DNA from: an uncultured Pelagibacteraceae bacterium | GTDB lineage: Bacteria > Pseudomonadota > Alphaproteobacteria > Pelagibacterales > Pelagibacteraceae | Assembly (NCBI GenBank): GCA_902569735.1 | Contig: CACFVE010000009.1 | Coordinates: 1 to 35,884 of the forward strand | DNA length: 35,884 nucleotides | Direction: 5' to 3' | Part shown: piece by piece, positions 1 to 35,884 of the stretch | Layout of the letters: every line of letters begins with the position of its first letter | Numbering within the stretch: position 1 is the stretch's first letter | The notes under the pieces: model-generated | Databases searched by the model: none | Seen by the model: the letters and a program-made list of their open reading frames with translations, nothing else | What the model was told of the DNA's origin: nothing | Program-made: the position numbers and the translations under genes

Positions 1-1
1 T

Positions 2-361
2 AATTATACAATTGCTTTTTATTTTACTTTTCTCTGTACTTTACTTGGTCTAGCTTCAATATTTTTTGTAGAATGGAAGATGCCAACATTAATTGACTTG
101 ATAATTTTTATAGTAATGGGTTTGTGCGGAAGCATAGCAAATCTTCTATTAACTCAAAGTTATAGATTAGCTGAAGCTTCCTTAGTCACACCTATAAAAT
201 ACTTAAGCTTAGTATTTGCAATTGTGTTTGGATTCTTAATCTGGACTGAAGTTCCTAAGATTCTAACTTTGTTTGGAGCATTATTGGTCATCGCAAGTTC
301 TTTAATAATATTTGTTAGAGAGTCCCAGCTTAAAAAACAAATAATTAATCCACGGGCATGA
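2..361 (+). CDS. EamA/DMT-family transporter, C-terminal part
   Basis: This is the 3' end of a multi-span membrane protein whose start lies before the window. The frame is open from base 2, so the Met at base 80 is probably internal. The visible part has three or four hydrophobic segments, including one near LIDLIIFIVMGLCGSIANLLL and a last one ending in IIFV, followed by a short basic tail. The pattern LLLTQSYRLAEASLVTPIKYLSLVFA is typical of the second EamA repeat of drug/metabolite exporters. The substrate cannot be told. The stop codon overlaps the next gene's ATG (ATGA), so the two are probably translationally coupled. Confidence 0.8.
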   Translation, partial: NYTIAFYFTFLCTLLGLASIFFVEWKMPTLIDLIIFIVMGLCGSIANLLLTQSYRLAEASLVTPIKYLSLVFAIVFGFLIWTEVPKILTLFGALLVIASSLIIFVRESQLKKQIINPRA

Positions 362-981
362 GAAAACCGAGTTATTGGAATAAGGCAAAAGCTTTTTTGT
401 CTAAAAAAGATAAGGTAATGAAAAAATTAATCAATAATTATAAAGATGGGGCTCTCATAACAAGAAACGATGTTTTTTATTCACTATGTAAAAGTATAAT
501 AGGTCAACAAATAAGTGTTGCAGCAGCTAACTCTGTTTTTTTAAAATTTGAAAAAAGCTGCAATGGTAAAATTAATGCAAAAATTGTTAATAGATTATCA
601 ACTCAAAATCTTAAAAGATGTGGTTTGAGTAGACAAAAAATAAGGGGCATTAAAGACTTAGCCAAAAAAATAATCAATAAAGAATTTAAACCTCATTTAA
701 TTAAAAGAATGAATGACGAAGAGGCAATTTTATATTTATCTGAACTAAGACAAATAGGAAGATGGTCAGCTGAAATGATTTTATTATTTACTTTTAATAG
801 ATCAAATATTTGGCCTTTACAGGATATTGGTCTTTTACGAGCTATATCAAATAATTATAATAAGAAATATTTCCCTCCAAAAAGTTTTTTAGATAAACTT
901 TATAAAAAATTTACTCCTTATTGTTCTGTAGCAACATGGTATCTTTGGAGATCAATAGATAGTGAGCCTATCCAATATTAA
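358..981 (+). CDS. DNA-3-methyladenine glycosylase, HhH-GPD family (AlkA-like)
   Basis: A base-excision repair glycosylase expected to remove alkylated bases. At 207 aa it has the usual length of short bacterial AlkA-type enzymes. The region around residues 44-52 (CKSIIGQQI) matches the start of the HhH-GPD domain. The helix-hairpin-helix is at about 127-140 (LSELRQIGRWSAEM), followed by PLQDIGLLRA, in which Asp156 should be the catalytic aspartate. It starts with an ATG overlapping the upstream stop and ends 4 nt inside the convergent DUF1330 gene. No iron-sulfur cysteine cluster is visible, which argues against the EndoIII or MutY branches. Family assignment is firm; the exact substrate is inferred. 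Confidence 0.88.
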   Translation: MRKPSYWNKAKAFLSKKDKVMKKLINNYKDGALITRNDVFYSLCKSIIGQQISVAAANSVFLKFEKSCNGKINAKIVNRLSTQNLKRCGLSRQKIRGIKDLAKKIINKEFKPHLIKRMNDEEAILYLSELRQIGRWSAEMILLFTFNRSNIWPLQDIGLLRAISNNYNKKYFPPKSFLDKLYKKFTPYCSVATWYLWRSIDSEPIQY

Positions 982-1265
982 CTACCTTCTACTATCTGGT
1001 GATGTCTTACAACATGTCCTTTAAGAATATCATGTGCTTCTTGATATTCTGCAGAATCATAACACTCTATAGCAGTGTTATAATCATGAAATTCAACTAC
1101 AGCTGTTCTAGGAGATTCAATTCCATCATTTGTTCTATTTTTTCCACCTCTAACCAGAAATTTTCCAGAAAATTTTTCTACTGCCGGCCTAGCTTTAACT
1201 GCATATTCCTTTAATTTTTCCATATTATCAATCTTTTCATATATACACACCCAATAAGCTTTCAT
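978..1265 (-). CDS. DUF1330 family protein
   Basis: A 95-aa protein of the DUF1330 family (dimeric alpha-beta barrel, ferredoxin-like fold). The N-terminal AYWVCIYEKIDN, the central KFLVRGGK and the motif SPRTAVVEFHDYNTAIECYDS fit the family closely. Its biochemical role is unknown. A clear Shine-Dalgarno (AGGAG, minus strand) sits just before the ATG. It is divergent from the phosphoribosyltransferase gene, with only 33 bp between them, and converges with the glycosylase by a 4-nt overlap. Confidence 0.9.
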   Translation of the reverse strand: MKAYWVCIYEKIDNMEKLKEYAVKARPAVEKFSGKFLVRGGKNRTNDGIESPRTAVVEFHDYNTAIECYDSAEYQEAHDILKGHVVRHHQIVEGS

Positions 1266-1298
1266 TTACAACTCCTCTAAAATCATTTATTTTTTTCT

Positions 1299-1823
1299 AT
1301 GGCAGACAAACTTATCATAGACTGGAAAGAGTATAATCTAATTGTGGAAAAGTTAGCAATTCAAATCCATAAAAGTGGTTATAAACCAGATTTATTAATT
1401 GGAATTGCAAGAGGAGGTTTACCTATCACTGATGTATTAAGCAGAATATTTAAATTAAAATGTGCTTATCTAGCGGTGGAGTCTTATTCAGGCAAAGGAA
1501 TTGAAGATCAGCAAGGAGAATTAGTATTTTCTCGAGAGATGAGTTCTACAGTTCAAAAAATGAAAGGAAACATTCTTTTATGTGATGATTTGTCAGATAC
1601 TGGAGTTACATTAAATAAAAGTATTCTTTGGTTGAATAATTATCCTCCTTTAAAAGGAAATATAAAGAATATTAAAACAGCTGTTTTGTGGAAAAAGAAA
1701 GACTCTACTTTTGAACCAGATTTTTGTGCTCAAAAATTAAATAGCAATCCGTGGATAGTCCAGCCTTTTGAGCGTTATGAAGAAATAAAAATAGATGATT
1801 TAATTAAAAAACACAAAAATTAA
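1299..1823 (+). CDS. Purine phosphoribosyltransferase-like protein
   Basis: A type I phosphoribosyltransferase that should transfer a purine base onto PRPP (salvage). Evidence is the N-terminal LLIGIARGGLPITDVLSRIF and the PRPP loop LLCDDLSDTGVTL (about 93-105, with Asp96-Asp97). The 174-aa length fits the Gpt/Hpt group. It faces a purine permease gene across a shared terminator, which supports uptake and salvage of the same bases. No strong Shine-Dalgarno is seen before the ATG. Which base is used (xanthine, guanine or hypoxanthine) cannot be decided from sequence alone. Confidence 0.85.
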   Translation: MADKLIIDWKEYNLIVEKLAIQIHKSGYKPDLLIGIARGGLPITDVLSRIFKLKCAYLAVESYSGKGIEDQQGELVFSREMSSTVQKMKGNILLCDDLSDTGVTLNKSILWLNNYPPLKGNIKNIKTAVLWKKKDSTFEPDFCAQKLNSNPWIVQPFERYEEIKIDDLIKKHKN

Positions 1824-1855
1824 GGGCCAGCTTTCGCTAGCCCTTCAATTTTTTT
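1822..1855. terminator. Bidirectional intrinsic terminator
   Basis: An 8-bp stem with one C/A mismatch (arms 1824-1831 and 1836-1843, loop TTTC) is extended by two A-T pairs and followed by a T-rich run. On the other strand the stem is followed by TTAATTTTT. It lies between the convergent phosphoribosyltransferase and permease genes and could stop transcription from both sides. Confidence 0.75.
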
Positions 1856-3164
1856 AAGCTACATAAAAACTTAAAACACTTAACACTGCAATAACCCAAA
1901 TAGCTGGAGATGTTTTTGAAAACTTTCCAGTTAGTATTTTAATTAAAGCGTAAGCAATAAATGCTAAAGCAATCCCGTTGCTAATACTATAAGTGAGCGG
2001 CATAGTAATCATAGCCAAAACAGCTGGAGCTGACTCTGCTATATCATCCCACTCGATGTCTGTGATGTTTCTAACAAACAGTACAGCTACGTATACTAAA
2101 GCAGCACCATCAATTTCTTTCGGTAAACTAGTTGCTAATGGCGCAAAGAATAAGCAAGCGAGGAATAATATTCCTATAACTAAAGAAGTCATTCCTGTTC
2201 GGCCACCAGCTTTAACTCCCGCACCAGACTCAACATAACTTGTGACAGTTGAAGTTCCCATGAAAGCACCAGCAACTGATCCTACACTGTCAGAAAGCAT
2301 TGCTTTGTTAATATCTTGAACTTTACCTTTTTTATCTACTTTACCAGCTACATTCGCAACCGAAGTTAATGTCCCTGCAGTGTCAAAGAAATCGATAAAT
2401 AATAAAGTAAATATTACTGTAGACATGCTAGCTGTTAAAGCAGCCTTTAGATCAAAAGCAAAAAGATAAGTCATTGGAGGAATAGATCCTACAACACCAT
2501 TAAATTTAGCTAAACCTGTGCCCCAAGCTATAATACTAAATACAAGAATACCAATTATTATATTACCTTTAACTTTCATTTTTTCTAAAACAACCATTAC
2601 TACAAAAGCCAAGCATCCAAGAAGAACTAATGGGTTTTTAATATCTCCAATCGTAACAAGTGTTACTGGATGATCTCCAACCACACCCATTATCTCTAGT
2701 CCTATAATTGCCAAAAATAATCCAATACCCGCACCTATTCCAAGTTTCAAACTTCTAGGTATTGAATTAATTAGCCATGCTCTAATTGGTGTTAATGAAA
2801 TAATTAAAAATAATACACCAGCTACCAACACTGCACCAAGTGCTGCTTGAGGCGTATAACCCATACTACCAACTACTCCAAAAGCAACAAAAGCATTAAT
2901 TCCCATTCCAGGAGCTAATCCTACAGGCCATGTCTTTCCATAAAATGCCATTATGAAACATGCCAGAGCCGTTGCTAGTATTGTTGCAGTAAAAACTGCT
3001 CCAAAGTCAAAGAACCCTTTTTCAGGTCCTGCAAATTCACCAGAGAGAATAAAAGGATTTAAAAACATAATATATGCCATCGTAAGAAAAGTGGTTACCC
3101 CGGCAATTACTTCTGTTTTAAAATTTGTTTTATGCTTTCTGTATTCAAAATATTTTTCCATCAT
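1854..3164 (-). CDS. AzgA-type purine permease (NCS2)
   Basis: A 436-aa polytopic inner-membrane transporter, likely a proton symporter for adenine, guanine or hypoxanthine. The N-terminus (EYRKHKTNFKTEVIAGVTTFLTMAYIMF, here only described) and the segments GLAPGMGINAFVAFG, FIDFFDTAGTLTSVA and GTSTVTSYVESGAGVKAGG are hallmarks of the AzgA branch of NCS2. Length and number of hydrophobic spans fit. Two in-frame ATGs open the gene (3164 and 3161); a GGAGG at 3175-3179 serves either. Its leader contains a hairpin whose base touches this Shine-Dalgarno. The adjacent convergent phosphoribosyltransferase supports a role in purine salvage. Confidence 0.92.
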   Translation of the reverse strand: MMEKYFEYRKHKTNFKTEVIAGVTTFLTMAYIMFLNPFILSGEFAGPEKGFFDFGAVFTATILATALACFIMAFYGKTWPVGLAPGMGINAFVAFGVVGSMGYTPQAALGAVLVAGVLFLIISLTPIRAWLINSIPRSLKLGIGAGIGLFLAIIGLEIMGVVGDHPVTLVTIGDIKNPLVLLGCLAFVVMVVLEKMKVKGNIIIGILVFSIIAWGTGLAKFNGVVGSIPPMTYLFAFDLKAALTASMSTVIFTLLFIDFFDTAGTLTSVANVAGKVDKKGKVQDINKAMLSDSVGSVAGAFMGTSTVTSYVESGAGVKAGGRTGMTSLVIGILFLACLFFAPLATSLPKEIDGAALVYVAVLFVRNITDIEWDDIAESAPAVLAMITMPLTYSISNGIALAFIAYALIKILTGKFSKTSPAIWVIAVLSVLSFYVA

Positions 3165-3174
3165 AATAATTCTA

Positions 3175-3207
3175 CCTCCGTTGAATCTTGAATACTCCGA
3201 TTCGACG
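3175..3207 (-). promoter_or_regulatory. Leader hairpin at the permease ribosome-binding site
   Basis: On the minus strand, arms 3199-3207 and 3179-3187 form a 9-position stem with one C/A mismatch and an 11-nt loop. The 3' arm ends on the first base of the GGAGG Shine-Dalgarno (3175-3179). Such a hairpin could influence translation of the purine permease. I cannot match it to a known purine riboswitch. It may be an unregulated fold. Confidence 0.35.
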
Positions 3208-3233
3208 AAAAAATCCCTTAAAAGTTAGGTTTT

Positions 3234-3261
3234 TTGACATTTTACAACCTATAGGTAATAT
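3234..3261 (+). promoter_or_regulatory. Candidate promoter with palindromic spacer (lipoprotein gene)
   Basis: A consensus -35 TTGACA (3234-3239) is followed after 16 nt by TAATAT (3256-3261), about 30 nt before the lipoprotein start. The spacer holds the perfect 10-nt palindrome ACCTATAGGT (3247-3256), a possible operator. In an AT-rich genome chance -10 matches are common, so the -35 carries most of the weight. Confidence 0.45.
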
Positions 3262-3292
3262 TTCTGTTTATAAGTTTAAGGTATAAAATGAA

Positions 3293-3610
3293 ATGATTGT
3301 TATGACTAAAAAAAAATTTGTTTTTTTAATTATATTTACTTTTTTAACTTCTCTGACCGCTTGTCAGACCGTTTCTAAAAAAATAGATGAAAAAACAATG
3401 GAAGAAGAAAGAGAATTGAGCAAGTGGCTAAACAAATCCGAGTCAGAGCTGAAAATTGTTTATGGACAGCCTGACAAAATAGAATTTTTAGAATCAAGAA
3501 ATAGAAATTACATTTACATTGATGAGAAATTCAAGATTAAATGTGAAAGAAAATTTGAAATAAATCCAAAAAATACAATAATAGGATTTAGTAGCAAAAA
3601 TTGTTTTTAG
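3293..3610 (+). CDS. Small lipoprotein, possibly BamE/SmpA-like fold
   Basis: A 105-aa predicted lipoprotein. After a Lys-rich n-region and a hydrophobic stretch comes the lipobox LTAC, so the mature protein should start at the Cys and be lipid-anchored. The rest (ESELKIVYGQPDKIEF, then YIYIDEKFKIKCERKF and a final Cys) resembles the short 'G-x-P-d' plus beta-strand layout of SmpA/BamE-like domains; that is inference. A second in-frame ATG at 3302 (MTKKK) is an equally good start. It converges on the oligopeptidase gene with 6 bp between stops. Confidence 0.75.
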   Translation: MIVMTKKKFVFLIIFTFLTSLTACQTVSKKIDEKTMEEERELSKWLNKSESELKIVYGQPDKIEFLESRNRNYIYIDEKFKIKCERKFEINPKNTIIGFSSKNCF

Positions 3611-3616
3611 GAATTC

Positions 3617-5701
3617 TTAGTCATAAATTTTAGCAGTCTTTAAAATAAAACTATATTCCTCAGCTAACTCAGTTATTGCATTATCACGTCCACTCATACC
3701 TCCATGACCAGCTGCTTCCATTTTACATTTTAACAGTTGAGGATTTTCATCAGTCTTAACATCCCTTAGTTTTGCAATATATTTAATAGGTTCGCTATAC
3801 AAAACTCTATTATCAAAAAGAGAAGTAGTTATCAGCATTGATGGGTAATTTTTTTTATCTAAATTATTATAAGGAGAATAAGATAAAATATATTCGAAAT
3901 ATTCTTTACTATTAATCGGGTTACCCCACAACTCCCATTCTGAAGGGGTGAGTGGAAGTTTTTTGTTTAACATAGTAGTCATTGTATCAACGAAAGGCAC
4001 TAGTAATAACATAGAAAAAAATAAATCAGGCGCCATATTGGCTAGCGCACCTCCAGTTAATCCACCTGCGGAACCACCATAAAAACATATACCACCTTTG
4101 TAAGTATATTTTTGATTGATTAAATGGTTGGCACAAGCGATATAATCTAAAAAAGTATTTTTCTTTAATTTTTTTTTCCCTTCCTCATGCCAAACATCTC
4201 CAAGATCTCCTCCACCTCTTATATGTGCGATCGCAAACGTAATTCCTCGATCTACTAAACAAAATCTGGAGACACTAAATGATGGAGATATACTATGTTT
4301 ATAGGCTCCATAAGCATAAAGTAAAATTTTAGATTTTCCATCTTTTTTAGAATTCTTTAATCGTAATAAGCTAATTGGTATCATTCTACCATCGTGGGAT
4401 TTAGCTTTTATTCTTTCAATAACGTATTTATCAGGATTATGACCTGAAGGTATCTCAACTTCTTTAACAAGTTTTTTTTCTTTTGTTAAAATATCATATT
4501 CATAAATTTTACTTTGTGTCTTCATGCTTTCCCAGCTCACTCTAATTTTAGAAGTGTTTCTATCTCTCTGCATTAAGGAAACCCCAGGACAACCTATTGT
4601 TTCGTTTGATATTTTTATTTCCTCTTCCTCATTCGTTTTAATGTTTCTTACAAATAGTTTAGGAATAGCATCTGCTTTTTCACCTCGAACAATAAAATCA
4701 TCAAGAAATTCTAAACTACCAATGACAGTTTCTTTCTTTGCAGGAATAAATTCTTCTAATTTATCAATATTTTCGATTTTACATCTAAGAATTTTATAAT
4801 CCCTAGCATCTTTATTTGTTTGTATGTAAAAATATTCTTTCCAAGAATCTAAAGAATAACGAACATCTTTTTCTCTTTTTTGGAATAAAACTGGTTTTAT
4901 AAATTTTGTATCTGAAGGAAAAAAATATTCTTCTGTAGTAATATGGTCTGAGGTTGAAATTATGAAAAATTTTTCATCCGAAGATAAACTTATACCGCAA
5001 GTGAAAGTTTCATCCTTTTCTTCAAATATTAATTCATCAGTGTTTACTGGAGCTCCAATTATATGTTTATAAATTTGTCTAGGTCTGTGAAATTGATCTA
5101 GTTTTGAATAAAAAAAGCTTTTGCCATCTAAAGACCAAGTTATACTTCCACTGGTATTTTCAATAACGTCTTTTTTATTTTTGTTATCATCTAAATCTCT
5201 TAAATAAATTGTGTAGTATTCTGATCCCTTGAGATCTAGAGAATAAGCCAAAAATTTATCACAATGAGAAACACTTATACTGCCTAAACCAAAATATTCT
5301 GAACCACATTTTTTCTTTTCAAGATCTCCATCAAAATAAATTTCTTCTGGTTTTGAGCCGTCTATAATTTGTCTCACATTTTTAGTATAATTTCCTTTAG
5401 TTTGGGTTTTGGTCCAGTAATAATATTTTTTATCTTTAAATTTTAAAGAAGTATCTTCTAATTTAATTTTAGATTTAATCTCATTAAATATTTTTTTTTG
5501 TAAATTTTTGACATCCTTAAAATAATTTTCTGTTTGGGAATTATTTTCTTTAATGTATTCTTTTACATCTGGCAATAATTTACCTGGATCTTTTAAAACC
5601 TCTAAAATATTGGGTTGATCTACCCAAGCATAATCATCTTCTAAGGATATTCCATGATGTTTTTTTACAGATTCTATTTTTTTCAATTTAGGAATTTTCA
5701 T
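3617..5701 (-). CDS. S9 family serine peptidase, oligopeptidase B-like
   Basis: A 694-aa prolyl-oligopeptidase-family enzyme, expected to cut short peptides after basic residues in the cytoplasm. The N-terminal 400 residues form the beta-propeller region. The C-terminal hydrolase domain carries the nucleophile motif YGGSAGG (Ser544), LFDNRVLYSEP (Asp630) and AGHGGMSGR (His666), a complete catalytic triad. Length fits PtrB (about 690 aa). No signal peptide is seen. The N-terminus (KKIESVKKHHGISLEDDYAWV) matches the usual family start, supporting the ATG at 5701. That start codon overlaps the divergent J-domain gene's ATG, leaving no intergenic space. Confidence 0.93.
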   Translation of the reverse strand: MKIPKLKKIESVKKHHGISLEDDYAWVDQPNILEVLKDPGKLLPDVKEYIKENNSQTENYFKDVKNLQKKIFNEIKSKIKLEDTSLKFKDKKYYYWTKTQTKGNYTKNVRQIIDGSKPEEIYFDGDLEKKKCGSEYFGLGSISVSHCDKFLAYSLDLKGSEYYTIYLRDLDDNKNKKDVIENTSGSITWSLDGKSFFYSKLDQFHRPRQIYKHIIGAPVNTDELIFEEKDETFTCGISLSSDEKFFIISTSDHITTEEYFFPSDTKFIKPVLFQKREKDVRYSLDSWKEYFYIQTNKDARDYKILRCKIENIDKLEEFIPAKKETVIGSLEFLDDFIVRGEKADAIPKLFVRNIKTNEEEEIKISNETIGCPGVSLMQRDRNTSKIRVSWESMKTQSKIYEYDILTKEKKLVKEVEIPSGHNPDKYVIERIKAKSHDGRMIPISLLRLKNSKKDGKSKILLYAYGAYKHSISPSFSVSRFCLVDRGITFAIAHIRGGGDLGDVWHEEGKKKLKKNTFLDYIACANHLINQKYTYKGGICFYGGSAGGLTGGALANMAPDLFFSMLLLVPFVDTMTTMLNKKLPLTPSEWELWGNPINSKEYFEYILSYSPYNNLDKKNYPSMLITTSLFDNRVLYSEPIKYIAKLRDVKTDENPQLLKCKMEAAGHGGMSGRDNAITELAEEYSFILKTAKIYD

Positions 5702-6224
5702 GATAAAAAGTTATATGAATTTGGTTTTGATTGGAATTATCATTTTTGTCATTGTTTATCTTTTATTGAACGCATTTGCTAGAGCAAGTTCAAAAAAAAT
5801 TGCCCTTACTTTAAAAAAAATTACAGTATATTTATCATTAATTCTTGCAACCTTATTTACCATAGGTGGTAAATTTTTATTTTCTCTTCCTTTTCTATTT
5901 GTAATTTTAAGCGGCTTAAAAATTAAAGGCTTTACTGCTTTACAAATGTTTCAATTATGGAGGCTCATACAATATTTAAAAAACTCAGGCAGATTTTCCC
6001 AAGGTAAATTTAATCAACCTCAAGGATCGTCCAGCGTATCTTTAAACGAGGCTTATAGATTGTTAGGATTAAAAAAAGGATGTTCAAAAGAAGAAGTAAT
6101 GAAAGTAGCAAAAAAATTACAACAAAAAATTCATCCAGACATGAATACGGATGTAAAAACTGAAGAATTAAGTAAACTTGTAAATCAAGCTGTAGATAAG
6201 ATAATTAAAACTGATTTTAGCTGA
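5700..6224 (+). CDS. Membrane-anchored J-domain protein (DnaJ/TIM14-like)
   Basis: A 174-aa protein with a hydrophobic N-terminal segment (about 8-24), a second membrane region (about 42-72) and a C-terminal J domain (about 114-172) with the HPD tripeptide at 145-147. This is the layout of the short alphaproteobacterial proteins related to mitochondrial TIM14, which recruit DnaK (Hsp70) to the membrane. The client is unknown. The ATG at 5700 overlaps the start codon of the divergent peptidase; an alternative ATG at 5715 exists. The 3' end overlaps the convergent GT9 gene by 8 nt. Confidence 0.85.
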   Translation: MIKSYMNLVLIGIIIFVIVYLLLNAFARASSKKIALTLKKITVYLSLILATLFTIGGKFLFSLPFLFVILSGLKIKGFTALQMFQLWRLIQYLKNSGRFSQGKFNQPQGSSSVSLNEAYRLLGLKKGCSKEEVMKVAKKLQQKIHPDMNTDVKTEELSKLVNQAVDKIIKTDFS

Positions 6225-7140
6225 GCATTTGAATTGATTTATTATAAACTTCATCAAATGAGATTTTATCACTTCCAAGAGTATCATGAGTAGTTTTGCC
6301 TTTCTCGACTCCTTCGGGTTCAATAGTATACATTTTTGAACTATAAGAACCATAAGCTGCTACGGGACTATCACAAAAAATTGTAATTGCTTTTACATTT
6401 AATGCCACTGATAAATGAGCCCAACCTGTGTCATTTCCAATATATAAATTACAGTTTAAAATATATTGTAAAGTTTCTTTAATATTCATTTTTTCAAAAG
6501 ACAAAGTGTCTTTTCCTACGCTTGAATTTTTAAATTTTTTTATAAGATCAATATCATTTTTTCCACCAGCTATATAAAATTTACATCTAATTTTTTTATT
6601 AATTTTTTCTGCCAGTTTTATGTATTTATTAATATCCCATCTTTTAGTTGGGCCCGAAGCACTTATTCCAAGACAAATATGCTTGAAGTTTTTGTCTAAA
6701 TTATTTTTACTTTTTTTAATTACAAGATTAGGTTCAGTTGAAATAACTTTATTAGTTATATTTTCAGTAAAAATTTTTGCACTTAGCATTATGTTATCTT
6801 TACTTTTAAAAAGGGGATATTGATAAATTGATTTAATGCCCGCTAATTTTGCAATTAGATTATATCTTAGAGATGAATTAAAAATGAAAACTTTATCAAA
6901 ATTTCTTTTTTTTAATTCCCTTGATAATTTAAATATTCCACCAATGCCATCCATTTCTTTTTTAAGATCTATTATTTCATTTATATGATTATCTTCATCT
7001 AGAAGCTCTTTTGCTCTAGAATTATTTTTAACTAATACTGAAACTGATTTGTTGTATTTTTTTGAAATAGCGTGAATATATGGAAGATAAATAACCATAT
7101 CCCCCATACCTATTTTTGTTTGTATTATTAAAATTTGCAT
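6217..7140 (-). CDS. GT9 family glycosyltransferase (heptosyltransferase-like)
   Basis: A glycosyltransferase family 9 protein, probably adding a heptose or related sugar to lipopolysaccharide core at the inner-membrane face. The N-terminus MQILIIQTKIGMGDMVIYLP matches the family's 'ILI...GDxxxxxP' opening. The C-terminal half has GISASGPTKRW, YIAGGKND and the signature YIGNDTGWAHLSVAL. I chose the ATG at 7140 (307 aa); the frame extends to a TTG at 7155 (312 aa), but family alignments begin at MQILII. It is divergent from the DapA-like gene. The acceptor sugar cannot be told. Confidence 0.85.
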   Translation of the reverse strand: MQILIIQTKIGMGDMVIYLPYIHAISKKYNKSVSVLVKNNSRAKELLDEDNHINEIIDLKKEMDGIGGIFKLSRELKKRNFDKVFIFNSSLRYNLIAKLAGIKSIYQYPLFKSKDNIMLSAKIFTENITNKVISTEPNLVIKKSKNNLDKNFKHICLGISASGPTKRWDINKYIKLAEKINKKIRCKFYIAGGKNDIDLIKKFKNSSVGKDTLSFEKMNIKETLQYILNCNLYIGNDTGWAHLSVALNVKAITIFCDSPVAAYGSYSSKMYTIEPEGVEKGKTTHDTLGSDKISFDEVYNKSIQMLS

Positions 7141-7187
7141 ACTTGATTTTATCAATATAACTTAGATAAAATAAATTAGGTAAGATT

Positions 7188-8072
7188 ATGATAACTAGGG
7201 GTGTATATTCAGCTACTTGCAGCATTTTAAATGATGATTATTCATTAAATGTGGATGCAACGATTGCGCATGCAGTTTCAACAATTAATAAGGGTTTACA
7301 CGGAACTATATTTTTTGGTTCTACCGGACAAAGTCAATTGATTTCAGTTTCTGAAAAAAAAGATTTAATTGCTAAAATTGCTAGCCATAAGTTAAGAAAA
7401 AAATTCTTTTTAGGGACAGGATGTAATTCATTAAAAGAAACAATAGAATTAATAAAATATGGATTTGAATATGATTTCAAAGATTATTTAATTATGCCAC
7501 CAGCATATTATACCGGTAACACCGACAAAGGCGTATTTAATTTTTATTCAACTATTATTTCTAAAGTCCCTAAAATTAAAATTATTTTATATAATTTTGA
7601 AAAACTTAGTGGATATATATTTTCTCCTGAAGCAATTACTAAACTTGTAAAAGCTTTCCCAAGCAATATTATTGGATGTAAAGATTCTAGTTATAATTTA
7701 TTTGAAAGTTTAAAGATAAAAAATTTTTTGTTATTTCCAGGCTCTGAAACAAAATTATTAAAAGGATTAGAATTAGGAAATAGCGGTATCATTTCAGCTA
7801 TTTGTAATGTAACTGCCCCACTAGCTAGAAAAGTTTTTGATGACTTTGAAGAAAAAAAAGAACAAACACAAAATGACAAACTAATTGCAGTTAGAAAAGT
7901 ATTTGATGATTATAATTTAATATCAGCTCTTCACAGTTACATGTCTAATAAGGAAGGTAATTTTAAAAACTTATTGCCTCCTTTAGTTCTTTTGAACTCT
8001 AAAGAAAAAGAAGAATTAATTAATAAATTAAATAATTTAAACTTTGTGGTTAAAGACAACTTAGCAGCCTAG
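7188..8072 (+). CDS. Dihydrodipicolinate synthase/N-acetylneuraminate lyase family aldolase
   Basis: A 294-aa class I aldolase of the DapA family (TIM barrel, Schiff-base lysine). Visible motifs are GTIFFGSTGQSQLIS (family version GTTGE), LYNFEKLSGY with Tyr135, and IIGCKDSS with Lys165 as the Schiff-base residue. The GTTGE motif is changed to GSTGQ, so true DapA activity is doubtful; a different 2-keto acid aldolase is more likely. An AGG-containing site precedes the ATG. It is 2 nt upstream of the cyclopropane-fatty-acid synthase gene, so probably cotranscribed, though no functional link is obvious. Confidence 0.85.
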   Translation: MITRGVYSATCSILNDDYSLNVDATIAHAVSTINKGLHGTIFFGSTGQSQLISVSEKKDLIAKIASHKLRKKFFLGTGCNSLKETIELIKYGFEYDFKDYLIMPPAYYTGNTDKGVFNFYSTIISKVPKIKIILYNFEKLSGYIFSPEAITKLVKAFPSNIIGCKDSSYNLFESLKIKNFLLFPGSETKLLKGLELGNSGIISAICNVTAPLARKVFDDFEEKKEQTQNDKLIAVRKVFDDYNLISALHSYMSNKEGNFKNLLPPLVLLNSKEKEELINKLNNLNFVVKDNLAA

Positions 8073-8074
8073 AT

Positions 8075-9283
8075 ATGATTTTAGCAAGAATATTTTCTAA
8101 TATTTATAAAAAAGAAGGAGGAATAATTTTAATTGACTCCAAGGGCCAGAAATATATTTGTGGAAATCCAAGAAGAGATAATCCAATTACTATCAAATTA
8201 CTAAATCAGAGTTTAGATTGGAAACTTATTTTAGACCCAGAATTAGAATTTCCTGAAGCTTATATGAGAAATGAAATTATTATTGAAAATGCATCGCTAA
8301 AAGACTTCTTAATGGATCTAGTTAAAAATTTGGGTAGAAGAGAAGTAAATTCAGCAAGCTATATTTCAAAAAGAATATTTCAGATATGGAGATATTTATC
8401 GAACTTTAATTTACCTGGTAAGTCTAGAAGGAATGCCGAGCATCATTATGATATTGGCGGCGAAAAGGGTGAGAAACTTTATGATATATTTTTAGATAGA
8501 GATCACAGATTATATTCATGTGCCTATTGGAAAGATGATACGAAAACATTAGAAGAGGCTCAGAAAAACAAGATAAACCATATCTTAAAAAAATTAGATA
8601 TCAAACAAGGTCATAAAATTTTAGAAGTCGGGTGCGGGTGGGGAGGCATGGCTTTTGAAATTGCAAAACAAAAAGGTTGTGAGGTTACGGGTATTTCTTT
8701 AAGCAAAAATCAAATTAATTATTGCAGAAAAAAAAGCAAAGAACTGGGTTTAGACAATCAAGTTAATTTTGAATTAGCTGACTACAGAGAAATTGAAGGT
8801 CAGTATGATAGAATTTATTCAGTTGGAATGTTTGAACACGTAGGAAAAAAATTTTATAAAGCATTCTTTGAATCGATGAATAAATTACTTAAAGAAAACG
8901 GTATATTTTTGTTACATACTATAGGTGTGGTCGATAAACCTTCTCCCCCTAATAAATTTATAAACAAATACATTTTTCCAGGAGGTGTTTGTCCGTCATT
9001 TAGTCAAATAATAGAACCTATAGAAAAAACTGGTTTAATAGTGGCAGATACAGAAACTCTTATTAGACATTACGACAAAACACTAGAAAGTTGGTTGGAA
9101 AGATTTTTGGCAAAAAGAAAAGAAGTAAAAGACCTTTTTGATGAGAAATTTGTAAAAATGTGGGAGTTTTATTTAGCAAGTTGCGCTGCGGCTTTTAGAT
9201 ATAGGGACCTGGCTGTTTTTCAATTACAAATTGTGAAAAACTTTCAATCAGCTCATAGAACAAGAGACTATATATATTCATAA
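8075..9283 (+). CDS. cfa: Cyclopropane-fatty-acyl-phospholipid synthase
   Basis: A 402-aa SAM-dependent enzyme that adds a methylene bridge to unsaturated acyl chains of membrane phospholipids. An N-terminal lipid-binding region is followed by HYDIGG (124-129) and SCAYW (148-152), both typical of Cfa. The SAM site EVGCGWGGMAFEIA starts near residue 184, and VTGISLSKNQ follows. Length fits the family (about 380-420). It follows the aldolase gene by 2 nt. A strong hairpin lies between its stop and the next gene. Confidence 0.93.
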   Translation: MILARIFSNIYKKEGGIILIDSKGQKYICGNPRRDNPITIKLLNQSLDWKLILDPELEFPEAYMRNEIIIENASLKDFLMDLVKNLGRREVNSASYISKRIFQIWRYLSNFNLPGKSRRNAEHHYDIGGEKGEKLYDIFLDRDHRLYSCAYWKDDTKTLEEAQKNKINHILKKLDIKQGHKILEVGCGWGGMAFEIAKQKGCEVTGISLSKNQINYCRKKSKELGLDNQVNFELADYREIEGQYDRIYSVGMFEHVGKKFYKAFFESMNKLLKENGIFLLHTIGVVDKPSPPNKFINKYIFPGGVCPSFSQIIEPIEKTGLIVADTETLIRHYDKTLESWLERFLAKRKEVKDLFDEKFVKMWEFYLASCAAAFRYRDLAVFQLQIVKNFQSAHRTRDYIYS

Positions 9284-9284
9284 A

Positions 9285-9309
9285 ACCTGATATTTAATTA
9301 AATACAGGT
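9285..9309 (+). promoter_or_regulatory. Hairpin abutting the start codon of the lysine-rich gene
   Basis: ACCTG (9285-9289) pairs with CAGGT (9305-9309), and after a 1-nt bulge TATTT (9291-9295) pairs with AAATA (9300-9304) around a 4-nt loop. The stem fills the gap between cfa and the next gene and ends on the base before its ATG. There is no following T-run on the plus strand, so it is not a typical terminator there. It could hinder initiation. Confidence 0.45.
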
Positions 9310-10461
9310 ATGAAAAAAAAGAAAAGAAAATCAAAAAAAAGATACCTCAGGAAAAAGGTTAAAAAAGTTTCCTTAAAAAAAAAGAGTAAAAAGATTTCAA
9401 AAAAAAGAAAAAAACAAAAGTCAAAAAAGAATAAAAGAAAAAAGAGATCCAAATCTCCTAAAAAAACTAGAGCAGTAATACTTGGTTTAATCAAAGCGAA
9501 TGAGAAATTCAAATCAGCTTTTAGATTTAATTTTAATTTAGATAAGTCTCTTCAGAATTTCTTTCAAAGAATATCCAATAAAATTTTAGAGATTAAAAAA
9601 GTTATTCAAGAAGAAAGAGAAAAACAAAAACGTCTTAAAATTCAAATCATGGAGCGACAAAAAAAAGAGATCCAAAATAAATTAAAGTCTGATTATGAGA
9701 ATGAACTGAAATCCAAAAAGCAGGAACTTCAAGAAGAGATTAAGCTAGGAAAAGAAAGAAAACAAGAATTGCAAAAATTCATTAAATTAGAACAAGCAGA
9801 GGTAAGAAGAGAGCAGGCAGAAAAACAAAGAAAATTTTTAGAGCAAATAAAATTAGAGAAGAAAATTGAAAAATTTAGAAAACGAGAAGCTTTAGAAATA
9901 AAAAATCTTGAAAAATTCGTTCTAGGTCAACAACGAGAATCTTATGTAGAAGTTCAACAACGTATTGATAAAATTAAAGAAAAATATCAAGCGTTAAGAG
10001 ATCAAAAAATAAGAGAAAGAGTTGCGCAGCTCGGAGTGAAAATTGAAGAAGGAGATGATAGATCTGCATTGCTTGAAAAAGAAAGGATTTATAATTTAGA
10101 AAGACAAAAAATTGAATTTGCTTTAGAAAGTTTTTACAGATCTGCACATAGTTTGTGTTTTCAAATTAACAAAAGATATATTCCGAAATATTTAAGTATT
10201 TTGAGACTGATCGATAGACGTTTTGAGACAAGTGAAATCTTTATTAAATGGGATGATGCGCCTGATGAAGAGTGGTTGATTTTAATTTATCTTAAAAATA
10301 ATTCTCCAGATGAAGGAATAATCATAGAAGACAAATCCGATCCAGAAAGACATGTTTCTCATGAGTTTAAGTCTAATGAAATATTTAAAGCTTCAGATAT
10401 GATGGTAGATGCTTTAACGAAACTTCTTGATAAAGAGAGAAATAAAAGAAAAGCTAGTTAA
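9310..10461 (+). CDS. Lysine-rich coiled-coil protein of unknown function
   Basis: A 383-aa protein I do not recognise. Residues 1-54 are almost all Lys, Arg and Ser, like a histone-tail or nucleic-acid-binding extension. Residues about 92-250 form a highly charged Lys/Glu/Gln coiled coil. The last 110 residues look globular (FYRSAHSLCFQINKRYIPKYLSILRLIDRR, described by position 257-286) and include FIKWDDAPDEEWLILIYL, a patch with the look of a small beta domain. No signal peptide or membrane segment. A role in nucleic-acid or anionic-surface binding is only inferred from charge. It overlaps the convergent hydrolase gene by 8 nt. Confidence 0.8.
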   Translation: MKKKKRKSKKRYLRKKVKKVSLKKKSKKISKKRKKQKSKKNKRKKRSKSPKKTRAVILGLIKANEKFKSAFRFNFNLDKSLQNFFQRISNKILEIKKVIQEEREKQKRLKIQIMERQKKEIQNKLKSDYENELKSKKQELQEEIKLGKERKQELQKFIKLEQAEVRREQAEKQRKFLEQIKLEKKIEKFRKREALEIKNLEKFVLGQQRESYVEVQQRIDKIKEKYQALRDQKIRERVAQLGVKIEEGDDRSALLEKERIYNLERQKIEFALESFYRSAHSLCFQINKRYIPKYLSILRLIDRRFETSEIFIKWDDAPDEEWLILIYLKNNSPDEGIIIEDKSDPERHVSHEFKSNEIFKASDMMVDALTKLLDKERNKRKAS

Positions 10462-11542
10462 TTAATTCATCCAATTTCTTAATCTCACCTATCTTAAATA
10501 TAATTGCTTCTTCTTTTTTATAGCCAAACTTTTCAGCATTTGCTTTAAATCTGATAGGAGGTTCCCAGATCGGTTCTAAACTTAATATTGCAGTACCCCA
10601 ATGCATTCCAACTATTTTTTTAACTTTAAGATCTTTCATAATTGATAAGAGTTCTTCAGGGTTTGCATGAGCTGTAGATTTATCTTTAACATTTATAATT
10701 GGAAAGAAATTATAAGCACCAATATTTCCAAAACCTAAATCAATTGGACCAAATTTTTCTCCCAACTCTTTATAAAAAGGCGCAGGTCCAGTATCGCAGG
10801 CAAAAAAGATTTTTTTACCTTTGTATTCAATTAAAAAACTCCCCCAAAGACTTCTGTTAGTATTTCCATCACCCCAAATCCAACGTTTACTCCAATGTTG
10901 TGCCGGCAACATTGTTATTGTGATCTCGTCACTAATTTGAACTTTATCAAACCAGTCCATTTCTTTTACTTTATCTTTTTTAAATCCATTTCTTGTAAAA
11001 TATTTTCCAAGCTTTAAAGGTACAAGAACTTTTGTATTTTTATAAGGAAAGTTATTTATTGTTGTTTGAGACATGTGATCCAGGTGGTTGTGACTAAGCA
11101 AAAATAAATTTATCTCTGGAAGTTCTTTCAATTTTAAAGGAGGCTGGATATATTTTTTTGTACCGAAACCAAAATAACCATAATATTTTTCAAAAACAGG
11201 ATCAGTAATAATTGTAGTATCCCCGAGTTTAATAATAAAACTCGCGTGGTCAAGCCACATAACATATGACTCTGAGCTGTGTTTCTCAAGATTTTTCAAA
11301 ACTATTTGTCTATCAATGACATGCTCAGGAGGATAATCAATTTTAAGTTTCTTTTTTTCTTCCCTAAAAAGCTTCCAATTCCATTTAAAATTAGGATCTC
11401 TCTTTGGACCTCCCTCTAAATTTCTAAAAGCAAAAAGCTTGCCGTCTTTATAAATGTGGTGGTAGGGTTTTTGTTCCATAGCTACTAAATTTGAGTTAAA
11501 AAAAAAGAAGAATATAGAAAAAATAATAAGGGGTCTATACAT
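10454..11542 (-). CDS. NAPE-PLD-like metallo-beta-lactamase fold hydrolase
   Basis: A 362-aa metallo-hydrolase related to N-acyl-phosphatidylethanolamine phospholipase D and UlaG-like lactonases. The zinc motif is HNHLDH (His151, His153, Asp155, His156); WLDHASFIIKLGDTTIITDPVF precedes it and HWGTA follows near the end. Residues 1-21 can serve as a signal peptide (poly-Phe core, then LVA), placing it in the periplasm. Oddly, the start codon lies in the loop of a terminator hairpin, and the terminator's T-run encodes the Phe run. A start at Met22 would give a cytoplasmic 341-aa form. Substrate unknown; phospholipid hydrolysis is an inference. Confidence 0.85.
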   Translation of the reverse strand: MYRPLIIFSIFFFFFNSNLVAMEQKPYHHIYKDGKLFAFRNLEGGPKRDPNFKWNWKLFREEKKKLKIDYPPEHVIDRQIVLKNLEKHSSESYVMWLDHASFIIKLGDTTIITDPVFEKYYGYFGFGTKKYIQPPLKLKELPEINLFLLSHNHLDHMSQTTINNFPYKNTKVLVPLKLGKYFTRNGFKKDKVKEMDWFDKVQISDEITITMLPAQHWSKRWIWGDGNTNRSLWGSFLIEYKGKKIFFACDTGPAPFYKELGEKFGPIDLGFGNIGAYNFFPIINVKDKSTAHANPEELLSIMKDLKVKKIVGMHWGTAILSLEPIWEPPIRFKANAEKFGYKKEEAIIFKIGEIKKLDELIN

Positions 11543-11555
11543 AAACCCCTTATTA
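11518..11555 (-). terminator. Intrinsic terminator overlapping the start of the hydrolase gene
   Basis: A perfect 10-bp stem (11546-11555 with 11524-11533, 12-nt loop) is followed on the minus strand by six T (11523-11518). It lies 29 nt after the stop of the small lipoprotein gene. Its loop holds the ATG (11540-11542) of the NAPE-PLD-like gene, and its 5' arm holds the AAGGGG that would be that gene's Shine-Dalgarno. It could work as an attenuator. Confidence 0.75.
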
Positions 11556-11583
11556 ACATAAATAACAAAAATTAATAATTAAT

Positions 11584-11787
11584 TTAGCTATCTATACAGT
11601 TTGCTTTATTTATTCTTTTGTCAAAATCCTTTGCGGCATCTTTACTCACAAACCACACGTAAGATTTTTCCTGTAGTTGTTTTGCGTCAGAAGCAGTGCA
11701 ACGCTCTCCAAATTTGACTTTGGCTAAGTTGCTACCAGCACAATTAGTTATCAAAAACAACAAAGATAAAATAGATAATATTTTCAT
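11584..11787 (-). CDS. Small lipoprotein, unknown function
   Basis: A 67-aa predicted lipoprotein. A Lys, a hydrophobic core and the lipobox LITNC predict cleavage before Cys17, leaving a mature chain of about 51 residues with two further cysteines (in GERCTAS and KANCIDS) that could form a disulfide in the periplasm. No known domain recognised. Its own intrinsic terminator follows, so it may be a single-gene unit. Confidence 0.65.
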   Translation of the reverse strand: MKILSILSLLFLITNCAGSNLAKVKFGERCTASDAKQLQEKSYVWFVSKDAAKDFDKRINKANCIDS

Positions 11788-11858
11788 AATATTAATTTGA
11801 TAAAAAAATCTGTGTTTTGATTGGCAAAAATTAGTCCAAAAAAAGAAATTAAACTCTA

Positions 11859-11887
11859 TTGTTTTTATTTATAAAATTGATTAAATT
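11859..11887 (+). promoter_or_regulatory. Candidate purE promoter placing transcription start at the GTG
   Basis: TTGTTT (11859-11864), 17 nt, then TAAATT (11882-11887). Transcription would begin about 6 nt downstream, at or next to the GTG at 11893, which would give a leaderless message. No Shine-Dalgarno is visible before that GTG, in keeping with this. The match is moderate and the region very AT-rich. Confidence 0.35.
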
Positions 11888-11892
11888 GGTCT

Positions 11893-12381
11893 GTGAAACT
11901 CAATAAACAAAATAATAAAGTAGCAATCATAATGGGGTCACAATCTGATTATCCTGTTATGAAGGACTGTGAAAAAATTTTAAAAATTCTTAAAGTTAAA
12001 CATCAAGTTTTAATCATAAGCGCTCATCGAACGCCAAAACGTATGTTTAAATTTGCAGAAACTGCTGAAAAAAATGGTTTTGGAGTGATCGTAGCTGGCG
12101 CAGGTGGAGCGGCTCATTTGCCTGGTATGGTGGCATCTTTAACAACATTACCTGTTTTGGGGGTTCCTATAGAAACTAAAAAGTTGAAAGGCCTCGATAG
12201 TTTACTATCAATGGCTCAAATGCCAAAAAATGTTCCAGTAGGATGTTTAGCTATTGAAGGAGCATTTAATGCAGGATTACTTGCAGCATCTATAATTGGC
12301 ATTTCAGACTCAAAAATAAAATCTAATTTAGAAAAGTGGAGACGTATTCAAACACAATCCATTAAAAAAAAACCTAAATAA
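11893..12381 (+). CDS. purE: 5-(carboxyamino)imidazole ribonucleotide mutase PurE
   Basis: Class I PurE moves the carboxylate of N5-CAIR to give CAIR in de novo purine synthesis. The family motif GSQSD is at residues 15-19, SAHRTP at 43-48 with the catalytic His45, and AGAGGAAHLPGMVAS follows. Length 162 aa is normal. The frame has a stop at 11878 and the only usable start before the GSQSD motif is the GTG at 11893. purK follows after 3 nt, the usual pairing for the two-step bacterial route. Confidence 0.95.
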   Translation: MKLNKQNNKVAIIMGSQSDYPVMKDCEKILKILKVKHQVLIISAHRTPKRMFKFAETAEKNGFGVIVAGAGGAAHLPGMVASLTTLPVLGVPIETKKLKGLDSLLSMAQMPKNVPVGCLAIEGAFNAGLLAASIIGISDSKIKSNLEKWRRIQTQSIKKKPK

Positions 12382-12384
12382 TTA

Positions 12385-13428
12385 ATGTCAGACATTACTT
12401 TAGGAATTATAGGCTCTGGTCAGTTAGGATCTTTGTTATGTCAAGCTGCCAAAAAGCTTAATATTAAAACAGTTATTATATCTGATGATGAACAAGGACC
12501 GGCACAAAATTATACGGATCAATTTATATTCGCTAAATATGAAGACAAAGAAAAAGTAAAAGAATTCATCAGCAAAGTAGATATAGTTACGTATGAATTT
12601 GAAAACATTCCTATTGAAATATTAAAAAGCATAAATAAAGAGAGAAAAGTTTTACCTAAACCTGACATTAATCAGACAATTCAAAATAGAAAATTAGAAA
12701 AAACTTTTGTAAATAATCTTGGTATTGGGACTACTGAGTGGGTTTTTATAAAATCAGCTGAAGACGTCAAAAAAAATGAAAAACTTTTACCTGGAATCTT
12801 AAAAACAAATACACTTGGATATGACGGCCATGGACAATTTGTTTTAAACTCTTTAGATGACGTTAAGAAAGATTGGTGCTTTACTGCCGACTATATTTTA
12901 GAAAAAAAGGTAAATCTTAGTAGAGAAATTTCAGTTGTAATTACAAGATTTGGAAATGGCGAAATATATACATATGAACCCATCGAAAATGTTCATAAAG
13001 ATCAAATTTTAAAATATTCAAAAATACCCGCAGACATTACTGATGAGATATTTAAACAAGCACAATCTAATGCAAAACTAATTGCTGAAAAACTAGATTA
13101 TGTAGGCACTATGTGTGTAGAATATTTTATCGATAAAAAGAATACTTTATTAGTTAATGAGATTGCACCTCGAGTTCATAATTCGGGTCATCTAACTATC
13201 AATGCTTTTAATATTAGTCAGTTTGAAAATCATGTTAGAGCTGTATGTGGTTTAAGCAATGAGAATGTCCAAAAAATTTCTAATGCAGAGATGATTAATA
13301 TTTTAGGAAAGGAAATTGAGGAATACAGAAACAAGTCTTTTATTGATACAGAATTCTTTTTTGATTATGAAAAAAAAGTAATTAAAGATAAAAGAAAAAT
13401 GGGTCACCTAACTATTTTAAAGAAATAA
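12385..13428 (+). CDS. purK: 5-(carboxyamino)imidazole ribonucleotide synthase PurK
   Basis: ATP-grasp enzyme that carboxylates AIR with bicarbonate, feeding PurE. The N-terminus LGIIGSGQLGSLLCQAAKKL, the VTYEFENIP segment, the ATP-grasp region with KTNTLGYDGHGQF, and EIAPRVHNSGHLTINA near the C-terminus are all diagnostic. Length 347 aa fits. It lies 3 nt after purE. Its stop codon directly abuts the stop of the convergent dioxygenase gene with no space for a terminator. Confidence 0.95.
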   Translation: MSDITLGIIGSGQLGSLLCQAAKKLNIKTVIISDDEQGPAQNYTDQFIFAKYEDKEKVKEFISKVDIVTYEFENIPIEILKSINKERKVLPKPDINQTIQNRKLEKTFVNNLGIGTTEWVFIKSAEDVKKNEKLLPGILKTNTLGYDGHGQFVLNSLDDVKKDWCFTADYILEKKVNLSREISVVITRFGNGEIYTYEPIENVHKDQILKYSKIPADITDEIFKQAQSNAKLIAEKLDYVGTMCVEYFIDKKNTLLVNEIAPRVHNSGHLTINAFNISQFENHVRAVCGLSNENVQKISNAEMINILGKEIEEYRNKSFIDTEFFFDYEKKVIKDKRKMGHLTILKK

Positions 13429-14241
13429 TTATTTCATTGTAATACGATGCATTACTCTTCTACAATTTTTAATTTCACTAGCCATATGTAAGATACTTAA
13501 ATTGTCCCAAAGACAAATGTCTCCTTTAGACCATTCATAAGAAAAAATAAATTCTTTTTTGTTCACATGTTCTACTAAATACTTTTTTAGATAAGTTGCG
13601 TCTTTTTCGTCAACATTTTTGATTTTCATTAAATGACCCGGCGAAACATATAAAGTGTTTTTACCGTTTACTCTTTTTACAATTGGGTGTTCAGCTTCCA
13701 TGCTGTTAGAAGATTCAATTCCCATTTCTTTTTCTCTTTCAAGTCTTGTTACTGCTATGGGGCCTGCAGATGAAAAAATACCAGTGGCATTTTTAATTTT
13801 ATTTTTGATTTCATCAGGTAATTTTTCATAAGCATTAAAACCTGAAGAAAAAATAGTATTACCTTGCCCTTTAGGAATTTCTATTCCCATAAGCATAGTG
13901 TAACGAGGCCTATCATTAGCTAAATAACTTGTATCTTGGTGCAACCAACTAGACCCAAAACTTAAATTTTTATCATCGGGCTTTCTTTCTATGACATTGA
14001 TGAATGGAAATTTTTTATCTAAGCCTTTTAATCTTGGATAAACAACTGGTGTTCCAATACTTTTTGCAAAGTTTTGATAAGACTCAGGATCTAAATTTTG
14101 ATTTTTTATAAAAATAACTCCAAATTGACACAAAATATCTTTTATCTCATTTACTTGGTTCTGACCCAAGTTTTTTAATTTAATACTATTAATGTAAGCG
14201 CCAACATTATTTGTTCCCGGAGTTATAGATAGACTGGTCAT
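13429..14241 (-). CDS. TauD/TfdA family Fe(II)/2-oxoglutarate dioxygenase
   Basis: A 270-aa non-haem iron dioxygenase. The iron ligands should be His101 and Asp103 (in WLHQDTSY) and His252 (in WDNLSILHMAS); Arg262 or Arg266 in CRRVMHRIT should bind 2-oxoglutarate. Family members oxidise taurine, alkyl sulfonates, 2,4-D and similar compounds; the actual substrate here cannot be assigned, and the 'WDNR' arginine is Leu. Its ATG follows immediately after the stop of the SRAP gene, so the two are likely cotranscribed. Confidence 0.88.
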   Translation of the reverse strand: MTSLSITPGTNNVGAYINSIKLKNLGQNQVNEIKDILCQFGVIFIKNQNLDPESYQNFAKSIGTPVVYPRLKGLDKKFPFINVIERKPDDKNLSFGSSWLHQDTSYLANDRPRYTMLMGIEIPKGQGNTIFSSGFNAYEKLPDEIKNKIKNATGIFSSAGPIAVTRLEREKEMGIESSNSMEAEHPIVKRVNGKNTLYVSPGHLMKIKNVDEKDATYLKKYLVEHVNKKEFIFSYEWSKGDICLWDNLSILHMASEIKNCRRVMHRITMK

Positions 14242-14868
14242 TCAATTTATAGGCTTAATTAAAGCGGGATCATTATTTATAGGATTATTTACATCCTTTG
14301 ATATTTCGTGAAATTTTAAGTTAGGTGGTTTAAAAGAATTTAATATTTCCATAGCTTCTTTTTTAACATTTAAATAATTATTAATTTGACTTTGATTAAT
14401 AATCAAAGGTTCTCTATGGTGAATAGCGCTAATTTTTTCAGTCGCCTCTCTTGTTATAATGCAAAACTGGTTGTTTTGATAAATAGCTGCAAAAAACATA
14501 ATCTTATCATCATCTTTAGTAAAATAGTAAGGTACTTTATTTTTCTCTTCTCGTTTCCATTCATAGTAACCATCAGCAGGAACTACACATCTTGAAGCCT
14601 GTATTAAGTTTTTAAAAGTAACTTTTTCCATAAGAGTTTCTTTTCTCGCATTAATAAGCGGAGAAAATTTATCAAGTTTTTTAGACCAACCTGGTACTAG
14701 TCCCCACTCACATAATTCAAGGGCTTTTCCGTTTGTATATGATTTTATAATAGGTAGTTTTTGTGAAGGGTGAGCATTATAATTATCAATATCCTCAACT
14801 TTAATATTAGTTTTAACAAGATCAACTGTTTTGCTAACAGGCTTAGAGATTACGTACCTTCCACACAT
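14242..14868 (-). CDS. SRAP domain protein (YedK/HMCES family)
   Basis: A 208-aa SOS-response-associated peptidase-like protein. The family shields abasic sites in single-stranded DNA by forming a thiazolidine crosslink through Cys2. Visible residues are MCGRY (Cys2), Asn31 (YNAHPSQ), Asn73 (INARKETL), Glu103 (DGYYEWKRE) and His150 (AIHHREP). Length fits. Its ATG overlaps the stop of a 36-codon upstream gene (TAATG), indicating coupling. It sits with an HhH glycosylase, RmuC and ExoI elsewhere in the window, but there is no direct operon with them. Confidence 0.93.
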   Translation of the reverse strand: MCGRYVISKPVSKTVDLVKTNIKVEDIDNYNAHPSQKLPIIKSYTNGKALELCEWGLVPGWSKKLDKFSPLINARKETLMEKVTFKNLIQASRCVVPADGYYEWKREEKNKVPYYFTKDDDKIMFFAAIYQNNQFCIITREATEKISAIHHREPLIINQSQINNYLNVKKEAMEILNSFKPPNLKFHEISKDVNNPINNDPALIKPIN

Positions 14869-14978
14869 TATTTCTTTTTCTTTTCTCTCTTAAGTTTTCT
14901 TTTTTCTTTAAGAGTAAGTCGAGCTTTTTTCATAAAGCTTCTATCTTTATTACTTTTACCACTATACCTTTTGGACAT
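14868..14978 (-). CDS. Small lysine/arginine-rich protein (36 aa)
   Basis: A short frame, MSKRYSGKSNKD at its start, ending in a run of Lys. About half of the residues are Lys or Arg. It starts 9 nt after the stop of the flavodoxin-fold gene and its TAA overlaps the ATG of the SRAP gene (TAATG), so it fits tightly into this operon and is probably real. No domain recognised. A nucleic-acid-binding or ribosome-associated role would be a guess from charge only. Confidence 0.55.
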   Translation of the reverse strand: MSKRYSGKSNKDRSFMKKARLTLKEKRKLKREKKKK

Positions 14979-14987
14979 TTATTACTT

Positions 14988-15566
14988 TCATATTTTTTGT
15001 ACTAATTTTTTTACTCTTTTCATATGTTCTGAAAATTTTTCTTCTGCCATTCCAGGTAAGACTTCATAAAATCTTATATATTTTGTTTTCATTCCTCCAA
15101 GTTTAAGAACTCCTGCCTTTATTCTTCTAAAAGGAATATTTTGAAACCAGGTTTGAATACTAAACCAGTTACCTCCATAACTCATTGACATAATCGCTTG
15201 ACGGTCTTTCATCGCACCAGCAACAGGGTATCCCCAATTTCCAACAAGTCTTTTGAAAGAAAAAAACCATTTAGGAGCGAGAACAAGATCTATCCAATTT
15301 TCTAAAATAGCAGTTGCTCTTAAATTGTAGCAAGGCGAGATCATAAATAATACATCACTTTTTTCTAATCTTTTTCTATAGTTTAAAATCTGCTCACTTG
15401 GTTCAGAACCATCATAAAAAGGTATTGGGTTTTCTTCATGTAAATTTATTAGATCAATTTCATGACCTAATTTTTTGGCTTCAGAAATAAAAGTATCTCT
15501 AATTTCTTGGTTGAAACATTTTTTTGTATTATGATGACCGTATACAATAAAGATTCTTTTAGACAT
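14988..15566 (-). CDS. Flavodoxin-fold NAD(P)H oxidoreductase (quinone reductase-like)
   Basis: A 192-aa protein of the Flavodoxin_2 family (KefF, MdaB, NQO1 relatives), expected to bind FMN or FAD and reduce quinones with NAD(P)H. Evidence is the N-terminal IFIVYGHHNTKKCFNQEI, VLFMISPCYNLRATAILENWID, and MSMSYGG. The C-terminus is longer than in KefF. It is followed by the 36-aa gene and the SRAP gene in the same direction and is preceded by a 51-aa membrane protein gene 1 nt away, which suggests one transcript. Confidence 0.82.
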   Translation of the reverse strand: MSKRIFIVYGHHNTKKCFNQEIRDTFISEAKKLGHEIDLINLHEENPIPFYDGSEPSEQILNYRKRLEKSDVLFMISPCYNLRATAILENWIDLVLAPKWFFSFKRLVGNWGYPVAGAMKDRQAIMSMSYGGNWFSIQTWFQNIPFRRIKAGVLKLGGMKTKYIRFYEVLPGMAEEKFSEHMKRVKKLVQKI

Positions 15567-15567
15567 A

Positions 15568-15723
15568 TTATTTTTCTGTGTCGCTTTTTTTATCTTTCCA
15601 AAACCAAATACCAGTACCTATTCCAATAAAAATTGCTGATATTATCCAAGCATATTCTTGTTCGCTGTATAAGACTAGACTTCCAAATACTATTGCTATT
15701 ATTCCTAAGGTTTTGTTATTCAT
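15568..15723 (-). CDS. Small two-span membrane protein (51 aa)
   Basis: A short frame on the minus strand from the ATG at 15723. It has a hydrophobic stretch (LGIIAIVFGSLVLY, about 6-19), a short polar turn with EQE, a second hydrophobic stretch (WIISAIFIGIGTGIWFW) and a charged Lys/Asp/Glu tail. It ends 1 nt before the flavodoxin-fold gene's ATG. The clean two-helix pattern and tight spacing support a real gene. I do not recognise a family. Confidence 0.6.
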   Translation of the reverse strand: MNNKTLGIIAIVFGSLVLYSEQEYAWIISAIFIGIGTGIWFWKDKKSDTEK

Positions 15724-15733
15724 TTTACAACCA

Positions 15734-15762
15734 TTGATCGTTTAATTATTATATATTATATT
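15734..15762 (+). promoter_or_regulatory. Promoter of the 63-aa gene
   Basis: TTGATC (15734-15739), exactly 17 nt, then TATATT (15757-15762). Seven nt downstream is 15769, the first base of the tandem structured units. The fit to sigma-70 spacing and the agreement with the start of the structured leader support it. Confidence 0.6.
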
Positions 15763-15768
15763 ACTATT

Positions 15769-15816
15769 ACCATCCACATGGTAAGAAAGTGGCTCATCTA
15801 CATGAGTTAAAAGTAG
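15769..15816 (+). ncRNA. Tandem 24-nt hairpin/pseudoknot units in a 5' leader
   Basis: Two abutting 24-nt units (15769-15792, 15793-15816) share the core CATCYACATG. In unit 1 ACCAT pairs with ATGGT around loop CCAC; after the 6-nt linker AAGAAA comes GTGG, complementary to the loop. In unit 2 CTCAT pairs with ATGAG around loop CTAC; after TTAAAA comes GTAG, complementary to that loop. Three pairs of positions differ between units (1/14, 2/13 and 7/23) and all stay paired; the other three differences are in the linker. This points to a selected RNA fold with a loop-tail pseudoknot. It lies between a promoter and the 63-aa gene's Shine-Dalgarno. A DNA operator made of two palindromes is the main alternative, but would not explain the loop-tail match. 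Confidence 0.65.
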
Positions 15817-15843
15817 GTTGAATAATATAAAACAAGGAGTGTT

Positions 15844-16035
15844 ATGGGTAGATACACAAAATTGTTAAATGAATTCAGCCGAAGCAAATCTCAGGCTGAA
15901 TTTCTTAACAAAATGCAAAAGTCCAGAAAGGCAGTTGAAGCTAATGCCAATGGAACTTCTGGATATAGAATTAAGGAAGGTGCAAATGCCGGAAAAGTTC
16001 TTAAGCATTTAAAAAAAACATCAGGGAATATTTAA
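15844..16035 (+). CDS. Small basic protein (63 aa), unknown function
   Basis: A 63-aa soluble, basic protein that I do not recognise. The first half looks helical (YTKLLNEFSRSKSQAEFLNKMQKSRKAVEA), then a Gly/Asn-rich turn (NANGTSGYRIKEG) and a Lys-rich helix end. It has a strong AAGGAG Shine-Dalgarno (15834-15839), its own promoter, a structured leader and a 10-bp terminator. In such a compact genome these full control signals suggest a well-expressed single-gene unit. The stretch starting GTSGYRIKEGANAGKVL could be a ligand or nucleic-acid contact, but that is a guess. Confidence 0.8.
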   Translation: MGRYTKLLNEFSRSKSQAEFLNKMQKSRKAVEANANGTSGYRIKEGANAGKVLKHLKKTSGNI

Positions 16036-16043
16036 CTTATATA

Positions 16044-16077
16044 GAGAGGGGTTTCAAAACCCCTCTCAAGTCTTTAC
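16044..16077 (+). terminator. Terminator after the 63-aa gene
   Basis: A perfect 10-bp stem, GAGAGGGGTT (16044-16053) with its complement at 16058-16067, closes a TCAA loop. The following T-run is weak (AAGTCTTT), but the stem is the most stable in the region and lies 8 nt after the stop codon. Confidence 0.75.
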
Positions 16078-16087
16078 AACCTTTAAA

Positions 16088-17176
16088 ATGGAAAAACAAA
16101 ATTTTTATGACTTAAACTTTGATCAGCTTAAGGCATTTTTGGTAGAATGTGCAGAAGTTGAGCCGGGAAAAGCTAAAATGAGATCTCAACAGCTTTTTAA
16201 TGCTGTTTACAAGAAAAATATAAAAAGCTTTGAAGAGCTAACAACATTTGGAATTGAGTTAAGAAATAAAATTAAAAATTTGATTAGTTTGGATAAACCA
16301 AAAATTATAGATATTCAAAAATCTAAAGATGGAACAATCAAATTTCTTTTAGAACTTCAAGACAAAAGAAATGTTGAAACAGTTTTAATTCCAGATAAAG
16401 CACAAAGCAGATATACGATTTGCTTATCAGTTTCAGTGGGTTGTTACCTGTCTTGTGAATTTTGTGCAACCGCTCAAATTTCTAAAAAATTGGTAAGGAA
16501 CTTATCTCCAGGTGAAATTATTTCTCAAATTATTTTATGTAAGGATTATATTGATGATTGGTCCACTCAAAAAAAGATTACAAATCAAGTTTTAATGGGC
16601 GAAGGATCTCCCTTTTTAAATTTAGACAACGTTAAAATTGCTATAGATAATTCAAAAAATAAAGATGGTTTAGAATATGGAAGAACAAGAATAACAGTTA
16701 GCACTGTAGGTGTTGGAATTAAAAAGAATAATATAGATGCTATTGAATGGGCAGCTAATGAATTAGATGTTTATCTAGCATGGAGTTTACATAGCTCAAT
16801 ACCAAAACATAGATCAGAGTTAATGCCTATTAATGATAAGTATTCGATTAATTCATTAATACCTCAGTTGAAAAAATATTATGAAAAAACAAAATTACCA
16901 ATTTTTATTGAGTGGATATGTTTAGATGAAAACTTAACAAATGAACACGCTAAAGAATTAATAAAGATTATGAAAAAAGTTCCCTCAAAATTGAATTTGA
17001 TTGAGTTTAATCCTCTATCAAACAAAAATTTTAAGGCAGCAACTCAAGAGAGTATTGATAAATTTTCAAAGACTATACAAGATGCAGGATTTCTCTCTCT
17101 GTTTAGAAGAAGCAGAGGCAGAGATATTAATGCGTCATGTGGTTCTTTAGCAAATAAAAAAGCATTAAATAATTAA
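16088..17176 (+). CDS. rlmN: RlmN-family radical SAM methyltransferase
   Basis: A 362-aa dual-specificity RNA methyltransferase of the RlmN/Cfr family (C2-methylation of 23S rRNA A2503 and tRNA A37). The radical SAM cluster is CYLSCEFC (Cys119, Cys123, Cys126). RITVSTVGV, AWSLHSS and IEWICLDENLTN follow the family pattern, and Cys351 in NASCGSL should be the methyl-carrying cysteine. One unusual point: the SAM-contact motif, usually MGMGEPL, reads MGEGSPF (170-176). Length is normal. Function is likely but the altered motif leaves some room for a divergent paralogue. Confidence 0.85.
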   Translation: MEKQNFYDLNFDQLKAFLVECAEVEPGKAKMRSQQLFNAVYKKNIKSFEELTTFGIELRNKIKNLISLDKPKIIDIQKSKDGTIKFLLELQDKRNVETVLIPDKAQSRYTICLSVSVGCYLSCEFCATAQISKKLVRNLSPGEIISQIILCKDYIDDWSTQKKITNQVLMGEGSPFLNLDNVKIAIDNSKNKDGLEYGRTRITVSTVGVGIKKNNIDAIEWAANELDVYLAWSLHSSIPKHRSELMPINDKYSINSLIPQLKKYYEKTKLPIFIEWICLDENLTNEHAKELIKIMKKVPSKLNLIEFNPLSNKNFKAATQESIDKFSKTIQDAGFLSLFRRSRGRDINASCGSLANKKALNN

Positions 17177-17193
17177 ATGTTATATAATGCATT

Positions 17194-18222
17194 ATGGATT
17201 CGATAGTAAGTTTAGTTATATTACTACTGTTAGGCGTCAATTTATTTGTTTTAATAATATTATTAAAACGTAAACAGCCTGAAGAAAAAAATAATGAGCA
17301 AATATTTAAAGACGAAGTAAATTCTTTAAAAAATTCTTTCAGCCAATCTTTCGGTTCTATGAGCAAAGAGATTGCAAAAGATATGACTGGAGCTCTAACC
17401 AAAGTTGATGAAAAAGTTTCTGTATTTAATCAACAAGTCAGTGAATTAAATAAAAGCCAAGATAATTTTAGTAGAATTTTAAGTGGTGTAAAAACATATG
17501 GAACACTTGCAGAATTTGGATTAGGTGCTCTACTAAAAGACTTATTACCCGCATCACAATTTATAGCTAATGCAAAAATGAAAGATGATACATCTGAGAC
17601 AGTTGAATTTGCTATAAAGCTTCAAGATGTTTTATTACCTATTGATAGTCATTGGCCTGTCGAAAAATATAAAGCGATTGATGATGCCTATAATGCTAAT
17701 GATAAAGAGGCTCAAGCAGAAGCAAGAAAAGATTTAGCAGCAGCTTTCAGACTAAAAGCTAAAACAGTTCAAACAAAATATATAGCTCCACCTAAAAGCA
17801 CTGATTTTGCAATTGTTTATGTTCCAACTGAAGGACTGTTCTCTGAACTCTCAAGCTATAGAGATCCAAAAACAAAAGAATTATTATTACAAGAGCTTAG
17901 AACAAAATATAAAGTAACAGTATCGGGCCCTAATACTTTATCTGCTTTGTTACAATCTTACCATTTAGGATTTCAAACATTAAAAGTTCAACAACATGCT
18001 ACGCAAATTTATAGTGATTTAAGAAATATAAGTGCAAGATTTGATAAACATTTTGATGGGATAAAAGATTTAAGAAAAAAACTTGAACAAGCTATGACTG
18101 CAACCGACGGCTTTGGAAGAGACGCAAGATCAATAATGAATACACTTTCTAACATCAAAGATCCTGAGCAAGTTGTAGAAAACATTTCTGAAAATAAAGA
18201 AAAAATTAAAATATTAAAATAA
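17194..18222 (+). CDS. rmuC: DNA recombination protein RmuC
   Basis: A 342-aa protein of the RmuC family, thought to limit inverted-repeat-linked rearrangements, with a PD-(D/E)XK nuclease-like core. One N-terminal membrane helix (about 3-22) precedes a coiled-coil segment (about 28-90), then the conserved core LAEFGLGALLKDLLPASQF, VLLPIDSHWPVEKYKAIDDA, FAIVYVPTEGLFSEL and TVSGPNTLSALLQSYHLGFQTL. The last part is again helical. It starts 17 nt after the rlmN stop, so cotranscription is possible. Confidence 0.92.
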   Translation: MDSIVSLVILLLLGVNLFVLIILLKRKQPEEKNNEQIFKDEVNSLKNSFSQSFGSMSKEIAKDMTGALTKVDEKVSVFNQQVSELNKSQDNFSRILSGVKTYGTLAEFGLGALLKDLLPASQFIANAKMKDDTSETVEFAIKLQDVLLPIDSHWPVEKYKAIDDAYNANDKEAQAEARKDLAAAFRLKAKTVQTKYIAPPKSTDFAIVYVPTEGLFSELSSYRDPKTKELLLQELRTKYKVTVSGPNTLSALLQSYHLGFQTLKVQQHATQIYSDLRNISARFDKHFDGIKDLRKKLEQAMTATDGFGRDARSIMNTLSNIKDPEQVVENISENKEKIKILK

Positions 18223-18285
18223 AAAAAATTATACTTTTTCTAATCCTATTTTTTCCAATAAACTTTTATAAGTAAAATTTTTTAG

Positions 18286-18314
18286 TTGACATTCTTTAGT
18301 TTGATTATTATATT
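18286..18314 (+). promoter_or_regulatory. Consensus promoter of the RHH-exonuclease I operon
   Basis: Perfect -35 TTGACA (18286-18291), 17 nt, then TATATT (18309-18314). Predicted start is about 18321, 5 nt before the large inverted repeat, giving a leader of about 140 nt. It is one of only two consensus TTGACA boxes I found with correct spacing in the intergenic regions. Confidence 0.65.
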
Positions 18315-18325
18315 TACGTATATCC

Positions 18326-18458
18326 GTAGGGAAAGTGTATTTACATATTTGGCTTTCTTGTCTGTAAATTCACTTTCCCTACATAACACTAACAAAAAAC
18401 TAAATGTTTTAAATAAACTAGGTGTAACTATTGTTTAGAACTTTAGGGAAAGGAAGCC
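18326..18458 (+). ncRNA. Structured leader with long hairpin and anti-Shine-Dalgarno pairing
   Basis: Arms 18326-18345 and 18363-18382 pair at 19 of 20 positions (one T/T mismatch) around a 17-nt loop. Loop bases 18351-18359 (GGCTTTCTT) can pair over 9 bp, with one G-U, with AAGGAAGCC at 18450-18458, the ribosome-binding region of the GTG at 18460. The 3' arm part CTTTCCCTA (18373-18381) can instead pair with TAGGGAAAG (18444-18452), which repeats the 5' arm. So the ribosome-binding region has two overlapping 9-nt partners upstream, one of them held in the stem. This has the layout of a translational switch. The trigger is unknown. The gap between rmuC and the RHH-like gene (237 bp) is explained by this element and its promoter. 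Confidence 0.6.
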
Positions 18459-18459
18459 T

Positions 18460-18636
18460 GTGACCGATTACACTAAATATCGGAATGTTTCATTATCACA
18501 TGATACATATCAAAAACTGATAATTTTATCTGAGTCTATTGTGCCAGATGTCAAATTATCTATTAGCAAAACAGTAGAAACAATCGCTAAAGAAAAGCTT
18601 AAAGTTAGCCAAAAAGGAGAAAGTAATGAATCATAA
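18460..18636 (+). CDS. Ribbon-helix-helix-like small protein (58 aa)
   Basis: A GTG-initiated 58-aa frame. The in-frame stop at 18436 leaves this GTG as the only start, preceded by AGGAAG. The chain has a short strand (YRNVSLSHDTY), a helix (TYQKLIILSESI), a turn and a second helix (SISKTVETIAKEKL), the order of an Arc/CopG ribbon-helix-helix DNA-binding fold. A regulatory role is inferred from that fold. It overlaps the next gene by 11 nt and lies under the structured leader. It could autoregulate the operon with exonuclease I. Confidence 0.7.
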   Translation: MTDYTKYRNVSLSHDTYQKLIILSESIVPDVKLSISKTVETIAKEKLKVSQKGESNES

Positions 18637-18928
18637 TAGAGTTTTGAATTACCTTCGAAACAAAATAAGTCATAATAGAAAATGGCTTAAATCTATGGAG
18701 GATTATTTTCTTTATAAATCGATAACAGATAAAGCATTAAAAGAAGCTGAAAATGAAAATTTAATAGCAAATTTCATTATCAATTTTATTAATTTACCAA
18801 CTAAATTAATGGACTTTATTTCAGACTTTCAAGACGCTTATACATACAAGAAACTGTTAAAAGAAACAGAGTGCATTGAAAAGGAAGTTGAAAATATTGA
18901 GAAAGGCAAATTTAGTTTAAATGGCTAA
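18626..18928 (+). CDS. Unknown 100-aa helical protein
   Basis: A 100-aa protein of unknown function, predicted mostly helical and charged (HNRKWLKSMEDYFLYKSITDKALKEA, positions 16-41; KKLLKETECIEKEVENIEKG near the end). The middle ANFIINFINLPTKLMDFISDF is amphipathic and might touch a membrane. It has a good AGGAG site (18615-18619), overlaps the RHH-like gene by 11 nt and the exonuclease gene by 8 nt. The tight overlaps suggest a shared function with exonuclease I, but nothing in the sequence defines it. Confidence 0.7.
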   Translation: MNHNRVLNYLRNKISHNRKWLKSMEDYFLYKSITDKALKEAENENLIANFIINFINLPTKLMDFISDFQDAYTYKKLLKETECIEKEVENIEKGKFSLNG

Positions 18929-20342
18929 TTTTGTTTTCTATGATTTTGAGACAAGTTCCTCAAACAAGTACTGGGGTCAAATAATCCAGATAGGAGCTGT
19001 TCTTACTAATGATAATCTCGATGAACTAGACAGGTTTGATGCCAGGTGTAGACTTAATCCTGGCATAATACCTGAAGCAATGGCTTTGATTGTAAATAAA
19101 TCAACTCCTCAAATGTTAAAGACTTCAAATCTATCTCATTATGAAATGATTAGACAATTTGTTGAAACTTTAAAAAGATGGGGCAAAGCAACTTATGTAG
19201 GATTCAATTCTATAGAATTTGATGAGGAATTTCTACGGTCTACATTATTTCAAACATTAGAATATCCTTACATCACAAGCACGAATGGAAATACAAGGGG
19301 AGACGTTTTAAGTTTAGCTAGAGCTGCTAATTTGTATTATCCAAACACTTTAAAAAATTCTGTAAATGAGAAAGGCAATGATGTTTACAAATTAGATCAA
19401 ATGGCTCCTCTAAATGGCATTGGGCACGGTAACGCCCATAGCGCGATAGGAGATGTTATAGCTACTGTTGGCATAGCAAAATTAATTGCTAAAAAAGCTC
19501 CAAACGTTTGGAAAGCTAGTATGTTGACTATGGATAAAAACCAGTCGTTAAGTCTGATACAAAAGGAGTTACTATTTTGCACCAATGAATATTTTTATGG
19601 AAAAAGCAGGCCTTATGTTCAAACTTTTATTTGTCAGCACCCACAGTATCAGTGGCCTCTATGTTTTGATTTGAGGCATGATCCAGCCATTTACTTAAAA
19701 ATGCCAATTCAAGAATTAACATCTGCTATGAAAAAACAACCTAAGTTTATTAGAACGGTAAGACACAATAAGCATCCAGTTATAATGAATCCATCATATG
19801 GTGATAAGTTTGATGAATATAAAATGATTGGAACAAAACAACTAGAAGCAAGAGCAAAACTTGTAAAAGAGAACAAAGAATTTGCTGAAAAAATTATATC
19901 TATTAAACGTTCTGAAATTGAAGAAAAAGAACAGCTTAAATCACAAGAAGATTTGTACAATGAAGAAAGTATTTACGCTAAGTTTACTTCAGCAGAGGAC
20001 AATAAAGTTATGCCAGAGTTTCATACAGCAAGTTGGGATAAAAAGTTATCTGTTCTCACTAAGTTTAAAGATGAAAGACTTCAATATTTTGGCAAAAAAC
20101 TTCTTTATATGGAAAAACCCGAGATGTTGAGTAAATCTGATTACACTTTAATTCATAAGGACATTGCAAAAAAACTTTTAAGCACGAATAATGAAAAATG
20201 GAACACAATTCCAAGAACTTATTCAGAAATAGATACACTTAGAGCAAAATTCGAAAAAGAAGGACAGACAGAAAAATTAGATATCCTAGATGAAATTAAC
20301 GCATACGTTGAAGAGTTAGAAAAAATTTACTCTTCTGTGTAG
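18921..20342 (+). CDS. sbcB: Exodeoxyribonuclease I
   Basis: A 473-aa 3'-5' single-strand exonuclease of the DEDDh type, acting in recombination and mismatch repair. The first acidic motif is FYDFETS (Asp8, Glu10), GFNSIEFDEEFLRSTLF carries the second, and GNAHSAIGDVIAT carries the His and Asp of motif III. PLCFDLRHDPAIYL and the helical C-terminus match the SH3-like and C-terminal regions of E. coli ExoI. Length fits (475 in E. coli). It is the last gene of a three-gene operon; trxA follows after 34 nt. Confidence 0.93.
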   Translation: MANFVFYDFETSSSNKYWGQIIQIGAVLTNDNLDELDRFDARCRLNPGIIPEAMALIVNKSTPQMLKTSNLSHYEMIRQFVETLKRWGKATYVGFNSIEFDEEFLRSTLFQTLEYPYITSTNGNTRGDVLSLARAANLYYPNTLKNSVNEKGNDVYKLDQMAPLNGIGHGNAHSAIGDVIATVGIAKLIAKKAPNVWKASMLTMDKNQSLSLIQKELLFCTNEYFYGKSRPYVQTFICQHPQYQWPLCFDLRHDPAIYLKMPIQELTSAMKKQPKFIRTVRHNKHPVIMNPSYGDKFDEYKMIGTKQLEARAKLVKENKEFAEKIISIKRSEIEEKEQLKSQEDLYNEESIYAKFTSAEDNKVMPEFHTASWDKKLSVLTKFKDERLQYFGKKLLYMEKPEMLSKSDYTLIHKDIAKKLLSTNNEKWNTIPRTYSEIDTLRAKFEKEGQTEKLDILDEINAYVEELEKIYSSV

Positions 20343-20376
20343 TTGACTTTAAATTAAAAATACTTAATTAAGATGT

Positions 20377-20697
20377 ATGGCAACTAAAGCAATAACAGAT
20401 GAAAGTTTCGACAGCGAAGTTATCAAATCTAATAAACCTACCGTTGTAGATTTTTGGGCAGAATGGTGTGGTCCTTGTAAACAAATAGGCCCAGCACTTG
20501 AAGAAATATCTGATGAAATGAAAGATCAAGTTGTAATTGCAAAACACAATATTGATCAAGAGCCTAATACACCTACGAAGTATGGAATTAAAGGTATACC
20601 TACTATGTTGTTATTTAAAGGCGGAGAGCTTAAAGCGACTAAAGTAGGAGCAACTACAAAATCAAATATTATTTCTTGGATAAAAGAAAATATTTAA
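20377..20697 (+). CDS. trxA: Thioredoxin
   Basis: A 106-aa cytoplasmic thioredoxin with WCGPC (Cys31, Cys34), VVDFWAEW before it and the cis-proline segment GIKGIPTMLLF after it. This is a full-length Trx1 type. It supplies reducing power to ribonucleotide reductase and other enzymes. It overlaps the convergent folC gene by 4 nt. A TTGACT box lies at 20343-20348, but no well-spaced -10 box follows. trxA near folC is common in alphaproteobacteria, usually in the same direction; here it is on the opposite strand. Confidence 0.96.
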   Translation: MATKAITDESFDSEVIKSNKPTVVDFWAEWCGPCKQIGPALEEISDEMKDQVVIAKHNIDQEPNTPTKYGIKGIPTMLLFKGGELKATKVGATTKSNIISWIKENI

Positions 20698-21968
20698 TTT
20701 TTATTTAAGATATTGCCACATAAATAAAGAGATCCAAAAACACAAATAACTTTTCTTTCCTTGGAAGTAATTGACTTTACTGCTTCTTCAAAATTCTTAG
20801 AAGTTTCCGAAATATAATTATTTTTCTTTGCTATTTTGAATAATAATTTATTTGATAAAGATGACGACTCGTTTTCTATAGGTATTGTTATGATCTTTTT
20901 AAATATTCCTTTAAATTGTTTTATAAATCTATCAGGATCTTTATTTTTTGTCATTGCCCAAATACCATAAACTGGAAGATTTAGAGTTCTTAGATAGTTA
21001 GATAGGTTTTTAGCACTTGTTTCAGAGTGGCATCCATCTATCAAAAGTTTTTCATTTTTATATATTTTTTTAATTAATTTTCCTTTTGTTATATAATCTA
21101 TTCTACCCTCAAACTTAATCTTAGGAATGCTTTTAGCTAAAATTTTTTTATCTATCTTTAAATCTAAAGCAATCTTAATTGCTAAACATAAATTTTCTAG
21201 TAAACCTTTAGAATGAATATATTTTGTATTTAATTTAATTTTTATCTTACTATCTTTATAGAAAAAATTATTATTTTGTTTAATTAGTTTCCAAGAATTT
21301 GAATATTGAATTCTACTACCATTTTTTTTTAATATTTTTTTAATCTTTTTTAAAACTATGTTTTTTTGCTTTCCAATATAAATATTAGTAAAATTACTTA
21401 AAAATCCCACTTTTTGATAAATAACTTCATCTAAGGTTTTCTTTTTTAAAAAATTTAAATGCTGTTTATTTATATTCACTACAATTTGTATTTTTGGAAA
21501 GTCAAAAAGATTTGTTGAATCTTTAGCAAATAATGCTCCAGCTTCAATTAGATTATAATCATTATTTTTTTTGGCAGCATTTAGAATGAATATAACTGTT
21601 AGAGCTTCAAAAATTGTTAAATTTACTTTCTGTTTTTCAATAATCTTTATAGTATTACTAATTTCTTTATAACTTAGAAAGTTATTACCCATCCAAAAAC
21701 GCTCTCTAATATTTTTTAAACTAGGTGAGATATAAGCTGATGTTTTTTGATTATTTGCTTCGATAAAATATTTTAAAGAAGTTAAAAGTGAGTATTTACC
21801 GTCACTTCCAATAATATTTATTACATTTTTTAATTTTTTTTGAGGATGATTTAACTTTTGAAGGACTAATTTAATTCTTCTAAGATCAAAATTTATTGAT
21901 TTATTAAATAGTTTTTTTTTAGCTAGCTGATTGTATAGACTGATCGATTGTGACATTAGATGACTCAT
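20694..21968 (-). CDS. folC: Folylpolyglutamate/dihydrofolate synthase-like FolC
   Basis: A 424-aa Mur-ligase-family protein in the folC position after accD. It should add glutamate to folates. The overall pattern fits (P-loop, then IEAGALFAKDSTNLF, VVNINKQHLNFL, GLLENLCLAI, FEGRIDYI, LLIDGCHSETSAKNL, VFGSLYLCG). However the ATP loop is GSDGKYS (54-60) where GTNGKGS is usual, and EVGLGGRLDATN is EAGALFAKDSTN, so key motifs are eroded. The ATG at 21968 overlaps accD by 50 nt; ATG 21956 is an alternative. Identity rests on fold and context; activity is less sure. Confidence 0.8.
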   Translation of the reverse strand: MSHLMSQSISLYNQLAKKKLFNKSINFDLRRIKLVLQKLNHPQKKLKNVINIIGSDGKYSLLTSLKYFIEANNQKTSAYISPSLKNIRERFWMGNNFLSYKEISNTIKIIEKQKVNLTIFEALTVIFILNAAKKNNDYNLIEAGALFAKDSTNLFDFPKIQIVVNINKQHLNFLKKKTLDEVIYQKVGFLSNFTNIYIGKQKNIVLKKIKKILKKNGSRIQYSNSWKLIKQNNNFFYKDSKIKIKLNTKYIHSKGLLENLCLAIKIALDLKIDKKILAKSIPKIKFEGRIDYITKGKLIKKIYKNEKLLIDGCHSETSAKNLSNYLRTLNLPVYGIWAMTKNKDPDRFIKQFKGIFKKIITIPIENESSSLSNKLLFKIAKKNNYISETSKNFEEAVKSITSKERKVICVFGSLYLCGNILNKN

Positions 21969-22836
21969 TTTTATCCTGAGCCTCTGCTTTTTTCAACAAT
22001 ACATTTAGCAAAGTTCCAATAGTTGAGTTTAAATATTTCCTCTCCACTACAAGATCAATACCCCCATGATCTTTAACATATTCAGCAGTTTGAAATTCTT
22101 CTGGCAAATTTTCTCTAACTGTATCCTCTATTACGCGCCTCCCAGCAAAACCAATAGTTGCTTTAGGTTCAGCGATTAAAATATCACCCAACATAGCCCA
22201 TGAAGCAGTCACTCCTCCAGTTGTTGGATTTGTTAAAACGACTATATATGGAATACGTTTTTTCTTTAATTCATTTACTGCTAAAACAGTTCTCGACATT
22301 TGCATTAATGCTATTGAGCTCTCCATCATTCGCTGGCCCCCACTACAACTAAAAAAAATAAATGGCAAATTTTTTTCTATAGAATGTTGAATCCCCGCTA
22401 TAAATGCCTCTCCAGAAGCTGCACCAAAAGATCCCCCGATAAATCTAAAATCTTGAGCACCTACTATAACATCTATGCTTTTAACTTTACCCTTAGCTAT
22501 AGCAATAGCATCGTCTTGTTTAGTAATTTCTCTAGCTGATTTTAGTCTATCTGTATATTTTTTATTATCTATAAAATTTAAAGGATCATCTTTTGGTAAG
22601 GGAGTTTTTATTAATTCATATTCTTTGTTATCAAAAAAAGTTTGAAATCTTTCTTCGCAAGATAATTTGTGGTGCGCACCGCATTTAGGGCAACATTTGA
22701 AATTAGACGAAAGATCTTCTTTGTAAATTAAATTTTTACATTCACAGGTTGTCCAAAGATTTTCTTTAATTTTTGAAGATCTTTTTTTAAAAAGTGATTT
22801 GATCTTTGGCTTTATAAATTTTGATATCCAATTCAT
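21919..22836 (-). CDS. accD: Acetyl-CoA carboxylase carboxyltransferase beta subunit
   Basis: A 305-aa subunit that, with AccA, moves CO2 from biotin to acetyl-CoA in fatty-acid synthesis. The crotonase-like domain is clear (FRFIGGSFGAASGEAFI, FFSCSGGQRMMESSIALMQMS, TNPTTGGVTASWAMLGD). The N-terminal zinc ribbon reads CEC (31-33) and CCPKC (48-52), so the first pair is CxC rather than CxxC: one residue is missing compared with WTKCxxC forms. It overlaps trpA by 4 nt (ATGA) and folC by up to 50 nt. Confidence 0.95.
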   Translation of the reverse strand: MNWISKFIKPKIKSLFKKRSSKIKENLWTTCECKNLIYKEDLSSNFKCCPKCGAHHKLSCEERFQTFFDNKEYELIKTPLPKDDPLNFIDNKKYTDRLKSAREITKQDDAIAIAKGKVKSIDVIVGAQDFRFIGGSFGAASGEAFIAGIQHSIEKNLPFIFFSCSGGQRMMESSIALMQMSRTVLAVNELKKKRIPYIVVLTNPTTGGVTASWAMLGDILIAEPKATIGFAGRRVIEDTVRENLPEEFQTAEYVKDHGGIDLVVERKYLNSTIGTLLNVLLKKAEAQDKNESSNVTIDQSIQSAS

Positions 22837-23633
22837 AGAATTTTATTTTTCAAACTGTATACTAATTTATCTAACTTTGTGACAGGATTTTGTCTTTTTT
22901 TAACAGAATCGGTTATAGTTTTACATAATTGACTACCTAAAACTAATCCATCAGCTGTTTTGAGAGAAGAAATGGTTTTACTTGTTATTCCAAAGCCTAT
23001 TACTAAATTTTTATTATTAATAAGTTTTTTTATTTTTTTATAGTTTTCAATAATTTTTCTTGGGGAAACTTTTAATTTTCCACCCGTTGTAGACAGCATA
23101 CTGATGTAATAAATCATATCATGTGAGTCTCTAATAATTTTTTTCATTCTATCCTTTGAAGTTGTAGGAGATAAAAGTTGAATAAAATTTATTGATTTAG
23201 TTTTGCATTTATTTGCAAAGCTTTTATTTTCAGGATAAGGAAGATCAACTATAATTAATCCATCTACTCCTGATGACTTACAGCTTTTTAAAAAATTATT
23301 TTCACCATTTTGATAAATTAAATTATAATATCCCATAAGAATAATTGGTTTGTTAGGATTAATTTTTTTAAATTTTTTAACAATTTGAAAAACATCTTTT
23401 AATTTAATTCCATTTTTAAGAGCTCGGTGAGAACTACCTTGTATCTGTCCGCCGTCAGCTATAGGAGTGTTGTGTGCAAATCCAAGTTCTAAAATATCGG
23501 CATGTTTTGATATTTTATTTAGAATTTTGAGAGAATTATTTTTAGTATTATCCCCAGCAACGGTATATGTGATTAAAGCTGATCTTTTTTCCTTTTTACA
23601 ATTATCAAAAGCTGCGGCAATTTTTGACCTCAT
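22833..23633 (-). CDS. trpA: Tryptophan synthase alpha subunit
   Basis: A 266-aa TIM-barrel protein that splits indole-3-glycerol phosphate. The catalytic Glu is in ILELGFAHNTPIADGG and the catalytic Asp is in its IADG. GVDGLIIVDLPYPE, LLSPTTSKDRM and VIGFGITSKT follow the family order. Motifs are divergent: the usual PFSDPLADGP is AHNTPIADGG and the phosphate loop GVTG is STTGG. It overlaps the trpB stop by 4 nt and accD by 4 nt. Function is likely given the trpB neighbour. Confidence 0.9.
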   Translation of the reverse strand: MRSKIAAAFDNCKKEKRSALITYTVAGDNTKNNSLKILNKISKHADILELGFAHNTPIADGGQIQGSSHRALKNGIKLKDVFQIVKKFKKINPNKPIILMGYYNLIYQNGENNFLKSCKSSGVDGLIIVDLPYPENKSFANKCKTKSINFIQLLSPTTSKDRMKKIIRDSHDMIYYISMLSTTGGKLKVSPRKIIENYKKIKKLINNKNLVIGFGITSKTISSLKTADGLVLGSQLCKTITDSVKKRQNPVTKLDKLVYSLKNKIL

Positions 23634-24860
23634 CTTATGTATGATCCCAATTTTTGTTTAATAATATCTTTATCTTTAAGACTATCGCCACAGGAGTTCA
23701 CAATAATAATTTCGGATGATTTTAATTTAGGAGCTAATTTAATTGCCTCTGCAAAGGCATGCGAAGGTTCAAGCGAAGGAGAAATGTTTTCAAGTTTAGA
23801 AACCAATTGATAAGCTTTAAGCGCTTCTTCATCACTTGCAGAGGTGTATCTAGCTCTTTTTGTATCTTTGAGAAAACAATGCAAAGGAGAAATTCCTGGA
23901 TAATCAAGACCCGCAGATATTGAATCGGTTGATCCGATCTGACCTTCTTTATCTTGTATAACGTATTGTGCAGCTCCATGAAGAATACCAATTTTAGATC
24001 CATTAGTTAGTGGCGCTGCATGTAGTTTGCTATTTTTGGGTCCACCTGCTTCTATACCAACAAACTCAGCATCAGTATCCATAAATTCATTCCAAAATCC
24101 CATAGCAGAACTACCTCCACCTACACAGTTTAATAGTTTCATTTTTTTTGGAATTCTTCCAAACTCTTCTTTGACTTGTACTATTAGTTCCCTAGAAATT
24201 TGAGCAGTGCTCCATGCACAAATTTTTATAAAAATATTAGGGCCTACTGTGCTGCCCACGCACATTGCTGAGACATTACAGTTTGAAACCCAATATCTCA
24301 TACACTCACTTACAGCATCGACTAAAGTTTGACTTCCTGTGGTTACAGGAACAATCGTTGCACCATTTTTTCTCATTGCTTCTACATTAGGTCTTTGTCT
24401 TTTAATATCTTTAGCTCCCATAAAAATTTTGCATTTAAGACCAAATTTTTTTGCTGCCATTGAGAGCATTTTACCTGCGTAACCGGCGCCTGGTATCCCC
24501 CACAATCTCTCGGAGTCCTGCTCTCCGAGCTATTAAACAATGCACTGTTGCATTATAAATTTTATGGGCGCCACCATTTGCTTCTGATACCACCTTTGCA
24601 TAGATTTGTGCTCCACCTAAATGTTCTGTTAAATTTTCAAGCTTTATAAAAGGAGTGGGAGCTCCGACATAATCTTTAAAATAAAAATCTCTTTCTTTTA
24701 AGAATTTTTTATCTTTTCTTAGTTTTGAAAATAACTCAGTTAAATCATCAATAGGTTTTTTAAGTGTTTCGGGGATGAAATTACCACCAAATTTACCACC
24801 ATACATATAGTTCTTGTCGTGCTGGTCTATTAGTTGAATACCCTTTTTTATCTTCATCAT
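23630..24860 (-). pseudogene. trpB: Tryptophan synthase beta subunit, split by a frameshift
   Basis: The gene lies in two overlapping frames: an N-terminal part 24860-24471 (129 codons, with GGAHKIYNATVH holding the PLP lysine) and a C-terminal part 24505-23630 (GAGYAGKMLSMAA, CVGGGSSAMGFW, SISAGLDYPGISPLHCF). Dropping one base near 24491 (minus strand GAT ACC A GGC GCC) restores DTGAGYAG, matching the family ETGAG loop. So the gene is one nucleotide out of frame. The five-G run at 24497-24501 is a second possible site. The join sits in a GC-rich patch unlike its surroundings. A sequencing error, a real mutation or recoding are all possible. The flanking parts are well kept, which favours an error or a very recent event. 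Confidence 0.88.
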
Positions 24861-24868
24861 TATTTCTT

Positions 24869-25528
24869 TTATAATGATTTAATAAGCTTTTGAATATTTT
24901 TTTTAATATTTCCCATCGTAACAGAACGCCCTATGACCAACCAATCTGAGTTGACTTTTTTGGCCTCCATAGATCGTTTTTGATCATAGTTTTTTTTACC
25001 TATTTGCACTCCTGGAGTAATGATTTCTTTCTTAAAAATCTTCCTGACAATATTTACTTCAAAAGGACTGCAGACTAAAGCATCCAATGCCGCTCTTTTA
25101 GCAAGACTTGCTTGATGGGCTACTAGATTTTTAACTGATCTACTGTATCCTATCATCTTTAAATCTTTGTTATTTAGCGATGTCAAAGTTGATACTCCAA
25201 CTATCTTGATTGATCCTGAAACTTTTTTGACTGCCTTTAAAGCAGCCAAGCCCGATGAAATGTGGACTGTAAGGTAATTTATTTTTAAATCTTTCAATGC
25301 TTTGACAGCCGATAACATTGTATGAACTGTGTCATTTAATTTGAGATCAACAAAAATAATCTTATTTCTTAATTTGGATACAAACTGTCTTCCCTTTTTG
25401 GAGTTCATAAATTCTAATCCAAATTTATATCCAATTTTTATTTTATTTGTTTGTGATTGAGCTATTATTTTTTTAACTTTCGTTAGATCTGTAGTATCAC
25501 AAGCTATAAATATTTTTGTTTTTTTCAT
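24869..25528 (-). CDS. pyrF: Orotidine 5'-phosphate decarboxylase
   Basis: A 219-aa TIM-barrel enzyme that makes UMP in pyrimidine synthesis. The catalytic Asp-Lys-Asp network is in IFVDLKLNDTVHT (usual DLKxxDIPxT), and LTVHISSG, ITPGVQIG and LVIGRSVT complete the family pattern. Length fits. It overlaps ihfB by 4 nt (ATGA) and ends 8 nt before trpB. It sits where many alphaproteobacteria have trpF; the motifs show PyrF rather than TrpF. Confidence 0.92.
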   Translation of the reverse strand: MKKTKIFIACDTTDLTKVKKIIAQSQTNKIKIGYKFGLEFMNSKKGRQFVSKLRNKIIFVDLKLNDTVHTMLSAVKALKDLKINYLTVHISSGLAALKAVKKVSGSIKIVGVSTLTSLNNKDLKMIGYSRSVKNLVAHQASLAKRAALDALVCSPFEVNIVRKIFKKEIITPGVQIGKKNYDQKRSMEAKKVNSDWLVIGRSVTMGNIKKNIQKLIKSL

Positions 25529-25806
25529 TGATTTAAAAATTGTTTAAATTTTTTACTAGCTCTAAATCTCACCTTATTCTTTTTTGGAACATAAATCAGC
25601 TCTCCTGTTTTGGGATTTCTAGCTGAGTATTTCTCTTTAATTTCTTTAACAAAAAAAGTACCAAAACCCCTTAATTCTGCTGTTCTTTTATTTATCAATG
25701 CTTCTTCAATACTTTTGAAGAAAGTATCTATAATTGTTTCTAATTGAAGCTTATTAAGTTTTGGATGTTTTTTTTTAAGTTGTTTAATGATCTCGGGTCG
25801 TGACAA
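25525..25806 (-). CDS. ihfB: Integration host factor beta subunit
   Basis: A 93-aa HU/IHF-family DNA-bending protein. RGFGTFFVKEIKEKYSARNPKTGE matches the DNA-contacting arm region, with the usual RNPKTG. The start is a TTG (25804-25806) directly after the rpsA stop codon, with no space; no ATG exists early enough to keep the N-terminal helix (SRPEIIKQLKKK). Position right after rpsA identifies it as the beta subunit. Coupled translation from rpsA is likely. Confidence 0.93.
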   Translation of the reverse strand: MSRPEIIKQLKKKHPKLNKLQLETIIDTFFKSIEEALINKRTAELRGFGTFFVKEIKEKYSARNPKTGELIYVPKKNKVRFRASKKFKQFLNQ

Positions 25807-27537
25807 TTATTTTTCTTCTTCTTTTTTCTTTTTTTTACTGCCTATAGCTTTTTCAAAGATTCCTTTTAAAGTCGCACCTGATTTGGTAGCTCCTTCACCA
25901 AACTTGGCAATAAGAGATTTTTCTTCATCTATTTGAGCAGCTTTTACACTTAGCTTTATTTTTCTATTTTTTAAATCTAATTCTGTAATTTTAGCATCTA
26001 GAGCATTTCCTGGAGAAAAAACCTCTGGACGAGCATCAGCAGACTCTTTAGCCAGGTCAGCTCTTCTAATTGCTACGATTAATTTTTTTTCTTTATCTAC
26101 AGCAACTTTTACTCCAGATTTTAATACTCCATGTATTCTTGTTGTAATAACATCACCTACTTTTTTATTGTTATCTTTAAACCAATCTAAAGGATCTCTA
26201 TTTAATGCTCTCTTAGAAAATCTGATTTTATCATCTTTTATTTCAATAATTTTTACATTTATAATTTCATTTTTTTTGAATTTCTTAAGATCTTCTATAT
26301 TTTCTTCATAAGATATTTCTTTATAATGCAACATTCCTGTTAAACCTGATTCCGTTAATTCCCCAAATATTGCTTTATCTGTGATATTATTTATTTTAAT
26401 TTTTACTTCTTTGCCTACGCTCTCTTTGATTTTGTTCCAAGGATTGTCTAATGTTGCTTTATAGGATAACGAAATTCTTTTTGACTCTTTATCAATATTA
26501 ACGATTTTAAATTTAATATTTTGAGATACTGATAGAATTTTACTTGGTTTAACATTTCTATTTGTCCAATCTAATTCTGAGTTATGGATTAAACCTTCAA
26601 TTCCATCTTCAATTCGAACAAAACAACCATAGTCCATAATTTTTGTAACAGTACCTTTATAAAACTCTCCAACTTTGTACTTTTTCTCAATATTTGAATA
26701 TGGATCCTCAGTTAATGCTTTAACAGATGCTGATACACGATTTGTTTTTGGATCAATTTTTGTAATTTTAACTTTTAGTTTTTGACCAATAGTCACTAAA
26801 TCAGATGGTTTTTTTACTCTGCCATGACTTAAGTCTGAAACATGCAATAGTGCGTCTACACCATTTATATCTAGAAAAATTCCCCAATCTGTAGTTGCTT
26901 TCACAATTGCATCATCTACTACTGTACCTTCTTTAATATTCTTTAACGCTTCCATAATTTCTGCGTTTTTACTTTTTTCGAGCACAGCTCTTCTCGAAAC
27001 ACAAACATTCCCACGATTTTTATCAATTCTAGTTGCAATTACTTTTACTGGTGTGTTCATTAAATGATCAATTTTTTTTAAAGGTCTTATATCTATCTGT
27101 GAGGATGGCATGAAACAAGGCAAACCTTCTACAGTGGCTATGAAACCACCTTTAACTTTTCCTGTGATATAACCTGTTAATTCTTCTTGAGATTCAAAAA
27201 CTTTTTCCATCTTTTTCCAAGCCTTCATTTTTCTTGCTTTGTCTCTAGAAATAATTATTTCACCTCTCGCGCTTTCAATTCTGTCTAAATATACATCAAT
27301 GGTTGAACCAACTTTTAATTTTGATAGCTCATCATCATTTTTAAATTCCTCTACTGGTATCATACCTTCCATTTTAGCTTTACAGTCTACTACGATAAAA
27401 TTTTTTGTTATTTCAGTGACTGTAGCTTTAATGATTTCGTTTTCTTTTAATTTTCTGTCTTTAAAGTCTTTTTCAAGAAGGCTTTGAAATTCTTTATGTA
27501 AGGGATTTGTTTTATTTAATTCTTGTTCGATTGCCAT
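25807..27537 (-). CDS. rpsA: 30S ribosomal protein S1
   Basis: A 576-aa protein made of six S1 (OB-fold) repeats, at roughly 35-103, 116-185, 203-270, 288-358, 375-441 and 459-530, ending in a Lys/Glu tail. Clear repeat cores are GWGIFLDINGVDALLHVSDL and DYGCFVRIEDGIEGLIHNSEL. It brings mRNA to the 30S subunit, important where Shine-Dalgarno sites are weak, as in much of this window. It overlaps the end of cmk by 26 nt, and ihfB follows at once. Confidence 0.97.
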   Translation of the reverse strand: MAIEQELNKTNPLHKEFQSLLEKDFKDRKLKENEIIKATVTEITKNFIVVDCKAKMEGMIPVEEFKNDDELSKLKVGSTIDVYLDRIESARGEIIISRDKARKMKAWKKMEKVFESQEELTGYITGKVKGGFIATVEGLPCFMPSSQIDIRPLKKIDHLMNTPVKVIATRIDKNRGNVCVSRRAVLEKSKNAEIMEALKNIKEGTVVDDAIVKATTDWGIFLDINGVDALLHVSDLSHGRVKKPSDLVTIGQKLKVKITKIDPKTNRVSASVKALTEDPYSNIEKKYKVGEFYKGTVTKIMDYGCFVRIEDGIEGLIHNSELDWTNRNVKPSKILSVSQNIKFKIVNIDKESKRISLSYKATLDNPWNKIKESVGKEVKIKINNITDKAIFGELTESGLTGMLHYKEISYEENIEDLKKFKKNEIINVKIIEIKDDKIRFSKRALNRDPLDWFKDNNKKVGDVITTRIHGVLKSGVKVAVDKEKKLIVAIRRADLAKESADARPEVFSPGNALDAKITELDLKNRKIKLSVKAAQIDEEKSLIAKFGEGATKSGATLKGIFEKAIGSKKKKKEEEK

Positions 27538-28183
27538 ATTTAATTTTAATCATTTTCTCCACGTATTTAGACATTTTTTTCACCATAGCCTTTTTGTTTA
27601 ATTTTCCGGTGTCGATTTCTATCGCATCTCTATGTTTGAGTAAAGGACTACTTTTTCTTTTGATGTCGTGATTATTTCTTATTCTTAAGGCTTTTTTAAC
27701 GTCTTTAATTTTAATTTTATTATTATTTTTTTTTAACTCTTTGTATCTTCTAAAAGCTGCTGTATTTAAATTACATTTAAAAAAAAATTTTACATCTGAA
27801 TTGGGAAGAATTTTTGTTGATATATCTCTTCCCTCTATACAGCAACTTTTATTTTTTTTTGCAAAATTTACTTGAAAACTTTTTAAAATTTTTCTCACCT
27901 TGTAAATTTTTGCAATAATTGCACTATGCTTTGATATCTCAGGTGTATGTAATTTTATCTTATCTAATTTTTTATAATTAAGTGTACTAAACTTTTTTTT
28001 TAATAAATTGATTTTATTTTTAGGCTTATGCTTAATCAAAAGAAAACTAGCATATCTATATAATAAACCAGATGATAAAAATTTAAGATTGTATTTTTTT
28101 GAGATAATTTTTGCACCAGTAGATTTACCAGTGGCAGCTCCTCCATCACACGAAATTTGAATTATTTTATTTTTTAATTTCAA
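27512..28183 (-). CDS. cmk: Cytidylate kinase
   Basis: A 223-aa nucleoside monophosphate kinase that makes CDP from CMP. The P-loop is GGAATGKST (14-22), SSGLLYR forms the start of the NMP-binding region, and CCIEGRDISTKILPNSDVKFF matches the Cmk core. The lid is in RNNHDIKRKSSPL and the end has DAIEIDTG. It sits between aroA (17-nt overlap) and rpsA (26-nt overlap), the conserved bacterial order. Confidence 0.93.
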   Translation of the reverse strand: MKLKNKIIQISCDGGAATGKSTGAKIISKKYNLKFLSSGLLYRYASFLLIKHKPKNKINLLKKKFSTLNYKKLDKIKLHTPEISKHSAIIAKIYKVRKILKSFQVNFAKKNKSCCIEGRDISTKILPNSDVKFFFKCNLNTAAFRRYKELKKNNNKIKIKDVKKALRIRNNHDIKRKSSPLLKHRDAIEIDTGKLNKKAMVKKMSKYVEKMIKIKYGNRTRIK

Positions 28184-29513
28184 AATTAGCTCCTAACGAT
28201 TTTATTAATTTTAAAAAATTTGGTGAAGATGTATTTACTGTTTCAAAATTATTAATCTTGGCTCTAATTCCAGTAATTAAAGATAATATTGCAGAAGACA
28301 TACAAATTCTGTGATCTTTTAAATTTGGTACAGTAATTTTTTTATTTTTAATTTCAATAAAATTTTTTCCAAAAACTTTCATCTCATTTTTTTTAGAGAT
28401 GCTCTTAATCCCAATTTGTTTTAAAACTTTTTGCATTTCTTTAATACGATTGCTTTCTTTATTCGCCAAATCTTCAATTCCTTTAAAAACAGATGTGCCT
28501 TTGGTTAAGGCTGCAATACAAAATAAAATTGGGAACTCATCTGTAGTTTTTTCATAAAAATTTTTAGATGCTATAATAGGTTTTTTTAATTTTCCACTTT
28601 TAATATTTATGTCACCTACTATTTCATTATTTTTTTTTCTTTTGTTAGAGAATTTTATATTTGCTCCATGTTTTTTTAATAATTCATAAAATCCAATTCT
28701 AGTAGGGTTTAAACCTACATTTTTAATTTTAAGAGCTGAATTGTTATTCAATAGAGTCAAAGCAACAAAAAAAGCTGCAGAAGAAGGATCACCAGGTATG
28801 TTAATATTAATTGGATTTAAATTTTTTTTTCCAAATATTTTTATAAGTTTTTTTCTTCCTTTTCTTATTTTAATAGCATTAGAATTTTTGATCAGCATAT
28901 TTTCAGTATGATCTCTACTTTTTTTATCTTCAATTATTTCAGTAGTTCCAAAAGAATTTAAACCGGCTAACATAGCAGCACTTTTGAGTTGAGCTGAAAC
29001 GCCCGCCTTATAGTTGATACCGACTGGCATTTCTGTAGAAACAAGTTTTAAAGGAAAATTAAATTTATCTTTAGGTAAAAATTCTGCTCCAAATTCTGAC
29101 ATTATTTTAATTAATTTTTTCATACTTCTTTTATTTAAAGAATGATCACCTTGTATTTTTATTTCAATGTCAGGGGTAGTTGATAATATTCCTATTAAAA
29201 GTCTTGCTAAGGTACCTGAATTTCCAAAGTTCAAATTTAAATTTTTTTTTGCAAATAATGAGCCAAGACCCTTTCCATAAATCAAATAGGATTTAGAATT
29301 TTTTTTTATTTTAACACCAAGTTTCTTAAGGCAATTAATTGTAGAAAAAATATCTTCAGACTCCAAAACATTTTTTGCTACAGAAACATCCTCACAAATT
29401 GATCCAATTAAAAAACTTCTGATAGATAAAGATTTATCAGAGTCGACTTGAATTGATTTTATAAAAGGTTTTATTTTACGATTGATATTTAAAGAAAAAC
29501 TTTTAGCTTGCAT
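28167..29513 (-). CDS. aroA: 3-phosphoshikimate 1-carboxyvinyltransferase (EPSP synthase)
   Basis: A 448-aa enzyme joining PEP to shikimate-3-phosphate in aromatic amino acid synthesis. The N-terminal DKSLSIRSFLIGSI and FGNSGTLARLLIGIL match the usual 'DKSxxxRxxl' and 'GNxGTxxRL' sites; GDPSSAAFFVA, DEFPILFCIAAL and DHRICMSSAIL follow. GNSGTLARLL suggests a class II-like PEP loop. It starts 8 nt after lptB and overlaps cmk. Confidence 0.94.
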   Translation of the reverse strand: MQAKSFSLNINRKIKPFIKSIQVDSDKSLSIRSFLIGSICEDVSVAKNVLESEDIFSTINCLKKLGVKIKKNSKSYLIYGKGLGSLFAKKNLNLNFGNSGTLARLLIGILSTTPDIEIKIQGDHSLNKRSMKKLIKIMSEFGAEFLPKDKFNFPLKLVSTEMPVGINYKAGVSAQLKSAAMLAGLNSFGTTEIIEDKKSRDHTENMLIKNSNAIKIRKGRKKLIKIFGKKNLNPININIPGDPSSAAFFVALTLLNNNSALKIKNVGLNPTRIGFYELLKKHGANIKFSNKRKKNNEIVGDINIKSGKLKKPIIASKNFYEKTTDEFPILFCIAALTKGTSVFKGIEDLANKESNRIKEMQKVLKQIGIKSISKKNEMKVFGKNFIEIKNKKITVPNLKDHRICMSSAILSLITGIRAKINNFETVNTSSPNFLKLIKSLGANFEIKK

Positions 29514-29521
29514 TAAGTTTA

Positions 29522-30274
29522 TTAAAATTGAGATCCAAAATAATGCTCTATTGCCTTTGATGATTTTAAAAGTTCTCTTGAAGTTCCTTCAGCTATAATT
29601 GATTGCTCACCAAGTACATAGCTTCTATCAGTTATATCAAATAAGTTTTTTACATTGTGATCTGTTACTAGGATTGCAGTACCACTAGATTGAATTTTTA
29701 AAATATATTTTTGAATGTCCTGAATTACTAAAGGATCTAAGGCAGCTAAAGGCTCATCTAGCAAAACTATTTTTGGTTTATTTATCATTATTCTTGCCAT
29801 CATTAATCTTCTAATTTCTCCACCTGATAGTACAGAAGCATTTAAAGTTCTTAAGTGTTGTAAATTAAATTCATCAAGGAGCTTTTCTGTAATTTCTTTT
29901 TGATTTTCAGAATTTTTTATACTGATTTGAGCGATCCCAATTATATTGTCATAAACACTCATATTAAATACACTTCTTTGTTGAGGAAGATAACCCAAGC
30001 CCTCTTTTGATCTTAAATGCATCGGAATTTGCTCTATAGATTTATTGTTTAAATATATTTTTCCTCCCTCAGGATTTTGTTCACCAATGCACATTGAAAA
30101 CAAAGTTGTTTTTCCACAACCATTCGGTCCAAGAATCCCAACACATTCTCCTGGAAAAACTTTTAGTGAGAGTTTTTTTAAAATAGGTCTTCCATCAAAA
30201 GACTTGTTTATATCTTTAACTTCAAAGATAGGTTTGTCTTTTTTAAATTTTAAAATTCTAAAACCTTTTTTCAT
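29522..30274 (-). CDS. lptB: LPS export ABC transporter ATPase LptB
   Basis: A 250-aa ABC ATPase that powers lipopolysaccharide extraction with LptFGC. Walker A is GPNGCGKTT (49-57), the signature LSGGEIRR starts at 149, and Walker B is IVLLDEP (169-175), followed by LAALDP and the H-loop TDHNVKN. The fit to LptB over other ABC ATPases comes from GYLPQQRSVF and the overlap with lptC (17 nt). Confidence 0.93.
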   Translation of the reverse strand: MKKGFRILKFKKDKPIFEVKDINKSFDGRPILKKLSLKVFPGECVGILGPNGCGKTTLFSMCIGEQNPEGGKIYLNNKSIEQIPMHLRSKEGLGYLPQQRSVFNMSVYDNIIGIAQISIKNSENQKEITEKLLDEFNLQHLRTLNASVLSGGEIRRLMMARIMINKPKIVLLDEPLAALDPLVIQDIQKYILKIQSSGTAILVTDHNVKNLFDITDRSYVLGEQSIIAEGTSRELLKSSKAIEHYFGSQF

Positions 30275-30860
30275 CCAATTTTACGTTAGCTGTTATTTTA
30301 CCATCATTAAAAGATGTAATAGCTAAATTTTGTTTCGTTATATCAAATAATAATTTATCTGCAATCAAGTTTCCTCTTATATCGTTAATTCTTACATTTT
30401 CATAAATACTAAGATAATTACCTGTGTTTGAATAATTAGCTTTTTCTGCAAAAAGTTCGCTGTCCATATAATTTGCTTTTACATTTTTGGAAAATTCCAT
30501 ATCAAAGTTTTTATTATTATATATTCCTTCATCAGACCAAATATATAATATTGTATTGTCTTTAAAATAAAATATTGCATGCACAGTTTCCATATAGACG
30601 ATTTCAGGCTTAAATTCATCTAAACGTGCCTTCTCAGATTTTAATAAATATCTATTTCCTCGAAGATCAAGACCAGTATATTCTATATTAAAAAACAAAT
30701 CTTTATCATCTTCATCTTTTAAAGCCTCTTTAACTTGTTCAGCCTCCACTAGATCTGTATTACTATCTTCTTTATTGTAATAAGTGAGATAAATTATTAT
30801 TAGACTAAAAATTAGTAAGGAAAATTGAATAATTCTTAATTTTTTTTTTCTATCAATCAT
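30258..30860 (-). CDS. lptC: LptC-like LPS export protein
   Basis: A 200-aa protein with one N-terminal membrane helix (about 11-26) and a periplasmic beta-jellyroll-like region, the LptC layout. Indicative stretches are YTGLDLRGNRYLLKSEKARL, WSDEGIYNNKNFDMEFSKNVKA and NIRGNLIADKLLFDI-type repeats near the end. It connects LptBFG to the periplasmic bridge. It overlaps kdsD by 4 nt and lptB by 17 nt. No lptA lies between lptC and lptB, where it is usually found. Confidence 0.85.
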   Translation of the reverse strand: MIDRKKKLRIIQFSLLIFSLIIIYLTYYNKEDSNTDLVEAEQVKEALKDEDDKDLFFNIEYTGLDLRGNRYLLKSEKARLDEFKPEIVYMETVHAIFYFKDNTILYIWSDEGIYNNKNFDMEFSKNVKANYMDSELFAEKANYSNTGNYLSIYENVRINDIRGNLIADKLLFDITKQNLAITSFNDGKITANVKLDEKRF

Positions 30861-31837
30861 TTAAGACCATATTGCAAAAGAAAATGTATATGGATAATTC
30901 CTTTTAATTTCACTTTGTTTTTTTTGTTAAAATCTTTATCTGCAACAACAAGTAAACTTGTAATTTTTTTCTCGTTCATTATTGCTAAAGCTTTAGAAGC
31001 TGGCATGCTTTCATTAATCATCATAGGTTTTTTTGTCATAAATTTAGTAAGATTATTAGTTTTTGAAATAAATTTCATCTCTCTTCTTAAATCTCCATCA
31101 GTAACCAAGCCAACTATATTTTGATTTTTTAGTATCACTACAATACCCAACTTTTTTTGGTTCATAACTTTTAATGCATCATTTAATTTCTTTTTGAAAT
31201 TTATTAATGGAAGTCTATTTCCAGTGACCATAATATCTTTTGCTAAAAGTAAAGCACTGCCGATGTTTCCTCCTGGATGAAACACTTTAAATTTTTCTTT
31301 AGAAAAATTTTTTTTACGCATAACAGTCGTAGCTAAACAATCTCCAAGCAACATGGTAATGGATGTGCTTGATGTTGGAACCATTCCCGTTACATCAGAT
31401 TCCTTAACTTTTGGTAGTAAAATTTTTATATCACTTGCTTTAAGAAGAAGGCTATCAGGTTTAGAAGCAACACCTATTATCTTTATTCTAAAACGATTAG
31501 CGTATTTAAGCATGTTCGTTAGCTCTGCAGTATTTCCTGAATAAGAAAAAATAATTAAGATGTCTTTTCTTTCTATTTGACCCATATCTCCGTGTAAGGC
31601 TTGGGCAGGATCACAAAAGAAACTTGGAATTCCAACACTTGAAAATGTTGCTGAAATTTTTCTAGCAATTAATCCTGATTTACCAATGCCTCCAAAAACA
31701 ACTTTACCTTTGCAATTTAAAATTAAGTCGACTGCTTTGACAAAAGAATTGTTAAAAACTTTATTAATTTTTTTTAATTCTTTAATTTGTATATTAGCAG
31801 CCTTTTTAGCTAAATTTATATAATCCCTTTTACTCAT
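30857..31837 (-). CDS. kdsD: Arabinose-5-phosphate isomerase (KpsF/GutQ/KdsD)
   Basis: A 326-aa enzyme converting ribulose-5-phosphate to arabinose-5-phosphate, the first step to Kdo of lipopolysaccharide. A SIS domain (about 35-175; VFGGIGKSGLIARKISATFSS is positions 46-66, plus FSYSGNTAEL) is followed by two CBS domains (about 200-326; LGIVVILKNQNIVGLVTDGDLRR in the first). Length fits. It shares a base with the rnd-like gene stop and overlaps lptC, so it belongs to the LPS operon. Confidence 0.93.
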   Translation of the reverse strand: MSKRDYINLAKKAANIQIKELKKINKVFNNSFVKAVDLILNCKGKVVFGGIGKSGLIARKISATFSSVGIPSFFCDPAQALHGDMGQIERKDILIIFSYSGNTAELTNMLKYANRFRIKIIGVASKPDSLLLKASDIKILLPKVKESDVTGMVPTSSTSITMLLGDCLATTVMRKKNFSKEKFKVFHPGGNIGSALLLAKDIMVTGNRLPLINFKKKLNDALKVMNQKKLGIVVILKNQNIVGLVTDGDLRREMKFISKTNNLTKFMTKKPMMINESMPASKALAIMNEKKITSLLVVADKDFNKKNKVKLKGIIHIHFLLQYGLK

Positions 31838-32460
31838 TAGTGTTCAAAAATATCAAACTTAAATCCGTTTTGATCAAGTTCAACTCTTGTGTTTAAAAAA
31901 GTTATACAACTTTTAAATAACTCCATTCTATTTTCTCTTATAAGCATTTTTTCTAACTCAGACTTAATTTTATGCAAATAAATTACATCATTAGCAGCAT
32001 ACTCTAATTGTTTATCTGAAAGATCATTGATATCTTTGTTCCAATCACTGCTGCCTTGGCGTTTATCTAAATTTTTATTGCAAAATTCTTGGGCTAAATT
32101 TTTTAGACCGTGAGCATCCGTATAAGTTCTAACAATTTTTGAAGCTATTTTAGTATCAAAAATATTTTTCATTTTACATTTTAAAAAAAATTCTAGGGCA
32201 CTTTTATCAAATCTTAAAAAGTGACCAATTTTAAGAATTTTATCGTTTTCTAAAACAGAAACTAAGTTTGGAGCTTTGTAAGTTTTTTTATTTGGCTGGA
32301 TAATATAAACGTTTTCTTTTTCATCACAAATTTGGATGAGACTTAATTTATCTCTTTCAGGGATTTGTAGGCCAGTAGCTTCTGTATCTATTGCAATACT
32401 GTTTTTAAATGAATTGGCTATCTCTGAAGTTATGTCCTCTTTAATCTTAATTATTTTCAT
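31837..32460 (-). CDS. RNase D-like 3'-5' exonuclease
   Basis: A 207-aa DEDDy exonuclease domain alone, without the HRDC domains of full-length RNase D. Motif I is AIDTEATGL, motif II lies in KIGHFLRFDKSALEFFL, and motif III is LEYAANDVIYLHKI (Tyr and Asp). Short proteins of this kind are usual in alphaproteobacteria. It is the first gene of the long minus-strand cluster, divergent from the NDUFA9-like gene with only 18 bp between the starts, so its promoter must reach into that gene. Confidence 0.9.
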   Translation of the reverse strand: MKIIKIKEDITSEIANSFKNSIAIDTEATGLQIPERDKLSLIQICDEKENVYIIQPNKKTYKAPNLVSVLENDKILKIGHFLRFDKSALEFFLKCKMKNIFDTKIASKIVRTYTDAHGLKNLAQEFCNKNLDKRQGSSDWNKDINDLSDKQLEYAANDVIYLHKIKSELEKMLIRENRMELFKSCITFLNTRVELDQNGFKFDIFEH

Positions 32461-32478
32461 ATATAGTTTCTAAATATC

Positions 32479-33423
32479 ATGAAAAATCAAATTTGCACAA
32501 TTTTAGGTGGTGGAGGTTTTATAGGAAGATATCTTGTTCGAAATTTGACCAAGAAAAACTACAGATGCATCATATCTACAAGAAATGCTTTTCAAAAAGG
32601 TTATTTAAAGACCCAAGCCACTCCTGGTTCTATAGAGTTGATTAATTGGAGTTCTAATAATTTTGACGAATTAAAAGAATCAATCAAAAACTCTGATGTT
32701 GTCATTAACTTAATCGGGATTCTTTATGAAACTAGAAAACAAAAATTTATGAATATTCATGCAGGTATACCTGAGGCAGTTGCAAAAATATGCGCTCAAT
32801 CAGATGTTAAAAAATTCATTCAAGTAAGCGCAATAGGTGCGAGTGAAAATTCAAAATCTTTATATCAAAGATCTAAATTTCAAGGAGAAGTTAATGCGCT
32901 TACAAATTTTAAAAATACTGTAATTATTAGACCGAGCGTTGTTTGTGGGACAGAAGATAATTTTACTAATTTGTTTTCTAAATTAAGCATTCTACCCATA
33001 ATACCAGTTGTTAAGATGAATTATAAATTTCAACCTATATTAGTTTCAGATGTAGCGGATACAATCGTTAAAGCAATTGAAGCTAAAGACAATCATGGAA
33101 AAATTTATGAAATAGGGGGACCACAAGTTATAAGTTTTGGAGATATGGTTAAATCAATTATGAGAACTCTCAATAAAAAAAGATTTGTAGTAGAAATGCC
33201 AATGCCACTAGCTAAAACTCAAAGCGTACTTATGAGCATGCTTCCCATTCCCCCAATGTTAACGATTGATCAATGTAAAATATTATCTGAAGCAGATAAT
33301 ATCGTTTCAAATAATCATTTAACTTTAGAAGACCTTAACGTAAAGCCATCCGATGTTGAGGAAGCTATGAAAAAATGGTTGTGGAGATATAGAGATGGCG
33401 GACAGTTTGCGAAAGTACAATGA
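32479..33423 (+). CDS. NAD-dependent epimerase/dehydratase, NDUFA9-like
   Basis: A 314-aa atypical short-chain dehydrogenase. The NAD(P) motif is GGGGFIGRYLVRNL at residues 10-23, and a YxxxK pair is present in LYQRSKFQGE. The pattern VINLIGILYETRKQKF and the FQPILVSDVADTIV segment are typical of the complex I assembly/accessory NDUFA9 branch common in alphaproteobacteria. Its substrate or role in complex I here is inferred. It overlaps the next gene by 4 nt. Confidence 0.87.
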   Translation: MKNQICTILGGGGFIGRYLVRNLTKKNYRCIISTRNAFQKGYLKTQATPGSIELINWSSNNFDELKESIKNSDVVINLIGILYETRKQKFMNIHAGIPEAVAKICAQSDVKKFIQVSAIGASENSKSLYQRSKFQGEVNALTNFKNTVIIRPSVVCGTEDNFTNLFSKLSILPIIPVVKMNYKFQPILVSDVADTIVKAIEAKDNHGKIYEIGGPQVISFGDMVKSIMRTLNKKRFVVEMPMPLAKTQSVLMSMLPIPPMLTIDQCKILSEADNIVSNNHLTLEDLNVKPSDVEEAMKKWLWRYRDGGQFAKVQ

Positions 33424-33764
33424 AAAGTATTAGTTTATTATCAGGTTATATTTTTTTAATTTTAGCAACTATAACTGGCATTACTTCAAACAGTTTTTTA
33501 AAAACTACAGAAGGGTTTACTAAACTTGGACCAACTCTCTTTTGTATAGCCAATATGACCGTATGTATATTCTGTCTCTCAAAAGCTATGAGCGTTATTC
33601 CTGTGGGTTTTACTTATGCAACTTATGGAGCTCTTACAATTACAGCGGTAACTTTGTTTGGGATTTTAAAATATAATCAATCACCAAATATTTACGGCAC
33701 TTTAGGTTTAATTTTAATTGTTTCAGGGGTTATACTTCTAAACCTTTTTGGTAAATTAAAATAA
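33420..33764 (+). CDS. SMR-like small membrane transporter lacking the key glutamate
   Basis: A 114-aa protein with four membrane helices, matching the small multidrug resistance family: KTTEGFTKLGP, LSKAMSVIPVGFTYATYGALTI and GTLGLILIVSGVILLNL align well with EmrE-type proteins. The glutamate of helix 1 that carries protons and substrate in EmrE aligns with Gly20 here (ATITGITSNSFLK). Without it, drug/proton exchange is unlikely; another substrate or partner is possible. Its ATG overlaps the epimerase stop. Confidence 0.85.
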   Translation: MKSISLLSGYIFLILATITGITSNSFLKTTEGFTKLGPTLFCIANMTVCIFCLSKAMSVIPVGFTYATYGALTITAVTLFGILKYNQSPNIYGTLGLILIVSGVILLNLFGKLK

Positions 33765-33765
33765 A

Positions 33766-33800
33766 CCCCTGATTTTTTTTAAATCAGGGGCATTTAATTT
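33766..33800. terminator. Bidirectional intrinsic terminator
   Basis: CCCCTGATTT (33766-33775) pairs perfectly with 33781-33790 around a five-T loop. T-rich sequence follows on the plus strand (CATTTAATTTCTTT), and TTTATTTTA on the minus strand. It separates the convergent SMR-like and small lysine-rich genes. Confidence 0.75.
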
Positions 33801-33809
33801 CTTTATAAA

Positions 33810-34007
33810 CTAATTATTTAAAGATGCTGCGATAGGTTCTTTATTTTTGCTAGCTCTTTTCTCAGCAATTTTTTTCTCGATACTAGCTATCTTCAGATCA
33901 ATCTTTGATAGTTTTTTTTGTTTAGTGCTTATCTTATTTTTAAGCTTATCGATGGATCTTTGTATTTTTTTTTTCTTCTTTTCGTTTTTTTTTAATTTTT
34001 TTTTCAT
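33810..34007 (-). CDS. Small lysine-rich coiled-coil protein (65 aa)
   Basis: A 65-aa very basic, fully helical-looking protein. Heptad-like spacing of Ile/Leu (IQRSIDKLKNKI, LSKIDLKIASIEKKI) suggests a short coiled coil. Unlike a chance lysine run it has a strong GGAGG (34014-34018) at good distance, a plausible promoter and a terminator, so I take it as real. Function unknown; nucleic-acid or ribosome contact is a guess from charge. Confidence 0.7.
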   Translation of the reverse strand: MKKKLKKNEKKKKKIQRSIDKLKNKISTKQKKLSKIDLKIASIEKKIAEKRASKNKEPIAASLNN

Positions 34008-34028
34008 AATGTTCCTCCAAAAAAAATA

Positions 34029-34057
34029 ATTCTAAAATAATTAAAAAAATTTTTCAA
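34029..34057 (-). promoter_or_regulatory. Candidate promoter of the 65-aa gene
   Basis: On the minus strand TTGAAA (34057-34052), 17 nt, TAGAAT (34034-34029). The start would be near 34022, giving a leader of about 15 nt that holds the GGAGG. Region is AT-rich, so moderate confidence. Confidence 0.45.
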
Positions 34058-34110
34058 ATGAAATTTAAAAAACCTTTTAAACTTAAAGTAGAAAAAAAAT
34101 TTATATTATC

Positions 34111-35007
34111 TTACGGAACTAATAAATTTATAAATCTGTCTGTTTTTTGGATTTCAAGACTGTTTACGTACCCACAATTTTCACCATCAACCTGAGATAG
34201 AACTTTATTGTTAACACCATTTACTTTTAATCTGTCCAGTTCTTTTTTGATGACACTTTTTGCAGGAGTTAAGTCACCTTTAGTTAAAATCAACCAAACA
34301 TAATAAAGCAATTTTATTCTGGTTAGGTCCTTGAATATGTAAGCCACTATCTTGTTTTCAAATATATTTGTATCGTTTGTAATAGAATGGGGTCCAGCAT
34401 AGTATTTTGAATTAGTGCATAAAATCCAATCAGCCATAATTTTTTCATTATCTACCTCTACTTCCATTTTATTATTTTTTAAAAATAAAAAATGCTGAAA
34501 ACTTTTTAAAGCGAAAATTACTTTTCCGAGATACTTTTTAATATTAGTATTTATGGACTCAACAATTTTAGAGTCAAAACCTATACCGGCCATCAAGAAA
34601 AAATACTTATCATTTATTTTTGCTAATGAAATTTTCTTATGATTATCTGATACGAGGACATTATAAATCTCCTCCGCCTTTTTCTTAATTTGAGTTTCTA
34701 TTTGTAGAATATTTGCAGTGCCTGCAGGTATATATCCAACTAATTTGTCTTTTAAATTATCACTTTTAAACATTTCATTGATACCGAAGCAAACACTTCC
34801 ATCACCGCCAGCAATTACTAACCGATCAAATTGTTTATTAGATAATTCTTTAAACACTTTTCTCGCATGTTCTTCACTTTGAGTTTTAAAAAGATCTACA
34901 ATGTGATTTTTTTCTAGAAGATAAATGACCTCATTAATTAACTTAAGTTTTCTACCACCTGCTGCATTGGCGTTAAATATAACTGCAAAATATAGTTTTT
35001 TACTCAT
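34111..35007 (-). CDS. Diacylglycerol/sphingosine kinase-like lipid kinase
   Basis: A 298-aa protein of the DAGK catalytic / LCB5 family. AVIFNANAAGG near the N-terminus (usual 'NPxaG'), VIAGGDGSVCFGINEM (GGDG at 67-70), GYIPAGTANIL (usual GT.N.) and MAGIGFDSKIV are all in place. It should phosphorylate a lipid such as diacylglycerol at the inner membrane. It is divergent from an LpxH-like gene, a common neighbour in envelope clusters. Confidence 0.87.
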   Translation of the reverse strand: MSKKLYFAVIFNANAAGGRKLKLINEVIYLLEKNHIVDLFKTQSEEHARKVFKELSNKQFDRLVIAGGDGSVCFGINEMFKSDNLKDKLVGYIPAGTANILQIETQIKKKAEEIYNVLVSDNHKKISLAKINDKYFFLMAGIGFDSKIVESINTNIKKYLGKVIFALKSFQHFLFLKNNKMEVEVDNEKIMADWILCTNSKYYAGPHSITNDTNIFENKIVAYIFKDLTRIKLLYYVWLILTKGDLTPAKSVIKKELDRLKVNGVNNKVLSQVDGENCGYVNSLEIQKTDRFINLLVP

Positions 35008-35071
35008 TTTTTAATAAATCTGTAACATATTTATGATTCTACTTGTACTAGAGATTCGTTTTATAAAAAAT

Positions 35072-35884
35072 ATGGAAAAAATTCAAACTAAATCTAAAGG
35101 TAAAATTTTAAATTTTAAAAGTATCTTTATTAGTGATGTTCATCTTGGTCATAGAAAAAGTTCTGCTAATAAACTTTTAGAATTTTACAAACATTCTAGA
35201 TCTGAGAATTTATATTTAGTTGGAGATATTATTGATATCTGGGCTTTAAAAACTAAATTTTACTGGCCTCAAGAACATAATGATGTGATTCAAAAAACAT
35301 TAAGAAAAGCAAGACATGGAACAAAAGTAAAATATATCGTTGGAAATCACGATGATGTCTTTAGAAAATTTTTACCATTACATTTTGGTGATATTGAAGT
35401 TGTAAATAGAGCTATACACGTAACTTCAGATAATAAAAAGTATATCGTTGTTCACGGTGACGCCTGGGATGGAGTAATGAAATATGCTCCATGGTTGTCA
35501 AAAGTAGGTGCTATAGCCTATAGTTTTTTACTTGAATTTAATCTTGTTATCAATTTTTTTAGAAGATTATTCAAAAAAGGTAATTGGTCGTTAGCAAAAT
35601 ATTTAAAACACAAAGTAAAAAATGCAGTGAAATATATAGGTGATTATGAAAAAACTTTAGCAAGTTATGCCAAAAGAAAAAACGCTGATGGAATAATTTG
35701 TGGTCATATCCATCATTCTGCTGATCAAGTTTTAGATGGCGTGAGATATCTAAATTGTGGTGATTGGGTTGAAGGTGCGACTTTCTTAGTGGAACATTTT
35801 GATGGTCGTATGGAAGTCATTGACTGGGATAAAATCAGAGGTGATGTTGTTGATTACGAGCCATATTTAAAAGTGGTTAATAAA
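35072..35884 (+). CDS. LpxH-like metallophosphoesterase (3' end outside window)
   Basis: A calcineurin-like phosphoesterase, open to the end of the window (271 codons seen). The metal motifs are SDVHLGH (Asp22, His24), VGDIIDIW (Asp52), GNHDD (Asn92, His93), VHGD (His128) and CGHIHHS. This matches the UDP-2,3-diacylglucosamine diphosphatase (LpxH-like) group of alphaproteobacteria, a lipid A step; exact activity is inferred. I take the ATG at 35072; an in-frame ATG at 35033 would add 13 residues. Confidence 0.85.
   Translation, partial: MEKIQTKSKGKILNFKSIFISDVHLGHRKSSANKLLEFYKHSRSENLYLVGDIIDIWALKTKFYWPQEHNDVIQKTLRKARHGTKVKYIVGNHDDVFRKFLPLHFGDIEVVNRAIHVTSDNKKYIVVHGDAWDGVMKYAPWLSKVGAIAYSFLLEFNLVINFFRRLFKKGNWSLAKYLKHKVKNAVKYIGDYEKTLASYAKRKNADGIICGHIHHSADQVLDGVRYLNCGDWVEGATFLVEHFDGRMEVIDWDKIRGDVVDYEPYLKVVNK

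Follow-up and report, generated by a model that had tools for sequence, protein, structure and literature searches.

A tandem minimal-pseudoknot leader that exchanges with the glutamine riboswitch before a small-protein gene of SAR11 bacteria, probably a riboswitch of new architecture

Introduction

The preQ1-I riboswitch is an H-type pseudoknot assembled from a short 5' stem, an A-rich linker and a loop-tail pairing, with a larger loop for its ligand. Mini-ykkC RNAs (guanidine-II) were in time shown to be riboswitches, and SAM-II and SAM-V occur in series in SAR11, both reading one ligand. According to Weinberg 2010 (PMC2864571), glnA RNAs are associated with nitrogen genes and Downstream-peptide RNAs with short open reading frames (ORFs), tandem copies of glnA RNA exist and are said to give a steeper response, and the features of mini-ykkC initially pointed to a protein-bound RNA. 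The tandem of SAM-II and SAM-V is named in the abstract of PMC11508383. Glutamine riboswitches are described in SAR11 and OM43 phages and assigned there to the tmRNA gene (PMC9004378).

The leader described here consists of two abutting 24-nt units, each a minimal pseudoknot, before a gene for a 63-aa protein. Its nearest counterpart by position is the glutamine riboswitch (RF01739), found at the same place, upstream of genes that encode homologs of this protein, and the genes downstream of the leader, nitrogen genes and short ORFs, are of the kinds that accompany glnA RNA and Downstream-peptide RNA. It differs from both in matching neither the RF01739 nor the Downstream-peptide RNA (RF01704) model, and the RF01739 core CGUUC...GGAAGUA...GAAGGAACG, present in loci L092, L164 and others, contrasts with two minimal pseudoknots. 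The initial annotation had set the glutamine riboswitch aside on sequence, which is correct for membership, the window having no RF01739 match; that riboswitch nevertheless occupies the same place in relatives.

With preQ1-I the leader shares the short 5' stem, the A-rich linker and the loop-tail pairing, but its loop has only 4-5 nt and lies almost wholly within the loop-tail helix; preQ1-I was rejected for want of an Rfam match and of a large loop, with no queuosine genes seen downstream. Guanidine-II resembles it in that two very small structured units follow one another and very little of their sequence is conserved, and its earlier exclusion holds, since there are no ACGR loops, the units are pseudoknots rather than plain hairpins, and the genes are others. 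SAM-V and the SAM-II/SAM-V tandem offer a small pseudoknot switch of SAR11 and two switches per leader (PMC2704228; PMC11508383), and were rejected for lack of an Rfam match and of methionine metabolism among the downstream genes read. Of the motifs that PMC2704228 describes, the eight compared here do not precede the small gene; the SAR11_0636 element of that paper, which lies between two hypothetical genes, was rejected because it folds as a junction of three stems and neighbours the gene of a SOUL heme-binding protein.

A search of Rfam 15 at curated scores, covering the window, 10 viral loci and 14 pseudoknot loci, returned no family for the feature; the 14 pseudoknot loci gave only a separate RF01739 element in L419, plus tRNAs, and the window at a relaxed E-value gave weak matches far below the cut-offs (mir-310, FTHFS, ceN44, Clostridiales-2). 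No description of the motif was found in the open-access literature, subscription papers and preprints lying outside the search. We take the leader for a cis-regulatory RNA of new architecture, probably a riboswitch.

Results

Architecture of the leader

The window, meaning the whole stretch of 35,884 nucleotides analysed, comes from an uncultured Pelagibacteraceae bacterium and contains the following features of the leader and its surroundings.

15769-15792, + strand: pseudoknot unit 1, from the letters read, with P1 and P2 covariation in homologs
15769-15773 pairing with 15778-15782, + strand: P1 of unit 1, a 5-bp stem ACCAT/ATGGT
15774-15777, + strand: loop CCAC of unit 1, pairing with tail GTGG at 15789-15792
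15783-15788, + strand: A-rich linker AAGAAA of unit 1
15793-15816, + strand: pseudoknot unit 2, from the letters read, with covariation in homologs
15793-15797 pairing with 15802-15806, + strand: P1 of unit 2, CTCAT/ATGAG
15798-15801, + strand: loop CTAC of unit 2, pairing with tail GTAG at 15813-15816
15807-15812, + strand: linker TTAAAA of unit 2
15734-15762, + strand: promoter-like TTGATC-N17-TATATT, consensus match only (9/12)
15724-15752, + strand: rival promoter site TTTACA-N17-TATTAT (10/12), overlapping and outscoring the TTGATC site
15834-15839, + strand: Shine-Dalgarno-like AAGGAG, 17 nt past the unit 2 tail, from the letters read
15844-16035, + strand: 63-aa ORF, the presumed controlled gene
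16044-16067, + strand: G+C-rich inverted repeat GAGAGGGG...CCCCTCTC, 3' of the ORF, from the letters read

The architecture that the initial annotation had assigned to both units is exact, base for base, and both are abutting H-type pseudoknots. The two units differ at nine positions (1, 2, 7, 13, 14, 15, 16, 17 and 23), of which six form three base pairs kept in both (1-14, 2-13 and 7-23) and the remaining three lie in the linker, as had been proposed. As the loop has only four nucleotides, we infer that the U and A of its 'closing pair' probably form a tertiary element and not an ordinary base pair. An exact descriptor of the 24-nt unit, run over both strands of the window, found five single units and one abutting pair (15769, + strand); in 150 dinucleotide-preserving shuffles single units averaged 1.56, with a maximum of 5, and units never abutted.

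The promoter of the earlier reading exists and would place the start of transcription near 15769, but the transcript start remains unsettled because of the better-scoring overlapping site and of the six promoter-like sites counted in the region, against 2.9 expected. The ATG of the 63-aa ORF lies 27 nt downstream of the end of unit 2. Beyond the ORF, the inverted repeat could possibly mark the 3' end of a one-gene transcript, and it was not called by the terminator scan; an rlmN-like gene (PF21016) follows it, and a divergent 51-aa ORF lies upstream of the leader.

The encoded protein is basic and carries a predicted N-terminal helix over residues 3-27, the model being of low confidence beyond it (mean pLDDT 70.9, pTM 0.36), together with a conserved C-terminal motif NGTSGYxIKxGxNxGKVLxH. 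It matches phrog_32989, of unknown function, with no match at a useful score in Pfam or NCBIfam. DUF4278 and PirA were both discarded as names on these scores, a relation to PirA still not being excluded.

Distribution of homologous leaders

Matches to the 63-aa protein occur in 53 of 101 genomes, and two intact units lie directly upstream in 50 of the 53 host loci found through the protein, the others having a decayed pair (L029), unit 2 only (L022) or neither (L052), one locus each. Some members of the genus of the window have a long form, with an extra hairpin in the unit 2 linker or in both units (L048, L050, L051). In genome G031 (L029/L208) internal stop codons interrupt the small gene and unit 1 of the leader has lost its junction G, so that the two seem to be decaying jointly. 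The leaderless host locus L052 resembles the loci of cultured pelagiphages described below.

Three covariance models, R1 for the short type, R2 for the long type and R3 for diverse leaders, were built without the loop-tail pairs. Searched against 347 genomes of the SAR11 order, R1 gave 70 matches, 54 of them judged true, and R2 gave 26 strong matches (E < 1e-14), six in common with R1, weak R2 matches (E > 0.004) being excluded from the counts; true R1 and strong R2 matches place the leader in about 74 of the 347 genomes. The 16 R1 matches judged false comprise 13 in genus g2, plus G350, G264 and G367; among those in g2, the 10 read fall in an apparent riboflavin-synthase coding stretch, and G064, G068 and G079 have no tandem units. 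Across the class, R3 found matches in five of 289 genomes, confined to the SAR11 order and a second alphaproteobacterial order. In 32 genomes of this second order R3 matched 22, four of the matches being weak, and R1 likewise matched 22, corresponding to 20 ENRWG[YF] loci, the leader of genome G681 and one false match (L403, in G686).

At least one clearly different short ORF family besides NGTxGY follows the leader. In the SAR11 loci read the downstream gene belongs to the NGTxGY family, except in three g5 genomes with a different 48-aa ORF (L149-L151), and 20 leaders of the second order are followed by ORFs whose products, about 40 aa long, share an ENRWG[YF] motif. A pattern scan of viral contigs, whose viral nature is unverified, yielded 26 loci, 21 of them tandem pseudoknots (L424, L432, L433, L434 and L442 were rejected), and a second such scan yielded three loci, all within the 26. 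Behind these 21 leaders stand an NGTxGY ORF in 13 cases, ENRWGY in three, a HHWILARFSQLRKIARMNRIL-like short ORF (the HHW ORF) in four and a 78-aa ORF in one; the N-terminal helix of the NGTxGY proteins may have a short relative in the HHW ORF. The occurrence of different ORFs under one type of leader argues for a common signal. At viral ENRWGYK loci, scanned by pattern within 180 nt, a tandem pseudoknot occurs in only one of 80 and a glutamine riboswitch in none of 80, so this protein is tied to neither switch.

The small protein is also encoded in other settings. Cultured Pelagibacter phages (L559-L568, e.g. HTVC011P, HTVC019P, Greip, Kolga) carry a short homolog, MRDxK...NGTxxYxIKxGxNxGK, with no pseudoknot or glutamine riboswitch before it and with DNA maturase genes adjoining in some; 10 of 20 phage records with an NGTxxY homolog were read, neither leader occurring in any. 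On 11 viral contigs (L055, L056, L057, L062, L104, L107, L113, L119, L120, L125 and L129) the NGTxGY domain is, on an apparent reading, fused to the C-terminus of a SpeD-like S-adenosylmethionine decarboxylase, a call tested with AdoMet_dc (PF02675) for L055 only and made by eye for the others; neither riboswitch was found by pattern at these fusion loci.

Covariation of the loop-tail helices

In an alignment of 65 distinct leaders, from 68 loci chosen by us and aligned by R3 without the loop-tail pairs, 98.6% of the 1105 cells of the four helices, both loop-tail helices included, are standard pairs, compared with 82.9% in shuffles and 23-31% when one partner is slid by one to three columns. 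Cells changed on both sides number 169, against 37.7 in shuffles. Taken by themselves, the loop-tail helices reach 98.8% (P2a) and 99.2% (P2b) of cells paired. For 17 diverse rows, hand-picked after the pairing had already been seen, the value is 96.9% against 78.1%. A fairer test than hand-picked rows is the set of R1 and R2 matches given whole and mostly found through the protein (147 aligned rows, six of them unparsed, among these L022 and L029/L208, where the pair of pseudoknots is not preserved), where loop/tail combinations behave alike.

Relatedness inflates cell counts, and distinct combinations are the better measure. Among 27 distinct loop/tail combinations of all types, 78 of the 81 pairs at the three junction-side positions are Watson-Crick, while 20,000 shuffles of the combinations gave a mean of 41.5 and a maximum of 56. 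In this count the long types were added by hand, as were the two combinations of L402, which stands outside the short-type alignment with its first tail shifted, and the misparsed row of L048 was omitted.

The conserved core is small, comprising the U before the loop (64/65 in unit 1, with C in L383, and 65/65 in unit 2), the A after the loop (65/65 in both units), the junction C-G pair (63/65 in unit 1, with one row misaligned, and 65/65 in unit 2) and AAA before the tail of unit 1 (62/65). Loops have 4-5 nt and end NNNC with matching tails (e.g. CCAC, CTAC, TCGC, GTAC), the spacing from loop to tail being 11 nt in short-type units and widening to about 25-32 nt with the inserted hairpin. The loop-tail helix is thus kept by compensatory change, as an H-type pseudoknot requires, and there is good support for both the fold and the position in cis. 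The original proposal would have fallen had homologous leaders lacked covariation or loop-tail complementarity, and the feature passed this comparison. The 'tandem, very small structured RNA' then proposed is borne out by a structure that covaries, lies directly upstream of the gene family, is intact in 50 of 53 host loci and is damaged in G031, where the gene is too; its control of the 63-aa gene is inferred from position.

Exchange with the glutamine riboswitch

RF01739 and the tandem pseudoknot exchange before one gene. In one scan of 80 viral NGTxGY loci, RF01739 lies upstream of the homolog in 45 (17, 10, 14 and 4 of 20 each), the tandem pseudoknot in two and neither RNA was found in 33; of 10 loci tested from a first viral scan, five had RF01739 there. 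Within the 347 genomes of the SAR11 order RF01739 occurs in only two, G116 and G214, both of genus g8 and both before the small protein. All six g8 genomes searched encode this protein, and the other four (G157, G167, G376, G386) have the tandem pseudoknot at that place. A set of 80 loci with named contigs comprises 77 with the tandem pseudoknot (75 recognised by pattern, L230 by reading and L219 by model), two with the glutamine riboswitch (L216, L217) and one with neither (L218). The last comes from an actinomycete assembly (acTH1 bin), and its NGTxGY protein resembles those of the first viral scan; L218 is perhaps a viral contig within that bin.

Both RNAs stand together in one leader of the second order. 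In G681 (a genome 83% complete, with 5% contamination) three pseudoknot units with loop/tail combinations CTCC/GGAG, TTAAC/GTTAA and CTCC/GGAG are followed, about 11 nt past the third, by RF01739 (66.4 bits), ahead of an operon for a TorF-family porin, an ammonium transporter of the marine type (TIGR03644, 544 bits) and an amidase; the neighbouring glutamate synthase gene is divergent. This ammonium-transporter case is single, one of 30 loci scanned by pattern in that order; the other 29, fetched with up to 1500 nt of flank, showed neither RNA. The evidence for a nitrogen link is good.

Several further observations concern the glutamine riboswitch and its neighbours. In L297 a tmRNA match is followed at some distance by RF01739, which immediately precedes the small ORF, and the phage riboswitches tied to ssrA in publications may really concern this small ORF. 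Freshwater-2 RNA (RF02980) occurs in three viral contigs, L320 (2039-2122), L351 and L354 (both 2011-2083), about 330-355 nt beyond the match to the small ORF, and all three also have the glutamine riboswitch. In L405-L417, of the second order, the glutamine riboswitch precedes an ORF of 468-478 aa, which we take to resemble a circularly permuted ATP-grasp protein; its first 130 residues have no NCBIfam match, and to our knowledge this gene is not a recognised target of the glutamine riboswitch.

Discussion

RNAs that swap before one gene usually share one signal, and RNAs common to unrelated genes are seldom autoregulatory. Because the tandem pseudoknot exchanges with RF01739 before one gene and is shared by unrelated genes, it is read as a riboswitch that reports nitrogen status, glutamine being the first candidate. 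Being a conserved RNA that lies in 5' leaders, in cis to the genes, it has the placement expected of a riboswitch, and 'riboswitch-like' is the best of the three options first offered (riboswitch-like, protein-binding or 5'-stabilising), though not proven. That it forms a cis-regulatory RNA class absent from Rfam 15, reading the nitrogen state and most likely a riboswitch for L-glutamine or a close metabolite, is judged modestly probable in the absence of binding or expression data.

In the proposed mechanism, the sensor would lie close to the 5' end of the mRNA and consist of two (once three) successive minimal H-type pseudoknots, each unit would bind L-glutamine or a close nitrogen metabolite, and the tandem arrangement might sharpen the response. 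The leader would thereby set translation of a small regulatory protein, with more protein expected at high glutamine, as a review describes for the glutamine riboswitches of cyanobacteria (PMC6316151), and this protein would damp nitrogen assimilation. Ligand binding, ligand identity, the direction of control and the damping are all inferred, as is the expression platform. Only seven of 62 distinct leaders have an exact alternative helix of at least 6 bp (8-9 bp in four) against the unit 2 linker and tail, the partner being the segment before the Shine-Dalgarno sequence; such a helix is absent in the window and no general expression platform was found among these 62. In the minority that has it, formation of the pseudoknot might free the start site.

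A nitrogen-responsive riboswitch with a ligand other than glutamine (2-oxoglutarate, glutamate, ammonium, arginine or another nitrogen metabolite) is unlikely, though a serious possibility. The exchange with RF01739 establishes only that both RNAs serve one kind of gene, and in the G681 leader two RNAs both reading glutamine would be redundant, whereas a switch for a second metabolite beside the glutamine riboswitch would make a two-input gate. Replacement within one genus at the same gene is nevertheless most simply explained by the same signal, and the series of SAM-II and SAM-V in SAR11 serves one ligand.

A protein-binding site, recognised by the encoded small protein or by a trans-acting RNA-binding protein in translational feedback, is rather doubtful but cannot be dismissed, the conserved core being very small for a metabolite pocket. 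Repeated units with such a core, a basic 63-aa protein with a long predicted helix, and a leader and gene conserved together and both damaged in G031 would all be at home with this explanation. The leader, however, also stands before the ENRWG[YF] family, the 48-aa ORF of three genomes and the ammonium-transporter operon, and NGTxGY genes often lack it, a spread that autoregulation by a single protein does not predict; an unknown trans-acting protein remains possible.

The leader lies close to the predicted 5' end and, in every SAR11 locus read, ahead of a short ORF; in the window 17 nt separate it from the Shine-Dalgarno sequence. Such a position could be that of a non-sensing structural leader, a cap-like 5' fold protecting short mRNAs or aiding ribosome loading. 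This explanation is improbable, as it predicts neither exchange with the glutamine riboswitch nor stacking onto it, and leaves unexplained why the U, the C-G pair, the A and the A's before the tail are near-strict while other pairs change. A DNA-level repeat or operator with complementarity by chance, to which the partly palindromic units (CAT...ATG cores) might point, is scarcely tenable, being contradicted by loop-tail covariation, in which loop and tail change together through many different letters, and lacking a second abutting pair in the window.

Returning to the riboswitch for nitrogen status, the fuller proposition is that two or three pseudoknot aptamers of about 24 nt form a riboswitch class that senses glutamine or another nitrogen metabolite, replaces the classical switch and combines with it, and takes part in the control of ammonium uptake; on the present comparison of sequences we regard it as evenly balanced. 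The swap with the glutamine riboswitch makes glutamine a named first candidate ligand.

SAR11 cells dominate the ocean surface. One SAR11 species reportedly has a PII-independent nitrogen-limitation response, to go by the title of Smith et al. 2013. If the proposed reading is true, a compact nitrogen-status RNA would be the missing sensor for SAR11. Each unit, at about 24 nt, would then be an extreme case of a small natural aptamer, perhaps the smallest known by a comparison made from general knowledge, and the sensor would work in the most abundant marine bacterial group and in viruses of marine bacteria.
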